This document shows, piece after piece, positions 1 through 64,000 of a stretch of DNA of 64,000 bases. Every line of letters starts with the position of its first letter. The stretch's first letter is position 1. This DNA is from Azospirillaceae bacterium (GTDB taxonomy: Bacteria; Pseudomonadota; Alphaproteobacteria; Azospirillales; Azospirillaceae). The translations under genes and the position numbers were made by a program. Where the stretch lies: contig DASQNC010000016.1 of the NCBI GenBank assembly GCA_035645145.1, forward strand, positions 124,001 through 188,000, in the 5' to 3' direction. The notes below the pieces were generated by a model, which was not told where the DNA came from, did not search any database, and was given only the letters and a program-made list of their open reading frames with translations.

Positions 1-79
1 GGACCATCGGCTTCGGCAGGGCCTCCGAGTAGTCGCGCATGCGAAGGCCGTACCCGCCGCAGAAAAGAACCACCTTCAT
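1..79 (-). CDS. Sugar-1-phosphate nucleotidyltransferase, N-terminal fragment
   Basis: Only the first 26 codons lie in the window. The peptide starts MKVVLFCGGYGLRMRDY and continues with LPKPMV. This is the nucleotide-binding signature (GGxGxR, then PKPM) of the glucose-1-phosphate cytidylyl/thymidylyltransferase family, which activates a sugar as NDP-sugar. The start is the ATG complement at 77-79. It lies 19 bases downstream of the C-methyltransferase gene on the same strand, so both probably act in one modified-deoxysugar pathway. The nucleotide specificity cannot be read from this fragment. Confidence 0.7.
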   Translation of the reverse strand, partial: MKVVLFCGGYGLRMRDYSEALPKPMV

Positions 80-98
80 GTCCAGGCCCTCGATGGGA

Positions 99-1391
99 TC
101 AATCAATGATCAACGGTTCCGGGATGGGCACGATGAAGCGTCCGCCCCAATCGCGGATGTGCGATAGCTGGCGCATGATCTCGTCCTTGAGGTTCCAAGG
201 CAGGATCATGACGTAGTCCGGCCGCACGAGGTCGATCCGTTCCGGCGGGTGAACCGGGATCCGCGTCCCCGGCAGGTAGCGGCCGTGCTTGTAGGGGTTG
301 CGGTCCACCGTGAAGTCGATGAAGTCGGTCCGGATGCCGCAATAGTTCAGCAAGGTGTTCGCCTTGCCCGGCGCGCCGTAGCCGACGATGGTCCGGCCTT
401 CCCGCTTCAGGCGGATGAGCAGGTCCAGCAGCCGGTGCTTGGTCTCGCGCACCTTCGCGTCGAACCGGGCGTAGGCGGCCAGGCTTTCCAGGCCCGCCGC
501 ACGCTCGCCCGCCAGCACGCGGTCGACCTCGGCCGTCCGCGCGTGCCGGGCGTCCGTGCGGCAGCCGAAGACCCGCAGCGATCCGCCGTGGGTCCACAGC
601 TCCTCCACGTCGAAGACGCGCATGCCGTGGGCGGCGAAGATCCGCTCGACCGTCCCCAGCGAGAAGTACGAGAAGTGCTCGTGGTAGATCGTGTCAAACT
701 GGTTGCCTTCGATCAGGCGCTGGAGGTGCGGAAACTCCAGCGTCAGCACGCCGTCCGGCTTGAGGATCATGGACAGGCCGCCGACGAAATCATTGAGGTC
801 GGGCACCTGGGCCAGCACGTTGTTGCCGGCCACCAGGTCCGCCCGCCGCCCCTCGGCGACCAGCCTGGCGGCGAGATCCCGGCCGAAGAAGGCGACCAGC
901 GTCGGCACGCCCACGGCCTCGGCCGCCTTGGCGACATTGGCGGCCGGCTCGATCCCCAGGCACGGGATCCCGCGCGCCACGGCGTTGCGCAGCAGGTAGC
1001 CGTCGTTGCTGGCGACCTCCACCATGAAGCTGGACGGCCCCAGGTCGAAGCGCCGGGCCATCTTGTCCACGTACTCCGCCGCATGGGCCATCCAGGCGGT
1101 GGAATAGGACGAGAAATAGGCGTACTCGGTGAAGATGTGGTCGGCCCGCACGTATTCGCCGAGCTGCGCCAGCCAGCATGTGCCGCACACCTTGGCGTCG
1201 AGCGGGTGGAAGACTTCGCCCTCGCTCAGACGCTCGGCGGGGACGAAGCTCTCGCAGAGCGGCGACAGGCCGAGATCGACGAACGGATGCAGGGCGCCAC
1301 CGCAGAACCTGCAGCTTACGCTGCCGCGACCCTGGTCAAATGCCCGTCCCGCAACCGCCTCGACGGGAACGCTGATCGTTTCGACATCCAT
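99..1391 (-). CDS. NDP-hexose C-methyltransferase-like protein
   Basis: A 430-residue SAM-dependent methyltransferase of the TylC3/NDP-hexose C-methyltransferase type. An N-terminal zinc-binding region has CRFCGG and CGTCW cysteine pairs. A Rossmann domain carries the SAM motif EVASNDGYLL. The C-terminal region resembles the family's third domain (IVGYGAPGKANTLLNYCGI). The product would be a C-methylated nucleotide sugar. The frame stays open further upstream, but the ATG at 1391 fits the domain start and has GGAG seven bases upstream. It lies just upstream of the sugar nucleotidyltransferase. The sugar substrate is unknown. Confidence 0.85.
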   Translation of the reverse strand: MDVETISVPVEAVAGRAFDQGRGSVSCRFCGGALHPFVDLGLSPLCESFVPAERLSEGEVFHPLDAKVCGTCWLAQLGEYVRADHIFTEYAYFSSYSTAWMAHAAEYVDKMARRFDLGPSSFMVEVASNDGYLLRNAVARGIPCLGIEPAANVAKAAEAVGVPTLVAFFGRDLAARLVAEGRRADLVAGNNVLAQVPDLNDFVGGLSMILKPDGVLTLEFPHLQRLIEGNQFDTIYHEHFSYFSLGTVERIFAAHGMRVFDVEELWTHGGSLRVFGCRTDARHARTAEVDRVLAGERAAGLESLAAYARFDAKVRETKHRLLDLLIRLKREGRTIVGYGAPGKANTLLNYCGIRTDFIDFTVDRNPYKHGRYLPGTRIPVHPPERIDLVRPDYVMILPWNLKDEIMRQLSHIRDWGGRFIVPIPEPLIID

Positions 1392-1658
1392 GCAGGGGCT
1401 CCGCAAAACCGGAACGGCATCGTTCGAACAAGATGCGCGGCCTGTGAAGGGTCGCACCCGGCGAGGCGGGACGCCCCTGCCAGCTAATCCGTTCGAACGC
1501 TTAACCAGTCGGGATAGAAACGGATGGGACAGGCAACCAACGGGAACTAAGGCGCCCGGACCGCCCGCACGCGGGGGTAGCCCCCATCCCACCTCGCGCA
1601 TTGGCGCCCGCGTTGGGTAAGGACAGGGCAGCGACCGCCCAGGACAGGAGCCGGCCCC

Positions 1659-2894
1659 GTGCCGCCCCAGGACCAGACTTCCACCACCGTCCTCACCGCC
1701 GCGACGACGGCCGTTCCCGCGTGCCCGGCATGCGGCGGGGGCCGCGCGTCCCGCTTCTTCCACGTGACCCACCTTCCCGCCAACACGACGCAACTGATGC
1801 GCACGCGGGAAGCGGCGCTGGCCGAGCGCAAGGGCCCCCTGGACCTGCACGTCTGCCCGGACTGCGGCTTCGTCTTCAACGCCGCCTTCGATCCGGGCCT
1901 GATCCGGCTCGGCGAGGACGTGGAGGAAACCCAGGGCTTTTCACCGACCTTCGTCCGCTTCCACCGCGAACTGGCGGCCGACCTGGCCCGCCGCCATCCG
2001 CTGCGCGGCGGACGGGTGCTCGAGATCGGATGCGGAAAGGGCGAGTTCCTGGCGCTCCTGTGCGAAACGGCGGACGCAAGCGGGCTCGGCTACGATCCCG
2101 GCTTCATCCCCGGCCGCGCCGGCCCCGGCGAGGACCGCATCCTCGTCCACAAGACCCTGTTCGGTGCCGACGAGGCCCGGCGTGCGCAGGCGAACCTGAT
2201 CGTCTGCAAGATGACGCTGGAGCACATCCACCGGCCGGTGGACTTCGTGTCGAACGCGCACACGGCGGCGGTGGCCAGTGGCGGCGCCCCGGTCGTGTTC
2301 ATGGTGCCCGACGCCTTGCGGCTGCTGCGCACCTGCCAGTTCGCCGATTTCTACTACGAGCATTGCAGCAACTTCTCCGCCGGCGCGCTCGCCCGCCTGT
2401 TCCGCCACTGCGGGTTCGCGGTGGAGCGCCTGGACACCGTGCACGACGACCAGTACCTGCTGATCGAGGCCCGGCCGCTGGCCCCCGGTGCGCGGCAAGG
2501 TGCGGCCCCCTTCGGGATCGAGGAGCCGCCGGGGGTGGTGGTGTGCAAGGCGGAAGCCTTCGCCAAACAGGTCGGGCAGGTCATCGAAGCCTGGCGCGCC
2601 CGGCTGGCGGGGTGGCGGGATGCGGGGTCGCGGGTGGTGCTGTGGGGATCCGGGTCCCGGGCGACCGCGCTTGCCAACCTTGTCCGCATCGGCGACGAGG
2701 TCCGCGCCTTCGTCGACATCAACCCGAACCGGCAGGGCACCTTCGTCGCCGGGACCGGGCACCCGGTGGTGGCACCGGCCGCCCTGACCGAAATCCGGCC
2801 GGAGGTGGTGGTGGTGCTGAACCCCGTCTACCGGGGGGAGATCGCCGCGTCCGTCGAGGCCATGGGCCTGACCGTCCGCATCGAGACGTTGTGA
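1659..2894 (+). CDS. SAM-dependent methyltransferase, C-methyltransferase-like
   Basis: A 411-residue protein with the same architecture as the divergent neighbour at 99-1391. It has an N-terminal CPACGG/CPDCGF zinc-binding part, a Rossmann SAM fold with RVLEIGCGKGEFL, and a C-terminal domain with VVLWGSGSRATALANL. It begins with GTG, chosen because AGGAG lies eight bases upstream and no better start is visible. The role is probably methylation of a nucleotide sugar or of an intermediate in a modified polysaccharide. The region 1392-1658 between the two divergent genes must hold both promoters, but no clear boxes are visible. Confidence 0.8.
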   Translation: MPPQDQTSTTVLTAATTAVPACPACGGGRASRFFHVTHLPANTTQLMRTREAALAERKGPLDLHVCPDCGFVFNAAFDPGLIRLGEDVEETQGFSPTFVRFHRELAADLARRHPLRGGRVLEIGCGKGEFLALLCETADASGLGYDPGFIPGRAGPGEDRILVHKTLFGADEARRAQANLIVCKMTLEHIHRPVDFVSNAHTAAVASGGAPVVFMVPDALRLLRTCQFADFYYEHCSNFSAGALARLFRHCGFAVERLDTVHDDQYLLIEARPLAPGARQGAAPFGIEEPPGVVVCKAEAFAKQVGQVIEAWRARLAGWRDAGSRVVLWGSGSRATALANLVRIGDEVRAFVDINPNRQGTFVAGTGHPVVAPAALTEIRPEVVVVLNPVYRGEIAASVEAMGLTVRIETL

Positions 2895-2908
2895 GCGCCC
2901 GGGCAGCC

Positions 2909-2951
2909 CCGCCGTTTCCCCTGCGGCTTTGTCCGGCAAGGGGAACGGCGG
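2909..2951. terminator. Imperfect hairpin between convergent genes
   Basis: CCGCCGTTTCCCC and GGGGAACGGCGG form an imperfect inverted repeat with a one-base bulge. It lies between the convergent methyltransferase and aldehyde dehydrogenase genes. No T-run follows on either strand. Confidence 0.4.
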
Positions 2952-2979
2952 CCGGCCGCCCCCCCTACCCGCTGCCCCC

Positions 2980-4461
2980 CTACTCGCTCGAACGCGTCTT
3001 CGGCACGTAGGGGCCGTTCATGTCGAAGGTGTAGGCCGTCTTGACGGTCGTGTAGAACTCCGCGGCGTAGCGGCCCTGCTCGCGCGGGCCGTAGCTCGAC
3101 CCTTTCCGGCCGCCGAACGGCACATGGTAGTCGACGCCCGCGGTCGGCAGGTTGACCATCACCATGCCGGCCTCGCTGTTGCGCCTGAAATGGCCGGCGT
3201 ACTTCAGCGAGGTCGTGCAGATGCCCGCCGACAGCCCGAAGGGCGTGTCGTTGGCGACCTCCAGCGCCTCGTCGTAGTCGGCAACCCGGATCACGGTCGC
3301 GACGGGCCCGAAGATCTCCTCCCGCGCGATGCGCATCCGGTTGTCGGCATCGGCGAAGATGGCGGGGGCCATGTAGAAGCCCGGCGTCGCGCGCTTCAAC
3401 TGCTCGCCGCCGCACACCAGCCGCGCCCCCTCGTCCCGGCCGATCTGGATATAGCGCAAATTCTGGTCGAGCTGGTTGCGGTCGACGACGGGTCCGATCT
3501 GCGTGCCCGGCTTGAGCGCGTCGTCCACCACCAGCGCCCGGGTCCGCTCGGCGAGCGCTTCCAAAAAACGGTCGTGGATGCCCGCCGTCACGATCAGGCG
3601 CGAGGACGCGGTGCAACGCTGCCCGGTGGAGAAGAAGGCGCCGTTGACCGCGCATTCCACCGCCGTCTTGAGATCGGCGTCGTCCAGCACGACGAGCGGG
3701 TTCTTGCCGCCCATCTCAAGCTGGAGCTTCTTCATGGGATCGGCCTCGATGCCGGCCGCCGCCACCCGCCGGCCGGTGGGCACGGACCCGGTGAACGAAA
3801 TGGCGGCGATGCCCGGATGGCGCGTCATCGCCTCGCCCACGACCGAGCCCCGGCCCATGACCAGATTGAAGACCCCGGCCGGCACGCCCGCGCGCACGAT
3901 GATCTCGGCCAGCGCATGGGCGGTGGCGGGCACCGGATCGGCCGGCTTGAACACGACGCAGTTCCCGTAGGCCAGTGCCGGCGCGATCTTCCAGGCGGGG
4001 ATCGCGATCGGGAAATTCCAGGGCGTGATGAGGCCGACGACGCCGACGGGCTCCCGCGTCACCTCCACATCCACGCCGGGCCGCGTCGAGGGGACCTTCT
4101 CGCCGGCCATGCGCAGGCACTCGCCGGCGAAGAAAAGGAAGATCTGACCGGCACGGACGGTTTCGCCGATCCCCTCGGGCAGGGTCTTGCCTTCCTCCCG
4201 CGACAGCAGGCGGCCGAGCTCGTCCTTGCGGGCGATGATCTCGTCACCGATGCGCTTGAGGATGTCATGGCGGTCCTGGATCGAGGAACGCGACCAGACG
4301 GGGAAGGCGGCGCGCGCCGCCTCGATGGCCAGTTCCACCTGGGCCGCGTCCGCCTGCGGGAACTCCCCCACGACGTCGTTGGTGTTGGACGGGTTGATGT
4401 CGGGCGCGGTGCGCACGCCACCCACCCATTCGCCACCGATGTGATTCTTCGCCGCGGTCAT
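2980..4461 (-). CDS. NAD(P)-dependent aldehyde dehydrogenase, ketoglutarate-semialdehyde type
   Basis: A 493-residue aldehyde dehydrogenase that oxidises an aldehyde to the acid with NAD(P)+. The catalytic cysteine is C283 in GQRCTAS, the general base E249 in QLEMGGKNP, and N149 lies in TPWNF. The opening (INPSNTNDVVG-like) and the Cys region resemble the Bacillus YcbD/GucD group that oxidises 2,5-dioxovalerate (alpha-ketoglutaric semialdehyde). A related semialdehyde is possible. The ATG at 4461 is preceded by an unusual ten-G Shine-Dalgarno tract. It sits among sugar-modification genes, so a role in sugar-acid breakdown is plausible but inferred. Confidence 0.85.
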   Translation of the reverse strand: MTAAKNHIGGEWVGGVRTAPDINPSNTNDVVGEFPQADAAQVELAIEAARAAFPVWSRSSIQDRHDILKRIGDEIIARKDELGRLLSREEGKTLPEGIGETVRAGQIFLFFAGECLRMAGEKVPSTRPGVDVEVTREPVGVVGLITPWNFPIAIPAWKIAPALAYGNCVVFKPADPVPATAHALAEIIVRAGVPAGVFNLVMGRGSVVGEAMTRHPGIAAISFTGSVPTGRRVAAAGIEADPMKKLQLEMGGKNPLVVLDDADLKTAVECAVNGAFFSTGQRCTASSRLIVTAGIHDRFLEALAERTRALVVDDALKPGTQIGPVVDRNQLDQNLRYIQIGRDEGARLVCGGEQLKRATPGFYMAPAIFADADNRMRIAREEIFGPVATVIRVADYDEALEVANDTPFGLSAGICTTSLKYAGHFRRNSEAGMVMVNLPTAGVDYHVPFGGRKGSSYGPREQGRYAAEFYTTVKTAYTFDMNGPYVPKTRSSE

Positions 4462-4496
4462 CGCCCCCCCCCCTTCGTTGCCCTGGGTGCCTTGCC

Positions 4497-5321
4497 TCAG
4501 GCCGCAACCCCTTCATCGAAGGGTTCGGCCGGCACGGGACCGCCCAGGCGCCGGTGCAGCCGTTCCAACACGCGCGCACGCGCGGGATGGACGAAGATGA
4601 AGTTATGGATGTAGGCGCCCGAATAGGCGGCGCCAACGCCCTTGGCCCGTTCCGGCCGCTGGTGGACCTCGGTCCGGAAGGCGGACATCGGGTGCAGACG
4701 GCCCTCGTGCACGAAGAAGCCGGAATAGCCGAGCCCGGCGAGGAAAGCCGTGATCCGCTCGCGCCCGCCCGGCACGTGCCGTTCCTCGCTGCCGACCATG
4801 ATGGTCGGATGGCAGCGCGACAGAAGTTTCTGGCCGCCCCGCAGCACGGCGTACTCGTGCCCTTCCACATGGACCTTCAGGAACGCCACGTCGGGCAGGT
4901 TGAGGCTGTCGAGCGTGCGCAGCGGCACGCGCACGGTCCGGCGCTCGAACTCGATGTTCACACCGGGCTCCACCGTCGCCCGGGACGGCAGGTCGCTGCC
5001 GCCCAGGAGCGGGACCGACAGATCCACCTCGCCCTCGTGGTCGGACAGGGCGCACTGCATCACCGCGACACGCGAACCGAAGCTTTCATGGAGCTTGCGG
5101 GCCAGACCGGGATGCGGCTCCACCGCGACCGTGTACCGGCTCGCACGCTGGATGAACCAGGTGTAGACGCCGACATTGGCGCCGACATCCACGGAGGCTT
5201 CGCCCCGCTCGCACATGAGTGCGACCAGCGGCAATTCGAGTTCGCCTCCACGCAGGCTGCGGATGGCTCGGACGGCGGCCTTGACGCGGCCGGGAACGAT
5301 CTGTGCGAGCAGGCGCTTCAC
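4497..5321 (-). CDS. FkbM family methyltransferase
   Basis: A 274-residue protein with the FkbM fold. The SAM motif is VDVGANVGVYTW, followed by VAVEPHPGLARKL and the family motif FLKVHVEGHEYAVLRGG. FkbM proteins usually O-methylate sugars or small molecules in polysaccharide and secondary-metabolite clusters. The GTG start at 5321 is chosen over an upstream ATG because a strong AGGAGGG lies five bases before it. It lies 35 bases upstream of the aldehyde dehydrogenase on the same strand, so the two may be co-transcribed. The acceptor is unknown. Confidence 0.8.
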   Translation of the reverse strand: MKRLLAQIVPGRVKAAVRAIRSLRGGELELPLVALMCERGEASVDVGANVGVYTWFIQRASRYTVAVEPHPGLARKLHESFGSRVAVMQCALSDHEGEVDLSVPLLGGSDLPSRATVEPGVNIEFERRTVRVPLRTLDSLNLPDVAFLKVHVEGHEYAVLRGGQKLLSRCHPTIMVGSEERHVPGGRERITAFLAGLGYSGFFVHEGRLHPMSAFRTEVHQRPERAKGVGAAYSGAYIHNFIFVHPARARVLERLHRRLGGPVPAEPFDEGVAA

Positions 5322-5508
5322 GGAACCCTCCTTGACGGGACCCCAGCACATTACCGCTCCCGCCCCCGGACCGCCGGACGTGCCCGCATTAACCCCGTTG
5401 CACAGCCGCCAGGCAAAGGGAGGCATGGCCCGCTCCCTCGCAAGGGATCAAGCCGCAGGGGGGCCGATGGGTGTTCACTGCGGGTGGGCGATACCTGTGA
5501 GGAAGGCC

Positions 5509-6582
5509 ATGCGTGTTCTCGTGACAGGATGCGACGGATACATCGGGGCGGTGCTCACGCCCTACCTGATGGACCGGGGTTGGGACGTCACCGGCCTGGA
5601 CACGGGTTTTTACCGTGCCGGCCTGCTCTACCCCGACCTGGCGGACCGGCCGCGCGTCCTGACCCGCGACATCCGCCGCGTCGAACGGGCGGACCTGGAA
5701 GGCTTCGACGCCGTGGTCCATCTGGCCGAACTGTCCAACGATCCGCTCGGCGAGTTGAACCCCGGCATCACCCACGCCATCAACCACGAAGGATCGATGC
5801 ACCTGGCTCGGACCGCCAAGGCCGCGGGCGTGCGCCGGTTCGTGTACGCGTCGTCGTGCAGCGTGTACGGCGCGGGGGCGGACAGCGTCCGGGAGGAGAC
5901 CTCGGCACCGCTGCCGCAGACGGCGTACGCGGAGTGCAAGGTCCTGTGCGAGCAGGGCTTGGCGACACTGAACGGCCCCGACTTCATCACCACCTGCCTG
6001 CGCAACGCCACGGCGTTCGGGGCGTCGCCGCGCATGCGGTTCGACATCGTGCTGAACAATCTGGCGGGGTTGGCCTGGACCACCCGGCAGATCGCCATGA
6101 CCAGCGACGGGACGCCGTGGCGTCCGCTGGTCCACGTGCTCGACATCTGCCAGGCGGTGGAACAGGTTCTGCGCGCACCGTCCGAGGCGGTGGCCGGCGA
6201 AGTGTTCAATGTCGGCGATGACGACCAGAACTACCGGGTGCGCGAGATCGCCGAGATCGTCGCCGCCGCCTTTCCCGGCTGCACCACGTCGTTCGGCGCC
6301 CCGGGGCCGGACAACCGCAGCTACCGCGTCTCCTTCGCCAAGATCCGCAGACACCTGCCGGATTTCCGGTGCCGGTGGCCGGCCGAACGCGGCGCCCGCC
6401 AGCTCCGCGACCTGTTCGACGGCATCAAGATGAGCCGGGCCCAGTTCGAGGCCCCGCCGTTCACCCGCCTCCGGCAGCTCCAGGCGCAGATCGACGCCGG
6501 CCTCCTCGACCCCTCCTTCTTCTGGCGGGACCCGCTGGCCGGCGCCTTGGTTGCCGAGGAAACCACGGCGTCCGCGGCTTGA
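5509..6582 (+). CDS. NAD-dependent epimerase/dehydratase (SDR) of nucleotide sugars
   Basis: A 357-residue extended short-chain dehydrogenase. The NAD-binding glycine motif TGCDGYIG is at the N-terminus. The catalytic Ser is in ASSCSVYG and the Tyr/Lys pair in TAYAECK. The family normally epimerises, dehydrates or reduces NDP-sugars. ATG at 5509 has AGGAAGG just upstream. It diverges from the FkbM gene and ends the sugar-modification block. A perfect 18-bp inverted repeat follows the stop. The exact reaction cannot be assigned. Confidence 0.85.
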   Translation: MRVLVTGCDGYIGAVLTPYLMDRGWDVTGLDTGFYRAGLLYPDLADRPRVLTRDIRRVERADLEGFDAVVHLAELSNDPLGELNPGITHAINHEGSMHLARTAKAAGVRRFVYASSCSVYGAGADSVREETSAPLPQTAYAECKVLCEQGLATLNGPDFITTCLRNATAFGASPRMRFDIVLNNLAGLAWTTRQIAMTSDGTPWRPLVHVLDICQAVEQVLRAPSEAVAGEVFNVGDDDQNYRVREIAEIVAAAFPGCTTSFGAPGPDNRSYRVSFAKIRRHLPDFRCRWPAERGARQLRDLFDGIKMSRAQFEAPPFTRLRQLQAQIDAGLLDPSFFWRDPLAGALVAEETTASAA

Positions 6583-6591
6583 AGCGCCTCC

Positions 6592-6637
6592 CCGCCGTGC
6601 CGGCCGCCGACGCATCAACCGGCGGCCGGCACGGCGG
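6592..6637 (+). terminator. 18-bp perfect inverted repeat after the epimerase gene
   Basis: Two 18-base arms at 6592-6609 and 6620-6637 are perfectly complementary around a ten-base loop, starting nine bases after the epimerase stop. There is no T-run, as is common for hairpin terminators in GC-rich Alphaproteobacteria. Confidence 0.7.
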
Positions 6638-6706
6638 CATACGGCGGAACATGCGAGCGGTGAGTTGCGGCAGGGGGGCGCAGGCACAGCCTGACTTCGG
6701 GCCGCT

Positions 6707-6732
6707 GGAACGCACCGGGGCTCTCCGATGTT
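6707..6732 (+). promoter_or_regulatory. Possible EcfG (general stress sigma) promoter
   Basis: GGAAC at 6707-6711, 17 bases, then TGTT at 6729-6732. The known EcfG consensus is GGAAC-N16/17-CGTT, so one base differs. The position upstream of a stressosome-like operon makes it attractive, but the leader to rsbR would be about 175 bases and a chance match is possible. Confidence 0.3.
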
Positions 6733-6912
6733 GCGGAAATACATCCCAAGAGTGGCCCCACCGGAATGCAATACCCGTGCATCCCAGTATCCAGGGCTGC
6801 GGCAATTCGGCAGTGTTTACCATAATCCGGAGGCTGCACATTTGCTGGTCTCGGCTGCAAGTCGCCGCTGAATACCCAGCAAAAACAATACTATAGAAGG
6901 GGGTAACCGTTC

Positions 6913-7803
6913 ATGCCGCAGAACGGATTGGGGCGCATAGCGCAGATCGTCTCCGAACAGCAGAATAAAATCCTTTCGGAGTGGCTTGGCCTGCAAAAAC
7001 AGGGCGGCACTTTGGAGAGCGGCCGCATCAGTGAGGCGGAACTTCAAACCCAGTGCCGAACCCTCCTTGGCCTGTTGGTGGATGGTTTGGCGCAGGGCGG
7101 CACCGACGCGAATGCGCCCGCCTTCGAACCGGTGATGGAGATGCTGACCGACGTCTCGCGCTCGCGCGCGATGCAAGGCTTCACGCCGACCGAGACCGCC
7201 ACGTTCGTGTTCTCGCTCAAGCAGCCCTTGTTCAACGTCCTGAACCGGACCGCCGACGCCGCATTCGGGCGCGCCATCGGCGAGCGCGAGGTCTGGGAGG
7301 TCACCCTGCTGCTTGACCAGTTCGGCCTTCACACGATGGACGCGTACCAGCGGAGCCGGGACGAGGTCATCCTCCGCCAGGGCCGCGAGATCTCGGAACT
7401 CTCGACGCCGGTCGTCAAGATGTGGGCCGGGATCCTTGCGCTGCCCCTCATCGGCACGCTCGATTCCGAACGCACCCAGGTGGTGATGGAAAATCTGCTC
7501 CAGGCGATTGTCGATCAAACGGCCGAGATCGCGATCATCGACATCACCGGCGTGCCGACCGTCGACACGCTGACGGCCCAGCACCTCCTCAAGACGGTGG
7601 CGGCGGCGCGCCTTATGGGCGCGGACTGCATCATTTCCGGCATCCGCCCCCAGATCGCACAGACCATGGTGCATCTCGGGGTCGAACTGAACGTCACCAC
7701 GAAGGCCACACTCGCCGACGCCTTCGCGGTCGCCCTGGCACGCATCGGCCGCACCGTGGTGCGAGCCCCGCGCGCCGAAGCGGCCATCGACACCCGCCGC
7801 TGA
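6913..7803 (+). CDS. rsbR: RsbR-like stressosome scaffold (N-terminal sensor plus STAS)
   Basis: A 296-residue RsbR paralogue. Residues about 10-150 form a helical RsbRD-N-like sensor domain. Residues about 160-280 form a STAS domain with the RsbR-type segments ELSTPV, IIDITGVPTVDT and SGIRPQIAQT. In Bacillus RsbRA the kinase RsbT phosphorylates T171 and T205. By motif spacing these correspond to S185 (GTLDSER) and T219 (VDT) here. With RsbS it should build the cytoplasmic stressosome that sequesters RsbT. It is the first gene of a tightly packed operon. The signal sensed by the N-terminal domain is unknown. Confidence 0.88.
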   Translation: MPQNGLGRIAQIVSEQQNKILSEWLGLQKQGGTLESGRISEAELQTQCRTLLGLLVDGLAQGGTDANAPAFEPVMEMLTDVSRSRAMQGFTPTETATFVFSLKQPLFNVLNRTADAAFGRAIGEREVWEVTLLLDQFGLHTMDAYQRSRDEVILRQGREISELSTPVVKMWAGILALPLIGTLDSERTQVVMENLLQAIVDQTAEIAIIDITGVPTVDTLTAQHLLKTVAAARLMGADCIISGIRPQIAQTMVHLGVELNVTTKATLADAFAVALARIGRTVVRAPRAEAAIDTRR

Positions 7804-7816
7804 GGCCGGAGCCATC

Positions 7817-8227
7817 ATGGATCGCATTCCGATCCTCAAGCTGGGTGACGCGCTGCTCGTCACAATCCAGGTCGACATGCACGATCGCCTGGCAACGGCG
7901 CTCGAGGAGGATCTCACAAACCGTATTGCCGCGACCGGGGCCAAGGGTGTCCTCATCGACATCTCCTCGCTCGAGGTCGTGGACTCCTTCATCGGCCGCA
8001 TGCTCGACAACATCGCCGGGATCTCGCGCGTGCTCGACGCGGACACGGTGGTGGTCGGGATGCGCCCGGCGGTGGCCATCACCCTTGTGGAACTCGGCCT
8101 GGAGATGAGAGGCGTGAGGACGGCGCTCAACGTCGAGCGGGGCATGGCGCTCATCAATCGACGGCTTGATGGGGGCGACCATGACGGCGCAGCCGCAGGG
8201 GACGCCGGTGACCACGAAGAGGGATGA
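7817..8227 (+). CDS. rsbS: RsbS-like single STAS domain stressosome protein
   Basis: A 136-residue protein made of one STAS domain followed by a charged tail. The RsbS hallmark is present: IDISSLEVVDSFIGR, with S57 in the position of the serine phosphorylated by RsbT (S59 in Bacillus). It should form the stressosome core with RsbR and hold the kinase RsbT until phosphorylated. GGAG lies eight bases before the ATG. The gene lies 13 bases after rsbR, and its last 47 bases overlap rsbT in another frame, implying translational coupling. Confidence 0.9.
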   Translation: MDRIPILKLGDALLVTIQVDMHDRLATALEEDLTNRIAATGAKGVLIDISSLEVVDSFIGRMLDNIAGISRVLDADTVVVGMRPAVAITLVELGLEMRGVRTALNVERGMALINRRLDGGDHDGAAAGDAGDHEEG

Positions 8228-8636
8228 TGCGGGATCGCCAACGGCCCGGCTCGACGTCCGATCCCCCGACGACGTGGTCCGGGTGCGCCAGGAGGTGCGG
8301 TCGCGCGCCGTTGCCGCAGGTCTTGGAATCGTCGATCAGACCAAGATCGTGACCGCCGCCAGCGAGCTTGCCCGCAACACGCTCGATTACGGCGGAGGCG
8401 GCACCGTGCGCATCGACCTTGTCCGGGAAGGTGGCCGGCGCGGCGTACGGATCACCTTCGAGGACCAGGGACCCGGCATCCCCGACATCGAGCAGGCGCT
8501 CAAGGACGGCTTCACGACCGGCAGCGGCCTGGGTCTGGGGTTAGGGGGTGCCAAACGCCTTTCCAACGAGTTCTCCATCGAGTCCGCCCCCGGACGGGGC
8601 ACACGCATCGTGATCGCACGTTGGAACAGGTCATGA
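8181..8636 (+). CDS. rsbT: RsbT-like serine/threonine kinase (GHKL ATPase)
   Basis: A 151-residue stand-alone GHKL kinase. The N-box is ASELARNTLDYGGGG and the G1 box EDQGPGIPDIEQAL, followed by a glycine-rich lid (GSGLGLGLGGAKRL). This is the RsbT arrangement that phosphorylates RsbS and RsbR and is released under stress. ATG 8181 is chosen because GGGGG lies five bases before it; TTG 8166 and ATG 8169 are in-frame alternatives. The start lies inside rsbS and the stop overlaps the next gene by ATGA, so levels of the partners are probably coupled. Confidence 0.9.
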   Translation: MTAQPQGTPVTTKRDDAGSPTARLDVRSPDDVVRVRQEVRSRAVAAGLGIVDQTKIVTAASELARNTLDYGGGGTVRIDLVREGGRRGVRITFEDQGPGIPDIEQALKDGFTTGSGLGLGLGGAKRLSNEFSIESAPGRGTRIVIARWNRS

Positions 8637-9724
8637 TCGTCGTACCCGTGCACGAACAGAACCAGGTCGCCGCGGCGCGCCGCGCCGCGGTCGAGTTGGC
8701 CCAGCGCGCCGGCTTCACCGAAACGGCCGCCGGCCGGGTTGCGATCGTGGCGACCGAACTCGCAACCAACCTGGTCAAGCACGGGCGAGGCGGACGTCTG
8801 CTCGCCGGGCTCTCCGATGTGGTCGGAGATGCGGGAAACACAGGGGTCGATCTGATCGCAATCGACAAGGGCCCGGGCATCGCCGACGTGGCCGCCGCAT
8901 TGCGCGACGGCTTTTCGACGGCTGGCAGCGCCGGCCACGGGCTGGGAGCCGTCCGACGCCAGGCGCACGCATTCCACATCTACACCCACCCTGGCGCCGG
9001 CACCGCCATTCTGGCCCGGCTCGAAGCCGGCCAGCCGCCATTGCAGCGGTGGGCGGCGCATGCCCCGGATTCCGGCGATATCAATACGCCCGCCCCCCAT
9101 CCCGAAGCGGGTGCCGTATGCGCGCCCAAACTCGGGGAGGAGGTCTGCGGGGACGACTGGCATGTGAACCCCATGCCCGGGCCAGCCTCCGGAATCGGTC
9201 CAACGGCAATGGTCGTGGACGGCCTCGGCCACGGCCCGCAGGCGGCCGAGGCGGCGGCCGCTGCCGTGCGCCTGTTCAAACGATACGCAGGCCATCCCCC
9301 GGCCGCCATCATGGAAACCCTCCATGCGGGTCTCCGCGCGACGCGGGGCGCGGCCGTATCGATTGCGCGGTTCGACGGCAAGCGCCGTGTCGTGGTGTTC
9401 TGCGGGGTCGGCAATGTGGCCGGCGCCCTTGTCTCGCGCACCACCGGGAACGCCCACCGCCTGCTGACGTACAACGGGACGGTCGGCCATGCCGTGCGAC
9501 GCATCCAGGAGGTTCAATACCCGTACCCCGACGCGTCGGGGAGGCCGATGATCATCCTCCACTCGGATGGGATCAGCACGAACTGGTCGCTCGACGCCTA
9601 TCCCGGCCTCGCCACCGCGCATCCGCGTCTGATTGCCGCCGTCCTTTACCGCGATTTTTCGAGGGATCGGGACGATGCAGCGGTGCTCGTCGCCCTTGGC
9701 CCAGGCGGAGGACCAAGCCAATGA
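8633..9724 (+). CDS. RsbT-like kinase domain fused to RsbX-like PP2C phosphatase
   Basis: A 363-residue two-domain protein. Residues about 1-130 are a second RsbT-type GHKL domain (IVATELATNLVKHG, then AIDKGPGIADVAAAL and SAGHGLGAVRR). Residues about 165-355 are a SpoIIE/RsbX-type PP2C phosphatase with metal-binding VVDGLGHG, ILHSDGIS and RDDAAVLVA. In Bacillus RsbX is a separate enzyme that dephosphorylates RsbS and RsbR to reset the stressosome. Here kinase-like and phosphatase modules are joined. The start is the ATG overlapping the rsbT stop (ATGA). Whether the kinase domain is active or only binds stressosome partners is open. Confidence 0.85.
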   Translation: MIVVPVHEQNQVAAARRAAVELAQRAGFTETAAGRVAIVATELATNLVKHGRGGRLLAGLSDVVGDAGNTGVDLIAIDKGPGIADVAAALRDGFSTAGSAGHGLGAVRRQAHAFHIYTHPGAGTAILARLEAGQPPLQRWAAHAPDSGDINTPAPHPEAGAVCAPKLGEEVCGDDWHVNPMPGPASGIGPTAMVVDGLGHGPQAAEAAAAAVRLFKRYAGHPPAAIMETLHAGLRATRGAAVSIARFDGKRRVVVFCGVGNVAGALVSRTTGNAHRLLTYNGTVGHAVRRIQEVQYPYPDASGRPMIILHSDGISTNWSLDAYPGLATAHPRLIAAVLYRDFSRDRDDAAVLVALGPGGGPSQ

Positions 9725-11553
9725 GACAGCAGCATTGGCCGATCCTTGCGGTTGCCATCGCGTCCGAGACGGACGTGGTGACCGCCCGGCAAAGGACGCG
9801 GCGGGTCGCCGAATTCCTCGGCTTCGACATACAAAACCAGACCCGGATCGCCACCGCGGTCTCGGAGATCGTGCGCAATGCGATCGAGTATGCCGGCGGC
9901 GGCAGGATGGAATTCGCCCTGCGCGCCACCGAGCCGCTGCCGGCGCAACGGCAACGGCTGGTGGTGCGCATCGCCGACGACGGTCCGGGCATCGGCGACA
10001 TCGATGCCGTTCTGGAAGGCCGGCACCGATCGGAAACCGGCCTGGGCATTGGGATCCTGGGGGCCCGACGCCTGGTCGACGCCTTCACGATCGAGACCGG
10101 GCCGGGCGGCGGCACCGTGGTCGAGATCGCGAAGGATCTGCCGCACCGGCTGCCGCGCCTGACCCGCAAGGATCTCGACGCGCTGGTCGCCGAACTGGCG
10201 CGGGAGCAGGCCCTCGACCCCATGGGGGCATTGCGCGAGCAGAACCGCGAGCTGGCGCGCAGCCTCGACGAGCTCAGCACCCGCCAGGAGGAACTTGCCC
10301 GCCTGAACCGGGAACTGGAGGACACCAACCGCGGCGTTGTCGCGCTCTACGCCGAACTCGATGCGAAGGCCGAGCAGCTGCGCCAGGCCAGCGAACTCAA
10401 GTCGCGGTTCCTGTCCAACATGAGCCACGAGTTCCGGACCCCCCTCAACTCGATCCTGGCACTCTCGCGCCTGCTGCTGGACCGCACCGACGGGGGCCTG
10501 TCGGAGGAGCAGGAGCGGCAGGTCAGCTATATCCGGAAATCGGCCGAAAGCCTGACGGAGCTGGTCAACGATCTCCTGGACCTCGCCAAGGTCGAAGCCG
10601 GGAAAGTCGATATCCGGCCGACCACCTTCAGCATTGCCGAACTCTTCGGTGGCCTGCGCGGCGCACTCAGGCCGTTGAAGACGAACGAGGCGGTGGAACT
10701 CGTCTTTGTGGAACCACCGGCCGATATTCCCCGGCTCTCGACCGACGAGGCGAAGGTCGCGCAGGTGCTGCGCAACTTCGTCTCGAACGCGCTCAAGTTC
10801 ACGCCGACGGGCGAAGTGCGTGTCTCCGCCGTCCATGACGGCGAAACGGACCAGATCCTGTTCACCGTCGCCGACACGGGGATCGGCATCGCACCGCAGG
10901 ACCAGCCGCGCGTCTTCGAGGAATTCACCCAGATCGACAGTCCCCTTCAGAGGGCGGCGAAGGGGACGGGGTTGGGACTGTCCCTGTCACGCCGGCTGGC
11001 GGAACTGCTGGGAGGCGAGATCCGCCTTGAGAGCGAACCGGGCCGCGGCTCGATCTTCACCCTGGCGATCCCGCGGGTCTTCCGCGACACCCCGGACGAT
11101 GTCCCGTCGGCCGCCACAATGGTGGATGCGGGGCCGTCCCACCGCAATGCACGCGTACTCATCGTCGACGACGAGGAGGCGTTCCGGTACGTGCTGCGCC
11201 AAATGATAAACGGGGCAGGCGACGATGGACCGGCATACGACATCATCGAAGCGGTGGACGGGGTCGAAGCCCTGCAGTTGGCGCATGCCGAGCCCCGGCC
11301 CGACGCCATCCTGCTCGACCTCCAGATGCCGCGCCTCGACGGCTATGCTGTCCTGAACACGCTCGCATCCACGCCCCAGACCCGTGACATGCCTGTCATT
11401 GTGGCAACCTCGTCCATGGTGACCCCGGACGTTGCGGCGCATCTCACCCACGCCCGCGCCATCCTGGCCAAAAGCGCGCTCACCCGCGAGACGCTGGCGG
11501 CGGTGCTGCGTGATGCCGTCCCCATGAGCCGCATATCCGAGCGGCGGATCTGA
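9721..11553 (+). CDS. Hybrid histidine kinase with N-terminal RsbT-like ATPase domain
   Basis: A 610-residue soluble protein. Residues 1-138 are a third RsbT-like GHKL domain (AVSEIVRNAIEYAGGG, ADDGPGIGDIDAVL, ETGLGIGILGARRL). A coiled coil spans about 150-228. A HisKA domain has H236 in NMSHEFRTPLNS, followed by a HATPase_c with DTGIGI and GTGLGLSL. A C-terminal receiver has D533 in LLDLQMP. No membrane segments are seen. The ATG overlaps the previous stop (ATGA). It probably turns release from the stressosome into phosphotransfer, because RST modules in Gram-negative bacteria are often linked to two-component proteins; the mechanism is inferred. Confidence 0.87.
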   Translation: MRQQHWPILAVAIASETDVVTARQRTRRVAEFLGFDIQNQTRIATAVSEIVRNAIEYAGGGRMEFALRATEPLPAQRQRLVVRIADDGPGIGDIDAVLEGRHRSETGLGIGILGARRLVDAFTIETGPGGGTVVEIAKDLPHRLPRLTRKDLDALVAELAREQALDPMGALREQNRELARSLDELSTRQEELARLNRELEDTNRGVVALYAELDAKAEQLRQASELKSRFLSNMSHEFRTPLNSILALSRLLLDRTDGGLSEEQERQVSYIRKSAESLTELVNDLLDLAKVEAGKVDIRPTTFSIAELFGGLRGALRPLKTNEAVELVFVEPPADIPRLSTDEAKVAQVLRNFVSNALKFTPTGEVRVSAVHDGETDQILFTVADTGIGIAPQDQPRVFEEFTQIDSPLQRAAKGTGLGLSLSRRLAELLGGEIRLESEPGRGSIFTLAIPRVFRDTPDDVPSAATMVDAGPSHRNARVLIVDDEEAFRYVLRQMINGAGDDGPAYDIIEAVDGVEALQLAHAEPRPDAILLDLQMPRLDGYAVLNTLASTPQTRDMPVIVATSSMVTPDVAAHLTHARAILAKSALTRETLAAVLRDAVPMSRISERRI

Positions 11554-11556
11554 CCC

Positions 11557-13971
11557 ATGTCCGATCGCAAACGCTTCCTCGTCCTCAACGTCGACGACAA
11601 CGAGCCGGGCCGCTACGCCAAAACCCGGGCCCTGCTCCAACCCGGTGACATAGACGTGATCGAGGCGGCGACCGGGACGGAAGCCCTGCGCCTCGTCCGG
11701 GAGCGACGCCCGACCCTGGTGCTGCTCGACGTCAAGCTCCCCGATATCAGCGGGCTTGAGGTCTGCCGCATCATCAAGCGGGACCACCCGGACATCTTCG
11801 TCCTGCAGATTTCGGCCTCGTTCGTCACCGGCGGGGATCGCACACGCGGGCTCGATGCGGGCGCGGACTCCTATCTCACCCAGCCGGTGGAGCCGAACGA
11901 ACTCGTCGCGTCCGTGCGCGCGCTCCTGCGCATCCGCCAAGCCGAGGCGCAATTGCGCGAGAGCGAGGAGCGCCTGCGCCTCGTCGTCGACAGCGCCACC
12001 GACTACGCGATCATCACCGTGGACGCGGATGGTCGGATTGCAAGCTGGTCGGCGGGCGCCCAGGCCATCCTGGGCTGGACCGCGGCGGAGGCGATCGGGC
12101 AACGCACCGACATGATCTTCACACCCGAAGACCGTGCGGCCGGTGCGCCCGAAGCGGAGCTCCGGACCGCCATCGACGAGGGCTGCTCCCGCAACGAGCG
12201 TTGGCACCTCCGCCGGGACGGCGGCATCGTGTTCATGAACGGCTCGGTGCACCCCCTGTTCGATGCCGCGGGGGTCCACCGCGGCTATCTCAAGGTGGCG
12301 CGGGACGAGACCGAACGGCGGCGCGTCACCGAAGCCCTCGCCGAGAGCAAGGCGCAGCTGGTGACACTGGTCGAGCATCTGCCGGTCGGCATCAACTTCG
12401 TGGACAAGGACGGCAACACGCTGCTGACCAACCCGGCGTTCCGGGTGTTTTTGCCCGAGGGGATCCTGCCGTCCAAGCTGCCCGATGCCGAGGAGCGTTG
12501 GATCGGCCATGACGAGCACGGGCAACGCCTGACCTGCGACCGGTTCCCCGGCGCACGCGCCCTGCGTGGCGAGACGGTTCCCGGAACCGAATTGCTGCAT
12601 CGGGCACCGGACGGGACGGAGACCTGGACCCGCATGAGCGCGGTCCCGCTGCGCGATACCTCCGGGCAGATCACCGGCGCGGTCGGCGTTATCATCGACA
12701 TCAATGCGCAGAAACGCGCACAGGAAGAACTCGCCCGCCTGAACGAGACGTTGGAGCAGCAGGTCGAGGAGCGCACCGCGGACCTGATGAAAGCCGAGGC
12801 CGCGCTGCGTCAGGCGCAGAAGATGGAAGCGGTGGGGCAACTGACCGGCGGCATCGCCCATGACTTCAACAATCTGCTGCAGGCCATGCAGGGCGGGCTC
12901 GACCTGATCCGCCGGAATGCCAACGACCCCGAGCGCGTGGTGCGCTTCGCGGAGGCATCGCTGGAGGCGCTGGAACGCGGGGCGAAACTGACCTCGCGCC
13001 TGCTCGCCTTCTCGCGCGTGCAGAAGCTGGCGCTCGGGCCGGTGGACGTGGGCACGCTGGTGGCCGGCATGGGCAATCTTCTCCGGCAGTCCGCGGGGCC
13101 GCTGGGGGACGTGCGCGTGGAGGTGGCCGAGAATTTGCCGACCGCCGTGGCCGATGCCAACCAGTTGGAGACCGCGCTGCTGAACCTGGTCATCAACGCC
13201 CGCGACGCCATGCCAAACGGCGGCAAGCTGACCGTGAAAGCGCGCCCGGTTTCGCACGCCGTGGGCGAACCCGACCTCGCGGCAGGCGAATACCTGGAGG
13301 TTTCGGTCACCGACACCGGCATCGGCATGACGCCGGAAGTGGCGGCCCGCGCCTGCGAACCGTTCTTCACCACCAAGACCGTGGGCAGGGGCACCGGGTT
13401 GGGCCTAAGCCAAGTCTATGCCTTCGCCCGCCAAGCCGGCGGCACCGTCCGCATCGACAGCACGCCCGGGGCGGGGAGCACCATCCGCATCCTCCTGCCG
13501 GTGGCGAGAACGGACGGGAAACCGGCGGCCCCGTCCACAGCCAGGATCGAGCCGGACACCGGCAGGCAAGCTGCCGGCAGCGGCAACAGGGCAACCGTGC
13601 TGGTGGTGGACGACGATGCGGACGTGCGCCAGTCCCTGGCGGGCATGCTGGAAACGCTGGGCCACCGTACGCTGCAGGCGGCGAGCGGGGCCGCCGCCCT
13701 GGAACTGCTGGGCCGCGAGCACCCGGACGCACTGGTGGTGGACTTCGCCATGCCCGGCCTGAACGGGGCCGAAACGGCGAAGGCCGCCCGCTCGCTGCAA
13801 ACCGGCCTGCCGGTGGTCTTCGTCACAGGCTATTCCGACACCGCGGCACTGAAGGCCAGCGCCCCGGACGCTCCCGTTCTGCGCAAACCCTTCCGTCTGC
13901 CCGATATCGAAGCGGCATTGTCGGTGGTTCTGGATAGGAACGCGGGAAACGCGCACCGAACCAACCGCTGA
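11557..13971 (+). CDS. Hybrid histidine kinase: receiver-PAS-PAS-HisKA-HATPase-receiver
   Basis: An 804-residue cytoplasmic hybrid kinase starting three bases after the previous gene. The N-terminal receiver has D58 (LLDVKLPDISG). Two PAS-like domains follow (about 135-260 and 265-390), then a coiled coil. The histidine is H435 in GGIAHDFNNLLQ, typical of the HWE/NtrB-like group in Alphaproteobacteria, then a HATPase_c with N-box NLVINARDAM and GTGLGLSQV. A C-terminal receiver has D729 (VVDFAMPG). The N-terminal receiver could accept phosphate from the upstream kinase, giving a relay. No output regulator is encoded in the operon, so the final target lies elsewhere. Confidence 0.87.
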   Translation: MSDRKRFLVLNVDDNEPGRYAKTRALLQPGDIDVIEAATGTEALRLVRERRPTLVLLDVKLPDISGLEVCRIIKRDHPDIFVLQISASFVTGGDRTRGLDAGADSYLTQPVEPNELVASVRALLRIRQAEAQLRESEERLRLVVDSATDYAIITVDADGRIASWSAGAQAILGWTAAEAIGQRTDMIFTPEDRAAGAPEAELRTAIDEGCSRNERWHLRRDGGIVFMNGSVHPLFDAAGVHRGYLKVARDETERRRVTEALAESKAQLVTLVEHLPVGINFVDKDGNTLLTNPAFRVFLPEGILPSKLPDAEERWIGHDEHGQRLTCDRFPGARALRGETVPGTELLHRAPDGTETWTRMSAVPLRDTSGQITGAVGVIIDINAQKRAQEELARLNETLEQQVEERTADLMKAEAALRQAQKMEAVGQLTGGIAHDFNNLLQAMQGGLDLIRRNANDPERVVRFAEASLEALERGAKLTSRLLAFSRVQKLALGPVDVGTLVAGMGNLLRQSAGPLGDVRVEVAENLPTAVADANQLETALLNLVINARDAMPNGGKLTVKARPVSHAVGEPDLAAGEYLEVSVTDTGIGMTPEVAARACEPFFTTKTVGRGTGLGLSQVYAFARQAGGTVRIDSTPGAGSTIRILLPVARTDGKPAAPSTARIEPDTGRQAAGSGNRATVLVVDDDADVRQSLAGMLETLGHRTLQAASGAAALELLGREHPDALVVDFAMPGLNGAETAKAARSLQTGLPVVFVTGYSDTAALKASAPDAPVLRKPFRLPDIEAALSVVLDRNAGNAHRTNR

Positions 13972-13985
13972 CACCGGAGCGGTTG
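13962..13985 (+). terminator. Hairpin at the end of the stressosome operon
   Basis: CAACCGCT and AGCGGTTG form an 8-bp perfect stem with an eight-base loop that overlaps the stop codon of the last kinase gene. There is no T-run. It fits the end of the operon before the amidohydrolase gene. Confidence 0.4.
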
Positions 13986-14075
13986 CGCCGGCGGATCCCC
14001 CTTTCAAAGCCGGCCCCCAGGATGCGAGGCTCGCGCCCGGCATGTCATCCCGGAACACGCGGATATCGAGGCGCG

Positions 14076-15512
14076 ATGCGGAACGATCCCCTGGACCTTG
14101 ACCAGACAGCCGGCCATGTGGATGCGAAGCGGGCCCGGTACATCGACCTCAGCGACGAGATCTGGGGATACGCGGAACTACGATTCCAGGAGCACCGGTC
14201 GGCCGAGGCGCAGATCGCGGCACTTGAGGCGGAAGGCTTCAAGGTCATCCGCAACATCGCGGGCATTGCGACGGCGTTCCTGGCCGAGGCTGGGAACGGC
14301 GGGCCGATCATCGGCTTCCTCGGCGAGTTCGACGCCTTGTCGGGCCTGTCGCAGGAGGCCGGTGTCGCGCATCCCGCATCCCCCACCCCGGGCGCCAACG
14401 GACACGGCTGCGGGCACAACCTTCTGGGCAGCGGGGCGATCCTGGCCGCGGTGGCGGCCAGGGATGTCCTGGCGGCCAACGACATGCCGGGAACCGTGCG
14501 CTACTACGGCTGTCCGGCCGAAGAGGGCGGGTCGGGCAAGACCTTCATGGCACGGGCCGGCGCCTTCGACGATCTCGACGCGGCGATCAGTTGGCATCCC
14601 GGCCCGTTCCACGGCGTGCTCGCAAACCGCACGCTGGCGAATTTCCAGGCCCACTTCCGCTTCAAGGGACGGCCGGCCCATGCCGCCGGCGCGCCGCACC
14701 TGGGCCGCAGCGCGCTCGATGCGGTCGAGCTGATGAACATCGGCGTCAATTACATGCGCGAGCACATGCCGTCCGACGCGCGGGTCCACTACGCCATCAC
14801 GGACGCGGGCGGCACCTCGCCCAACGTGGTGCAGGCGCGGGCGGAGGTCCTGTACCTGATCCGCGCGCCGCGGGTGGCGCAGGCGCGGCAGCTGTTCGAG
14901 CGGGTGTGCCGGATCGCCGAGGGCGCCGCCCTGATGACCGAAACCCGGGTCGAGGTGGAGATCGACAAGGCGTGCTCCGAGGTCCTGCCGAACACGGTGC
15001 TGGAGTTCGCCATGCACGAGAACCTGACCCGCCTCGGCCCGCCCGCCTTCGATGCCGCCGACGCCGCCTTCGCGGACGCGTTGCGCGCCACGCTGGGGGA
15101 CGAGGATCTGCAATCCAGCATCGACACCTTCGGCGCCGCCCCGGCCGACAAGGCCAAGCCGCTCGCCGACGGCGTTCTGCCCTACAACGGCCATCCGGGC
15201 CCCCTGTCCGGCTCGACCGACGTGGGCGACGTCAGTTGGATCACGCCGACCGTGCAGTGCTGGGGCGCCTGCTACGCCATCGGCACGCCCTTCCACACAT
15301 GGCAGATGGTGGCGCAGGGCAAGTCGCCGGCGGCACACAAGGGCATGGTGCAGGCCGCCAAGGCGATGGCCGCGACCGCGTTGGACGCGTTCCGGGATCC
15401 GGACCTGCTCGCCCGCGCCAAAGCGGAACTGCGCGAGCGGACGGGCGGCCAGCCCTACGCCTGCCCGATCCCCGACGAGGTGCGGCCGCCACCCCTGCGC
15501 GGCAAAGCCTGA
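14076..15512 (+). CDS. M20 family amidohydrolase, AbgB-like
   Basis: A 478-residue metallopeptidase-family amidohydrolase close in length to AbgB (p-aminobenzoyl-glutamate hydrolase subunit B). Metal-binding motifs include GANGHGCGHNLLG, GCPAEEGGSGK and WHPGPFHG; the near-C-terminal histidine lies in GTPFHTWQM. It should hydrolyse an N-acyl amino acid or peptide-like amide in the cytoplasm. ATG 14076 has GAGG upstream and fits the family start. It converges on the liv/acyl-CoA ligase operon, so a link to uptake of an acyl-amide is possible but only inferred. The in-frame upstream extension lacks family similarity. Confidence 0.82.
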   Translation: MRNDPLDLDQTAGHVDAKRARYIDLSDEIWGYAELRFQEHRSAEAQIAALEAEGFKVIRNIAGIATAFLAEAGNGGPIIGFLGEFDALSGLSQEAGVAHPASPTPGANGHGCGHNLLGSGAILAAVAARDVLAANDMPGTVRYYGCPAEEGGSGKTFMARAGAFDDLDAAISWHPGPFHGVLANRTLANFQAHFRFKGRPAHAAGAPHLGRSALDAVELMNIGVNYMREHMPSDARVHYAITDAGGTSPNVVQARAEVLYLIRAPRVAQARQLFERVCRIAEGAALMTETRVEVEIDKACSEVLPNTVLEFAMHENLTRLGPPAFDAADAAFADALRATLGDEDLQSSIDTFGAAPADKAKPLADGVLPYNGHPGPLSGSTDVGDVSWITPTVQCWGACYAIGTPFHTWQMVAQGKSPAAHKGMVQAAKAMAATALDAFRDPDLLARAKAELRERTGGQPYACPIPDEVRPPPLRGKA

Positions 15513-15531
15513 CCCGCACCTTCCGGCGGAT

Positions 15532-17178
15532 TCAGCGCCGCGCGCGCACCGGCCCAACTGTCGCCACCACCTCGTCCCGGAGGGAGGTTTTGACGAGTTT
15601 GCCGTTCGCGTTGCGTGGCAGCGGCTCGTCCCGGATCGTGAAGGTCTCGGGCACCTTGTAGTCGGACAGGCGGCGGGCGCAGAACGCGGCGAGATCCTCC
15701 GCCGTCGCGCCGGGCCCGGACCGTGTGACGAAGGCATGCACCCGCTCGCCCAGGATTTCGCAGGGGCGTGCCACCACGGCCGCCTCGACCACATCCGGGT
15801 GGGCAGCCAGGACGTTCTCCACCTCGATGCTGAAGATCTTGTAGCCCCCGCGGTTGATCACGTCCTTGCGCCGGTCGAACACCCGCAGGAAACCGTCGGC
15901 GTCCATCGACCCGATGTCGCCCGACCGCCAGAAGCCGGCCGCGAATTCCGCGGCGTTCGCGTCCGGCCTGTTCCAGTAGCCCCGCACCACCATGGGGCCG
16001 CGGGTCCAGACCTCGCCCCCCTCGCCCGCCGGGACCTCGCGGCCATCCTCGCCCATGACCCGGACCTCCGCGCACGGAACCGGCGCACCGACGGTGCCGG
16101 ATTTGGCCTCGGTCCAGCCGAAGGGCACCATCGTGGTCGGCGACGTGGTCTCGGTGGCGCCGTAGGCGTTCATCAGGTTCAGGCCGGGCAGCTTGCGCGC
16201 CAGCGCATCGATGGTGGCCGGCGGCATCGGCGCGCCGCCGTAGGCGCCGACCCGCCAAGCCGACAGGTCGTGCCGGTCGAAGTCCGGCTGCAACAGGCAC
16301 AGGTTGTACATGGCCGGAACCAGGACGGTGTGGGTCATCCGCTCCCGCGCGGCGAGGGCCAGGAAGTCCGCGGCCTTGAACGCGGGCATCAAAACCAGCG
16401 CACCGGCGCACCGGGCCATCGCGACGATCATGGCGACGAGGCCGGTCACATGGCTGGCCGGAACCGCCAGCACCGACCGGTCCGCCGAGGTCAGGCCCAT
16501 GCACACCTCGTAGTGCATGGCGGAATGGACGATGTTGAGGTGGCTCAGCATCGCGCCCTTGGGGCGGCCGGTGGTGCCGGAGGTGTAGAGGATGACCGCC
16601 GTGTCCTCCTCGGCCGCCGGTTCCGGCACGGCCACGGCCCCGTCCTCGAGCAGGGCCGCGAACGGCTCCGCCCCGGGGCCGCCGACCGCCACGCGGTGCG
16701 CCAGGGCCGGCAGCCCGGAGGGATCCGGCAGGCGCCCGGCCATGTCCGCCTCGTGCACCAGCAGCTTGGCGCCGCAGTCGTTCAGGGCGAACAGCAGCTC
16801 GGGCGTCTGCTGGCGCACGTTCAAGGGTACGGCGACGGCGCCCAGGCGCAGGACGGCGAACAGCGTGACGACGAATTCGGTGCGGTTGCCCAGCAGCAGG
16901 GCGACCCGGTCGCCGGCCCCGACCCCGCGGGCCCGCAGTCCGGCGGCCGCGCGCGCGACCCGCGCGTCGAGATCGGCCCAGGATAGACGCTCCGTTCCAT
17001 CGACAAGCGCGTCGCCACCGGGATTCCGGCCGACGGCCTCGACCAGCAGGACATGGACGCTTCCCGGACGGTCGGCGAAGCAGGCGACCACCCGGTCCCC
17101 GAAATGAAGCTCGTGCCGGATGGGCGGCACCCGCATCCCGTGCCAATCCCCCGGCGCGCCCCCGGCCTGCGAAGCCAT
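15532..17178 (-). CDS. Class I adenylate-forming acyl-CoA ligase
   Basis: A 548-residue AMP-binding enzyme. The P-loop-like motif is ILYTSGTTGRPKGAM, the adenine motif NAYGATETTSP, and RSGDIGSMDADGFLRVFDRRKD and NANGKLVK mark the hinge and catalytic lysine. It activates a carboxylic acid to an acyl-AMP and then acyl-CoA. ATG 17178 has GGGGAGGGG upstream. It lies 13 bases after livF and is probably the last gene of the livK-H-M-G-F operon. This pairing suggests the transporter imports a carboxylic acid (fatty, aromatic or similar) that is then activated. The substrate is not evident. Confidence 0.85.
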   Translation of the reverse strand: MASQAGGAPGDWHGMRVPPIRHELHFGDRVVACFADRPGSVHVLLVEAVGRNPGGDALVDGTERLSWADLDARVARAAAGLRARGVGAGDRVALLLGNRTEFVVTLFAVLRLGAVAVPLNVRQQTPELLFALNDCGAKLLVHEADMAGRLPDPSGLPALAHRVAVGGPGAEPFAALLEDGAVAVPEPAAEEDTAVILYTSGTTGRPKGAMLSHLNIVHSAMHYEVCMGLTSADRSVLAVPASHVTGLVAMIVAMARCAGALVLMPAFKAADFLALAARERMTHTVLVPAMYNLCLLQPDFDRHDLSAWRVGAYGGAPMPPATIDALARKLPGLNLMNAYGATETTSPTTMVPFGWTEAKSGTVGAPVPCAEVRVMGEDGREVPAGEGGEVWTRGPMVVRGYWNRPDANAAEFAAGFWRSGDIGSMDADGFLRVFDRRKDVINRGGYKIFSIEVENVLAAHPDVVEAAVVARPCEILGERVHAFVTRSGPGATAEDLAAFCARRLSDYKVPETFTIRDEPLPRNANGKLVKTSLRDEVVATVGPVRARR

Positions 17179-17191
17179 TGGCCCCTCCCCG

Positions 17192-17878
17192 TCAGACGGG
17201 CGCTCCGACGCCGGCGGACTCCCGCACGCCGGCATTGGCGCCGCGTTCGATCATGTATTCGCGGTTGAACAGGGACTGCGAATGGTTCAGGTCCGACTGC
17301 GAGATCACGACCGAAACGGCACCGCCGCGCATCCCTGCGATGACTTCGGACAGCCGGTGCGACAGGGCCGGCGCCACGCCCTCGAACGGCTCGTCCAGCA
17401 AAAGGAACCGCGTCCCCACGGCCAGTGCGCGGGCCAGCGCCACCAGCTTCTGCTGCCCACCGGACAGCTGGAGCGCCCGGCGGTCCCGCATCGGCGGAAG
17501 TTCCGGCAGCACGCCGTACACGAAGTCCAGCCGCCGCGCCCCGTCCAGGGTTCTGGACACCCAGGTGGGCAGCAGGATGTTCTCCTCCACCGTCAGTTCG
17601 GGCACCAGCCCGCGGTCCTCGGGCATGTACCCGATGCCCAGCGCCGCCCGGCCGTGCCGCGGCACCGTCCGCAGGTCCCGGCCGTCGAACCGGACCGTGC
17701 CGGACGCGGGCGCCAGATGGCCCATGATGGTGCGCATCAGCGTGGTCTTGCCGGCCCCGTTCCGCCCCACCAGTCCGACCATCTCGCCGGTGCCGACGGT
17801 GAACGAGAAGCCGCGCAGGGCCCGCACGGATTGGATCGTCACGTCCAGGCCGGACGCTTCCAGAAGGGTTCCGGTCAT
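17192..17878 (-). CDS. livF: Liv-type ABC transporter ATP-binding protein LivF
   Basis: A 228-residue ATPase of the branched-chain-amino-acid-type importer family. Walker A is GRNGAGKTT, the signature LSGGQQKLVALARAL, and Walker B FLLLDEPFEGVAP. LivF pairs with LivG below the LivH/LivM permeases. Its ATG overlaps the livG stop (ATGA), so the two ATPases are made together. The real cargo may not be an amino acid, given the downstream acyl-CoA ligase. Confidence 0.9.
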   Translation of the reverse strand: MTGTLLEASGLDVTIQSVRALRGFSFTVGTGEMVGLVGRNGAGKTTLMRTIMGHLAPASGTVRFDGRDLRTVPRHGRAALGIGYMPEDRGLVPELTVEENILLPTWVSRTLDGARRLDFVYGVLPELPPMRDRRALQLSGGQQKLVALARALAVGTRFLLLDEPFEGVAPALSHRLSEVIAGMRGGAVSVVISQSDLNHSQSLFNREYMIERGANAGVRESAGVGAPV

Positions 17879-18621
17879 AGCCGCTGCCCCGTCACGTAGC
17901 GCTGCACCTCGGGATCGTCGAGCACCTGGTCCGGCGGGTCGTCGGCGATGATCCGCCCGCTGTAGAAGGCGACCACCCGGTCGGCGTAGCGGGTCACGAT
18001 GTCCATGTCGTGCTCGACGAACAGGACGGTCACCGCCTCGGCCGCGAGCGCCCCCATCACCGTGTCCATCATCCCGAACTTCTCTTCGGCGCTGACGCCG
18101 CTGGTGGGCTCGTCCAGCAGCAGCAGGCGGGGGCTGCGGGTCAGCGCCATGGCGATGTCCAGCAGCTTGCGCATACCGCCCGGCAGTTCCGAAACCAAGC
18201 GCCCCGCCTGGTCCACCAGACCGAAGCGATTCAGGATCTCCTCGGCCCGGGCGCGGCGGCCGCCGCCGTCCGCGGGCTCCCAGAAGGACAGGCCCTCGCC
18301 CCCTGCCACCGCCACGAGCATGTTTTCCAGTACGGTCAGGTTCACGGCCAGTTGCGGGATCTGGAACGACCGGCTGACCCCCAGCCGCGTGATCCGGCGC
18401 GGCGACAGCGCGGTGATGTCGTGCCCGTCCAGATGGATGCTGCCCTTGTCGGGCTTCAGGTACCCGGTGACCATGTTGACGAAGGTGGTCTTGCCGGCAC
18501 CGTTGCTGCCGATCAGGCTCAGCCGCTGGCCGGCGGGCACATCCACCGACACCCCTTCGGCCGCCACCACCGCTCCGAAGCTCTTGGCGAGACCGCGCGC
18601 GGACAGGACGATTTCGGTCAT
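17875..18621 (-). CDS. livG: Liv-type ABC transporter ATP-binding protein LivG
   Basis: A 248-residue ATPase with Walker A GSNGAGKTT, signature ELPGGMRKLLDIAMAL and Walker B LLLLDEPTSGVS. The C-terminal segment FVEHDMDIV is characteristic of LivG. The ATG at 18621 overlaps the livM stop (ATGA). The frame is open further upstream, but that part lies within livM and is not conserved. The signature motif has P instead of S (LPGGM), a variation seen in some LivG proteins. Confidence 0.9.
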   Translation of the reverse strand: MTEIVLSARGLAKSFGAVVAAEGVSVDVPAGQRLSLIGSNGAGKTTFVNMVTGYLKPDKGSIHLDGHDITALSPRRITRLGVSRSFQIPQLAVNLTVLENMLVAVAGGEGLSFWEPADGGGRRARAEEILNRFGLVDQAGRLVSELPGGMRKLLDIAMALTRSPRLLLLDEPTSGVSAEEKFGMMDTVMGALAAEAVTVLFVEHDMDIVTRYADRVVAFYSGRIIADDPPDQVLDDPEVQRYVTGQRL

Positions 18622-19637
18622 GTCGACACCTTCCGGTCGCGGACCCGGCCTGCGGCGGTTCCGGGGGGAACCGCTCCGGGCGCCGCCTCCGGCTCCGCCC
18701 TGGCCCGTCTGCGCGCGCGGCGGGCCCACAGCGAGCCCAGCCCTTCGGGCAGGAACACGATGACCAGCAGCAGGAACAACCCCAGCGCCAACTGCCAGGT
18801 GTTGGGGAAGTAGAGGCTGGAGAAGGACCGCACGAGTTCCAGCAGCACGGCGGCGACGAACACCGCGACGACGCTGTGGTGGCCGGCCAGGATCGCCGCG
18901 AACACGAATTCGCCCGATGTGGTCCAGTACGAGAAGTTCGGGTCGATGTGGCCGAGCGTCATCACGCTGAGCGCGCCGCCGATGCCGCCGAGCGTGGCGG
19001 CGACCGCGAAGTTCACGGCGACCACGCCCCGCACCGACATGCCGAGGTATTCCACCCGCAGCTCGTTGTCCTGCACCGCCAGCGAGACCAGTCCGCGCAC
19101 CGAACGGAAGTGGATCGCGGCGAGCACCCCGGCGATGCCCGTCGCCACCACCGCCGTCGCGAACAGACCGTACTCCGCCAGCAGGGTTCCGAAGAACGTC
19201 GGGCGGCTCATGTTGAAGCCGTCCGACCCGCCGAGGGCCGGCGACTTCACCAGCGCGCCGTAGAGCACCATGGACATCGCAAGCGTCAGCATGGCGAAGA
19301 AGATGCCGCGGTAGCGCGCCAGAAGCGGCCCGATGAGGATGCCGGGGACCGCACCGCAGACGCCGCCCAGCAGCAGCAGTGCCGGCGCCTCGGTGATGCC
19401 CAGCCGGTTGAAGGCCAGCGCCGCGGCGTAGCCGCCCGTGGCGAACATGAGCCCCTGCCCGAACGAGACGACGCCGCTGCGCATCAGGAAGGTGATGCCC
19501 AGCGTCACCAGCCCGTTCGCCGCGGCCATGGTGCCGAGGAACAGGAGCCAGCTCGGCAGCACCAGGCCCAGGGCGAGCAGGGCGGCCACGACCGCCGCCC
19601 CGACCGCCGGCAACGCAAGGGGACCCGCCCGTGCCAT
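18618..19637 (-). CDS. livM: Liv-type ABC transporter permease LivM
   Basis: A 339-residue integral membrane protein with about nine or ten hydrophobic helices, of the LivM group. Conserved stretches include GVVSFGQGLMFATGGYAAAL and the permease/ATPase coupling region around AVQDNELRVEYLGMSV. It forms the inner-membrane channel with LivH. It starts one base after the livH stop and overlaps livG by four bases. The C-terminal tail (about 30 residues) is basic and proline/alanine-rich and probably cytoplasmic. Confidence 0.88.
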   Translation of the reverse strand: MARAGPLALPAVGAAVVAALLALGLVLPSWLLFLGTMAAANGLVTLGITFLMRSGVVSFGQGLMFATGGYAAALAFNRLGITEAPALLLLGGVCGAVPGILIGPLLARYRGIFFAMLTLAMSMVLYGALVKSPALGGSDGFNMSRPTFFGTLLAEYGLFATAVVATGIAGVLAAIHFRSVRGLVSLAVQDNELRVEYLGMSVRGVVAVNFAVAATLGGIGGALSVMTLGHIDPNFSYWTTSGEFVFAAILAGHHSVVAVFVAAVLLELVRSFSSLYFPNTWQLALGLFLLLVIVFLPEGLGSLWARRARRRARAEPEAAPGAVPPGTAAGRVRDRKVST

Positions 19638-19638
19638 C

Positions 19639-20535
19639 TCAAATCCTCCTCGCGGCGGGCCGCTGGAACAGGCCCTCGGGCCGGACGATCAGCACCGCCA
19701 CCATGACCAGGTAGATGCTGAACAGCTCGGCCGCCGGGAACAGGTGGACCGAGGCGGCGCGGGCCAACCCGACGATCACGGCCCCCACGGCCGCACCCGC
19801 GATGCTGCCGAGCCCGCCGATGATCACGACGGCGAAGCTGAGGATGATCACGCCGACGCTGATCCCCGGCTGGACCGAAATCATCGGCGCGGTGAACGCC
19901 CCGCCGAGCGCCGCGAGGAAGGTGCCGAACATGAAGGCGAGGACGTACACCCGCCCGACGTTGACGCCCATGCTGGCGCTCATCTCGGCATTGTGGATCA
20001 CGGCCAGCACGATCTTGCCGTGCACGGTCCGGTTCAGCCCGAACCAGACGCCCAGGCCGCACACCAGGGCCAGTGCGAGCAGGGCGAAGTCGTAGCCCAC
20101 ATAGAACAGCGGGCCGAACGCCACATCGCCGAAAAGCGAATAGGGTTCGGTCACGTAGTAGGGGTTCACCCCCCAGATCAGCTTGGTCACATCCTCGAAG
20201 ATCAGGAACAGGGCATAGGTGACCAGGACCAGCAGCACCTCGTTGCGGCCATAGAACCGCCGCAGCAGCCCGCGCTCCACGATCGGGGCGACCACCAGGG
20301 CCACGGCGGCGGCGCCCACCAGCATGGACAGCAGCGAAACGACGGGTGCCAGCCCGGCCGTGGTGGTCAGGCCGACGAAGCTCGCCGCCGCATAGGCGCC
20401 GAAGGCGTAGAGGCTGCCGTGGGCGACGTTCAGAACCTTGAGCACGCCGAAGATCAGCGTCAGCCCGAGGGCGACGATGAACAGCCACGAAGCATAGATC
20501 AGGCCATCCACCACGACGGTCAGGAACAGGTCCAT
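19639..20535 (-). CDS. livH: Liv-type ABC transporter permease LivH
   Basis: A 298-residue membrane permease with about eight helices. Family motifs are NVAHGSLYAFGAYAAA near the N-terminus and the loop VIHNAEMSASMGVNVGRVY. The ATG at 20535 (MDLFLTVV) fits the usual length of about 300; a longer in-frame start adds seven residues with no better Shine-Dalgarno. It is separated from the binding-protein gene by 83 bases that contain a strong hairpin. Confidence 0.88.
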   Translation of the reverse strand: MDLFLTVVVDGLIYASWLFIVALGLTLIFGVLKVLNVAHGSLYAFGAYAAASFVGLTTTAGLAPVVSLLSMLVGAAAVALVVAPIVERGLLRRFYGRNEVLLVLVTYALFLIFEDVTKLIWGVNPYYVTEPYSLFGDVAFGPLFYVGYDFALLALALVCGLGVWFGLNRTVHGKIVLAVIHNAEMSASMGVNVGRVYVLAFMFGTFLAALGGAFTAPMISVQPGISVGVIILSFAVVIIGGLGSIAGAAVGAVIVGLARAASVHLFPAAELFSIYLVMVAVLIVRPEGLFQRPAARRI

Positions 20536-20563
20536 GGGCGCCGTCCGCTGCAACAACGAAGGC

Positions 20564-20591
20564 GTGCCCCCGCGCCGAAGCGCAGGGGCAC
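20564..20591 (-). promoter_or_regulatory. Intercistronic hairpin between livK and livH
   Basis: A 7-bp outer stem (GTGCCCC/GGGGCAC) continues after one C-A mismatch into a 4-bp GCGC stem closing a CGAA tetraloop. It lies between the binding-protein gene and the permease genes. Such hairpins usually stabilise the upstream transcript or reduce read-through, giving more binding protein than permease. Confidence 0.65.
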
Positions 20592-20618
20592 AGGGTCAGG
20601 CGGAGGGGGACCGGCCGC

Positions 20619-21944
20619 CTATTCGCACTTCGCGCCCGGGAAGCCGGCCTTGATCCAGTCCTGGCTGGTCATGTTGGGCGGCGGGTTCACGCACTCCGCG
20701 TCGAAGCGCTGGATGTCGTCCAGCACCACCATCCTGCGCTGCGGGTCGTAGCGGGTGCGGCCGATCGCGGTGGGCTGCACCGCCTGGTGGCCGTTGCCCA
20801 GCGCCATGCGGATGCGGCCCCCGGGCGCCTCCCATTCCGAACCGCGCAGGGCAGCCGCGATCTGCTCGTTGTTCGGCTTGCGGCCGCCGTTCTCGGCCAT
20901 CGCCTTCTCCACCGCGAGCTTCAGGCCCAGGAGCGCCTGCGCCATGCGGTAGGGGGCCTGCACCGGATAGACGGTGTGCTGGGCCTGGTAGATGCTCCAG
21001 AACCACTGGTTCAGCGGCGTGTCCGGCGACATCAGCCCATAGGCGCCGCGGCCGCCCAGGATGATGCCGTCCGGCACCTTGTCGCCCAGCGGCGGCAGCA
21101 CATGGTCCGCCGCGCTCAGGACCACCTGGCTGCGCCGGAACAGCCCGCGCGGCCCCGCCTGCAGAATGAACGCCTGGAGGTCGCCGCCCCAGAGGCTCGA
21201 ATGCACGATCTGGGACCCGCTGCGCAGCAGGGCGGAGATCTCGGTCCCGTACTGGCCGGAGCCGAAGGCGGGCAGCAGGTCGGACTCCACCTTGTGGCCG
21301 GGGTAGAGCTGCTGCATGGCCAGGACGAAGTCGGTGCGGGAGTCATGGCCCCAGGCGTAGTCCTGGTTGATGAGGCTGATGGTGTCAGCCTTCACGTTCC
21401 GGGTCTTCAGGTACCGGGCCAGGGCGACGTTATCCATCGCGCCGTGGGATGCGGTCCGGAACACGTACTGGTACTGGCGCTCTTCGAAGATCCGCGGCGT
21501 GCCGCAGTCGTAGAGGATCAGGAGGCGCTTCAACTCCTCGGCGGCGGGGGCGACGGCCAGGCAGTCGCCGGAGCTGACGTAGCCGACCGCCACGTCCACG
21601 TTCTCGCGCTGGAACAGGTTGCGCAGCTCCTGGACCTGCTTGGTGGCGCCGCCGTTCTCGTCCACCACGACCGGCTCGATGCGCATGCCGCCGAAGCCGA
21701 CCTTGTCGTACGGCGCCGGCCCCTCCCCCTTGTTCAGGGCCTCGACCAGGACCTTGCCACCGTTCCAAGCCGGCACGCCGAAGCTTTCCGCGGCGGGACC
21801 GGACAGGAAGGTGATGATGCCGATGCGGAAGGTCTCCTGCGCGGCGGCCGGCACAGCCCACGCGGCGGCCGCGAGGGCGATCCCCGCAGCCGCGCCCCGG
21901 AGCCAGGTGCGATGGCGGACGCGATCCCTGGGGTGCCTGGTCAT
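20619..21944 (-). CDS. Liv-type ABC transporter periplasmic binding protein
   Basis: A 441-residue type I periplasmic binding protein. The N-terminus has basic residues, a hydrophobic helix and an AAAQ cleavage site near residue 36. The mature part begins FRIGIITFLSGPAAESFG. It binds the solute and delivers it to LivHM. ATG 21944 has GGAGGAG upstream. It is longer than LivK/LivJ (about 370), like binding proteins reported for aromatic or other carboxylates. It is the first gene of the transporter/acyl-CoA ligase operon and diverges from selO. Confidence 0.88.
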   Translation of the reverse strand: MTRHPRDRVRHRTWLRGAAAGIALAAAAWAVPAAAQETFRIGIITFLSGPAAESFGVPAWNGGKVLVEALNKGEGPAPYDKVGFGGMRIEPVVVDENGGATKQVQELRNLFQRENVDVAVGYVSSGDCLAVAPAAEELKRLLILYDCGTPRIFEERQYQYVFRTASHGAMDNVALARYLKTRNVKADTISLINQDYAWGHDSRTDFVLAMQQLYPGHKVESDLLPAFGSGQYGTEISALLRSGSQIVHSSLWGGDLQAFILQAGPRGLFRRSQVVLSAADHVLPPLGDKVPDGIILGGRGAYGLMSPDTPLNQWFWSIYQAQHTVYPVQAPYRMAQALLGLKLAVEKAMAENGGRKPNNEQIAAALRGSEWEAPGGRIRMALGNGHQAVQPTAIGRTRYDPQRRMVVLDDIQRFDAECVNPPPNMTSQDWIKAGFPGAKCE

Positions 21945-22236
21945 GGACGTTCTCCTCCGCTGGGCGGCGCGGCGGCGTCGGCCGGCCTTGCCTTGGGCAT
22001 TGATTGCCAGTGGGAAGCGTCCCCCTTGACCGCGTGCGTCGGCACCCGCCTTTTCGGTTGGAAGCAGGACGCAAACGGGGTTACCCAGTCGATCCGGGCG
22101 CATGGGCGCCCGTCCCTGCGGGCACGCCGACGGTTGCGAGCGGGTTGATGCTTGTGGAGTGGGCGGACCGCGGCCACCGGCCAGCCCCCTCCACGACGCG
22201 GCGTTCGGCAACGGGTGGCATGGAAAGGCGCACGGA

Positions 22237-23655
22237 ATGCCGGTTTCGCCCAACTATAGCCCGGACCCCCGGCACGCCGAACTCGGCGAAGGGTTCTTCG
22301 ACGTCGTGCAAGCCGCAGGGTTCCCGCGGCACATCCTGCGCCACCGCAACCAGCGCTGGGCGGACCGGGTGGGTTTGGGCACGCTGACGCCGGAGGAATG
22401 GATCGCCCATTTCGGCCGGTTCGAGCCGCTGCCCGACAACCTGCCCGCCCCATTGGCCCTGCGGTATCACGGGCACCAGTTCATGGTCTACAACCCGAAC
22501 CTGGGCGACGGACGGGGATTCCTGTTCGCGCAGGTCCGGGATCCCGTGGACGGCCGCCTGCTGGATCTCGCCACCAAGGGCAGCGGGCGCACACCCTGGT
22601 CGCGCAGCGGGGACGGGCGGCTGACGCTGAAGGGCGGCGTGCGCGAGGTGCTGGCGACCGAGATGCTGGAAGCGCTCGGCGTCGACACGTCCAAAAGTTT
22701 CAGCCTGATCGAAACCGGCGAGGCGCTGCACCGGCAGGACGAGCCGTCGCCCACGCGCGCGTCCGTCCTGGTCCGGCTCAGCCACTCCCACATCCGGATC
22801 GGCTCGTTCCAGCGCCACGCCCATGCGGGGGACAAGGAGCGCCTGCAACGGCTGGCCGACTACACGCTGCGCACCTACATGCCCCACGCATGGGTGGAGG
22901 ATCCGGCGGCCCGCGCGGCCGCGCTGCTGCGCGAAGCCTGCGTCAACGTGGCGAAGATGGGGGCCGGCTGGTACGCCGCCGGCTTCGTGCACGGGGTGCT
23001 CAACACCGACAATGTGACGGTGACGGGCGAAAGCTTCGACTACGGTCCCTACCGCTTCCTGCCCGCCTACGACCCGATGTTCACGGCCGCGTACTTCGAC
23101 CACAGCGGCCTTTACGCCTTCGGCCAGCAGCCGGGCATCCTGAACTGGAACCTGGAACGGTTCGCCGAGGCCCTGACCTTCCTGTGCGAGGAGGGCCCGC
23201 TCGTCGAGGCGCTGGAGACGTTCCCCCCCGCGTTCGAAACGGCGCTCCGGTCGGAGGTGCTGCGGCGCCTTGCCCTCAAGCCCCGCGGCTTCGATCCGGA
23301 CGGCGAGCTGGTCCGCAACCTGTACCGGTTCCTGGCGGCCAGCGGTGCCGCGTACGAGCGGGTGTTCTTCGACTGGTACGGCGGTCCGGCCGGGGCCGCG
23401 CGGGCGGACGCCAGCCCGCAGGCCGACAAGTACACCGGCACGGAGTTCGAGGCGTTCAAGGCCACGTTGGCGGCGTACACGCCCTCCGACGACCACCGTC
23501 CGGATGCGCCGTACTTCGCCGGCGCGCCCTGCATGCTCCTGATCGACGAAGTCGAACGCATCTGGGCCCCGATCGCGGAGGCCGACGACTGGTCGCTGTT
23601 CGAAGCCAAGCTCGCAGCCATCCGCGAAATGGCGGACGCCTACGGAACGGCATAG
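22237..23655 (+). CDS. selO: Protein adenylyltransferase SelO (YdiU family)
   Basis: A 472-residue pseudokinase-fold enzyme that transfers AMP to protein hydroxyls. Seen motifs are RYHGHQFMVYNPNLGDGRG, the lysine region LATKGSGRTPWSRSGDGR, the glutamate region GGVREVLATEMLEALGV, and the metal/nucleotide site HGVLNTDNVTVTGESFDYGP. In E. coli SelO a C-terminal cysteine forms a regulatory disulphide; this protein ends DAYGTA with no cysteine there. The start is the ATG at 22237, where family similarity begins. It is monocistronic and divergent from the transporter operon. AMPylation in redox stress is known for the family. Confidence 0.85.
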   Translation: MPVSPNYSPDPRHAELGEGFFDVVQAAGFPRHILRHRNQRWADRVGLGTLTPEEWIAHFGRFEPLPDNLPAPLALRYHGHQFMVYNPNLGDGRGFLFAQVRDPVDGRLLDLATKGSGRTPWSRSGDGRLTLKGGVREVLATEMLEALGVDTSKSFSLIETGEALHRQDEPSPTRASVLVRLSHSHIRIGSFQRHAHAGDKERLQRLADYTLRTYMPHAWVEDPAARAAALLREACVNVAKMGAGWYAAGFVHGVLNTDNVTVTGESFDYGPYRFLPAYDPMFTAAYFDHSGLYAFGQQPGILNWNLERFAEALTFLCEEGPLVEALETFPPAFETALRSEVLRRLALKPRGFDPDGELVRNLYRFLAASGAAYERVFFDWYGGPAGAARADASPQADKYTGTEFEAFKATLAAYTPSDDHRPDAPYFAGAPCMLLIDEVERIWAPIAEADDWSLFEAKLAAIREMADAYGTA

Positions 23656-23675
23656 GCGGCAACGGGGCGGGAAGC

Positions 23676-23701
23676 GGCCGGCCGCGTCCGGGCGGCCGGC
23701 C
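23676..23701 (+). terminator. Hairpin after selO
   Basis: GGCCGGCCGC and GCGGCCGGCC form a perfect 10-bp stem with a six-base loop, 20 bases after the selO stop. No T-run is present. Confidence 0.5.
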
Positions 23702-23809
23702 CGGACGTCATACCGCCGAGCGCATGTGGCCATGCACCCGGCTTGTTCCTCAATCGCCGGCGCTCCGCTTGGTGTGCGCGCCATCCGGCGCGGGGCGCGG
23801 TCCCGTCCG

Positions 23810-23843
23810 CCGCCGAGCGAGAGTCAAAACTCTCGCTCGGCGG
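23810..23843 (-). terminator. 14-bp perfect hairpin after the thiolase gene
   Basis: Arms at 23810-23823 and 23830-23843 are perfectly complementary around a six-base loop (TCAAAA on the + strand). It begins two bases after the thiolase stop on the minus strand. It may also stop transcription arriving from selO. Confidence 0.6.
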
Positions 23844-23845
23844 TA

Positions 23846-25018
23846 TCAAAGCCGCTCGACGATGGTGGCGTTGGCCAGCCCGCCGCCCTCGCACATGGTC
23901 TGCAGGCCCCAGCGCTTGCCGCGGTCGTGCAGCGCGTGGACCAGCGTGGCCATCAGCTTGGTGCCCGATGCGCCCAGAGGGTGGCCGAGCGCGATGGCGC
24001 CGCCGTTCACGTTCAGCCGCTCGGGATCGGCGCCGGTGTGCTTCAACCAGGCCATGGGCACCGACGCGAACGCCTCGTTCACCTCGAACAGGTCGATGTC
24101 GTCGATGGACATGCCGGCCCGCTTCAGCACCTTGTCGGTGCAGTACAGCGGCTCCTCCAGCATGATCACCGGGTCGCCGCCGCTGACCGCCATGGTGTGG
24201 ATGCGGGCCAGCGGCTCCACCCCCAGCGCCTTCAGGCCGCGCTCGTTCACGACCATCACGCCCGAGGCGCCGTCGCAGATCTGGCTGGACGAGGCCGCGG
24301 TGAGGCGGCCGCCCTCCCGCAGCAGTTTCACGCCCGCGATGCCTTCGCGCGACGCGTCGAAGCGGATGCCCTCGTCCACCTTGTGCATTTCGGTCGTGCC
24401 GTCGGGCAGCCGGACCGGGACGGGCAGGACCTCGCGCTCGAAACGGCCGGCCTGGGTGGCGGCGATCGCCTTCTGATGGCTTTGGAACGCGAACTCGTCC
24501 ATCTGCTCCTTCGAGAAGCCGTGCTTCTCGGCCATCATCTCCGCGCCGGTGAACTGACTGAACACGATGTCGGGATAGCGCTCCTCCTGCCGGGGGCTCT
24601 TGTAGTTGCCGTAACCCGCCTTGGTCAGGAAGTCGGAGGAAAGGCCCATGGGCACGCGGCTCATGCTTTCCACGCCGGCCGCGATGACCACATCCATGAT
24701 GCCCGACATCACGGTGGCGGCCGCGAAGTGCAGCGCCTGCTGGGACGAGCCGCATTGGCGGTCGACCGACACGCCGGGCACGCGTTCGGGCAATTTGGAG
24801 GCCAGCACCGCGCCGCGGGCGATGTTGCTGGCCTGCTCGCCGGCTTGGCCGACGCAGCCCATGATGACATCTTCGACCAGGTCCGGGTCGGCGCCGGCAC
24901 GCTCCACCAGCGCGTCCAGGACCACGCCCGCCAGATCGGCCGGATGCCATCCCGAGACCCGTCCGTTCCGGCGCCCGCCCGCCGTGCGGACCGCGGCCAC
25001 GATGTATGCTTCGGGCAT
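23846..25018 (-). CDS. Thiolase (acetyl-CoA acyltransferase)
   Basis: A 390-residue thiolase that cleaves a 3-ketoacyl-CoA with CoA, or condenses two acyl-CoAs. The acyl-carrying cysteine is in SVDRQCGSSQQAL. The C-terminal catalytic parts are NVNGGAIALGHPLGASG (His) and, where the family has a cysteine in CxGGG, MCEGGGLANATIVE. Length matches FadA-type thiolases. AAGGGGAA precedes the ATG. A role in fatty-acid or aromatic degradation is likely. It stands alone between two hairpins and the TPR regulator. Confidence 0.9.
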   Translation of the reverse strand: MPEAYIVAAVRTAGGRRNGRVSGWHPADLAGVVLDALVERAGADPDLVEDVIMGCVGQAGEQASNIARGAVLASKLPERVPGVSVDRQCGSSQQALHFAAATVMSGIMDVVIAAGVESMSRVPMGLSSDFLTKAGYGNYKSPRQEERYPDIVFSQFTGAEMMAEKHGFSKEQMDEFAFQSHQKAIAATQAGRFEREVLPVPVRLPDGTTEMHKVDEGIRFDASREGIAGVKLLREGGRLTAASSSQICDGASGVMVVNERGLKALGVEPLARIHTMAVSGGDPVIMLEEPLYCTDKVLKRAGMSIDDIDLFEVNEAFASVPMAWLKHTGADPERLNVNGGAIALGHPLGASGTKLMATLVHALHDRGKRWGLQTMCEGGGLANATIVERL

Positions 25019-25166
25019 TGTCCGTTCCCCTTCCCTGCCGACACTGTTGCATGGCCGCCGTGCGATTTAAGGCCGGCGGCTTCTTGCCGGGCAGACTGCC
25101 GAACGGTCGTTTGGCGATCAACCCCCACTTTGGCGTCATGCCCGCCCGTCGGCGGCATGGCGGCCG

Positions 25167-26615
25167 TCACTCCGGGACGCCGACCTTCCGCAGCCCTTCG
25201 ACGAACACCTCGCAGTGGGCGAACTTGCCGAGGTTGCGGCGGAGCACCGACAGGCGCAGGGGCGGGCCGATGCGGTTGCGGACCTCGATGAAATCCCGCG
25301 CCTCCTCGATCAGTCCGAGGTGGCCGCAGCAACTGATCAGGGCATTGTAGTGCCCGGAGTACTCCCCGAACGCGGCCACCGACATCCGCAGGAAGGGAAG
25401 CCCCTCGGCGAAGCGGTGGGCCGCCAGCAGGGCCAGGCCATGGATGGACGTGTAGAAGCCCGAAAAGGTGTCCAGCGGGCTCATGCGCAGGGCCCGCCCG
25501 GTCTCGGCGATGGCCTCGTCGAACGCGCCCGCCCGCAGAAGCGCCCATCCGTACGCCGTATGGCCCAGCGCGAAGCTCGGGTTCAGGTTGAGTGCCGTCC
25601 GGAGTTCGACCAGGGCCTGCTCGTGATGGCCCATGGTGCTGAGGCACAGGCCGGAGACCATCCGGGCCCAGGGATCGCCCGGATCGAGGGAGAGGGCGTC
25701 CTGGGCATGGGCGGACGCCCGCCGGTACCCCTCGGGCGTGTCCGGAACCCAGTAGCACAGCGCGGCCCACCAGACGGCCCAGCTCAGCAACGCATGGGCC
25801 CTGGCATAGTCGGGTTCCATTTCGGTCGCCTTGCGGAGAAGGGCCTGCGCCTCCTCGTTCCGTTTGCGCTCCACCCGGTTGACCAGGCCCATGGCGCGGA
25901 CGACGAGGCCCCAGGCGTCGATGCTGTCCGGCTGCTTGCCCGAGGCCCGGAATCCTTCCTCGGCGTACAGGTGCGGCTCCACCGCGGCCACGACACGCTC
26001 GGTGATGTCGTCCTGGACCGCGAAGATGTCCTGCAGGTCGCGGTCGTACTTCTCCGCCCAGATGTGTTTGCCCGTCCCGGCGTCGATGAGCTGGCCGGTG
26101 ATGCGGATACGCTGGCCCGCCGTGCGGACGCTGCCTTCCAGGACGTAGCGCACACCCAGCTCGCGCGCCGCCTGCCGCACGTCGATGGCCTTGCCCTTGT
26201 AGGCGAAGGTGGAATTGCGGGCGATGACGAACAGCCAGCGCAACCGCGCAAGTGCCGTGATGACGTCCTCGGTGATGCCATCCGCCAGGTAGTCCTGCTC
26301 GGGGTCAGCGCTCAGATTGGTGAAGGGAAGAACCGCGATGGAGGGCGCGTCGAGGTACTTCGCCCCCGTATTGGCTACGTGCCGCGCGGCGCCCGTCGGC
26401 GTGCGGCCCGAACCTTCGGCGCAATCGGATCGGAGTGAAAGGTCCGTATGGCTCTCAACGATGGACAGGGTCTTGTCCGAGAAGATTCCGACCAGCAGCT
26501 TGTCGACCGTGGACTTCCCAAGCTTGGTCTTAAAGGCGAACTGCTCCCGGGACATCCTTTCGCGGGCGATGTAGTCCCTGACCTTCCCCGCTATCCGCTT
26601 CCTGTCGTCCAACAT
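25167..26615 (-). CDS. HTH-TolB-like-TPR protein, adenylate cyclase-associated type
   Basis: A 482-residue protein. Residues 1-50 look like a helix-turn-helix (REQFAFKTKLGKSTVDKLL). Residues about 90-220 are the TolB/FlgO-like domain (IAVLPFTNLSADPEQDYLAD and GVRYVLEGSVRTAG) that often accompanies class III adenylate cyclases. Residues about 240-480 hold TPR-like repeats. No cyclase domain is present. ATG 26615 has GGAGAGGGG upstream. It faces away from the DUF5602-like secreted protein gene, which it might regulate. The ligand and output are unknown. Confidence 0.75.
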   Translation of the reverse strand: MLDDRKRIAGKVRDYIARERMSREQFAFKTKLGKSTVDKLLVGIFSDKTLSIVESHTDLSLRSDCAEGSGRTPTGAARHVANTGAKYLDAPSIAVLPFTNLSADPEQDYLADGITEDVITALARLRWLFVIARNSTFAYKGKAIDVRQAARELGVRYVLEGSVRTAGQRIRITGQLIDAGTGKHIWAEKYDRDLQDIFAVQDDITERVVAAVEPHLYAEEGFRASGKQPDSIDAWGLVVRAMGLVNRVERKRNEEAQALLRKATEMEPDYARAHALLSWAVWWAALCYWVPDTPEGYRRASAHAQDALSLDPGDPWARMVSGLCLSTMGHHEQALVELRTALNLNPSFALGHTAYGWALLRAGAFDEAIAETGRALRMSPLDTFSGFYTSIHGLALLAAHRFAEGLPFLRMSVAAFGEYSGHYNALISCCGHLGLIEEARDFIEVRNRIGPPLRLSVLRRNLGKFAHCEVFVEGLRKVGVPE

Positions 26616-26669
26616 TGCCCCTCTCCGTCTCCGCGGAGGTCGGCCCCCGTGAAACGGTGCGAGTGATTT

Positions 26670-26695
26670 CCCGGAAAATCCAGACAACTTCCGGG
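26670..26695. promoter_or_regulatory. Inverted repeat in divergent promoter region
   Basis: CCCGGAA, 12 bases, TTCCGGG: a perfect 7-bp inverted repeat between the divergent HTH-TPR gene and the DUF5602-like gene. The spacing is suitable for a dimeric regulator. Confidence 0.3.
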
Positions 26696-26799
26696 TAGAG
26701 GCGCGGAAAAACGCCGGGCGTATACCCGCACCACGCCCGATCAAACGGGATGCATCGTCTGGTGTCCAGCCGATGTACGCAGGTGGGAGGGGAAAGACG

Positions 26800-27606
26800 A
26801 TGGCCGGACGATATACGCGGAATCTGGTCGGCACCTTGGGAATTCTGACGGCGGTCGCGGCGGCATCGATGGCCGGTGCCCCGCAGGCTTCGGCGGACGA
26901 GGGCAAGGTGCGCAAAGGCCTTGCGATGGCGCTGGGCGGCGGCACCGCCCACGCTTGGGTCGCCATGGGACCGGATGGCAAGGCCGAGATGCTCGGCGTC
27001 AGCATGTCCGAGGCGGCGATGCGGGACATCGGGTCCCTGCACGATACGGCATTGGTGCTGCCCCTGCCGGCCGAGGCCGCCGACACGGGCTTCGACCATG
27101 TGCTGCTGAACTGGAACCCGCACGGCCATCCGCCGGCGGAGGTCTATGGCAGCCCGCACTTCGACATCCATTTCTACACGGTGCCGTCGCACGAACGCGA
27201 AGCCGTGTCCGAGGCGGATCCCGAGTTCCGGGCCAAGGCCGCACGCCATCCGCCGGCCGGTTTCATACCCGAAAACTACATTCCGCCCGAACCCGACCCG
27301 GTGCCGGGGATGGGGCTGCACTGGGTGGATGCGAACACGCCCGAACTCCATGGCGCCACCTTCACCCACACGCTGATCTACGGCACGTGGGACGGAAAGG
27401 TGACCTTCGTCGAGCCCATGGTCGCGAAGACCGTCTTCGACATGCGCGAAACCGTCGTCGCTCCGGTCAAGCAGCCGGCCCTTGTCGCCGAACCCGGCCG
27501 GTATCCGACCCGCTACCGGATCGACTTCGACCCGAACGCGGCCGAGCACCGCATCGTCCTCGAAGGCTTCGAGGCCCGCAGCGTCGACCTCGCGACCCGC
27601 AACTGA
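26800..27606 (+). CDS. Secreted DUF5602/TTHB210-like protein
   Basis: A 268-residue exported protein. The N-terminus (MAGRYTRN, then a hydrophobic stretch ending ASADEG) is a signal peptide with likely cleavage near residue 33. The C-terminal half carries HWVDANTPELHGATFTHTL and YGTWDGKVTFVEPMV, which resemble the uncharacterised DUF5602 (TTHB210-like) family; histidines in the NPHGHPP and HFDIHFY segments might bind metal. ATG 26800 has GGGAGGGG upstream; an ATG nine codons earlier is possible. No function is known. Confidence 0.7.
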   Translation: MAGRYTRNLVGTLGILTAVAAASMAGAPQASADEGKVRKGLAMALGGGTAHAWVAMGPDGKAEMLGVSMSEAAMRDIGSLHDTALVLPLPAEAADTGFDHVLLNWNPHGHPPAEVYGSPHFDIHFYTVPSHEREAVSEADPEFRAKAARHPPAGFIPENYIPPEPDPVPGMGLHWVDANTPELHGATFTHTLIYGTWDGKVTFVEPMVAKTVFDMRETVVAPVKQPALVAEPGRYPTRYRIDFDPNAAEHRIVLEGFEARSVDLATRN

Positions 27607-27615
27607 GCAATGGCG

Positions 27616-27654
27616 CCCTGCGGCCCCCGGAGCACTTCCCCCGGGGCCGCAGGG
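27616..27654 (+). terminator. 12-bp hairpin after the DUF5602-like gene
   Basis: CCCTGCGGCCCC (27616-27627) pairs perfectly with GGGGCCGCAGGG (27643-27654) around 15 bases. It starts nine bases after the stop. Confidence 0.6.
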
Positions 27655-27694
27655 TGCCCGCCGCAATTCCCATCGAAATGGGCAGGAGACGGCC

Positions 27695-28648
27695 ATGGCC
27701 ATCAAAACACAGCGCGTGCTGGTCGTCGGTGCGACCGGCGCACAGGGCGGCAGCGTCGCCCGCCGGCTGCTGTTCGTGAACCACTACTGCATGGACGGCC
27801 CCCCGTATGCGGTCCGGGCCCTGACCCGCAATCCCCGGTCGCCCGCCGCGAAGGCCCTTGCCGCCCGGGGCGCGGAGATCGCCGTGGGATCGCTGGACGA
27901 CCCGGCGAGCATCCGGGCGGCGCTGGCCGGTTGCGATCTCGTCTTCGGGGTGACGAACTATTGGGAGCATCTCGGCGCCGAGGTGGGCCATGGCGGGACC
28001 CTCGTGGACGCGGTGGCCGCTTCGGACGTCCGGCACCTCGTGCTCAGCACCCTGCCATCCGCGGTCGAACTGTCCGGCGGCCGGATCGACGTGCCGCACA
28101 TGGACATGAAAGCCGTCATCGAGCGCTACGCCCGCGACCGCCTGGACGCGGTCACGTTCGTGCACGTCGCCTACTACTATGAAAACTTCCTCACCTGGTT
28201 CCGCCCGCAACCCCAAGCCGACGGCACGCTGGCCTTCGGCTTCCCCCAGGGCGACACGCCGCTCGCGGCCGTGTCGGTGGAGGACGTCGGCCCCGTGGTC
28301 CAATCCATCCTGGACAGCGCGGACGCGTTCCGGGGGAAAACCGTCGGCATCGTCGGCGACGACAGGCCAGCCGCCGACTACGCGGCGGCGATGGGCCGGG
28401 TTCTGGGGCGGACCGTCCGGTACAACCATATCGACCGGGACGTGTTCGCACGCCTTCCCTTCCCGAGCGCCGAAGACCTTGCCGCGATGTTCGATCTGAA
28501 CCGGCGCTTCATACCGGACCGCCGCCGCGACCTCATGACCTCGCGCCGGCTTCATCCGGGGCTTCTCACCTTCGATGCGTGGATGGCGATGAACCACATG
28601 CGCTTCGCTACGCCGGAGCTCTCCGCGGCCTCCACGCGGGCGGCATGA
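27695..28648 (+). CDS. NmrA-like NAD(P)-binding protein
   Basis: A 317-residue atypical short-chain dehydrogenase. The N-terminal Rossmann motif is VVGATGAQGGSVARRL. The sequence then resembles NmrA/HSCARG proteins (SLDDPASIRAAL, HLVLSTLPSAVELSGG, VAYYYENFL). The catalytic YxxxK is not evident, as in NmrA sensors that read NAD(P) redox state. AGGAG lies eight bases before the ATG. It is followed directly by a cytochrome c fragment. Substrate or regulatory role is not known. Confidence 0.78.
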   Translation: MAIKTQRVLVVGATGAQGGSVARRLLFVNHYCMDGPPYAVRALTRNPRSPAAKALAARGAEIAVGSLDDPASIRAALAGCDLVFGVTNYWEHLGAEVGHGGTLVDAVAASDVRHLVLSTLPSAVELSGGRIDVPHMDMKAVIERYARDRLDAVTFVHVAYYYENFLTWFRPQPQADGTLAFGFPQGDTPLAAVSVEDVGPVVQSILDSADAFRGKTVGIVGDDRPAADYAAAMGRVLGRTVRYNHIDRDVFARLPFPSAEDLAAMFDLNRRFIPDRRRDLMTSRRLHPGLLTFDAWMAMNHMRFATPELSAASTRAA

Positions 28649-28661
28649 TGGCGGATCGGAA

Positions 28662-28970
28662 ATGGGCTTCCAAATTCCCGGCCTGGGGATCTTCCACCCG
28701 CCCAACCTGACGCCGGACCGTGAGACGGGCTTGGGCGACTGGAGCGAGGCGGACATCATCAAGGCCGTGCGCACCGGCGTCCGGCCCGATGGACGCATGC
28801 TCGCACCCGTGATGCCGTATCCCAGCTACGGGAAGCTGACCGATGAGGACGCCCAGGCGCCCGCGGCCTATCTGAAAAGCCTGAAACCCGTGCGGAACCA
28901 GGTGCCGCCGGTCGCCGGAGCGTCGGAGAAGCCGACAGCCCCGTATCTCACCGTCGTGATGCCGGACTGA
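28662..28970 (+). pseudogene. Cytochrome c C-terminal remnant
   Basis: A 102-codon frame matches the C-terminal half of c-type cytochromes found with alcohol/aldehyde dehydrogenases. It has GLGIFHPPNLTPDRETGLGDW, VRTGVRPDGRMLAPVMPY with the axial-methionine region, and AAYLKSLKPVRNQVPP. The haem-binding CxxCH and the signal peptide are absent, and the upstream in-frame codons run into the NmrA-like gene without them. It cannot bind haem covalently. It is probably the remainder of a deleted cytochrome gene joined to the NmrA-like gene; expression as a short peptide cannot be excluded. Confidence 0.75.
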
Positions 28971-28995
28971 ACGGTTCGGGACGGACGCGAAAAGA

Positions 28996-29054
28996 CGAAC
29001 GCCCGGCGGGACGATCCGCCCCTCTGGTGGGGTGGCCGCCGCGCCGGGCGTTCG
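28996..29054. terminator. Bidirectional hairpin between convergent genes
   Basis: CGAACGCCCGGCG (28996-29008) and CGCCGGGCGTTCG (29042-29054) form a perfect 13-bp stem with a 33-base loop. It lies between the cytochrome remnant and the convergent quinone oxidoreductase gene. Confidence 0.6.
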
Positions 29055-29071
29055 CCCGTGTCGTCGCAGGC

Positions 29072-30043
29072 TTACGGGATCAGCAGCGTGGAGCCCGTCG
29101 TCTTGCGCGCTTCCGCCTGACGGTGCGCTTCGGCGACGTCCGTCAGCGCGAAGCGCTGGCCGATGTCGGCCTGCAACGTCCCGTTCCGGATCAGGTCGAG
29201 CACCTCGGCCGCCGCCGCCCGGTAATCCGCCGGCTTGGCGACGTGGCGGTAGACGTTGGGCCGGACGAAGAAAAGGGATCCGAGGTTGGAAAGCCGCTGC
29301 GCCTCGATCGCGGGCACCTCGCCCGACGCCTGGCCGTAGGACGCCATGACGCCGAACGGGCGGAGGCTCTTCAGGCTGTCCTCGAAGGTGTCGCGGCCGA
29401 CCGCGTCGTAGACCACGGACACCCCGACGCCGCCGGTCACGTCCTTGGCCATCGCGGCGACGTCGTCCTCACCCAGGACGGCGACATGGTCGCAGCCGTT
29501 GCGGCGGGCGATGTCCACCTTGGCCCGCGAGCCGACGGTGCCGATCACGGTCGCGCCCAGGGCCTTTGCCCAGCGGGTGGTGACCACACCGACGCCACCC
29601 GCCGCGGACTGGACCAGGATGGTGTCGCCCTTGCCCACCGGGTAGACGCGGCGGAGCAGCATGTGCGCGGTCAGACCCTTGAACAGCAGGGCGGCGGCGG
29701 CTTCGTCCGAGACGTCGGCCGGAACCGGAACCACCTCGTCCGCGGAGATGGTCCGCTCCGACGTATAGGCGCCGTCCGGCCCGCCGTACGCGATCCGGTC
29801 GCCGACCGCGAAGCCGGTCACGCCTTCGCCCACTTCGGTGACCACACCGGCGGCCTCGACACCCAGCACGGCCGGCAGCGGCATCTTGTAGACGCCCGTA
29901 CGGAGGTAGACGTCCAGGTAGTTGAAGCCGATGGCGGTGTGGCGCACGCGCAGCTCACCGGCCTTCAGCGGCTCGGCCGGGACTTCGACCGCGATCAGCT
30001 TTTCAGGACCACCGAGTTCGCGCAGTTCGATTTTTAAGGGCAT
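29072..30043 (-). CDS. NADPH:quinone oxidoreductase (zeta-crystallin type)
   Basis: A 323-residue zinc-independent medium-chain dehydrogenase. Conserved parts are GFNYLDVYLRTGVY, LGVEAAGVVTEVGEGV, and the nucleotide motif VQSAAGGVGVVTTRWAKALGA. It reduces quinones with NADPH in the cytoplasm. ATG 30043 has AAGGA upstream. A LysR regulator gene lies 86 bases upstream on the same strand and may control or be co-transcribed with it. Confidence 0.9.
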   Translation of the reverse strand: MPLKIELRELGGPEKLIAVEVPAEPLKAGELRVRHTAIGFNYLDVYLRTGVYKMPLPAVLGVEAAGVVTEVGEGVTGFAVGDRIAYGGPDGAYTSERTISADEVVPVPADVSDEAAAALLFKGLTAHMLLRRVYPVGKGDTILVQSAAGGVGVVTTRWAKALGATVIGTVGSRAKVDIARRNGCDHVAVLGEDDVAAMAKDVTGGVGVSVVYDAVGRDTFEDSLKSLRPFGVMASYGQASGEVPAIEAQRLSNLGSLFFVRPNVYRHVAKPADYRAAAAEVLDLIRNGTLQADIGQRFALTDVAEAHRQAEARKTTGSTLLIP

Positions 30044-30129
30044 CGCACAATCCTTGGTCAGGAATGGATTTGCCCGATGATGGCTGCCCCCCGCGCATCC
30101 GAAAACGGAAAATACCGGCAACGATCTTT

Positions 30130-31032
30130 TCAAAAATGAAAAGCAGCTTCGAGCTCGCCCCGCAACCGGGCCGCCTCGCGGCTGCACACGTCCCCCAGGA
30201 ATTCCAGCACGGCCCGGACGCGCGGGGTTCGGCTGAGGTCGCGGTGCGCCACCAGCCACAGCTCGAGCGAGCCGACCCCGTCCGGACCTGCCAACCGCAC
30301 CAGATCGGGAACGGCATCGGCGACGAAACAGGGCAGGACCGCCGCACCCATGCCCGAACGGGCCAGGGCCAACTGCACATTCATGCTTGTCGCCGTCGTC
30401 GCCACCCGACTGAGGGCGGGTTCCTTCACCCACGTCGCCAGGGGGATATCGCCCATGGACTCGTCCCAGCCGATCAGATCAACCGTCCAGGGATCGCGGC
30501 GGAGGTCGGGGTTGCGTTCGACGAGACCGGCGGCGGCGTAGAGCCCGAAGCCAACGCTCCCAACACGGCGGCGCACATGGTCGCCCTGGTCCGGGCGGAT
30601 GAGCCGCAACGCCACATCGGCCTCACGGCGTGTCAGGCTCACCGTGCGTACCCCGGTCACGAACTCCAGACGGAGCGCCGGGTGGCTGCCGTGCCACCGC
30701 GGCATGTGGGGGGCGACCAGATGGGCGGCCAGCGCCTCGCCCGTCGCCAGACGCACGGCGCCCTGCAATTCGCCGCGCCCGCCATCCACCCCGCGCGCCA
30801 CCGCATGGATGGCGGCCTCGGCCGCCTCGGCCCTGACAAGGATCTTCCGGCCCTCGGGCGTCAGCACGTAACCGCTGTTCAACCGCTCGAACAGCACGAC
30901 GCCGAGCGCCGCCTCAAGGGACTGGATGCGGCGCCCGATGGTCGCCGGGCTGACCCCCAGCTCCCGCATTCCGGCGGAAAGGCCGCCGGTGCGGGCCACG
31001 GCGAGAAAGAACCGAAGGTCGTCCCAGTCCAT
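30130..31032 (-). CDS. LysR family transcriptional regulator
   Basis: A 300-residue regulator. The N-terminal winged helix is MDWDDLRFFLAVARTGGLS with SPATIGRRIQSLEAALGVVLFER, followed by a type 2 periplasmic-binding-like effector domain. ATG 31032 (MDWDD) is the usual start of this subgroup. It precedes the quinone oxidoreductase gene, a likely target. The effector is unknown. Confidence 0.85.
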   Translation of the reverse strand: MDWDDLRFFLAVARTGGLSAGMRELGVSPATIGRRIQSLEAALGVVLFERLNSGYVLTPEGRKILVRAEAAEAAIHAVARGVDGGRGELQGAVRLATGEALAAHLVAPHMPRWHGSHPALRLEFVTGVRTVSLTRREADVALRLIRPDQGDHVRRRVGSVGFGLYAAAGLVERNPDLRRDPWTVDLIGWDESMGDIPLATWVKEPALSRVATTATSMNVQLALARSGMGAAVLPCFVADAVPDLVRLAGPDGVGSLELWLVAHRDLSRTPRVRAVLEFLGDVCSREAARLRGELEAAFHF

Positions 31033-31124
31033 TCCGATGCCCAACCCATCCCGACGACTTGCCCGATCCGAGATCGCCACCATAGCAAAGCCGGGACGAT
31101 CCCGGATCGGCACAAGCAACTCGC

Positions 31125-31565
31125 TCAGGCGCGGGCCTGGCTGTGGGACGGCCCCGCGAACAGCCGTTCGACGGCGGGGCGAAGCGCGAACGCGCCATCC
31201 CCGAGAAGCGCCTGAACAACGAGCGTGGCGGCCCAGAAGGCGGGATAGCTCCAGCCGCCGTTCGCCACCGAGAACACCCAGCCGTTGGCCGCATGCTCCA
31301 GCGTCGCCCCGAGCAGGATCGGGAGCAGGGCAAGCGAGACCCAGCGGCTCCAAAGCCCGGCCAAAAGCATGAGGCCCCCGCCGACCTCCGCAAGGATCAC
31401 CAGATAGGCCAGCGCCGCGGGATAACCGATGGACGTGAAGTACGCGGCGGTGCCGCCCGGACCGTATGTGAGCACCTTGAGAAGGAAGCCGTAGGCTACG
31501 AAGCTGATGCCGATGGCCACCCTGAGCACCAGGGCGGCATAGGCGGATGCGTTCTTGTCGATCAT
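31125..31565 (-). CDS. DoxX family membrane protein
   Basis: A 146-residue protein with four hydrophobic helices of the DoxX family (ALVLRVAIGISFVAYG, LVILAEVGGGLMLLAGL). DoxX proteins are inner-membrane proteins of mostly uncertain function, sometimes linked to thiosulphate:quinone reduction or oxidative stress. AGGAG precedes the ATG. It diverges from a LysR regulator, and paired inverted repeats lie between them, so it is the probable target of that regulator. Confidence 0.85.
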   Translation of the reverse strand: MIDKNASAYAALVLRVAIGISFVAYGFLLKVLTYGPGGTAAYFTSIGYPAALAYLVILAEVGGGLMLLAGLWSRWVSLALLPILLGATLEHAANGWVFSVANGGWSYPAFWAATLVVQALLGDGAFALRPAVERLFAGPSHSQARA

Positions 31566-31654
31566 TGGTGTTCTCCTGTTCCCTTGGGCCGCCCCACCCC
31601 AGCCGTTCGCGGCCGATGGCGGGAAGCTAGGGTTTGCCCCGGGAACGGGACAGA

Positions 31655-31694
31655 GATGAAAAATCGCTGGACTTCATCTCCATGTCCGATGGAG
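31655..31694. promoter_or_regulatory. Possible LysR operator between doxX and lysR
   Basis: Two inverted repeats lie in the divergent spacer: GATGAA-N12-TTCATC (31655-31678) and CTCCAT-N5-ATGGAG (31678-31694). LysR regulators typically bind such paired palindromes next to their own promoter. Confidence 0.35.
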
Positions 31695-31753
31695 TTTTGT
31701 GGGGTCCGTCACGGGCCGACCGGACCCGGCAGCACGGCGACCTGTCCCTCGGC

Positions 31754-32677
31754 ATGAACCTCGACCCGATCTCGTTCGACCAGCTTCGCGTTGTGCTTGC
31801 CGTTGTGGAAACCGGCAGCTTCACCGCCGCCAGCAAGCGTCTGCGCCGCGCCCAATCGGCCGTCAGCCAGGCGGTGATGAACCTGGAAGCCCAGCTCGGG
31901 GTCGCGCTGTTCGACCGGTCCGCCTACCGCCCGCGGCTCACCCCGGCAGGCGAGACGCTGGTCGCCGAAATCCGGACAATCGTGGAACGCGGCGAATTCC
32001 TGCGGTCCCAGGCCCGGGCGATCGCGGCCGGTCTGGAGCCCGAGTTGCGCATCGTTTTGGACGCGGTCTGGCCCATGGGGGCCTTCGCCACCGTCCTTTC
32101 GGAATTCCGGACGCGCTTCCCCACGGTGGGCATCCGCCTCCATGTCGAGGCGCTGGGCGGCGTGGTCGAGAAGGTGATGGACGGGACCTGCGATCTCGGT
32201 GTCCTGGCGACCATGCCCGAGCTGCCGGCCGGGCTGATCGGCCGGACGCTGCGCCCGGTGCTGATGATCCCCGTGGCCGCCCCCTCGCACCCGCTGGCCG
32301 GGCACACCGGCCGCATCCCGAAGGTCAAGCTGCACGACCAGGTGCAGATCGTCCTGACCGACCGCAGCCGCCTGACGGCCGGCCGGGACTTCTGGGTGCT
32401 GTCGCCGCGGACGTGGCGTGTGGCCGACCTGTCCAGCAAACGCGAGCTGCTGAAGGCGGGCCTGGGCTGGGGGAGCATGCCGCGGCACATGGTGGCGGAC
32501 GATCTCAGCAGTGGCGCGCTGCGCCGGATCGAGATCGAGGGCATGCCGGAAACGGACCTGCTGCCGGCCTTTGCCTTCCACCGCGCCGATGGCGTTCCCG
32601 GCATTGCCGGCCGCTGGATGCTCGACCGGCTCGCCGGGGGCGTTCCCGACCCCCACGCCGCGTTCACGGGTTCGTAA
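31754..32677 (+). CDS. LysR family transcriptional regulator
   Basis: A 307-residue LysR regulator. The DNA-binding part is ISFDQLRVVLAVVETGSFT with RAQSAVSQAVMNLEAQLGV. The effector domain follows. ATG 31754 matches the family start; the frame extends 40 codons upstream without similarity. It diverges from doxX, its likely target. The next gene on this strand, the TPR-GH30 gene, is 24 bases away, so co-transcription is possible. Confidence 0.85.
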   Translation: MNLDPISFDQLRVVLAVVETGSFTAASKRLRRAQSAVSQAVMNLEAQLGVALFDRSAYRPRLTPAGETLVAEIRTIVERGEFLRSQARAIAAGLEPELRIVLDAVWPMGAFATVLSEFRTRFPTVGIRLHVEALGGVVEKVMDGTCDLGVLATMPELPAGLIGRTLRPVLMIPVAAPSHPLAGHTGRIPKVKLHDQVQIVLTDRSRLTAGRDFWVLSPRTWRVADLSSKRELLKAGLGWGSMPRHMVADDLSSGALRRIEIEGMPETDLLPAFAFHRADGVPGIAGRWMLDRLAGGVPDPHAAFTGS

Positions 32678-32701
32678 TCCGGATCTGGAATCCTTCCGGC
32701 C

Positions 32702-35065
32702 ATGGCCTGGAAGGGAACGGTGCCGGGATCCGGCTCAGCGCTCGCGGCACTTCGCTGCGCCGCCGCCGTTCTTGTTCTGATGACGGCCACATCCCCGCCG
32801 GCTTCGTCCGGCCCTCCCGGGAAGGGCGGCGTCGATGCCGTGCTGGACGCCGCGCGGGCGGCCGCACGGTCGGACCGCAATGCGCTGTCGGTCGAGCTTT
32901 TCCAACAGGCGCTGCGGGCCGCGCCGGAGCGCCGGGACGAGATCCTGCGCGAATACGCGGACCAGCTCGTCTATGCCGGGCGCCCCGCCGAAGCGATTCC
33001 GCTTTTCACCGAAGTCCTGGGCTCGCGCGGTCTCCCCGGCCAGGAACGCCGCCGCGCCGAGCGGGCCCTGGCGTTGGCCCTGCTGTGGAGCGGCCGGTTC
33101 GCGGAGGCCGTGCCGGCCTATGATCGCGTGCTCTCCGCATCCCCTGGCGATACGGACGCGGCGAAGGATCTGGTCCGCGCGCTGGCCGGGGCGGCGCGCG
33201 CCATGGCCCAGGTGGACCGGAATGCGGAGTCCGCCGCCCTGTTCGATCGGGCGATCCGGCTTGCGCCCCGGACCCGCGGCGAGCTGCTGCGGGAGTACGC
33301 GGACCAATTGAGCTTCACCCGGCGCGCGGCCGATGCGGTACCGCTCTACCGCGAGGTCCTGTCGTGGCCCGGTACCGACCCGGAGCAGGCCCGTGATGCC
33401 CGCCGCGGACTCGCGCTCGCCCTGTCCTGGAGCGGCCGGCCCGAAGAGGCGCAGGCGGAATACGAAGCGGTGATCCGCGACTTCCCCGCCGATTTGCCGG
33501 CGCGGCTGGGTCGCGCCCGCGTTCTCGCGGAGCGCGGGCTTCGCGCCGAGGCGCTGGCGGAATACGAAACCGCCCTCGGCCTCGATCCCCGCCACCCGGA
33601 AGCGCTCAAAGGGCGGGAGCGCGTGAGGGCCGCGGACGACCCTCCACCAACCGTCCCGGCACCGCGTCCTCCGGCATGGGCATCGACGACCCAGGCCGGG
33701 GCACCCGGGGTGTGGACATGGGTCACCACCACCGATGCCGGCCGGCTGCTCAGCCCGGGCCCTGCCGTATCCGTACGGACGCCGGACGGCAGCGGCGCCG
33801 CGCCCGTGCTGACGATCGACGATGCCGACCTGGGCCAGCGGATCGAAGGGTTCGGCGCGGCCCTCACGGAATCCTCGGCCTGGCTGATCCAGGGGCTCGC
33901 GCCTCCGCGGCGCGACGAGCTGATGACCCGGCTGTTCGATCCCGCGCGCGGGATCGGGCTCAGCTATCTGCGCCAGCCGATGGGATCCTCGGAGTTCGCC
34001 CTTTCCCACTACAGCTACGACGACCTGCCGCGGGGCGAGGCCGACCCGGCGCTCGCGCGCGTCTCCATCGACCGCGAGCGCCGGTACGTGATCCCGCTGC
34101 TGCGGCAGGCCCGCGCGCTCAATCCGCAATTGCGGCTGATGGCGACACCGTGGACGGCGCCGGGGTGGATGAAGACCAGCGGCTCGCTCCTGGGCGGACG
34201 CCTGCGTGCCGACGCCTATCCGGCCTATGCGCAATACTTCGTGCGCGTCCTGGAAGCCTTCTCGGCCGAAGGGCTGGCGATCGATGCCGTCACCGTCCAG
34301 AACGAGCCGACCACCCTGCCCGGCGACATGCCCGGCATGCTCATGGACACCGACGAGCAGGCGGCCTTCATCGGCGACCACCTCGGCCCGGCGCTGCGGG
34401 CCGGCGGCTTCAAGGTCCGGGTCCTCGCGTGGGACGACAACCTCGACCGGACCGATCCGGCGCGGACCCTGCTGAACGACCCCAAGGCCGGACGGCACCT
34501 CGCCGGGGCCGCCTTCCACGCCTACCGCGGCCGGCCCGAGGCGATTGCCCCGCTGGCCGCCGACCACCCGGACCGCATGTTCCTGATTTCCGAAGGCAGT
34601 TCCGGGACGTGGGAGACGGCTTTCGGGACGAACCTCCGCCACGACATCGGCCGCCTGATCATCCCGGCGCTGCGGAACGGGGCGGCCGGCGTGCTCAAGT
34701 GGAACATCGCCCTCGACCCGCGACATGGGCCGCGGACGGGCGGGTGCTCGCGATGCACCGGCCTGGTCACCATCGATCCCGTGACGGGCGGGCTCCAATT
34801 CAACCACGACTTCTTCGCACTCGGGCATTTCAGCAAGTTCATCGCCCCCGGCGCGCGCTTGGTCCGGTCGAAGACAGCCGGTGCGGCCACGCTCCAGACC
34901 GTCGCCGCCCTCAACCCGGACGGCAGCCTTGCCGTCGTGCTTTACAATCCCGAGCGCGCGGAGGCGGCGGTCGATATCCGCTGGCGCGGGCTGTCCGCCG
35001 GGGTGCCCGTGCCGGCGGAGGCCGTCATGACCCTGGTCTGGCGACGGGCCGCCGGCGCCACCTGA
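32702..35065 (+). CDS. Secreted TPR protein fused to GH30 glycoside hydrolase
   Basis: A 787-residue two-part protein. Residues 1-35 look like a signal peptide. Residues about 45-310 hold TPR-like repeats (LREYADQL, ALALLWSGRFAEAVPAYDRVL) very like those of the TPR-barrel protein at 37191-39458. Residues about 320-785 are a GH30 glucosylceramidase-like glycosidase with EGFGAALTESSAW, acid/base E535 (VQNEPTTL), nucleophile E631 (LISEGSSG) and a C-terminal beta domain. GH30 enzymes cut beta-linked sugars. It converges on the glycosyltransferase operon with a 22-base gap. A role in trimming the exported polysaccharide, like BcsZ in cellulose systems, is inferred. Confidence 0.85.
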   Translation: MAWKGTVPGSGSALAALRCAAAVLVLMTATSPPASSGPPGKGGVDAVLDAARAAARSDRNALSVELFQQALRAAPERRDEILREYADQLVYAGRPAEAIPLFTEVLGSRGLPGQERRRAERALALALLWSGRFAEAVPAYDRVLSASPGDTDAAKDLVRALAGAARAMAQVDRNAESAALFDRAIRLAPRTRGELLREYADQLSFTRRAADAVPLYREVLSWPGTDPEQARDARRGLALALSWSGRPEEAQAEYEAVIRDFPADLPARLGRARVLAERGLRAEALAEYETALGLDPRHPEALKGRERVRAADDPPPTVPAPRPPAWASTTQAGAPGVWTWVTTTDAGRLLSPGPAVSVRTPDGSGAAPVLTIDDADLGQRIEGFGAALTESSAWLIQGLAPPRRDELMTRLFDPARGIGLSYLRQPMGSSEFALSHYSYDDLPRGEADPALARVSIDRERRYVIPLLRQARALNPQLRLMATPWTAPGWMKTSGSLLGGRLRADAYPAYAQYFVRVLEAFSAEGLAIDAVTVQNEPTTLPGDMPGMLMDTDEQAAFIGDHLGPALRAGGFKVRVLAWDDNLDRTDPARTLLNDPKAGRHLAGAAFHAYRGRPEAIAPLAADHPDRMFLISEGSSGTWETAFGTNLRHDIGRLIIPALRNGAAGVLKWNIALDPRHGPRTGGCSRCTGLVTIDPVTGGLQFNHDFFALGHFSKFIAPGARLVRSKTAGAATLQTVAALNPDGSLAVVLYNPERAEAAVDIRWRGLSAGVPVPAEAVMTLVWRRAAGAT

Positions 35066-35087
35066 TGGACAGGCCGCACGGCCGGGT

Positions 35088-37187
35088 TCAGGACGCCGTT
35101 CCCCTTGGGGTCTCGGGCATTTCCATCGCCGTGTCCGCGGGCGGGGCCTCGTCCTTCTTGAGCGGTTCCGTATGGGCCCGGACGGTGCGCGGGGTCACGC
35201 GCCAGACCCGCTCCCGCATGGCCTCCTTCGCGTGCGACCAACGCGACAGCAGGTTCTTGAAGCCGGTGTAGAAAAACAACGAGACGGGCAGGTACCAGAC
35301 GAACCACCACCGCCGGCGCCGGATCGACTCGTCCGCCAGAATGTAGGTGAACAGGACGCTCGCCGGGCCGACGGTCAACGTATAGGCCGTGGTCGCGACG
35401 AAGATCGGGACCAGCCAGTCGATGTTCTCGAAGCCCCAGTCGTAGATCCAGAACACCAGAATGGGGAGCACCTGGATCGAGAACCACGGGAAGAGTTCCC
35501 GCCAGACCAGCAGGTGGAACATCCCCGCCTTCTGACGCAGGCTGAGGTGCCGCGAGGTGATGCCGGGGATGAACCATTTGACCGAGACCTGGAACCAGCC
35601 CTGGGCCCAGCGGAGCCGCTGGTTCATCAACTGCTTGAGCGTCGTCGGGGCGAGTTCGCGGGAGATCAGGTGGGGGTCGTTGGCGATCCGGTAGCCCGAG
35701 TTGATGACCCGCAGCGTGCTGTCGATGTCCTCGGTCAGCATGAAATGATGCATGCGGGTCAGCCGCAGCAGTTCGGTCCGCCAGTAGCCGTTGGAGCCCC
35801 CGAACAGCCCGAACCCGTGCAGCTTCGCCCGGCCGGGGTGGCTGGCGGCGTAGATGGATTCGAACTCGACGGCCACCATCCGCGCCACCCAGGAATCGTC
35901 GCCGTTGCGGATCAGGCAGTGGCCCTGGACGATGTCGTAGCCGTTCGACAGCCACCGCCATGCCCGTTCGAAGCTGCCGGGATCGGGCTTGTGGTCGGCG
36001 TCGAACACACCGACGAACGTGCCGGTGCATCGGCCCACCGCGGCATTCACGTTCTGGGCCTTGGACGTGCTGCCCATGACCCGTAGCGGCAGGAAGTCGG
36101 GGTGCCGCCGGGCCAGTTCCCGGAACTCCGCCTCGATCGCCATGTCCTCGGGCGTGTTGTAGGCCAGGATGATCTGGAGACGCGCCGGGTAGTCCTGGGC
36201 CAGGAACGACTCCAGGGTTTCCAGGATGGTCTCGGCCTCGTTGGGCAGGTAGGCCGCAATGATGGCGCTGGCGGACGGCCAGGGTTCGCCCGGCTCGTCG
36301 GGTGGTTGCAGCGGCCGGAGGGCCAGGAACGCCTCGATCCAGATGAAGGTCGCCGTCACCACCAGCATGAGGACGACCATCAGGTAGACCGTCCACGAGA
36401 CGTCCCACCCGATGGCGGCGAGCGCCCAGTACATCCAGAACGGGGCGAACAAGCCGACCACGAAGGTCGAGGCGATCTGGAACGGTGTCCGAACCTTGCC
36501 CATGAACCGGCGCCACACCGTATCCGTCGGCTGTGAGGTCCGTTCCATCCGGGGGTGGTAGCGGACCGGCAGAAGGTCCAGGTGGCTCCGGGCATAGTCG
36601 GTCGCCACCTGGACGCGCAGCCACAGCCGCTGGAAGCTGGGCCCTTGGTGGAACGCCGCGTGGCCGATGACCGGTGTGAACCGGAAGCACTCGCCCTCGA
36701 CCTGGAAAGGATGGCTGGCGATACGGCGGGACAGCAGCCGCAGCCGGCGGTAGACCCGGCGCCGGCCGGCTCCCGGCAGCAGGATCACGAACTTGCCGAC
36801 CCTGTGGTGCCGGCCCACGATCTCGCCCGGCAGGGCGTCGCGACCGATCAGTTCGCCCAGCTGCGCCATCACCTCGTGGTCGACCCGCTCGCTGTAGCGC
36901 CGGTACGCCATGAAGTCGGGAAACTCCTCGATCTCCAGGAAGGCCAGGGTCCCGGTTCCGGTCGGGCCGCGCAGCTCGCGGAAGATCGGCCGGGCCCGGG
37001 CGCGGAACTCCCGCGGGGACAGGAAGACCGCGCTGGGTCGTCCGCGGGGTGGCAGCAGACGCCGCACCAGCGATGGCGGGCGAGGCGGGCGCGCCATGGC
37101 CTCCCGCGGCGATGCGACCACCGGTCGGGTTTCACCCAACCGGAATTCCTGCAGGAGGTCGGCCACCCGCGGATCGTCCTGGGGCAT
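35088..37187 (-). CDS. Processive family-2 glycosyltransferase with degenerate GGDEF domain
   Basis: A 699-residue membrane synthase. Residues about 78-185 resemble a GGDEF domain (FLEIEEFPDFM, then VILLPGAGRRRVYRRLRLL), but the GGDEF signature is replaced by RVGKF (129-133), so it cannot make c-di-GMP. Two helices follow (about 242-288). The GT2 domain has FDADHKPD (396), TED at 485 and QRLRW (523-527), the marks of a processive beta-glycan synthase. About four C-terminal helices follow. No PilZ domain is seen. It starts three bases after the TPR-barrel gene. It should polymerise and extrude an exopolysaccharide; c-di-GMP sensing by the N-terminal domain is a hypothesis. Confidence 0.85.
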   Translation of the reverse strand: MPQDDPRVADLLQEFRLGETRPVVASPREAMARPPRPPSLVRRLLPPRGRPSAVFLSPREFRARARPIFRELRGPTGTGTLAFLEIEEFPDFMAYRRYSERVDHEVMAQLGELIGRDALPGEIVGRHHRVGKFVILLPGAGRRRVYRRLRLLSRRIASHPFQVEGECFRFTPVIGHAAFHQGPSFQRLWLRVQVATDYARSHLDLLPVRYHPRMERTSQPTDTVWRRFMGKVRTPFQIASTFVVGLFAPFWMYWALAAIGWDVSWTVYLMVVLMLVVTATFIWIEAFLALRPLQPPDEPGEPWPSASAIIAAYLPNEAETILETLESFLAQDYPARLQIILAYNTPEDMAIEAEFRELARRHPDFLPLRVMGSTSKAQNVNAAVGRCTGTFVGVFDADHKPDPGSFERAWRWLSNGYDIVQGHCLIRNGDDSWVARMVAVEFESIYAASHPGRAKLHGFGLFGGSNGYWRTELLRLTRMHHFMLTEDIDSTLRVINSGYRIANDPHLISRELAPTTLKQLMNQRLRWAQGWFQVSVKWFIPGITSRHLSLRQKAGMFHLLVWRELFPWFSIQVLPILVFWIYDWGFENIDWLVPIFVATTAYTLTVGPASVLFTYILADESIRRRRWWFVWYLPVSLFFYTGFKNLLSRWSHAKEAMRERVWRVTPRTVRAHTEPLKKDEAPPADTAMEMPETPRGTAS

Positions 37188-37190
37188 CGC

Positions 37191-39458
37191 CTACCACCTG
37201 TACCGCAGCGTGAGGCCGATGGTCGTCCGCGTGAACCCGCCACCTTGGGGATCTTCGAGCGGGCTGAGGCGGGCCAATCGGACCTTGCCCTCCCATTGGT
37301 CGGAGAAGACATAGGTCAGCCCGGCCGAGGCCCGCCAGACCACCTGGAACCCGCCGGGCTCCTGCCACTCCCCGCCGATACCGCCTTCGGCCTCGTACCA
37401 GAGCCGGTTGGCGAACACTCCGTCCCAGATCTTCGCCGTCGCCAGAAGGACGCGGGCATCCCTGGGATTCCAGTAGCCATTGTCGAGGACCTCCTCGAAC
37501 CGGAACGCGGTCGCCTCCACGCCCAGCACGATGTTGGGTTCCCGCAGGACCAGCTGCTGGAGGTGGGCCTGCCCCCACACGCGGCGATTGCCGTCCGTGT
37601 ACCAGCCGTAGTCGCCGCGCAGGGCCAGGGTGGTGGACGGCGTGGGACGGACATCCACCGAGAGCGAGGCGTACGTCGCGGTGATCCGCTCGACCAGCGA
37701 TTCGATGTTGTCGAAGAACACGCGGCGGCTGCCGACATAGACGCTGGCGAAGTCCGTGGGCTCGAACGTCGCATAGGCATCGTAGGTCGGGACCACGGCC
37801 TCCATGCCGCCGTGCAGGATGTTCAGGTCGGCCCGCGCGTCGATCCGCGCCCCATCGCCGAACCGGTGGCCCAGCCGGAACCCCGGCGACTGGACGCGCA
37901 CGGGGGGATCGGGGGCGTCCGGCAGGAACTGGGCGGACCGGAATGTGATGCCGACCTTCGTGAGGCCGTCGTTCAGGGTGTGGACATGCTCCACCGTCTG
38001 GGTGGCGATGACCAGCCCGTTGGATTGGGTCGAGACCCAGGCATCGACCTCGGTCCGGGGCCGCATCTCGCGGCGGATGTCGGCCATCAGTGCCTCCGCC
38101 GTCCTGTCGTCGGGGTTTTCGGCCAAAAGACCCTCGGCGATGGTCCGGGCCCGGTCGGACCGGCCCATCCAGAACAGGGTTTGGGCGAGCAGCCGGCGGG
38201 CCTCGGGGTCCTCGGGCCGCTCCTCCAGAAGGCCGCGGAAATCCCGCACCGCCCCCCGGTGGCGTCCCCGCCAGCTCCGCACCTGGGCCAAGCCCCGCCA
38301 AGCCTCGGCATTGTCGGGATCCTGCTCCAGGACCTTGCGGAACGCGTCCTCGGCCGTCCGAAGATCGCCCTGCCATGCCATGACACGGGCGGACCCGATC
38401 CGCGCGTCCATGTCGTCGGGGTTTTCGGCCAGAAGAGTTTCGTAGATCCGGAGCGCCTCGGCGTGCCGGTCGCTCCACGACAGGGCCAGGGCCAGCCCCA
38501 GGCGCAGGCCCCGCCGCTCCTTCGGGTCCAGGTTCTCCCGTGCCAGCGCCTCGTGGAACAGCGGGATGGCCTCGGTCTTGCCGCCGGCCCACAGAAGCTG
38601 CTCGGCGTACCGGCCGAGGTGCTTTTCGCGCAACGAGGGGTCGGCCGCGAACGCCCGCCGGTAGGTGTCCGCCGCGGCGGCGTTGTCGTTTTCCCAACCC
38701 AGCGCCTGGGCCTTGCCGACCAGCAGCTCCCCGTCCCGGGGCTGTTCGGCCAGCAGCCGGTCGTATTGGGCGATGGCTTCCCGGTGCCGCCCGGACCAAG
38801 CCAACGCCAGCGCAAGGTTCCGGCCGGCACGCTGGCGGTCCTCGGCGGACGCGGCGCCGGAGGACAGGACTTCCCGGTACCGGGCGATGGCCTCACTCTT
38901 GCCACCCGCCCACAGAAGTTGGTCGGCGAGCTTGGCAAGGTGCTTTCCCCGCACGGCGGGGTCGATCTGGAACGCTCGGCTGTAGGTTTCCGCGGCCTCG
39001 GCGTTCCGGTTGGACCAGCCGAGCGCCTCGGCCTTGCCGATCAGGAGGCCGGCGTCCCGCGGATGCCTGGCGAGAAGCGCGTCGTAGCGGCGGACCGCCT
39101 CCGCGTGCTGGCCGGCCCACGCATAGGCCAGGGCCAAATTCCGCTCGGCCCGGTCCCGGTCCTCCGCCGGGATCAGGCGGAAGGACAGGTACTCGTGGTA
39201 GAGCGGGATCGCATCGCGGCTGCCGCCACTGTAGAGCACTTGGTCGGCGTATTCGCGGAGCAGCCGCCGGCGCAGGGTCGGCCGCTCCGCAAGCGCTGCC
39301 TCGAACAGCTGGCGGGCCCGGTGGTTGTCATCCTGAACGGCGGCTTCGCGGGCTTGGTCGACAAGGTCGCGCGTCGTTGGCTCGTCCTGGGCCGAGGCGG
39401 CGCCCATTGTCGAAAAAAGGAAGGCGATTCCAGCCAGCGCACCCTTGCGGAGCCACAC
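37191..39458 (-). CDS. TPR protein with C-terminal outer-membrane barrel
   Basis: A 755-residue exported protein. A signal peptide ends near residue 23 (GAASAQ). About residues 30-490 hold TPR-like repeats in three near-identical blocks (LLWAGGKSEAIARYREVL, LALALAWSGRHREAIAQYD). About 500-755 is beta-rich with alternating residues and ends in LRYRW; a terminal aromatic is typical of outer-membrane barrels. The layout is that of BcsC/AlgK-AlgE/PgaA export proteins: periplasmic TPR scaffold plus porin. It is the first gene of a two-gene operon with the synthase, so it should carry the polymer across the outer membrane. Confidence 0.85.
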   Translation of the reverse strand: MWLRKGALAGIAFLFSTMGAASAQDEPTTRDLVDQAREAAVQDDNHRARQLFEAALAERPTLRRRLLREYADQVLYSGGSRDAIPLYHEYLSFRLIPAEDRDRAERNLALAYAWAGQHAEAVRRYDALLARHPRDAGLLIGKAEALGWSNRNAEAAETYSRAFQIDPAVRGKHLAKLADQLLWAGGKSEAIARYREVLSSGAASAEDRQRAGRNLALALAWSGRHREAIAQYDRLLAEQPRDGELLVGKAQALGWENDNAAAADTYRRAFAADPSLREKHLGRYAEQLLWAGGKTEAIPLFHEALARENLDPKERRGLRLGLALALSWSDRHAEALRIYETLLAENPDDMDARIGSARVMAWQGDLRTAEDAFRKVLEQDPDNAEAWRGLAQVRSWRGRHRGAVRDFRGLLEERPEDPEARRLLAQTLFWMGRSDRARTIAEGLLAENPDDRTAEALMADIRREMRPRTEVDAWVSTQSNGLVIATQTVEHVHTLNDGLTKVGITFRSAQFLPDAPDPPVRVQSPGFRLGHRFGDGARIDARADLNILHGGMEAVVPTYDAYATFEPTDFASVYVGSRRVFFDNIESLVERITATYASLSVDVRPTPSTTLALRGDYGWYTDGNRRVWGQAHLQQLVLREPNIVLGVEATAFRFEEVLDNGYWNPRDARVLLATAKIWDGVFANRLWYEAEGGIGGEWQEPGGFQVVWRASAGLTYVFSDQWEGKVRLARLSPLEDPQGGGFTRTTIGLTLRYRW

Positions 39459-40078
39459 CCCAACCCCTCTCGGTCACCTTTGAAAAGTCGGTGTAAACCC
39501 CGGGGCGACAGAGTTCGTTGCAAAGCCTCTTCGATCACACCAGATCTCTAAAGCACATGTCGACCGACAGACGCGCAAACTCACACAACGACATGCACAA
39601 CCAAAAATTATCTCATGACATCACCAGACAGTCGCAATGAGCATAACAGGAACGTAACGAAAATCCGCAACCCATTACACGAGACAAGACAGGGACGGCA
39701 CTCCGTTTACAAAACTTCTCTAACATAAATCAGCCATCGCAATGACAGGCACTCGCCCCCCCTTGGAGGGGGATCACCTCGATCCCGGACACACGCTGGG
39801 TTCATACGGGCCCATGGGTTCCGGGTACGCGCCTCCGCTGCAAGCAAGGGTTCCCTTCCGGCATGGACGTCAGCCAGCGTCGGAACGCTCCATGACCGGG
39901 CCGCAGCAGGTCTCATTCCGGTTCGAACAGCGCCCCCTTTGCCGTGGTTCGCCCGTGGTAGTAGGGAAACCCTGGTGAGCAGGGCCTTTCTGTTGAAGGA
40001 CCATCCGTCCGCCGCGGGAGCCCGCTCCCGTGTGATCGACGCGGCTCACCCATTCCCGACCCATGCGCGAGCGGGGCC
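39459..40078. other. AT-rich intergenic region upstream of the export operon
   Basis: 620 bases without a convincing gene. About 39530-39740 is strikingly AT-richer than the rest of the window. On the minus strand, towards the TPR-barrel gene, there are two weak sigma-70-like candidates: TTGCGA about 19 bases before GATAAT, and TTGCGG 17-18 bases before a TTATG-like box. The long distance to the gene suggests a regulated leader. The part from 39760 on has normal base composition. It may be horizontally acquired or a regulator landing zone. Confidence 0.4.
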
Positions 40079-40393
40079 ATGCCCCTCGAATACAAGGGCT
40101 ACACCGCCACGATCGACCTCGACCCGGAGGATGGGACGTTTTCGGGCAGGGCTCAGAGCCTGCGCGGCGTGATCCACTTCGAGGGGACCGACGGGCCATC
40201 GCTGCTCCAGGCGTTCCGGGACGGCGTCGACGACTATCTCGCCTTTTGCGCGGAGCGGGCCGTGCAACCCGACACGCCAGCCCACCATGCGACAGACCGG
40301 AAAATCCGTCATGGTGGGCGGAAGCCTCGGCAATCACCGCCGAGAAGCCGATGGCCGATGGACAGCGCAAGCCACCAACATCCGCAGGCCTGA
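40079..40393 (+). pseudogene. Truncated HicB-like antitoxin
   Basis: The first 62 residues match the HicB partial RNase H-like domain: MPLEYKGYTATIDLDPEDG, FSGRAQSLRGVIHFEGT and AFRDGVDDYLAFCAERA. The C-terminal DNA-binding part usual in this group (a VRLPPELH-type helix) is missing; the frame instead runs into about 40 basic, proline-rich residues unlike any HicB. No HicA toxin gene is seen upstream or downstream. It lies 72 bases from the 3' end of a tRNA-Ser gene, a usual place for island remnants. It is probably a decayed orphan antitoxin. Confidence 0.7.
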
Positions 40394-40465
40394 CTTGAAC
40401 GCGTCCGCCGCAGCCCCGCGCCTTTCGGCGCCGGGTTACGGAAAACGGTCGGTCATGAAAATGGC

Positions 40466-40555
40466 TGGCGGAGGGGATGGGATTCGAACCCACGATACCG
40501 TTTCCGGTATACCCGCTTTCCAGGCGAGCGCCTTCAACCACTCGGCCACCCCTCC
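40466..40555 (-). tRNA. tRNA-Ser (GGA anticodon)
   Basis: A 90-base class II tRNA including an encoded CCA end. Acceptor arms GGAGGGG/CCCCTCC with discriminator G, D-arm GGCCGAGTGGTTGAAGGC, anticodon loop CTGGAAA (anticodon GGA), a long variable arm (TACCGGAAACGGTA stem) and T-arm GGGTTCGAATCCC are all visible. It reads UCC and UCU serine codons. Confidence 0.97.
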
Positions 40556-40566
40556 AGGCGGGGCGC

Positions 40567-40595
40567 AACATAGCGACGGGATGGCCCCACCGCAA
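40567..40595 (-). promoter_or_regulatory. Sigma-70-type promoter of tRNA-Ser
   Basis: On the minus strand TTGCGG, 17 bases, TATGTT, ending 11 bases before the tRNA 5' end. Spacing and position are right for the tRNA promoter. Confidence 0.6.
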
Positions 40596-40614
40596 GCACG
40601 ACCGCCGGGACATT

Positions 40615-41481
40615 TCACGCGGCGTGCTGCAACGGGTCCGCCAGGGCCGCCATCAGGTGCGCCGCCAGCCGGCGTCCGGCCGGGGACAGCGGGCGGGCCT
40701 CCAGCAACTCCAACTCCACCGCCGGCAAGGGCGGAAGCCCGTCGGCAGGGCCCAGGATGCGCAGGCCGGACGGCACCGTTCCGTGGGCGAGCGCCGACAG
40801 GCCGAGGCCGCAGGCCACCGCCGACAGAACCCCGGAATGGCTGCCGCTGGTGAAGGCCACACGCCACCGCCGCCCCGCGGACTCCAACGCCGCCGTCATG
40901 TGCGGGCGGAACAGGCAGGCGTCGGGGAACACGCACAACGGCACCGGATCGGCCAGTTCCGGCCGGTGCCCGGCGGCTCCCACCCAGACCAGCGGCTCGC
41001 GGCGCACGAACCGGCCGGACGCCGTGCCCGGACGGCGGGTCACCAGCGCCACGTCCAGCCGACCGGCCTCGACCTCCGCCGCCAGGTGCACGCTCAGTTC
41101 GCACCGGACCTCGACCTCCACCCGCGGAAAGGCCGCCTGGAACCGCGCGATCACCGGCGGCAGGAACGTGGCGGCATAGTCGTCGGGCATGCCCAGCCGG
41201 ACCTTTCCATCCGCCTGGGCGCCGGTCAGGTCCTGAACCGCCGCATCGTGCAGCATCAGGATGCGGCGGGCATGCGCCACCAGCCGCTCGCCCGCCTCGG
41301 TCGGCCGCACGCCCGACCGCGCCCGTTCCAACAGCCGCCGGCCGCACACCCCTTCCAGCCGTTTGATCTGCATGCTGACCGCCGATTGCGTCCGGTTCAG
41401 GCGCTCGGCCGCCGCCGTGAACCCGCCCGTGTCCACAACCGCCACCAGCGCCCGCAGCAGGTCGATGTCGAACACCGCCAT
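40615..41481 (-). CDS. LysR family transcriptional regulator
   Basis: A 288-residue LysR regulator of the group MAVFDIDLLRALVAVVDTGGFTAAAERL with RTQSAVSMQIKRLEG. The start at 41481 is preferred because GGAGG lies five bases before it; an ATG four codons upstream is an alternative. It diverges from a DMT-family exporter, the probable target. A short inverted repeat (TGATG-N4-CATCA, 41503-41516) lies just upstream of its own start. Confidence 0.85.
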   Translation of the reverse strand: MAVFDIDLLRALVAVVDTGGFTAAAERLNRTQSAVSMQIKRLEGVCGRRLLERARSGVRPTEAGERLVAHARRILMLHDAAVQDLTGAQADGKVRLGMPDDYAATFLPPVIARFQAAFPRVEVEVRCELSVHLAAEVEAGRLDVALVTRRPGTASGRFVRREPLVWVGAAGHRPELADPVPLCVFPDACLFRPHMTAALESAGRRWRVAFTSGSHSGVLSAVACGLGLSALAHGTVPSGLRILGPADGLPPLPAVELELLEARPLSPAGRRLAAHLMAALADPLQHAA

Positions 41482-41598
41482 CGCCGCCTCCATTCCGGAT
41501 CATGATGGAGTCATCAGTACCATTCGCTTTCAGAATTCGGCAAATCCCCCCATCGTTCCTGGACACGGCCGCCCGGCCATGCCCAGGATCAACGCACG

Positions 41599-42531
41599 AT
41601 GACTGCCGCTCCCTCCGCTTCGGCCCAGCCCGCAGCCCCCCCCGTTGCGCCCGCTGCCGCCTTGCCGGCGGTCGACCGCCGCGCGCTCGCGCTGCTGATC
41701 GCCGGCCAGACCTGCGTCGGGCTGTCCCCGATCCTGGTCCGCTTCAGCGAAGTCCCGGCGACCGCCAGCGCCTTCTGGCGCATGGCGCTGGCCCTGCCGG
41801 CGCTGATGATCTGGGCGCGCTTCGCCACCGGTGGCGCGCACGGCACGGTCCGGCCGGGTTGGCAGGGGTGGACGCTCATTCTCGTGGCCGGCGTGGCCTT
41901 CGCCGGCGATCTGGCCGGCCTGCATGCCGCCATCGCGCTGACGTCCGTTGCCAACGCCACCTTCCTGACCCATCTGGCGCCGGTGCTGGTGGTGCCGTTG
42001 GCCTGGGCCGTCATGGGCGAGCGGCCGCGCGCCGCCACTCTGGGCGGCCTTGCCCTGGCCGTGATCGGCGGCGCCCTGTTGGCGGCCGACACCGGCGCAC
42101 GGCCGGGGGCCAGCGGCCTCGGCGACGTGTTCGGGCTGTTGGCCGCGACCTTCTTCGCCGTCTACCTGCTGACGGTCGCCATGGCCCGCCGCCGTCTGGC
42201 CGCACCGCTGGTGACGCTGGGATCCGCGGCGGTCTGCGCGGTCGCCCTGCTGCCGGCCGTGCTGCTCACGCCGGGGCCGGTGCTGCCCGCCACCGCCACC
42301 GGATGGGCGGCACTGATCGCGCTCGGCACCGTCACCCATGCCATGGGGCACGGGCTGACCACCACGGCGTTGGGCCGGCTGCCCGTGGGGGCCGCCTCGC
42401 TGGCGGTCATGCTGCCGCCCGCCATCGCCGCCATCCTCGCCTGGCCGTTTCTGGGGGAACAGCCCAGCCTGACGCAGGCCGCCGGCGCGGTCTGCGCGGT
42501 CGCCGCCATCGCGCTCGCCCGCCGTCGGTAA
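41599..42531 (+). CDS. DMT superfamily transporter (two EamA domains)
   Basis: A 310-residue protein with about ten hydrophobic helices in two EamA repeats (GLSPILVRFSEVPATASAFWRM and, in the second half, GLLAATFFAVYLLTVAMARR). An Ala/Pro-rich N-terminal tail of about 25 residues precedes the first helix. EamA proteins export small metabolites such as amino acids at the inner membrane. It diverges from the LysR gene. The substrate is unknown. Confidence 0.85.
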   Translation: MTAAPSASAQPAAPPVAPAAALPAVDRRALALLIAGQTCVGLSPILVRFSEVPATASAFWRMALALPALMIWARFATGGAHGTVRPGWQGWTLILVAGVAFAGDLAGLHAAIALTSVANATFLTHLAPVLVVPLAWAVMGERPRAATLGGLALAVIGGALLAADTGARPGASGLGDVFGLLAATFFAVYLLTVAMARRRLAAPLVTLGSAAVCAVALLPAVLLTPGPVLPATATGWAALIALGTVTHAMGHGLTTTALGRLPVGAASLAVMLPPAIAAILAWPFLGEQPSLTQAAGAVCAVAAIALARRR

Positions 42532-42658
42532 CAGGGGCCGGTAGCAGGGCCCGGCCGGCCGGTACTTTCGGCGAGGAGGCCACTGCCCCGTTGCCGGCCC
42601 GCCACTTCGGCGCTAGGTCAGGCGGGAGCCCTGCGACCCACCCGTCCCGCCGCCGTCC

Positions 42659-42952
42659 GTGACCCGCCTGATCCTCCGCCTTATCGGCATCCTGCTCCTG
42701 GCCGCTGGCCTGGTTCTGTTCGCCCGTGACCTGTGGTTCTGGGGCGGGGCCGGCCCGTTCGCGATGGCGACCGTGGGCGAGCTCTGGTACGCGCTCAGCC
42801 CCGGCACCCTGAACCTCACCCAGGCGGTGATCCAGCGCTATGTCTCCCCCGCCCTGTGGGACGAGGGCGTGCTCGTCCTGCTGCTGTGGCCGGCGGCACT
42901 CGTGCTCGGCCTGCCCGGCTTGGCGGTCCTGCTGCTCACGGGCCGCCGCTGA
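42659..42952 (+). CDS. Small two-helix membrane protein
   Basis: A 97-residue protein with two hydrophobic segments (about 7-22 and 68-93) separated by GELWYALSPGTLNLTQAVIQRYVSPALWD. It looks like a conserved small inner-membrane protein of unknown function found in Proteobacteria. The start is a GTG at 42659; no ATG is suitable. Its last 17 bases overlap the convergent hydrolase gene. Confidence 0.65.
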   Translation: MTRLILRLIGILLLAAGLVLFARDLWFWGGAGPFAMATVGELWYALSPGTLNLTQAVIQRYVSPALWDEGVLVLLLWPAALVLGLPGLAVLLLTGRR

Positions 42953-43721
42953 CCCCGGCCGGCGGCGCCCCCTCCGCAAGGCCCGCCACCTCCGCCACCG
43001 TCCGGCAGAGAAGATCCAGGTCCTGCGGCCGCGACAGCCGGTGGTCGCCGTCCTTGACCAGCGTCAGGCGCGCGTCCGCACCTTCGAGTCGTTCCAGCAG
43101 GCGCAGGCTCTGCTGCCAAGGGACGTCCGGGTCGGCCGTGCCGTGCAGCAGGCGGACGGGCCCGCGGAACGGCACCGGACCGCGCAGCACCAGATTGCGC
43201 CGCCCGTCCTCCACCAGCGCGTGCGTATAGACGTAGGGCGCGGCCGAATAGGCCGACGGCGTGCGCCAGAACCCGTCGCGCAGCATCCGCGCCCGCGCGT
43301 CCGCGTCCAGGCGGGCCCACAGCAGGTCTTCGGTGAAGTCGGGCGCCGCCGCCACGCCGACCAGCCCCGCCACCCGCCCGGGCCGCGCGAGCGCCGCCAG
43401 CACGGCGATCCAGCCGCCCATGCTGGACCCGACCAGCACCTGCGGCCCCGCCGCCACCTCGTCCAACACGGCCAGCGCGTCGTCGCGCCAGACCGACAGC
43501 GTGCCATCCTCGAACCGGCCGCCGGACGCCCCGTGCCCCTGGTAGTCGAAGCGGACGAAGGCGCGCCCGGTCCTGCGGCAGAACGCCTCCAGGGCGGTGG
43601 CCTTGGCCCCCGTCATGTCGGATTTGAAGCCGCCCAGGAACAGCACGCCCGGCGAGCGACCCGGCGTTGCGACATAGGCAATTGTGGCGTTGCCGCGTTT
43701 CAGGTTGTAAGGCGATCCCAT
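42936..43721 (-). CDS. Alpha/beta hydrolase, esterase/thioesterase-like
   Basis: A 261-residue alpha/beta hydrolase. The oxyanion strand is GVLFLGGFKSDMTGAKA, the nucleophile elbow GSSMGGW, the acid is near GTADPDVPW, and the histidine is in GDHRLSRP. It resembles the ABHD10-like acyl esterases. The start ATG at 43721 overlaps, on the opposite strand, the ATG of the glycosyltransferase gene; a second ATG two codons upstream does the same. Substrate unknown. Confidence 0.82.
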   Translation of the reverse strand: MGSPYNLKRGNATIAYVATPGRSPGVLFLGGFKSDMTGAKATALEAFCRRTGRAFVRFDYQGHGASGGRFEDGTLSVWRDDALAVLDEVAAGPQVLVGSSMGGWIAVLAALARPGRVAGLVGVAAAPDFTEDLLWARLDADARARMLRDGFWRTPSAYSAAPYVYTHALVEDGRRNLVLRGPVPFRGPVRLLHGTADPDVPWQQSLRLLERLEGADARLTLVKDGDHRLSRPQDLDLLCRTVAEVAGLAEGAPPAGVSGGP

Positions 43722-44928
43722 GACCATGCCCGAGACGGACCCGTTCGACGCCGACATGCCGGAGCAGCCGGCGGCACCCGCCACTCTGCCCCCAGGCACC
43801 GCCGTCCTCCAAGTGATCCCGAGCCTGGTGACGGGCGGGGCCGAACGCGGCTGCGTGGACGTGGCGGCCGCCATCATGGCCGCCGGCGGGCGCGCGGTCG
43901 TGGCGTCCGAGGGCGGCCCCATGACACGCGAGCTGGACCGGGCGCGGGCGGAGCATGTCGTGCTGCCGCTGGCCAGCAAGAATCCGCTGGTCATCCGCAG
44001 GAACATCGCGCGGCTGGAAGCGCTGATCCGGTCCCACCGGATCGACATCGTGCACGCCCGCAGCCGGGCGCCGGCCTGGTCCGCCTACTTCGCGGCCCAG
44101 CGCGCCGGCGTGCCGTTCATGACCACCTTCCACGCGCCCTACGGCGGCCGCGGCCGGCTCAAACGCCTCTACAACTCGGTGATGGCCCGGGGCGAACGGA
44201 TCATCGCCATCTCGGACTTCATCGCGCGGCACGTCCAGGAAAACTACCGCGTCGATCCCGCGCGCATCCGCACCATCCACCGCGGCATCGACCTGTCGAT
44301 CTTCACGCCCGCCAGCGTCTCGCCCGAACGCATGGTCCAGCTGATGCGGCGGTGGGCCGTCCCCGACGGCACGCCGGTGGTCATGCTGCCCGGCCGGCTG
44401 ACCCGCTGGAAGGGGGCGCCGGTCCTCATCAAGGCGATGGAGCTGTTGGGACGGCGCGACGTCTGCTGCGTCCTGGTGGGCAGCGAGCAGGGCCGGACCG
44501 GATTCCGCGAGGAGCTGCTGCGCGAGGTGCGCGCCCGCGGGCTGGAGGGCATGGTCCGGCTGGTGGGCGACTGCAACGACATGCCGGCGGCCTACATGCT
44601 GGCCGATGTCGTGGTGTCGGCCTCGACCGAACCCGAAGCGTTCGGCCGGGTGATCGTCGAGGCCCAGGCCATGGGCCGGCCGACCATCGTCAGCGACACC
44701 GGCGCGGTGGACGAGACCATCGTGCGCGGCCAGACCGCATGGGTGGTGCCGCCGAACGATCCGGCAACGCTCGCCCAGGCCATCGCCCAGGCACTGGCCC
44801 TGACGCCCGAGGAGCGCGAGGCCATCGGTGCGGCGTCCATGGCCCATGCGCGGGCCAAGTTCGAACGCTGGCGGATGTGCGCGGAAACCCTGGCCGTCTA
44901 CGCCGAACTGGTGGCCGGGCGCCGCTGA
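43720..44928 (+). CDS. GT4 family glycosyltransferase
   Basis: A 402-residue retaining GT-B glycosyltransferase. It has the N-terminal VIPSLVTGGAERGCVDVA, the acceptor-side region HARSRAPAWSAYFAA, the donor-domain start PGRLTRWKGAPVLIKAM and the C-terminal EPEAFGRVIVEAQAMGRPT. It should add a sugar from an NDP-sugar to lipopolysaccharide or another glycan. An AAGG Shine-Dalgarno lies eight bases before ATG 43720; a second ATG lies at 43726. It is convergent with the nucleotide-sugar-dependent transferase at 44956. Confidence 0.88.
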   Translation: MTMPETDPFDADMPEQPAAPATLPPGTAVLQVIPSLVTGGAERGCVDVAAAIMAAGGRAVVASEGGPMTRELDRARAEHVVLPLASKNPLVIRRNIARLEALIRSHRIDIVHARSRAPAWSAYFAAQRAGVPFMTTFHAPYGGRGRLKRLYNSVMARGERIIAISDFIARHVQENYRVDPARIRTIHRGIDLSIFTPASVSPERMVQLMRRWAVPDGTPVVMLPGRLTRWKGAPVLIKAMELLGRRDVCCVLVGSEQGRTGFREELLREVRARGLEGMVRLVGDCNDMPAAYMLADVVVSASTEPEAFGRVIVEAQAMGRPTIVSDTGAVDETIVRGQTAWVVPPNDPATLAQAIAQALALTPEEREAIGAASMAHARAKFERWRMCAETLAVYAELVAGRR

Positions 44929-44955
44929 AACATCAACCCAAGGGCTGACGCGGCC

Positions 44956-45672
44956 TCACCGCCAGTGCTCGACCACCCACGGGGTCGGCCGGACATGCTT
45001 GACCAGGTTGCCGCCCGGCCAATGCCCGGCGGCGGCGTCCGGGGGCTTGGGGTTGCCGTGGAAGGCGATGATCCGCGCCTCGGCCGGCAGCCGGGGCGGC
45101 AGCGCCCAGTTCAGCGGGAACGGGCGCAGGCAGTGGCGCTTGAAGCTGCGCACCCACGCATCGGGCCAATAGGTGAGCGCCCCGACCCGGCGCGAGATGA
45201 AGGTCTGCTCGTTCGAGAACTCGGTCACCACGGCATCCGCGCGGGCCAGGAACTCGGCATAGATGTCCGGGTGGGCGCCCACCTCGAACCGGAAAACCGA
45301 GCTGTTCCCGACCCCCTGCCCCTTCTGGGTCCAGTTCTCGATGATGCAGAAGGCGCCCGGCAGGTCGAACAACGGCCCCACGTCGCCGACCACCACCACA
45401 TCCAGGTCCAGGAACAAGGCCGTACCCTGCAGGTCGCCCAGCGTCGGGGCCAGGAGGCCGACCTTGCGCCAGGGCTGGTGGGCCTTGCGGGCCGGCACGT
45501 CCATTTCGGGCAGCGGCAGCGTCTCGATACCGGCCTCCAGGCCCGTCGGGTCGTCGGTCAGGCAGACGAAGCGGAACGGGCGGTGCGTGTGCCGGCGCAG
45601 CATCGAATGGAGCACGTTCACGTATTCCGGCCCGTAGGCCGTGCCCCACTTCATGCAGACGATGTTGGACAT
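44956..45672 (-). CDS. Putative GT-A glycosyltransferase with DxD motif
   Basis: A 238-residue protein starting MSNIVCMKWGTAYGPEYVNVL, with FVCLTDDPTGLE and a DxD metal site in LFLDLDVVVVGD. NEQTFISRR and IIAFHGNPKP fit GT8/nucleotide-diphospho-sugar transferase-like proteins. A GGAG lies upstream of the ATG. It sits next to an O-antigen-ligase-like gene and three other glycosyltransferases, suggesting a role in surface polysaccharide assembly. The family assignment is from motifs only. Confidence 0.72.
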   Translation of the reverse strand: MSNIVCMKWGTAYGPEYVNVLHSMLRRHTHRPFRFVCLTDDPTGLEAGIETLPLPEMDVPARKAHQPWRKVGLLAPTLGDLQGTALFLDLDVVVVGDVGPLFDLPGAFCIIENWTQKGQGVGNSSVFRFEVGAHPDIYAEFLARADAVVTEFSNEQTFISRRVGALTYWPDAWVRSFKRHCLRPFPLNWALPPRLPAEARIIAFHGNPKPPDAAAGHWPGGNLVKHVRPTPWVVEHWR

Positions 45673-45780
45673 GTGCGCTCCGCAATGCCGCCGGCCGGCA
45701 GCCGCCTCGATGGATTACCGCGGTCGATAGCCGAAGACCCGCCGGGCCGCAACTCCGGCCCCAGGGCGGTCCGGAACACC

Positions 45781-46992
45781 CTACGGGTCGCCGGCCGCAA
45801 GCCGCCGGCGCAGGTCGTGGCCCAACGCGATGGCCAGCGGCAGCCAGAACAGCACCCATTCCGGGTTCAGGTCGCGCATGACCGTCCGGAAATCCACCGA
45901 CATGGCCACCAGGCCGGCGACGAACATCGCCAGCGGGGCCATGCTGTCGCGCCGCATGCGCGCCGTGGCCACGACACCGGCCACGATCAAGGCGACGAGC
46001 GTCAGGAGCGCCGGAAGCCCGCCGAAAAGCTGTGCCGACATCAGGATGTTGTGCGCCGACGTGAAGACGACGCCGTCGTGCATCACCAGCCGGTAATCGG
46101 TGCCGAAGCCGTGGCCGAGCCAGGGGCTTTGGGCGGCCAGTTCGAAGGCCCGCTGCCAGATCTGGATGCGGTAGTCGTCGCCACGGAAAACGGTGTCCGC
46201 CCCGATCAACGGCCCGATGAACCAGATCCCGGCCGCCAATGCGGCCAGCGTGCCGGCCGTCGGCAGAAGAAGCCGCGGCACCGTCAGCACGACCGCGATC
46301 AGCGCCCCCGCGGCGACACCCAGCAGCCCGCCGCGCGTTTCCGACGCCACAAGCCCGTAAGTGACGCCAGCGATCAGGGCGGCGGTCAGCAGCCGCATCC
46401 CCGTCGTGCGGGCACGGGGCGCCGCCAACAGGACCAACCCCAGCAGGATGACGGCGAACAACGGCCCCGACCGCGTGGGCCACTTGCCCAGGCCGGCGAC
46501 CGTGTAGAACCGGCCGAGCGCGTCGACCCCGTCGACGCCCAGAACCAGATAGGTGTGGACGATCCCCAGGACCGCGGCGGCACCGAGCGCCCATGCCCAG
46601 CCGGTCGGCGCGTCCGGCCGCCGGGACACGACCGCCGCGACAATGCCGAGGAAGGCGAGCGGCATGGTCGTCTCGCCCGTCACGTCCAGGAAGCGGGGGA
46701 GCGAGACGGGCCCGACCAGCCAACCGCTGACCCAGAGGGCGAGCGCATGGGCCGCCGCCGCCAGGAACAGCGGATGATGCAGCAACGCGCCCGCCCGCCG
46801 GCGCCACACGGGATGGCGCAGCGCCGCCAGGCCCAGCGGGATCAGAACGACGTAGAAGAACATCCTCTGCGCCGAGACCGAGACCACGAAGGACACGAGG
46901 AACAGGAAGGCGATCAAACGGTCGCCGACGACCGCCAGCGGGTCGGGACCCGACAGCCGGCGCAGCACGCCCCCGATCCGGCCATCCGCCAC
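45781..46992 (-). CDS. O-antigen ligase/polymerase-like membrane protein
   Basis: A 403-residue protein with about ten or eleven hydrophobic helices and the Wzy_C-type periplasmic loop: SPWLGHGFGTDY, then SAHNILMSAQLFGG. O-antigen ligases (WaaL) and polymerases share this. It probably joins or polymerises undecaprenyl-linked glycan at the outer face of the inner membrane. The frame is open far upstream over the preceding gene. GTG 46992 is used here; TTG 47010, overlapping the upstream stop, and GTG 46968 are alternatives, so the first residues are uncertain. Confidence 0.75.
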   Translation of the reverse strand: MADGRIGGVLRRLSGPDPLAVVGDRLIAFLFLVSFVVSVSAQRMFFYVVLIPLGLAALRHPVWRRRAGALLHHPLFLAAAAHALALWVSGWLVGPVSLPRFLDVTGETTMPLAFLGIVAAVVSRRPDAPTGWAWALGAAAVLGIVHTYLVLGVDGVDALGRFYTVAGLGKWPTRSGPLFAVILLGLVLLAAPRARTTGMRLLTAALIAGVTYGLVASETRGGLLGVAAGALIAVVLTVPRLLLPTAGTLAALAAGIWFIGPLIGADTVFRGDDYRIQIWQRAFELAAQSPWLGHGFGTDYRLVMHDGVVFTSAHNILMSAQLFGGLPALLTLVALIVAGVVATARMRRDSMAPLAMFVAGLVAMSVDFRTVMRDLNPEWVLFWLPLAIALGHDLRRRLAAGDP

Positions 46993-47006
46993 GACCGGCC
47001 CGGCGG

Positions 47007-48023
47007 TCAATACAGCTCGGTGGGCCACGGGTAATCCTCGGACAGGGGCATGCGGAACGCGACGTCCACAATATAGCGGGCGATGCGGCTGCAATCGAAA
47101 TAGGCGTGCATCTTGGCCCAGCCGCGCTGGGCGATGGCGCGCGCGGCCGCATCGTCCGCCTTGATGCGGCGGATCTGGGCGACCAGCTCGTCCATGTCGC
47201 GGTAGAACACCATCTCGTCCGGGGCGAACAGCCGGTCGAATCCGCTGGCCTGGTCCACCAGCAGCAGAAGGCCGTTGCCCCCGTACTGCGCCATGCGGTC
47301 CGAGGCGTAAAGCTCGCCCGCGCCACGGTCGAGGCTGAGCCCCATGCGGCAGTTGTCGAGGGCCCGGTAATAGGCATCGCCGTAGACCGGCGGGTGTCCC
47401 AGGATGCCGCGGACGTCGAACCGGACATCCGGCAGGCGCCGTTGCAGATCCCGGCAGAATTCGACCCGGTGGTGGGGCTTCTCCGCCCGCGCGGCGAAGA
47501 ACAGGTCGTGGGCCGGTCCGACGTTCTCGAACGCCCGGTAGGTCTCGATGGACGGATCCACGGGGTTCGGCATGAACGAGACGGCGGTCCCGGGCTTGGC
47601 GAACTGGCGCAGCGCCTCGCCGGCCGTGGTGACGAACACCGCGTCCGACAGGTCCGAGAACCGACGGATGTTCCGGACGACCTTGTCCTCGAACAGCGGA
47701 TCGACGCAACGCATGACGATCTTCGGGCGCGACGCCATCGCCTTGATCGTCGAGACGGTGTCGCGCGACAGCGTGTCGGCATGGCACAGAACGACCATGT
47801 CCGGCCGGAAGTTCTCGGCGATTTCGCGCACGCGGCGGTTCACCGCGCGCGCACCGAGCTCCTTTGATCCAAATGGATTGGAGCTGCGCGCCATATCACG
47901 GTCGCTGACCGTATAGACATGGTGACCGTTTCGGATGAACCCGTTCACCAGCTTTCGAGTAATGTCGTAAAAGACGAGCCCGTTCTTATGCTCGTTGAAA
48001 TTCCCGACGACTAAAATCCGCAT
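47007..48023 (-). CDS. Glycosyltransferase, CgeB/GT1-like
   Basis: A 338-residue GT-B protein. MRILVVGNFNEHKNGLVFYDITR opens the acceptor domain; the C-terminal half has FMPNPVDPSIETY, CRMGLSLDRGAGELYASDRMAQYGG and LFAPDEMVFYRDMDELVAQI, as in CgeB-like transferases with DUF3880/Glyco_trans_1_2 regions. ATG 48023 is chosen because similarity begins there; ATG 48032 is three codons upstream. It ends very close to the ligase-like gene, implying one operon. Confidence 0.78.
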   Translation of the reverse strand: MRILVVGNFNEHKNGLVFYDITRKLVNGFIRNGHHVYTVSDRDMARSSNPFGSKELGARAVNRRVREIAENFRPDMVVLCHADTLSRDTVSTIKAMASRPKIVMRCVDPLFEDKVVRNIRRFSDLSDAVFVTTAGEALRQFAKPGTAVSFMPNPVDPSIETYRAFENVGPAHDLFFAARAEKPHHRVEFCRDLQRRLPDVRFDVRGILGHPPVYGDAYYRALDNCRMGLSLDRGAGELYASDRMAQYGGNGLLLLVDQASGFDRLFAPDEMVFYRDMDELVAQIRRIKADDAAARAIAQRGWAKMHAYFDCSRIARYIVDVAFRMPLSEDYPWPTELY

Positions 48024-48131
48024 CACTGGCATCCCGGGCCGGCCCAGGCGGTTGATAGGGCAGGCCCGCGGAAGCGTCAAGCAAACGGCCCCGGAACACC
48101 GCCCCGTCCCGTGCGGTTGCCGGAAGCGGCC

Positions 48132-49160
48132 TTAAAGGAACGCCGCCTCCCACAAGGCCGCCCGCCCGCCCCAGGAGGCATCGGCGCGCGTTGCGAGCGC
48201 GGCCATGTGACGGCGGCGCCAGACGGCATCGTCCGCCAGCAGCCGCAGCACCCCCGCCGCGAATCCCGCGTCGTCCCGCGCCAGGACCCCGGTTTCGCCG
48301 TCCACGACGCGCTCGCGCAGCGCGCCGATGCCGCGGGTCGCCACCGGAACGCCCATCGCCAGGGCTTCCGCCGCCGCCAGGCAGAACGTCTCGTCCCGGT
48401 GCCCGGGACACAGGAGCACCCGCGCCCCGCGCAGTGCCGCCGCCAACGCGGCTTTGGACGCCCGCGGGTGCAGCACGATCCCCGCCGCCGCCAGCTCTGC
48501 GGGCCGAAGGCCCAGTTCCAGCCGACCGCCCCCGGCCGGGCCGGGATCCGGCGGCAGGCAATAGGCGTGCAGTTCGGCCGCGGGGACCGCCGGGCGGATG
48601 CGGTCCCGCCACAGCCGGACCATGTCGGCGAGACCGCGATAGGGCATCGACGTGAAAAGCGCGCGTGGCGGCGGAACGCCCTCGGCAGCGGGCGCGGAGA
48701 CGAACGGCTCGCCCACGCCATGGGGGATCAGGTGGCGGCGGCGGAACGGGACCAGGGACGACAGGGTGCCCGCATGATAGCGGCCCAGAAGGACCGCGTC
48801 CGGGCGCAGGCGGGCAACGGCGGGCAGGCGCCCGGTGCGGACCAGCTTCCAAAGCGTGGCCGGGTTGTGCAGCCAGACCGCCGTCCGCCTCGCCGCCACC
48901 GCATCCAGCAGACGCGGCTCGGCATTCGCGACGGCGAGGTCGGCCGCCCCGGATGCGGCGGCTTCGGCCAGCGGGCGCCAATGCACCCCGTTCCACTCCG
49001 ACGCGCGGTCGACGTTCGTGCAGGCGACCACCTCGTGCCCACGCGCGGCCAGGGCCTCGGCAAGCTGCACCGTGGCGCTCTCGATGCCGCCAAGGGGGCC
49101 GACGGCCAGACTCCGGCCGTCGAACGGCCGGCCGCGGTCCAGGAACACGATACGGGCCAA
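48132..49160 (-). CDS. GT4-like glycosyltransferase with TTG start
   Basis: A 342-residue GT-B protein: LARIVFLDRGRPF, GGIESATVQLAEALAARGHEVV, HNPATLWKLVRTG and the C-terminal LCPGHRDETFCLAAAEALAMGVPVATRG. It is a retaining transferase of the GT4 group. The start is TTG at 49160, because GGGAGGG lies four bases upstream and no ATG or GTG lies near the conserved beginning. It is the first gene of the four-gene glycan block running leftwards to 44956. Confidence 0.78.
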   Translation of the reverse strand: MARIVFLDRGRPFDGRSLAVGPLGGIESATVQLAEALAARGHEVVACTNVDRASEWNGVHWRPLAEAAASGAADLAVANAEPRLLDAVAARRTAVWLHNPATLWKLVRTGRLPAVARLRPDAVLLGRYHAGTLSSLVPFRRRHLIPHGVGEPFVSAPAAEGVPPPRALFTSMPYRGLADMVRLWRDRIRPAVPAAELHAYCLPPDPGPAGGGRLELGLRPAELAAAGIVLHPRASKAALAAALRGARVLLCPGHRDETFCLAAAEALAMGVPVATRGIGALRERVVDGETGVLARDDAGFAAGVLRLLADDAVWRRRHMAALATRADASWGGRAALWEAAFL

Positions 49161-49303
49161 GCGCCCTCCCTTCCCCGGGCTGCGCGGGCAATCGTCGAAG
49201 GTCGCCCGCCCCGGAACAGCGGTCGCATTAGAGGATCGGCGCGCGCCCTGTCCAGCAATCCCGCCAGCGCCCCGGCAGCGATGCCGCACCGCACGCGCGC
49301 GGC

Positions 49304-49331
49304 TTGACAGGCGGGCGCGAGGCCTTAGGAA
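49304..49331 (+). promoter_or_regulatory. Sigma-70-type promoter of thrS-infC
   Basis: TTGACA at 49304-49309 (perfect -35), 16 bases, then TAGGAA (weak -10). The leader to the thrS ATG would be about 65-70 bases. No ribosomal-protein-type leader or T-box is seen. Confidence 0.5.
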
Positions 49332-49402
49332 TGGGCACCTGTGCCGAAGGCGCACCACCGCGCCGTCCACCCCACGACCCATTGACCGCGGAGCCCACCA
49401 TC

Positions 49403-51370
49403 ATGGACGCCCCCGCCGCATCGCGCGACAGCATCGCCATCACGTTGCCCGACGGCAGCGTGCGGACTGTTGCGCGCGGCACCACCGGGGCCGAGGTGGC
49501 GGCCGGGATCGGCGCCGGCCTGGCCAAGGCCGCGCTGGCGGTCAAGATCGACGGCAAACTGTCCGACCTGTCGCTGCCGATCGAGCGGGACGCGGGGATC
49601 GAGATCGTCACCCGCAAGAGCGACGAGGCGTTGGAGCTGATCCGGCACGATGCCGCCCACGTGATGGCCGAGGCCGTGCAGGAACTCTACCCCGGCACCC
49701 AGGTCACCATCGGCCCCGCCATCGAAAACGGCTTCTACTACGACTTCTGGCGGGCGGAGCCGTTCACGCCCGACGACCTGCCCAAAATCGAAGCCAAGAT
49801 GCGCGAGATCATCGCGCGCGACGCCGCGTTCGTGCGCGAGGTGTGGGACCGGGACGACGCCATCCGCTTCTTCGAGGCGCGGGGCGAACGCTTCAAGGCC
49901 GAGCTGATCCGCGACCTGCCCGCGACGGAAACGATCACGGTCTATCGCCAGGGCCAGTGGCTCGACCTCTGCCGCGGCCCGCACATGCCGTCCACGGGCC
50001 GGATCGGTGGCGCGTTCAAGCTGATGAAGCTGGCCGGTGCGTACTGGCGCGGCGACGCGAAGAACGCCCAGCTCCAGCGCATCTACGGCACCGCGTGGCG
50101 TGACGAAAAGGAACTGGAAGCCCACCTCCACATGCTGGAGGAGGCGGAGCGGCGCGACCATCGCCGGCTCGGCCGCGAGATGGACCTGTTCCATCTCCAG
50201 GAAGAAGCCGCCGGCAGCATCTTCTGGCACCCCAAGGGCTGGACGCTGTTCCGCACGCTGGAAACGTACGTCCGTACGCGTCTGGCGAACGCCGGGTACG
50301 TGGAGGTGAAGACGCCGCAACTGGTGGACCGCTCGCTGTTCATGGCGTCCGGCCACTGGGAGATGTACGGCGACAACATGTACAAGATCCACGCGGACGA
50401 GGAGAAGGTCTTCGGCCTGAAGCCGATGAACTGTCCCGGCCACGTGCAGGTCTACCGCCAGGGCATCAAGAGCTACCGCGACCTGCCGCTGCGCATCGCG
50501 GAGTTCGGATCCTGCCACCGCAACGAGCCGTCGGGCGCGCTGCATGGCATCATGCGGGTGCGCCAGTTCACCCAGGACGACGCGCACATCTTCTGCACGC
50601 CCGAGCAGGTGACCGAAGAAGCGGTCGCGTACATCCGGCTGCAGCTTCAGGTCTACAAGGACCTCGGGTTCGAGAACGTGCGCTACAAGCTGGCCCTCAG
50701 GCCGGACGTGCGCGCCGGCACCGACGAAGTGTGGGACAAGGCGGAAGAGGGTCTGCGCGCCGCCATGCACGCCTGCGGACTGGAGTGGGAGGAGCTGCCC
50801 AACGAAGGCGCCTTCTACGGTCCGAAGATCGAGTTCCACCTGACCGATGCCATCGGCCGGAGCTGGCAGTGCGGCACGCTGCAGATGGACTTCGTGCTGC
50901 CGGAACGACTGGACGCCACCTATGTGGGCGAGGACGGGGCCAAGCACCGGCCGGTCATGCTGCACCGGGCGATGCTGGGTTCCTTCGAGCGGTTCACCGG
51001 CATCCTGGTCGAACACTTCGCCGGCAAGCTGCCGCTGTGGCTGGCTCCGGTGCAGGTGGTGGTGGCGACCATCACCACCGACGCCGAGCCGTATGCCCGC
51101 GAAGCCGCCAACGAGATGATCAAGGCCGGGCTCCGGGTCGAGCTGGACGTCCGCAACGAAAAGATCAACCTCAAGGTCCGGGAGCACTCCCTGGCCAAGG
51201 TGCCGGTCATCGCCGTGGTCGGCCGCCGCGAGGCGGAGGAGCGCAAGGTCGCGCTGCGCCGTTTGGGCAGCCAGGAGCAAGAGGTTCTTGCCCTGGACGC
51301 CGCGGTGTCACACCTTAAGCACGAAGGCCGTTCGCCGGCAGGCGACCTGCCTCCGCAAATTCTGTTCTGA
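49403..51370 (+). CDS. thrS: Threonyl-tRNA synthetase
   Basis: A 655-residue class II synthetase, the length usual for ThrRS. An N-terminal TGS domain ([17 protein letters not shown]) precedes the editing domain with [14 protein letters not shown] (HxxxH) and [10 protein letters not shown]. The catalytic core has the zinc site MNCPGH with motif 2 (HRNEPSG and [11 protein letters not shown]), and the C-terminal anticodon-binding domain follows ([14 protein letters not shown]). It charges tRNA-Thr. ATG 49403 has GGAG upstream. infC follows 57 bases after the stop, the normal order in many Alphaproteobacteria. Confidence 0.97.
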
Positions 51371-51427
51371 ACCCTGTTCCCCTGCCGACCGGTGCAGTCC
51401 CGGCGGTTCTAGTCATGGAGAGCGAAT

Positions 51428-51964
51428 ATAGCCAGGCCCCCTCTCAACGAAGCCCCGAGCCGCGATGGTCCGCGGGTCAACCGGGAAATCAACGCCCGCT
51501 CCGTCCGCTTGGTGGACGCCAACGGCGATATGGTCGGCGTGGTGTCGATCCGCGATGCCCTGATGGCCGCGGAGGAAGCGGGACTCGACCTTGTCGAGAT
51601 TTCCCCCAACGCGGATCCGCCCGTCTGCAAAATCCTCGACTTCGGCAAGTTCAAGTATGAACAGCAGAAGAAGGCGGCCGAGGCGCGGAAGAAGCAGAAA
51701 GTCATCGAGGTCAAGGAGATCAAACTCCGGCCGAACATCGATGACAACGATTACAACATCAAGATGCGGAACGCCCGTCGCTTCCTCGAGGAAGGCGACA
51801 AGGTCAAACTGACGATGCGCTTCCGCGGTCGCGAGATGGCGCACCAGGATCTGGGCATGAACATCCTGATGCGGGTCCGCGACGAAATGGAGGACCTGGC
51901 CAAGGTGGAGCAGATGCCCCGCCTGGAAGGTCGCCAGATGGTAATGGTGATCTCGCCCAAGTGA
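51428..51964 (+). CDS. infC: Translation initiation factor IF-3 with AUA start
   Basis: A 178-residue IF-3. N-terminal domain: [19 protein letters not shown], then linker, then [14 protein letters not shown] and [13 protein letters not shown] of the C-terminal domain. The conserved protein begins upstream of any ATG, GTG or TTG. The only start that gives the usual IF-3 N-terminus is ATA at 51428, seven bases after GGAG. E. coli infC uses AUU for self-repression, since IF-3 rejects non-standard starts; the same control is likely here. The ATG at 51415 is out of frame. Confidence 0.93.
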
Positions 51965-52000
51965 CGGGATCGGCGTAGCCGACATCCGTTGGGGAAGATC

Positions 52001-52031
52001 AAGGCCCGCCGAGGAAACACGGCGGGCCTTT
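52001..52031 (+). terminator. Terminator after infC
   Basis: AAGGCCCGCCG and CGGCGGGCCTT form an 11-bp perfect stem with an eight-base loop, ending in TTT. It lies 36 bases after the infC stop. Confidence 0.8.
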
Positions 52032-52047
52032 CCACTCCACCCCATTC

Positions 52048-52085
52048 CACACCCGGCTATTTCACACCCGGCTATTTCACACCCC
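52048..52085. repeat. 15-bp tandem direct repeat, 2.5 copies
   Basis: CACACCCGGCTATTT occurs twice head to tail, followed by a partial third copy (CACACCC). It lies between the infC terminator and the kinase gene. Purpose unknown; slippage or protein-binding repeats are possible. Confidence 0.75.
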
Positions 52086-52273
52086 GGGGGCGGCCGGGCT
52101 GCGCATGGCGCTGTCCCGATGCGATCCGGCCGGCATGTGGGTGGCCACGGATGAAGACAATGCCAGGATCAAGGGGCGGCTGCCGACCGCCCCGGTCCCA
52201 TTCGTTTGTCTACGCCGCCAAGCCGACCGCATGCTAGCGTTGGCTTGCGCACGACAGTGGGGAGTCGGACTGC

Positions 52274-53746
52274 ATGGCGCTGGATACGCACACGCTGCTG
52301 ATCACGTTCATGTGGATCATGGGCACGCTGTCCGCGATCATGCTGCTGTTCTGGCACTTCCACCGCGGGATGCCGGGCGTCGGGCTCTGGACCGCCGGTG
52401 CGGGTTGTCTGGCGGCCGGAGGGCTTGGGGCCGCGTTCATCGGGATCGCCCCGCAAGCTTTCGTCGTTTTTTGGGCAAATACCCTGTTCCTTCTGTCCTT
52501 GGGGCTGATCCTGAATGGATTCCGGGCCTTCAATGGACGGCCGGCGGCGTGGTGGTTCACCATTGGCCTTGTGATCGTGCAAGGCGTGGGGTTGACGTGG
52601 TTCCTGTGGGTGGACAACGACATCCTGGCCCGCATCGTTGTCGTATCCATCTGCCTTGCGCTCCTGTGCGGATCCTCGGCCTACGAGATGGCGATGCGCA
52701 CCCAGCGCTCGATCCGCCTCGCCGCCTGGATCGGCAGTGCCATTTACGCCGTCATGGCCATCAGCATGGTCCTGCGCGGGGTGGCAGCGCTACGCAGCGC
52801 CCCGGTCGTCGACGGCACACAGACCCCGGTGCACCCGCTGCACTTCCTGATCGCGATTTTGGCGGGCATGACCTGCGTCTTCACGCTGATCATGATGGCG
52901 AGCCTGCGTCTGCGTTTGGAGGCGGAAGAGCATGGCCGGGCCATGGCGGCACTGGCCGCGGACCGCGATGCGGCCCGGATGCGGGCGGAGGAGGCCAACC
53001 GCGCCAAGACCCAGTTCCTGGCGATGATGAGCCATGAACTGCGGACGCCACTCAACGCCATCCTCGGCTTTTCCGATCTGCTGCGCACGCGTGCGGCCCT
53101 GGGCAAAGGCGGGGAGAGCCCGGAAAAGGCGATCGAGTATGCGACCTACATCCACCAGAGCGGTACGCACCTGTTATCGCTGATCGGCGACATCCTTGAC
53201 CTTGCCAAGGCGGAGGCCGGGAAGCTGGAGGTCGAAGTGGCGGACCTCGATGCCGGCCCCGTGGTCGAGCAGGCGACGCTTCTGCTGGGGGAAGCCGCGC
53301 GGTCACGGGGACTGCGGCTGTCCACGCACATCGCTCCCGATCTGCCGGTCTGCCGGGCGGACGGACGGGCGTTGAAGCAGATCCTGGTAAATTTGGTGTC
53401 CAACGCCATCAAGTTCACCCAGCCGGGCGGCGAGGTCCGTGTCGTCGCCCGAAAGGCCTCCGCGCCGTACAGCGGTATCGAAGTGACGGTATCGGATACC
53501 GGGATCGGCATTCCCGAGGATCAGATCGAACGCGCCCGCCGTCCGTTCGAACGGATCGCCGGCAGCAACACCCGCAACACCGAAGGCACGGGGCTGGGCC
53601 TGGCCATCGTGGATGCGCTGGTGCAATTGCAAAACGGCCACATGCGCATCGAAAGCCGGGTGGCCGAAGGCACCACCGTGGTGGTGCGGCTGCCATCGGC
53701 CGCGGATCAGCCGGCGCCGACCGACGTGTTCGCGGAAGGCATCTGA
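52274..53746 (+). CDS. Membrane histidine kinase with multi-helix N-terminal sensor
   Basis: A 490-residue sensor kinase. The first 215 residues hold about six or seven hydrophobic helices with short loops, a membrane-embedded sensor. A coiled segment leads to HisKA with H254 (MMSHELRTPLNAILGFSD) and HATPase_c with N-box VNLVSNAIKF, DTGIGI and GTGLGLAI. There is no receiver domain. It sits on its own between infC and a rhodanese-like gene, with no response-regulator gene nearby. The signal is unknown; redox or membrane state is a guess from the neighbours. Confidence 0.88.
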   Translation: MALDTHTLLITFMWIMGTLSAIMLLFWHFHRGMPGVGLWTAGAGCLAAGGLGAAFIGIAPQAFVVFWANTLFLLSLGLILNGFRAFNGRPAAWWFTIGLVIVQGVGLTWFLWVDNDILARIVVVSICLALLCGSSAYEMAMRTQRSIRLAAWIGSAIYAVMAISMVLRGVAALRSAPVVDGTQTPVHPLHFLIAILAGMTCVFTLIMMASLRLRLEAEEHGRAMAALAADRDAARMRAEEANRAKTQFLAMMSHELRTPLNAILGFSDLLRTRAALGKGGESPEKAIEYATYIHQSGTHLLSLIGDILDLAKAEAGKLEVEVADLDAGPVVEQATLLLGEAARSRGLRLSTHIAPDLPVCRADGRALKQILVNLVSNAIKFTQPGGEVRVVARKASAPYSGIEVTVSDTGIGIPEDQIERARRPFERIAGSNTRNTEGTGLGLAIVDALVQLQNGHMRIESRVAEGTTVVVRLPSAADQPAPTDVFAEGI

Positions 53747-54105
53747 GTTTCCGCACAAGGCGCACGCATCCGCCGGCGGACCTGTCCGGGACCACGGCAA
53801 GGGCGCCTCTGCTCCACAACCCTGGTGTTTTCCGGCCCGAACGTCGCAGCGGCATTGCCGGGCGCGCTCCGAACGCGAGCCCCATCCAGCCGCTTCGATA
53901 GGGGTATACCTATCGCTTTGGTTTACTTTGATCCCCCAGCGATGGACCTTAGGAGAGGCTGCCGTCCGCAAACTCTGGTTGAGCAAGACCTGGAACACGG
54001 CGGCCGGCGCGAAGGGCTGGGCACCGGGCGGTCCCCAGGCCCCCGTCGGTTCGACGACCCGACGGCCAGGTCCCGTTTCCCGGTGCCCGACAAAGGGAGT
54101 GAGCC
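53747..54105. other. Intergenic region with a palindrome
   Basis: 359 bases between the kinase and the rhodanese-like gene. It contains an operator-like palindrome at 53896-53915 followed by the least GC-rich stretch of the gap. GGGAG just before the rhodanese ATG is the Shine-Dalgarno. No coding frame is convincing. Confidence 0.4.
53896..53915. promoter_or_regulatory. Palindrome, possible operator
   Basis: CGATAGG-N6-CCTATCG, a perfect 7-bp inverted repeat about 190 bases upstream of the rhodanese-like gene, in a locally AT-rich stretch. Confidence 0.35.
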
Positions 54106-54531
54106 ATGCGGATTTCCATCGCACTGATCCTTGCGTTCCTCATGGGCTCGCCCGTCACGGCCAGGGCGGAAGTGGACACCCCGTCGGAGCTCGGGGGCGC
54201 GCGGGTGCTGTCGGCGGAGGAACTCCACGGCCTTGCGGCCCGGTCGGATCTCAGGATCTACGATCTCAGGAAGAAGGCCTCCTTCGTCGAGGGGCACATC
54301 CCGGGCGCGATCAGTGCGGCACGCCATTACGACGCCGTGGCCGAAAAGCTCGACACCTCGTTCCTCGGGGCGGCCAAGGCGGCGCCAATCGTTTTCTACA
54401 GCCACGGCGTTGCGGGCTGGAAAAGCTACTGGGCGGCCAAGGCGGCCATCGAAGCCGGCTACACGAACGTGATGTGGTTCCGCGGCGGCTATGCGGAGTG
54501 GGAGGAAAAGGCCCTACCGATCAAGCGCTGA
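54106..54531 (+). CDS. Periplasmic rhodanese-like protein lacking catalytic cysteine
   Basis: A 141-residue protein. MRISIALILAFLMGSPVTARA is a signal peptide. The rest is one rhodanese domain (IYDLRKKASFVEGHIPGAIS and NVMWFRGGYAEWEEKALPI). In close relatives the active loop reads YCNGPxCWxS. Here it is YSHGVAGWKS, so S99 replaces the sulphur-carrying cysteine. It cannot work as a sulphurtransferase by the usual mechanism and may bind a ligand or partner. It lies 19 bases upstream of a histidine kinase, so it may be a periplasmic sensing or accessory component. Confidence 0.8.
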   Translation: MRISIALILAFLMGSPVTARAEVDTPSELGGARVLSAEELHGLAARSDLRIYDLRKKASFVEGHIPGAISAARHYDAVAEKLDTSFLGAAKAAPIVFYSHGVAGWKSYWAAKAAIEAGYTNVMWFRGGYAEWEEKALPIKR

Positions 54532-54550
54532 CCCCCGGCCGGATTCCCAC

Positions 54551-56227
54551 ATGTTCCGCTTGGCTTGGCTTGGCCGGATCCAGACGCAGGCGCATATCGC
54601 GCTCGCGATCTTCCTGGGGGCGCTGATTGCGCAGTACGGGGCCCTGGTTTACGCCCTGGACCGCAACCACACCCTCGTGCACGAGATTGCGGTCGAGAAC
54701 CAGCAGGCCACAAAGGCCGTCGATGCGCTCTCCGACGATCTGGCCATGCTCAGCTACCGCATCCTGGGCGTGGTCGGGGGCATCTATGCGGCGCCCAACA
54801 TCGCGCACGAGATCCCGAAGCTCGGCAATCGGATCATCACCAGCTGGCAGCACGTCCGCACCGGGCTGACCGACTACCTGGACGAGGACGCGACACCACG
54901 GGCCGATGCCGCCATCGCGGCACTGCCGGGCTTCCTCGAGCGCACGCAGCAGGTCTTCGCCGCAACGCATCCGGAACCCACCGAAACCGAGCGCCAGCGC
55001 CTGGAGCAGCACCACGACGAGTGGCTCGACATCCGACCGGCGCTGACGCTTTTCACCGAGGAAGTCCGCGAACGGGTCACAAGGCGCGCGGAGGCGAGCC
55101 TCCGGGAGGCCCGCAACCTGGGCACCCGTCTGTCGTTCCTGGCCAACGCCACCGTGGCCGTCGGGCTGCTGGCGCTCGGCATCACGTGGTACCTGCTGAT
55201 CTTCGTCATCGCACGTCCGGTGACGCACCTTGTCGGCGCCATGCGCCGCATCGCCACCGGAGACACGTCGGCGGAAATCGCCGGGCTCGACGACGCCAGC
55301 GAGGTGGGCGACATGGCGCGCGCCGTGCAGGTCTTCCGGGAGAAGTCGGTCGAGAACCGCCGGTTGCAGCGCGAGGAGGCCCGGCGCACCGCGGAGCTGG
55401 CGCGTGCCCGGGACGCCGCGCAGGCGGCAAGCCGGACCAAGTCGGAATTCCTGGCGAACATGAGCCACGAGTTGCGGACGCCGCTCAACGCCATCCTCGG
55501 CTTCTCCGAAATGATGGCGACGCAGATCTTCGGTCCGCTCGGCGATCCGCGGTACGTGGACTACGCCGCCGACATCCAGAGCAGCGGCAGGCACCTGCTC
55601 GACATCATCAACGACATTCTGGACATCGCCAAGGTCGAAGCCGGCCAACTGAAGCTGCGATGCGAGCCCGTGGATCTCGGCGCCGTCATCGAGACCTGCC
55701 GCCGGCTTGTCCGCGAACGCGCCTCCACCGCCGAGATCGGGCTTCTGGTGGCGGCCGGCGACGGCATGCCCATGCTTGAGGCCGACGAGGTCCGCCTCAA
55801 GCAGATCCTGCTCAACCTGCTGTCCAATGCCGTGAAATTCACCCCCCGCGGCGGCCAGGTGGTCCTGACGGTTGCCGATGGACCGGACGGGTCCTGCGAA
55901 CTGGTCGTGGCCGACACCGGCATCGGAATGACGGAGGCGGAAATCGCGGTGGCGCTTCAACCGTTCCGCCAGATCGACGGCGCCCTGTCGCGCCGTTACG
56001 AGGGGACCGGGTTGGGGCTGCCGCTGACCAAGGCGCTCGTCGAACTCCACGACGGCGAAATGATCATCTCCAGTGCCCCCGGCGTCGGCACGACCGTCAC
56101 CGTCCGCCTGCCGCGCCACCGCATCGTCTCGCGCACGCGCCTGGCCACGGGCCTTGCCGCCGCGGCCAGGGAATTCGAAGCGGTTGCGGCGCTCCCCATT
56201 CCGCCCCGCCAGGAGCAAGACACATGA
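54551..56227 (+). CDS. Transmembrane histidine kinase with HAMP domain
   Basis: A 558-residue kinase. A helix at about 13-35 and another at about 200-220 bracket a mostly helical periplasmic domain of some 160 residues. A HAMP domain follows (about 217-270), then a coiled coil, HisKA with H306 (NMSHELRTPLNAILGFSE) and HATPase_c with DTGIGM and GTGLGLPL. The Shine-Dalgarno for ATG 54551 is weak. The stop overlaps the next start (ATGA), coupling the kinase to the cytochrome gene. No response regulator is encoded nearby. Confidence 0.87.
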   Translation: MFRLAWLGRIQTQAHIALAIFLGALIAQYGALVYALDRNHTLVHEIAVENQQATKAVDALSDDLAMLSYRILGVVGGIYAAPNIAHEIPKLGNRIITSWQHVRTGLTDYLDEDATPRADAAIAALPGFLERTQQVFAATHPEPTETERQRLEQHHDEWLDIRPALTLFTEEVRERVTRRAEASLREARNLGTRLSFLANATVAVGLLALGITWYLLIFVIARPVTHLVGAMRRIATGDTSAEIAGLDDASEVGDMARAVQVFREKSVENRRLQREEARRTAELARARDAAQAASRTKSEFLANMSHELRTPLNAILGFSEMMATQIFGPLGDPRYVDYAADIQSSGRHLLDIINDILDIAKVEAGQLKLRCEPVDLGAVIETCRRLVRERASTAEIGLLVAAGDGMPMLEADEVRLKQILLNLLSNAVKFTPRGGQVVLTVADGPDGSCELVVADTGIGMTEAEIAVALQPFRQIDGALSRRYEGTGLGLPLTKALVELHDGEMIISSAPGVGTTVTVRLPRHRIVSRTRLATGLAAAAREFEAVAALPIPPRQEQDT

Positions 56228-57906
56228 CCCTCGTCCACACCCGATCCGTCCAGGAAACCGTGGGGGCGGTGGGCCGGCCACGTCTGCGCACCGACGCGAC
56301 CACCGTGGCACTCCATTGGGGCATCGCCCTGCTGCTGGTCGCGAGCCTTGCCACCGGTTTCCGCATCGCCGCCGACGCCGAGGACGCGACTTTGTCCCGT
56401 TGGCTATCGCCGATCCTGCCGCAGGGCGAGGTGACGCGTTGGCACGGGTGGTTTGCCGGCGGCCTGATCGTCCTGGCGGCAACCTATGTGGCCTTCCTGG
56501 TGAGCGCCCGCCTGACCCCGCGCATCGCCCTCGACGGCAGCCGGTTGCGCGCCCTGTCGGCCCGCGATCACCGGACGCGTTGGCAGTCGATCAACGTGCT
56601 CGTCTATTGGATTGCGTTCGCCGCCCTGGCACTGGTCGGCACGACCGGTGCCCTTCTTTACCTCGAAATCCCGGTCGCCCCCCACGGGCTTGTCACCACC
56701 GCCCACCGTGTCGGCGCGTGGGTTCTGGTGGCCTACGTCGTCCTGCATGTGGCGGCCCAGGCGGCCATGGGCGGCGGCGTGCAACTCCTGAAGATCCTCC
56801 GGCCCCGGGCGGCCTATGGGTTCCCGGCCCTGGTCGGCGCGCTGCTCGGGATGGCCGCCGCCGCAGGCGTCGCGGCGGTGGACCGGGGCCGCCCGCAAAC
56901 GCTCGCGGTCGCCGCCGTGCCGGCCGCGCCACGGCTCGACGGTGATCCCAACGATGCCGCCTGGGCCGCCGCGTGGCCGGTCGTCATCGAGACGGTGCGC
57001 GGTGCGAACTTCCCAGGCGGTAGCGTTGCCGTGACGGTCCGCGCGGTCCATGACCAGACGCACGCCTATTTCCTGTTCCAATGGCCGGACGCGACGCGCA
57101 GCCAAAAACACCTGCCGCTCCACAAGACCGAGGCCGGCTGGCAGATCCTCGAGACCGACTATGCGCGGCAGGACGAGGATGCCTATTACGAGGACAAGTT
57201 CGCCGTCATGCTCGCGCGGTCGCCCGTCCTGGCCGGGGCGGGCACCTCCCACCTCGGGGGCAAGCCGTTGGCGGACAAGCCCGCACCGTCGGGCGGCAGG
57301 GGATTGCACTTCACCAGCGACGGCTCGTACGTCGACGTCTGGCACTGGAAGTCCGTCCGCACCGGGCCCATGGGCCAGATCGACGACAATCACTTCGGGC
57401 CGCCTCTGGCACCGCCGGCCAAGCCGGGCGACCGCTACACCGGCGGCTACACGCAGGACCCGCACACCGGGGGCGGCTTCATCCAGAACTGGCGCAAGCT
57501 GGCCGATGGGACGGTGCAGCCCCTGCACCTCCCGCGCGATCCCGGTGTCCTGCGCCGCCTCGGCCCCATCGACCTGGATCCCTCCCTGGGCGACAAGGGC
57601 GACTGGTGGCTGCCGCGGGATCTGACGGTGCCCTACTCGGCCGAACTGGATGCGGAGTATCCGATCGGCACGGTGCTGCCCAGCGTCGTGATCGACGCAC
57701 CGTTCGAGGGGGACCGCGGTGATGTCCGGGCGGCCGGACGTTGGCTCGACGGCCGTTGGCACCTGGAGGTCAGCCGCAGGCTGGACACCGGCTCGGCCTT
57801 CGATACGCCGATCGCCGACGGGATTTTCCTGTGGGTCGCGGCCTTCGACCATTCGCAGACCCGCCATTCGCAGCACCTGCATCCGGTGCGCCTCAGCCTG
57901 CGGTGA
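56224..57906 (+). CDS. Cytochrome b561 fused to ethylbenzene-dehydrogenase-type haem domain
   Basis: A 560-residue fusion. Residues about 25-225 are a cytochrome b561-like bundle with candidate haem-ligand histidines H31, H74, H161 and H175. Residues about 230-560 match the ethylbenzene dehydrogenase gamma-like haem-binding domain (LDGDPNDAAWAAAWPV, YFLFQWPDATRSQKH, YYEDKFAVMLARSP, FLWVAAFDHSQTRH). That domain usually serves molybdenum dehydrogenases of the DMSO reductase family, but no such enzyme is encoded here. It would pass electrons between quinol and a periplasmic partner. It starts inside the kinase stop codon. Confidence 0.82.
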   Translation: MTLVHTRSVQETVGAVGRPRLRTDATTVALHWGIALLLVASLATGFRIAADAEDATLSRWLSPILPQGEVTRWHGWFAGGLIVLAATYVAFLVSARLTPRIALDGSRLRALSARDHRTRWQSINVLVYWIAFAALALVGTTGALLYLEIPVAPHGLVTTAHRVGAWVLVAYVVLHVAAQAAMGGGVQLLKILRPRAAYGFPALVGALLGMAAAAGVAAVDRGRPQTLAVAAVPAAPRLDGDPNDAAWAAAWPVVIETVRGANFPGGSVAVTVRAVHDQTHAYFLFQWPDATRSQKHLPLHKTEAGWQILETDYARQDEDAYYEDKFAVMLARSPVLAGAGTSHLGGKPLADKPAPSGGRGLHFTSDGSYVDVWHWKSVRTGPMGQIDDNHFGPPLAPPAKPGDRYTGGYTQDPHTGGGFIQNWRKLADGTVQPLHLPRDPGVLRRLGPIDLDPSLGDKGDWWLPRDLTVPYSAELDAEYPIGTVLPSVVIDAPFEGDRGDVRAAGRWLDGRWHLEVSRRLDTGSAFDTPIADGIFLWVAAFDHSQTRHSQHLHPVRLSLR

Positions 57907-57910
57907 TCCC

Positions 57911-58969
57911 ATGAGCCGTGCCGTCATCCGCCAATGGCCCCTGCCCCTGGATGTGGGCAAGCAGACCATCCTCGATGCGGCGCTGGCCGCCGGGGTGCCC
58001 TATCCGCACGGATGCCGGACGGGCGAGTGCGGGGCCTGCAAGTCGCGTCTCCTGGCCGGCGAGGTGGACATGCGGGCCTATGACCGGACGGCGCTCAGCG
58101 ATGCCGAGCGGCGGGACGGGCTGGTCCTGGTTTGCCGCGCGTATCCACGCTCGGACGTGCAGGTGGCATGGCTCGGCGGGGAAAGGGACGAGTCCCTGCC
58201 GATCCAGCGCATGACGGCCGAGGTGACGAACATCGAGAATGTGACGCCCGATATCCGCCGCATCTACGCATGGCCGGAACGCCCGCTCCGGTTCGCGGCC
58301 GGGCAGTTCGTCCGGCTCGGCTTTGCGAACCTTCCGACGCGCCCCTACTCGATGGCCAACCGGCCCGACGAGCACGTCCTGGAATTCAACGTGCGGCTGG
58401 TCCCCGGCGGGGTGGCCAGCCGCTACATCGCCGAGAAGCTGATGCCGGGCGAGCGCATACGGTTGGAGGGGCCGTTCGGCCTCGCACATCTCCGCCCCGA
58501 CCACGACGGTCCGATCCTCGCGGTCGCGGGCGGCTCGGGCCTCGCACCGATCAAGTCGATCATCCGGACCCGCCTGCATGCCGGGTCCACCCGCCCGATC
58601 TGGCTGTACGTCGGTGCCCGCACCGAGGCCGACATCTACGACGAACCGGCGCTTCTCGATTTGGCGAACCGGCACCCGAACCTGCGGATCGAGGTCGTGC
58701 TGTCCTCGGCAACGGGGGGACGCCGCCGAACGGGTCCCCTGGACGGCGCGATCGATGCGGAAATCGGGCGGCAGGCAGGTCTGCAGTGCCACATCGCCGG
58801 CCCTCCGGTGATGGTCAACGCGGTCGCGGCGCGGCTCGCCGACATGGGCATTCCCGCATCCTCCATCCACGCCGACGCCTTCCACGGCCTGACCGAAACG
58901 CCGTTGCAAAGGGCCTGGCTGCCGCCGCAGGTCACACGACTGTTCCGGCGCGCGGCAACGGGGCGATAG
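57911..58969 (+). CDS. 2Fe-2S ferredoxin-FAD/NAD(P) oxidoreductase
   Basis: A 352-residue flavoreductase of the phenol-hydroxylase/CDP-6-deoxyglucose-reductase type. The N-terminal ferredoxin has C35, C40, C43 and C75. The FAD motif is TRPYSMAN and the NAD(P) region starts AVAGGSGLAPIKSII. It takes electrons from NAD(P)H through FAD to a 2Fe-2S centre. It starts four bases after the cytochrome gene stop, so it is probably the cytoplasmic reductase of the same chain, or an oxygenase reductase; no oxygenase gene is adjacent. Confidence 0.88.
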   Translation: MSRAVIRQWPLPLDVGKQTILDAALAAGVPYPHGCRTGECGACKSRLLAGEVDMRAYDRTALSDAERRDGLVLVCRAYPRSDVQVAWLGGERDESLPIQRMTAEVTNIENVTPDIRRIYAWPERPLRFAAGQFVRLGFANLPTRPYSMANRPDEHVLEFNVRLVPGGVASRYIAEKLMPGERIRLEGPFGLAHLRPDHDGPILAVAGGSGLAPIKSIIRTRLHAGSTRPIWLYVGARTEADIYDEPALLDLANRHPNLRIEVVLSSATGGRRRTGPLDGAIDAEIGRQAGLQCHIAGPPVMVNAVAARLADMGIPASSIHADAFHGLTETPLQRAWLPPQVTRLFRRAATGR

Positions 58970-59140
58970 CGGGCTCCGCCGTCCGGTTCCGCCGCCGGTT
59001 CCGGTCGGTGCGCGCGTGGATCGGGAGGAGTGCCGCCTACCACGTTTCCAAGGTGCGGCTGTGCTTTTCCGCTGGTCGCATTGCCGCCCCCGAAGACACG
59101 CCCCGTCCCCGACAGCGCGTGGTGAGGGGCGATCAGGATT

Positions 59141-59156
59141 GCGGGAAGCATCCCGC
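59141..59156 (+). terminator. Short hairpin after the reductase gene
   Basis: GCGGGA-AGCA-TCCCGC, a 6-bp stem that continues by a T-A and a T-G pair, just before an AT-rich stretch (59160-59200) likely to hold the promoter of the next gene. Confidence 0.3.
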
Positions 59157-59241
59157 AGATGCATAATTTCCTAATTAATCGAATATTAAATATTGGCACT
59201 CGCTTATCCGCGCTCCCAACCGGAATGGCGAAAAGCGGATT

Positions 59242-60021
59242 ATGCAGAAGATCAAATACGGGGTTTGCCTCGCAATCGCGATGCTTGCGGGCCTCTCCTC
59301 CGTGCCGGCGAAGGCGCAGTGCGCCCTTTCGGTGGGGTGGTTCAACTTCCCGCCCTACAGCACGGCCGAAGCGGGCGCGGATCCCACCGGGCTCGACATT
59401 GAGCTGGCACGCGCGGTGGCGGATGCTGCCGGCTGCCAGTTGCGCTTCCAGGAACGTTCCTGGACCGCAATCCTCAGGGGTGTCGAGGACGGCAGCATTG
59501 ACATGGCGACATCCGCCAGCCGCACACCGGAACGCGAGGCCTTCGCCTACTACGCTTCGAGCTACCGGCAGGAACAGATGCGCCTGGTCGTGAGGACCGG
59601 CGATGCGGCCAAGCACCCGCTGGCCGACCTCGGCGACATCGTCAAGGACAGCCTGCGGATTGGCGCCAGCAAAAGCTTCTACTACGGGGAGCGTTTCGCC
59701 GAACTGGAGAAGGATGCCGCCTTCAGCGCGCTGGTCGATGTCGCGAACGAGGACGCCCAGCACCTTGGCAAGCTCCTCGCAGGGCGGTTGTTCGGCTTTC
59801 TGACCGACCCGCTCATCCTGCCACCGCTTCTGAAGGCGAAGGGAGCGGAAGGACAGGTCGAACTGCACCCGATCAAGGTGCTGGACCACCCCGTCCACAT
59901 GATCTTCAGCAGGAAATCCGTCAAACCGGAAATCCTCGAGAGGATCGAGACCGCCACCCGGGAGCTCAAGGCATCGGGCAAGCTGGATGCGATCGTGGCC
60001 AGGTACGGCCAAGTCAACTGA
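59242..60021 (+). CDS. Orphan amino-acid-type periplasmic binding protein
   Basis: A 259-residue SBP_bac_3-like protein. The signal peptide ends PAKAQ near residue 26. The mature part begins LSVGWFNFPPYSTAEAGAD and has GLDIELARAVADAAGC, typical of polar amino acid binders. No permease or ATPase gene is next to it, so it may serve a remote transporter or a sensor kinase. An AT-rich block lies 40-80 bases upstream. Ligand unknown. Confidence 0.83.
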   Translation: MQKIKYGVCLAIAMLAGLSSVPAKAQCALSVGWFNFPPYSTAEAGADPTGLDIELARAVADAAGCQLRFQERSWTAILRGVEDGSIDMATSASRTPEREAFAYYASSYRQEQMRLVVRTGDAAKHPLADLGDIVKDSLRIGASKSFYYGERFAELEKDAAFSALVDVANEDAQHLGKLLAGRLFGFLTDPLILPPLLKAKGAEGQVELHPIKVLDHPVHMIFSRKSVKPEILERIETATRELKASGKLDAIVARYGQVN

Positions 60022-60073
60022 CCGCTGCCGGGGTGGCCGGCCCCTGGGCGGACCGGCCACCGCAATGCAGCGG
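60022..60073 (+). terminator. Two-part hairpin after the binding-protein gene
   Basis: An outer stem CCGCTGC/GCAGCGG encloses an inner stem GGTGGCCGG/CCGGCCACC. It begins at the base after the stop codon and separates this gene from dapF. Confidence 0.6.
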
Positions 60074-60142
60074 ACGTGATGAAGCGGCGACCAGGACGCT
60101 TCGCCATGGACTCAAGCCACGGGGCCGCCATATATGGCGGCC

Positions 60143-60982
60143 ATGACACACGCCTTCTGGAAGATGCACGGGCTCGGCAACGACTTCGTCGTGCTGGACG
60201 TCCGCAACCGTCCCCTTGCCATCGGCGAGGTGCAGGCGCGTGCGCTTGCGGACCGGCGCACGGGCATCGGCTTCGACCAGCTCCTGTTGATCGAACGGGA
60301 TGAGAACGGCGCGGACGCCTTCCTGCGCATCCGCAATTCCGACGGCAGCGAAGTGGCGGCCTGCGGCAACGGTTCCCGCGCCGTGGCCCGCCTGCTGCTG
60401 GAGGAGACCGGCAAGGACCGGGTGGTGATCGGCACCGCCGCCGGCCCCATCCACGCGAGCCGCGCCGGACCGGACGCGGTGTCGGTGGACATGGGTCCGG
60501 CGCGCCTGGACTGGCGCGAGATCCCCCTTGCCCGCGCCATGGACACGCTTCGCCTGGACTTCGCCATGGGGCCGCTGGAAGCGCCGGTTGCCGTCAGCAT
60601 GGGCAATCCGCACGCCGTCTTCTTCGTCCCCGACGCCGAGGCCGTGGACCTGGAGACCTGGGGTCCGAAAATCGAAACGGATCCGCTGTTCCCGGCGCGC
60701 ACGAACGTCGAGGCCGTCCACCTCCTCGGCCCGGACCGGCTGCGCATGCGGGTGTGGGAGCGCGGGACCGGCATCACGCGGGCCTGCGGCACGGGGGCCT
60801 GCGCCGCCGGTGTCGCGGCGGCCCGCCGCGGCCTGACCGGCCGCGAGGTGGACGTGGTGCTGGACGGCGGGACACTGGGCATCCTGTGGCGCGCGGACGG
60901 GCACGTCGTCATGACCGGACCGGCCGCGCTGAGCTACACGGGGACGCTCGCGGACGACCTCGCAGCGGTGGCCGGGCTGTGA
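60143..60982 (+). CDS. dapF: Diaminopimelate epimerase
   Basis: A 279-residue enzyme converting LL- to meso-diaminopimelate for lysine and peptidoglycan synthesis. The catalytic cysteines are C74 (AACGNGSRA) and C215 (RACGTGACAA); KMHGLGNDFVVLD marks the N-terminus. ATG 60143 gives the usual M-T-x-x-F-x-K start; ATG 60134 is three codons upstream. Its last four bases overlap mtaB. dapF-mtaB-ftsY is a common alphaproteobacterial order. Confidence 0.95.
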   Translation: MTHAFWKMHGLGNDFVVLDVRNRPLAIGEVQARALADRRTGIGFDQLLLIERDENGADAFLRIRNSDGSEVAACGNGSRAVARLLLEETGKDRVVIGTAAGPIHASRAGPDAVSVDMGPARLDWREIPLARAMDTLRLDFAMGPLEAPVAVSMGNPHAVFFVPDAEAVDLETWGPKIETDPLFPARTNVEAVHLLGPDRLRMRVWERGTGITRACGTGACAAGVAAARRGLTGREVDVVLDGGTLGILWRADGHVVMTGPAALSYTGTLADDLAAVAGL

Positions 60983-62298
60983 GCGGGGAACCGATCGGAA
61001 GCCCGGAAGGCGAAGGGACCGGCGGGACGCACGGCGCCGACGGGGTCGAGGTGCTGACCTTCGGCTGCCGCCTGAACGCCTACGAGTCCGAGGTCATGCG
61101 CGGGCACGCCAAGGCGGCGGGCCTGTCGAACACGGTCATCGTCAACACCTGCGCGGTCACCTCCGAAGCCGAGCGCCAAGCGCGGCAGGCCGTCCGCCGG
61201 TTGCGGCGTGAACGGCCCGGGGCCACCATCATCGTGACCGGCTGCGCCGCCCAGATCGCCCCCGACACATTCGCGTCGATGCCCGAAGTCGACCGCGTCC
61301 TCGGCAATGCCGAGAAGATGCAGGCGCAAAGCTTCATCGGCGCGGGGCAGCCGCGGGTCCTGGTGAACGACATCATGGCGGTGCGCGAAACCGCCCCGCA
61401 CCTGATCGAAGGGTTCGAGGGCCGCGCGCGGGCGTTCGTCCAGGTCCAGCAGGGCTGCGACCACCGTTGCACCTTCTGCATCATCCCCTACGGGCGCGGC
61501 AACAGCCGGTCGGTCCCGATCGGCGAGGTGGTGCGCCAGGTCCGGACCCTGGTCGAGGCCGGCTACCGCGAGGTGGTCCTGACCGGCGTGGACATCACCA
61601 GCTACGGCCCCGACCTGCCTGGCGCACCGTCGCTGGGCCAGATGGTGCGGCGGCTCCTGGCCCAGGTGCCGGACCTGTCCCGCCTGCGCCTGTCCAGCCT
61701 GGACCCGGTCGAGATCGACGACGACCTGTGGCGCCTGATCGCCGAGGAGCCGCGGCTGATGCCGCACCTGCACCTGTCGTTGCAGGCGGGCGACGACATG
61801 GTGCTGAAGCGGATGAAGCGCCGCCACCTGCGCGGCGATGCGATCCGTGTGGCGCAGCGGGCACGGGACCTGCGCCCCGGCATCGCCTTCGGCGCCGACC
61901 TGATCGCCGGGTTCCCGACCGAGGACGAGGCGATGTTCGAGAACACGCTGCGGATCGTGGACGAGTGCGGCCTCGCCTTCCTCCACGTCTTTCCCTATTC
62001 GCCCCGTCCCGGCACCCCCGCGGCCCGCATGCCCCAGGTGCCGGGGGATGTGGTCAAGGCCCGGGCGGCCCGCCTGCGCGCCAAGGGCGAGGCCGCGCTC
62101 GGCGCATTCCTGGCCGGCCGTGTCGGATCCAATGCCGAGGTGTTGGTGGAGAAGCCCGGCCTGGGCCGCAGCGAGCATTACGCCGAAGTCGCCCTGGACC
62201 CGTCGGCACCGGCTGGCGCATTGATCCATACCCGCATCGTCGGCGTCGAGGGCGGACGTTTGCTTGGCGCCCCGCAAGCCGTGACACCCCCATGCTGA
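60979..62298 (+). CDS. mtaB: tRNA t6A37 methylthiotransferase MtaB
   Basis: A 439-residue radical-SAM methylthiotransferase that converts t6A37 to ms2t6A in tRNAs. The N-terminal domain has cysteines in FGCRLNAYE, NTCAVTSEAE and GCAAQ for one 4Fe-4S cluster. The radical-SAM cluster motif is GCDHRCTFC. A TRAM-like domain lies near the C-terminus. The start is a GTG overlapping the dapF stop (GTGA); the N-terminal 22 residues are Gly/Glu-rich and not conserved. MiaB is excluded by the t6A-type sequence features, though this is motif-level evidence. Confidence 0.88.
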   Translation: MSGEPIGSPEGEGTGGTHGADGVEVLTFGCRLNAYESEVMRGHAKAAGLSNTVIVNTCAVTSEAERQARQAVRRLRRERPGATIIVTGCAAQIAPDTFASMPEVDRVLGNAEKMQAQSFIGAGQPRVLVNDIMAVRETAPHLIEGFEGRARAFVQVQQGCDHRCTFCIIPYGRGNSRSVPIGEVVRQVRTLVEAGYREVVLTGVDITSYGPDLPGAPSLGQMVRRLLAQVPDLSRLRLSSLDPVEIDDDLWRLIAEEPRLMPHLHLSLQAGDDMVLKRMKRRHLRGDAIRVAQRARDLRPGIAFGADLIAGFPTEDEAMFENTLRIVDECGLAFLHVFPYSPRPGTPAARMPQVPGDVVKARAARLRAKGEAALGAFLAGRVGSNAEVLVEKPGLGRSEHYAEVALDPSAPAGALIHTRIVGVEGGRLLGAPQAVTPPC

Positions 62299-63545
62299 AC
62301 TGGTTCCGCCGCAAGAAACCCGACGGGAAACCCGGCGACGACGCCGGCACCGCAACCGAAGCGCCCCCCGCCGCCCCGGACGTGGTTCCGGCCCCGGTGC
62401 CGCCCCCGGCACCACTGCCCGGGCTGGATCCGCCCCTGGCCGAAACGGTCGACATCGAAGCGGAGCAGGAGGCACTCGAGGCGCTTGCGCCACCGCCCGC
62501 CCCGCCGGCCGACCTGTCCGAGCCGGAGGTTGCGGCGCGCGTCCCGGACCAGGCCCCCGGATCCGGCACGGCACCGGACACGTCCGAGCCCGACGGGACC
62601 GAGCCCGCGCCGCCTCCCGAGACGACCCGGAGGAGCTGGTTCGCGCGGATGCGCGAGGGGTTGGCGAAATCCACCCAGCGCCTGTCCGACGGCATCGGCG
62701 GCATCTTCACCAAACGCAAGCTGGACGACGAGACGCTGGAGGAGCTGGAGGAGCTGCTGATCCAGGCGGACCTCGGCCCCACCATGGCCGGCCGCGTCGC
62801 CGCCGAACTGGCCCGCACCCGCTTCGGCAAGGAGGTGACCCCGGAGGAGGTGCGCACGGCATTGGCCGAGGACATCGCCAAGACCCTGGCCCCCGTCGCC
62901 CGGCCCCTGACGATCAACCCGGCCCGCAAGCCGTTCGTGGTGCTGGTGGTGGGCGTCAACGGCACCGGCAAGACGACCACCATCGGCAAGATCGCCCGGC
63001 AGCTGCGCGACGAGGGCAAGACCGTCTGGCTGGCGGCCGGCGACACGTTCCGCGCCGCGGCGGTGCAGCAGCTTCAGATCTGGGGGCAGCGCACCGGGTG
63101 CCATGTGATCGCGCGGGGCCAGAACGCGGACCCGGCGGGCTTGGCATACGACGCGGTCGAACAGGCGCGGGCGGCCGGTGCCGACGTGCTGCTGATCGAC
63201 ACCGCCGGACGCCTGCACAACAAGGACGCCCTGATGCAGGAGTTGCAGAAGGTCGTACGCGTGATCCGCAAGGTGGATCCGGAAGCGCCGCACGCCACGC
63301 TGCTGACGCTCGATGCCACCACCGGGCAGAACGCGATCAACCAAGTCCAGGTCTTCCGCGACATGGTGGACGTGTCGGGCCTCGTGGTCACCAAACTGGA
63401 CGGCTCGGCAAAGGGCGGGGTCGTCGTGGCGCTCGCCGACAAGTTCAAGCTGCCCGTCCACATGATCGGCGTCGGCGAGGGGGCCGAGGACCTCCGCCCG
63501 TTCGACGCCCAGGATTTTGCCCGGTCACTGGTCGGACTAAGGTGA
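62292..63545 (+). CDS. ftsY: Signal recognition particle receptor FtsY
   Basis: A 417-residue SRP GTPase that docks ribosome-SRP complexes at the inner membrane. About 105 N-terminal residues are acidic and Pro/Ala-rich (the membrane-binding A region). The NG domain follows: P-loop GVNGTGKTTTIGK, DTFRAAAVQQL, DTAGRLHNKD and TKLDGSAKGG. The ATG at 62292 overlaps the mtaB stop by seven bases and encodes MLNWFRRKK, a typical amphipathic start. The next gene begins four bases after its stop. Confidence 0.96.
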   Translation: MLNWFRRKKPDGKPGDDAGTATEAPPAAPDVVPAPVPPPAPLPGLDPPLAETVDIEAEQEALEALAPPPAPPADLSEPEVAARVPDQAPGSGTAPDTSEPDGTEPAPPPETTRRSWFARMREGLAKSTQRLSDGIGGIFTKRKLDDETLEELEELLIQADLGPTMAGRVAAELARTRFGKEVTPEEVRTALAEDIAKTLAPVARPLTINPARKPFVVLVVGVNGTGKTTTIGKIARQLRDEGKTVWLAAGDTFRAAAVQQLQIWGQRTGCHVIARGQNADPAGLAYDAVEQARAAGADVLLIDTAGRLHNKDALMQELQKVVRVIRKVDPEAPHATLLTLDATTGQNAINQVQVFRDMVDVSGLVVTKLDGSAKGGVVVALADKFKLPVHMIGVGEGAEDLRPFDAQDFARSLVGLR

Positions 63546-63549
63546 CGTC

Positions 63550-64000
63550 ATGAACAGCCCCGGCGACATTCCGGCACCCGAGCGATTCTCCGATCCGGAC
63601 GCCGCCCTGGCGCAGGTGCGGCGGATCTACGAGGAGAACTGCGCCTACCTGCGCCAGTGCTTCCAGGATTTCGCCCACGGGCGGGAATTCCCCGGCCGCG
63701 TCAGCCGCACCTATCCCTACGTCGCCATCGAAACCTCGACCTCCACGCGGGTGGATGGCCGCCTGTCCTACGGGTTCGTGCCGGGCCCTGGACGGTACCG
63801 GACCACCATCACCCGCCCGGACCTCTATGCGCCCTATCTGCGCCACCAGTTCGAGCAGCTCCTGCGCAACCACAATGCCCCGCTTGAGGTCGGCGTCAGC
63901 GAAAGCCCGATCCCGATCCACTTCGCATTCCCGGAAGGACTGCACGTGGAAGGCGGGCTCGATCCGGGGCGGCTGAGGCGGCTGCGCGACGTGTTCGACG
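63550..64000 (+). CDS. amn: AMP nucleosidase, N-terminal part
   Basis: An ATG four bases after the ftsY stop opens a frame running off the window (150 codons seen). The sequence resembles the N-terminal domain of bacterial AMP nucleosidase: YPYVAIETSTSTRVDGRLSYGFV, PGRYRTTITRPDLYAPYL and PIPIHFAF. The enzyme splits AMP to adenine and ribose 5-phosphate. The catalytic phosphorylase-like domain lies beyond the window, so the call rests on the N-terminal domain only. Confidence 0.75.
   Translation, partial: MNSPGDIPAPERFSDPDAALAQVRRIYEENCAYLRQCFQDFAHGREFPGRVSRTYPYVAIETSTSTRVDGRLSYGFVPGPGRYRTTITRPDLYAPYLRHQFEQLLRNHNAPLEVGVSESPIPIHFAFPEGLHVEGGLDPGRLRRLRDVFD

Follow-up and report, generated by a model that had tools for sequence, protein, structure and literature searches.

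The locus at positions 32,702–39,458 of the window (the whole stretch of 64,000 nucleotides of Azospirillaceae DNA that was analysed) raises the question whether its three genes constitute one system for the synthesis, export and trimming of an exopolysaccharide and, if so, of what kind. Three intact open reading frames were found, with exactly the coordinates of an earlier note in which they had been read as a synthase-dependent system: a secreted TPR-GH30 protein (32702..35065, + strand, 787 aa; Pfam GH30, E = 3e-48), a processive GT2 polysaccharide synthase (35088..37187, − strand, 699 aa; Pfam GT2, 2e-28) and a TPR/outer-membrane β-barrel export protein (37191..39458, − strand, 755 aa; Pfam TPRs and AlphaFold model). 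Both the side-by-side arrangement and the logic proposed (processive GT2, 16-strand TPR porin, secreted glycosidase) were borne out. The usual accessory genes were absent, as had been noted: no bcsB-, pgaB- or algK-like gene adjoins the three-gene locus.

The barrel and synthase genes, spaced by 3 nt, probably form one operon with the synthase second, to judge from their arrangement. The AT-rich intergenic stretch upstream of it (39459..39800, − strand) is the presumed promoter region; a search of this stretch gave no sigma-70-like site. The TPR-GH30 gene lies outside the operon and is convergent with it, with 22 bp between the stop codons. The TPR-GH30 gene is preceded, at a distance of 24 nt and in the same orientation, by a LysR-family regulator gene (31634–32677, + strand), which possibly controls it; this regulator was not found in ten related genomes. 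A tRNA-Ser(GGA) gene (40466–40555, − strand) lies upstream of the operon, ca. 1 kb from its start. Its proximity, together with the absence of the locus from relatives, hints at horizontal acquisition near the tRNA; no empty insertion site was found in the relatives searched, from which the upstream LysR gene was missing as well.

The AlphaFold model of the synthase (pLDDT 83.9) consists of an N-terminal α/β domain, two long helices, a GT2 core and C-terminal membrane helices, and matches the folds of BcsA and hyaluronan synthase (Foldseek; best match BcsA). The motifs of a processive membrane GT2 are all present, viz., DxD (D396/D398), TED (485–487) and QxxRW (523–527), and are invariant across 82 synthase homologues. 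By profile, the nearest characterised synthase is PgaC (6.5e-16), followed by BcsA (1.1e-10). Two further GT2 synthases, of the BcsA/PilZ-like type, are encoded elsewhere in the genome (L002, L004); cellulose-type synthesis would therefore be separate from the window locus.

Relatives of the synthase were collected as follows. A scan of the genome collection with the single protein gave none, and a two-sequence alignment was therefore used as query; it retrieved 188 relatives. The best 80 of these were examined, and all linkages to glycoside hydrolase, acyltransferase-3, kinase and barrel genes given below rest on these 80. The best 80 of 188 (ca. 45–55% identical) belong to Actinomycetota, Chloroflexota, Acidobacteriota, Comamonadaceae and other Proteobacteria. 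No relative was found in 81 other genomes of the same family, and relatives are rare in the class and phylum of the window organism. In the tree, the window synthase is nearest to two Sphingomonas sequences (support 97/97). The family is coherent, spans several phyla and is apparently undescribed. In one Sphingomonas MAG (L034:9917-14728), a single 1603-aa ORF encodes the synthase together with a long stretch of TPRs, either a fusion or an assembly artefact, followed by a barrel ORF and a GH5 gene.

The exporter carries a signal peptide, a TPR superhelix (residues ~26–465) and a barrel (residues 468–754); its model (pLDDT 90.7) shows exactly 16 strands behind the superhelix. The barrel is nearest to PgaA, its profile matching the PgaA barrel 4Y25 (E = 7.6e-8; hhalign 1.9e-6), and the best bacterial exporter match of the full model was BcsC 9b8a (Foldseek). 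In 14/16 diderm loci the synthase has a barrel homologue next to it, vs. 0/65 others (Fisher p = 7e-14); the two diderm loci without it are both on contigs that end near the synthase gene. The model, the homology to the PgaA barrel and the diderm-only co-occurrence mark this protein as the cognate TPR/β-barrel outer-membrane exporter.

In the TPR-GH30 protein, Pfam detected a GH30 catalytic domain, GH30C and TPRs. The catalytic domain with its β-sandwich (33710..35047, + strand) is subfamily-3-like, i.e., endo-β-1,6-glucanase-like: the best PDB match is the endo-β-1,6-glucanase BT3312 (5ngk, 4e-65), and 10/10 synthase-linked GH30s have NF053856 (endo-1,6-beta-glucanase) as their best family, the window protein reaching 286 bits where the curated cut-off is 700, i.e., below equivalog level. 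The residues at the catalytic positions (E535, E631) and the CxxC loop (C682/C685) are invariant in these ten, so that the window enzyme combines the catalytic Glu pair with a BT3312-type best match. Its TPR domain (32831..33631, + strand) is paralogous to that of the exporter (41% identity over 259 aa, E = 2e-44), and nothing else in its own genome except the barrel gene matches at that level (top three candidates scored). Unrelated TPRs would be expected to be much less alike, and the TPR domain therefore appears to be a copy of the exporter scaffold. The window GH30 is the sole GH30 of its genome; GH30 was found in 7/81 family genomes.

The N-terminal part of the synthase bears on control of the system. 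Residues ~58–202 (36582..37016, − strand) form a degenerate GGDEF-like domain, assigned by alignment and column counts: they align to the GGDEF domains of relatives and adopt an α/β fold in the confident model, and Pfam did not detect the domain in the window synthase itself. Among 41 homologues examined with Pfam, REC was found in 29 and GGDEF (PF00990) in 28; REC was detected in 63/82 family members, at least 63 of the 82 thus being REC-GGDEF-GT2 fusions, and the family profile matched PleD at 2e-52 over REC and GGDEF. The GGDEF/GGEEF motif of diguanylate cyclases is absent from 82/82 members. The Pfam matches, the PleD match and the lost motif identify the family as synthases fused to a PleD-like response regulator whose GGDEF domain is catalytically inactive; by homology, a PleD-like response regulator and a PgaC-like glycosyltransferase were joined in the ancestor of the family. 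GGDEF-glycosyltransferase fusions or REC-GGDEF-GT2 synthases were not found described in the literature searched (open-licence papers only). The window copy, like its two nearest Sphingomonas relatives, has no REC domain and is in this respect no PleD-like response regulator. One Paracoccaceae synthase (L021:9422-12700) has two REC stretches before GGDEF-GT2; the genes after it encode a kinase-like protein and a response regulator.

The GGDEF-like domain named in the earlier note was thus confirmed by alignment, PleD homology and model, but the GGDEF motif, I-site and REC are lost in the window copy; the wording of the note, a GGDEF-type instead of a PilZ regulator, was too strong for a PleD remnant that has neither catalytic function nor an I-site.

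The neighbourhoods of the relatives were compared in 81 loci. Conservation of a GH30 gene beside the synthase, on which the earlier note had staked its proposal, held in part: the gene recurs, but only in 7/81 loci, all actinobacterial, vs. 0.05 expected within 5 kb (an expectation derived from 25 GH30 genes in 50 host genomes, with rounded genome sizes). Counted as four clades only, the linkage still gave p = 3e-7. GH30 was missing beside the synthase in most loci, including all other diderm loci fetched and all Streptomyces. As regards the three-gene set, the two-gene core of synthase and barrel is therefore kept in diderms, whereas GH30 occurs in no other diderm locus. GH30 as a strict part of the system was rejected (a minority of loci; 0/4 further Pseudonocardiaceae loci).

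Histidine kinase genes lie within 2 kb of the synthase gene in 22 loci, and response regulators recur too. In 35 loci, actinobacterial with few exceptions, an acyltransferase-3 gene is found at a distance of at most 2 kb; the gene directly adjoins the synthase gene in L031 (12056-13294) and in most Streptomyces/Lentzea loci, which suggests that the actinobacterial polymer is acylated. Some conserved “neighbours” in the Streptomyces/Lentzea loci were discarded, being apparently antisense shadows of the acyltransferase-3 gene. Single cases were a GH5 gene, most like glucan 1,3-β-glucosidase, beside the Sphingomonas system, a GH94 gene (β-glucan phosphorylase family) divergent from the synthase gene in a Chloroflexota MAG (L029:6695-9295), and sugar nucleotidyltransferases.

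Taken as a whole, the window locus is best explained as a synthase-dependent exopolysaccharide system of Pga-like type by which a polymer is made, exported and trimmed, and this reading has good confidence; the system is recurrent and probably functional. The inner-membrane GT2 would polymerise a nucleotide sugar and move the chain out via a membrane channel of its own; the TPR superhelix of the partner would then lead the chain over the periplasm, and the 16-strand barrel would export it. Nicking or clearing of the polymer is the task of PgaB, BcsZ and AlgL in other systems; here, the periplasmic TPR-GH30 enzyme may perform it in place of the PgaB hydrolase. In most relatives, phosphorylation of REC, often by an adjacent histidine kinase, would probably switch the enzyme via the inactive GGDEF domain. 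As REC is missing from the window copy, its control must differ (by expression or through the residual GGDEF-like domain). The polymer is most likely a β-glucan, and a β-1,6 linkage is suggested tentatively; sugar and linkage are both tentative proposals from the GH30 specificity by similarity and the PgaC likeness of the synthase. The GH30 linkage is accordingly a concrete clue to a candidate polymer, and the TPR-GH30 protein would be an example of an exporter scaffold copied onto its own processing enzyme. A fuller scheme, in which the PleD-type head lets a histidine kinase control the synthase directly and a β-1,6-glucan leaves diderms by way of a PgaA-like TPR barrel and is trimmed by a GH30 β-1,6-glucanase, is distinctly speculative. 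If true, the ancestral form of the family would couple a response regulator directly to a polymer synthase, bypassing transcription and a diffusible second messenger; no description of such direct control was found in the papers searched.

Other explanations were weighed against the same data. The synthase and porin could be a real exopolysaccharide system next to which TPR-GH30 is a chance neighbour, an unrelated scavenger of fungal or plant β-1,6-glucan; its gene is on the strand opposite to the operon, no other diderm relative has it, and BT3312, its best characterised relative, is a dietary glucan scavenger. The paralogy of its TPR domain with that of the exporter, the lack of any other GH30 in the genome and the recurrence of GH30 next to synthases of this family in actinobacteria, much more often than by chance, make this unlikely. 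The similarities of synthase to PgaC (TIGR03937, 77 bits) and of barrel to PgaA would suit a divergent PNAG (poly-β-1,6-GlcNAc) system that has dispensed with PgaB and PgaD. The scores are far under the curated equivalog cut-offs (77/422 bits for PgaC, 91/367 bits for PgaA), PgaB gave no tblastn match in any of the 81 loci, no PgaB-type domain is present in the window locus, and the linked hydrolases resemble a glucanase and not PgaB; a PNAG system is consequently quite improbable.

On the side of control, the GGDEF-like domain might be a c-di-GMP receptor. Its fold would allow this, RxxD occupies the I-site columns in 16/82 family members, and degenerate GGDEF receptors have precedents in PelD and BcsE (PMC8461298). 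The I-site arginine is, however, missing in most relatives, and the columns read LPGE in the window synthase, which in this respect differs from RxxD-bearing receptors of the PelD/BcsE type. With REC, GGDEF motif and I-site all lost, c-di-GMP control of the window synthase is unsupported and was set aside; a c-di-GMP-controlled synthase is accordingly held to have little likelihood. The loss of REC and the absence of the locus from relatives would also be met with in a decaying, non-functional import; the intact reading frames, the invariant catalytic residues and the 3-nt operon spacing make decay highly improbable. The Pga-like system that makes, exports and trims its polymer is retained as the preferred reading.

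Of the known systems, PgaABCD (PNAG; E. coli, Yersinia Hms) shares with the locus a PgaC-like GT2, a PgaA-like TPR/16-strand barrel and a periplasmic glycoside hydrolase. It differs in that the window locus has GH30 instead of the PgaB deacetylase/hydrolase and is without PgaD, in the REC-GGDEF fusion of the synthase family, and presumably in the sugar. The Bcs cellulose system is alike in the synthase fold, the BcsC-like TPR-barrel and the endoglucanase, whereas the three locus proteins include no BcsB, PilZ or GH8; the CelA model gave 50/699 bits with the window synthase. With PleD, PelD and BcsE, the relation lies in the N-terminus: that of the family is homologous to PleD REC-GGDEF and degenerate as in PelD and BcsE, but is fused directly to a glycosyltransferase, with the GGDEF motif in 0/82 members and neither REC nor I-site in the window copy. 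The BT3312 GH30 has the same catalytic Glu positions and CxxC loop; unlike it, the window GH30 is fused to an exporter-derived TPR domain and is genomically linked to a synthase.

The comparison with the Nfr system of E. coli bears on novelty. NfrBA-YbcH makes the NGR glycan, and its Gram-positive homologues are without the porin (PMC8669469/PMC8669472). The two systems are alike in the minimal pair of GT2 and TPR outer-membrane protein, in a non-PilZ domain on the synthase and in the lack of a porin in Gram-positive homologues; they differ in that NfrB has a C-terminal MshEN domain, for which Pfam gave no match in the window synthase, and in that the Nfr system is without a glycosidase. Direct relationship was rejected, both profile comparisons being non-significant (hhalign probability 5.5% for NfrB with the synthase, 1.2% for NfrA with the barrel). 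The pair of TPR porin and GT2 with a non-PilZ domain is nevertheless not new: NfrAB is a two-gene precedent, a GT2 synthase carrying a non-PilZ regulatory domain together with a TPR porin (PMC8669469). The core logic of synthase and porin is already known from NfrAB, to which the system of the window is similar in function without belonging to it.

Follow-up and report, generated by a model that had tools for sequence, protein, structure and literature searches.

The gene on the minus strand at 35088..37187 of the window, the 64,000-nucleotide stretch of an Azospirillaceae contig analysed here, raises the question of what a degenerate GGDEF domain is doing at the front of a polysaccharide synthase. 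The GGDEF fold is normally the maker of the signal molecule c-di-GMP, and bacterial polysaccharide synthases are switched by c-di-GMP through PilZ domains, MshEN domains or partner proteins. The first-pass annotation had proposed that the product of this gene carries its c-di-GMP receptor as a covalent part of the synthase. The open reading frame was found where that annotation had placed it (35088-37187, minus strand, 699 amino acids).

The synthase and its neighbours

The gene probably specifies an inner-membrane processive GT2 polysaccharide synthase, its anatomy being read from sequence and structure prediction and its activity deduced from that anatomy. The GT2 catalytic domain (PF13641, 1.8e-28) covers residues 304-530 (35598..36278, minus strand) and includes the motifs FDADH (395-399), TED (485-487) and QRLRW (523-527). 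Ahead of it, hydropathy indicates two transmembrane helices at residues ~236-289 (36321..36482, minus strand), which the AlphaFold2 model of the full-length protein (pLDDT 87.3, pTM 0.85) places at 224-258 and 264-289. All the marks of a processive GT2 polysaccharide synthase are present: the GT2 fold, the DxD, TED and QxxRW motifs and flanking transmembrane helices. Among solved structures the full-length model aligned with PcManGT (Z 30.2), the chlorovirus hyaluronan synthase (Z 26.0) and BcsA of E. coli (Z 25.6) and Rhodobacter (Z 23.9). The window protein scored below the curated cut-offs for CelA (49.9 against 699 bits) and PgaC (77.2 against 422 bits). Near its C-terminus, the family alignment and a structural alignment to BcsA (4p00) revealed a gating-loop-like motif, WRVTPR, at residues 662-667 (35187..35204, minus strand). 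Across the family, the W, T and R of this motif do not vary, except in one or two rows that are gapped or truncated. Judging from the end of the 4p00 alignment (model residue 671 against chain residue 512), it would occupy the place of the FxVTxK gating loop of BcsA.

Three bases separate the synthase ATG from the stop codon of the gene directly upstream (37191..39458, minus strand). The latter encodes a TPR protein with an outer-membrane barrel, a putative export porin of the PgaA/BcsC kind, recognized by TPR families and a match to the PgaA model (5e-26, below cut-off). Its homologues occur at 14 loci of Gram-negative relatives (Pseudomonadota and Acidobacteriota). Tail-to-tail with the synthase lies a gene for a TPR protein with a beta-1,6-glucanase-like GH30 glycoside hydrolase domain (32702..35065, plus strand; PF02055, 3.2e-48). 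This neighbour belongs to the GH30 fold family by PF02055, its nearest PDB entry being 5ngk (1.5e-65). It carries NEP 534, presumably the usual GH30 acid, and SEG 630, which we take to be a candidate nucleophile. GH30 genes are also found near seven actinobacterial synthase loci. The NCBIfam endo-1,6-beta-glucanase model was matched with E-values of about 1.5e-85 to 5e-85, at 287.7 bits against a curated cut-off of 700; since the match falls below that cut-off, a beta-1,6-linked glucan is named as the product as a best guess and with low confidence. The TPRs of the GH30 enzyme (32702-35065) are ~41% identical to those of the porin (37191-39458), as if the hydrolase and the export porin used the same periplasmic scaffold. 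A tRNA-Ser (gga) gene at 40466-40555 of the window, ~1 kb past the porin end of the cluster, is a possible insertion site.

The N-terminal domain and its relatives

Searched alone, the N-terminal domain matched no Pfam or family model, and searching the genome of the organism with PF00990 did not return the window protein. With residues 1-262 and with the whole protein (tblastn/phmmer), C-terminal domains of other proteins were matched, with E-values down to 2.7e-8 and 7e-9, these hits being themselves without annotation. The identification as a degenerate GGDEF domain, residues 53-215 approximately (36543..37031, minus strand), came from a structural model, a family profile and the detection of PF00990 in relatives. 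AlphaFold2 modelled residues 45-216 with a pLDDT of 91.6 and a pTM of 0.87. The best solved match of this model is the GGDEF domain of DosC (Z 21.7, 2.4 A over 162 residues; Foldseek 4.9e-10), and the domain has the alpha/beta fold of the GGDEF superfamily. A profile built from 53 family sequences matched the GGDEF domain of FimX (3hva) at 3.9e-22, as well as PleD, WspR, DosC and other cyclases. PF00990 was detected at E<=0.1 in 46 of the 53 members (best 6.9e-19), and several full-length family proteins exceeded its cut-off. The fold prediction suggested in the first-pass annotation has therefore given a GGDEF-like structure, which together with PF13641 bears out the fusion of a degenerate GGDEF domain to a GT2 synthase. 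The boundaries of 78-185 first assigned to the fold were too narrow.

A scan of genome contigs with the single window protein returned no relatives. A plasmid search by tblastn turned up a protein of Streptomyces sp. BHT-5-2 with 47% identity; this match gave an alignment, and the alignment-based scan of 84,980 species located at least 188 encoding loci, the best 80 of which were kept for comparison. They are distributed over the Actinomycetota, Chloroflexota, Pseudomonadota, Acidobacteriota and Thermomicrobiota; viral contigs contained no relatives. Membership goes with ~42-53% identity over the aligned chain, and the window protein has its defining feature, an inactive GGDEF domain N-terminal to this GT2.

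By sequence, the usual family plan is a receiver (REC) domain, an inactive GGDEF domain, two transmembrane helices, a BcsA-like GT2, further transmembrane helices and the motif WxVTPR. Pfam recognized REC, GGDEF and GT2 together in L116, L117, L118, L124 and L125, and GGDEF with GT2 in L161. A GGDEF-fold domain is present in every relative examined, in several phyla. On these domain assignments the GGDEF-GT2 fusion is the standard architecture of the family over several phyla and no one-off. Most members have the N-terminal REC. Many rows preserve its DD/D/K motifs; in Streptomyces, Burkholderiales and Acidimicrobiia the domain is worn. At L119, L123 and L124 a histidine kinase gene adjoins that of the synthase. 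REC is absent from the window protein and from L137, L158, L161, L163, L165, L173, L191 and L193; in the window a stop codon lies just upstream and nothing aligns to REC. In a quick tree the window protein clusters, with modest support (81-85), with the REC-less L137 and L158 (two Sphingomonas loci) and L165 (Acidobacteriota), a group of relatives having neither REC nor RxxD.

Among 82 genomes of the organism's own family only the GT2 part found similarity (23-31%), so that horizontal acquisition of the synthase gene is likely. A phylum sample of 398 genomes contained no other full-length close relative, and an empty-site comparison with the sister genome G052 yielded only short scattered matches.

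Some loci depart from the common plan. A Paracoccaceae MAG (L124:7422-10697 + 10704-11450) has two REC and two GGDEF-like regions before one GT2 in a protein of 1092 amino acids, and the gene that directly follows it encodes a histidine kinase. In a Sphingomonas palustris MAG (L137:7917-12728) the degenerate GGDEF-GT2 protein runs into a long TPR region within one open reading frame of 1603 amino acids, and a barrel protein is encoded next; synthase and the TPR part of the exporter are apparently fused. At L127:3392-7156, a gene for a GAF-GGDEF-EAL-REC protein lies directly upstream of a synthase relative with RxxD.

Catalytic signature, inhibitory site and constraint

Alignment places RVGKF, residues 129-133 (36789..36803, minus strand), at the position of the GG(D/E)EF signature, as the first-pass annotation had read it, with one extra residue (H) immediately ahead. 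None of the 80 family members examined has a canonical GG(D/E)EF signature and the column of the first metal-binding Asp holds mostly G, R or A; the GGDEF domain is therefore regarded as inactive. Both marks of an active diguanylate cyclase, the signature and the metal-binding Asp, are missing from the window protein. Some GGDEF-EAL proteins sense GTP; this role was discounted for the window domain, which has lost its signature and metal positions.

The inhibitory (I) site was defined as RxxD, five residues ahead of the signature. By column alignment, the window protein has LPGE at residues 119-122 (36822..36833, minus strand) where RxxD is expected; in L137 and L158, its closest grouped relatives, this segment is deleted. 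The search for a retained RxxD, proposed with the original annotation, thus found the site lost. What stands of the covalent receptor is the fusion of an inactive GGDEF domain to GT2; reception of the RxxD type is, on the residues present, unsupported for the window protein. Binding of c-di-GMP by a non-RxxD route is possible.

RxxD stands at the exact I-site position in 16 of 82 rows (L119, 122, 124, 125, 127, 128, 131, 132, 136, 150, 152, 155, 157, 159, 181 and 188). R..D at these columns has a frequency, weighted by cluster, of 0.28, making it the top i,i+3 pair of the domain, and the acidic residue is D or E in 94%. Ordinary GGDEF domains likewise have a conserved acid ahead of the signature, and the acid here may be structural. 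The quick tree requires at least eight state changes of RxxD; repeated loss of a site present in the ancestor would account for this, though the count is no proof of it. Going by the motif, reception of c-di-GMP by the relatives bearing RxxD is plausible.

The domain diverges fast. Its identity to relatives is 18-31% versus 66-71% for GT2, and its dN commonly exceeds that of GT2 several times over. Even the close pairs measured have dN less than dS, and family-specific residues are ~95% conserved: E88 in 76/80 members, D204 in 77/80, L205 in 78/80 and P207 in 78/80. On the strength of these two observations we regard the domain as held under constraint.

Role of the domain and relation to known systems

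The explanation we prefer, and hold to be moderately probable, is that the inactive GGDEF domain is kept in the cytosol as a regulatory or assembly module, attached to a processive synthase working beside the TPR/porin and the GH30 enzyme, and that it is neither an RxxD receptor nor a phospho-receiver; a beta-1,6-glucan product is part of this reading at low confidence. The fusion would have begun with a REC-GGDEF cyclase attached to a synthase; decay of the cyclase would then have left a domain for regulatory coupling, with E88 and D204-L205-x-P207 kept in place of the catalytic residues. In the window protein, REC, active-site signature and RxxD would all have gone, the domain packing on GT2. 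The module would act on the GT2 gate, driven in relatives by REC and perhaps c-di-GMP; in the window protein both of these known inputs would be absent. Nucleotide sugar would be converted to polymer at the cytosolic side and pass through the transmembrane channel; the TPR/porin would carry the polymer onward and the TPR-GH30 enzyme would trim it.

The fast divergence of the domain relative to GT2 speaks against this explanation, and a domain evolving in this way may serve the clade of the window protein as hardly more than a spacer. Taken to its end, this makes it an evolutionary leftover, folded and without a regulatory role in the clade once REC and the binding of nucleotide had gone, as would suit the absence of every known input or ligand motif, the several-fold faster divergence and the failure of PF00990 to detect it. 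We give this reading little credence: the excess of dS over dN in the close pairs measured, the conserved family-specific residues and the retention of the domain in every relative examined across several phyla speak against it. Just as unlikely, in our estimate, is the proposal with which the analysis began, a c-di-GMP receptor forming one chain with the synthase; on this reading rising c-di-GMP would turn polymerisation on. The organism probably makes c-di-GMP, as its genome has five recognisable GGDEF matches, and the RxxD rows, the weighted R..D pair and the conserved acid are in keeping with reception, as are the precedents of PelD, PssE and BcsE (PMC8461298, PMC4125290). Against it stand the LPGE of the window protein, the deletion in its nearest grouped relatives and the lack of the arginine from most of the family, the conserved acid being perhaps structural. 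Looking beyond the window protein to the whole family, it is conceivable, if rather doubtful, that we have here a new class of synthase in which one chain integrates phosphorylation by histidine kinases (through REC) and c-di-GMP (through RxxD), both acting on the GT2 gating loop, the window protein being a derived form without either input.

Sugar-polymer synthesis may in this family be wired directly to cell signalling. A widespread family of synthases bearing both receiver and inactive GGDEF domains would provide a direct route from two-component systems to matrix production, one that would extend to Streptomyces and the Chloroflexota, where matrix control is in our judgement poorly understood. 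The proteins that keep REC and RxxD, only one of the two, or neither form a natural series on which the reuse of a dead GGDEF domain could be tested.

Covalent receptor-synthase fusions are known, with PilZ in BcsA and the tail of BgsA (PMC5567048). Like BcsA, the window protein is a processive GT2 with transmembrane helices and the DxD, TED and QxxRW motifs. Both have a signal domain attached on the cytosolic side and, in many cases, a TPR/porin that accompanies them, and the gating-loop-like WxVTPR would correspond in place to FxVTxK. The window protein differs in that BcsA has a C-terminal PilZ domain, while here there is no PilZ, the GGDEF fold is N-terminal and most relatives have REC; identity in the structural match is only 20%. 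Inactive GGDEF receptors beside synthases are also known (PMC8461298, PMC4125290). PelD, Listeria PssE and BcsE share with this family an inactive GGDEF fold tied to exopolysaccharide synthesis, and RxxD is kept in some relatives here. Those receptors are, in the described cases (Listeria PssE, PMC4125290; PelD and BcsE, PMC8461298), separate from the synthase, as the first-pass annotation had stated for Listeria and Bacillus systems, and the window protein lacks RxxD. No published fusion of GGDEF with GT2 came to light in searches of PubMed Central, which does not cover subscription papers.

In the methanogen REC-GT2 response regulators (MTH_548; PMC5847659) a receiver is likewise joined to a BcsA-like PF13641 glycosyltransferase; these are archaeal and have no GGDEF domain in between, and the window protein is itself without REC. 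The PgaC/PgaA system for PNAG also combines a GT2 synthase, a TPR/porin exporter and a linked hydrolase, but the PgaC score is low (77 versus 422 bits), no PgaD was seen and GH30 takes the place of PgaB. Synthases of the MshEN-GT2 and NfrB types carry a signal domain covalently on GT2 as here, with a different receptor fold; MshEN-glycosyltransferase fusions are cited in PMC12943098. In the phylum search, two GT2 proteins were scanned with Pfam: the similarly sized L092 (~650 amino acids) had no match in its N-terminus, and L100 had an N-terminal MshEN domain (PF05157, 7.3e-9).
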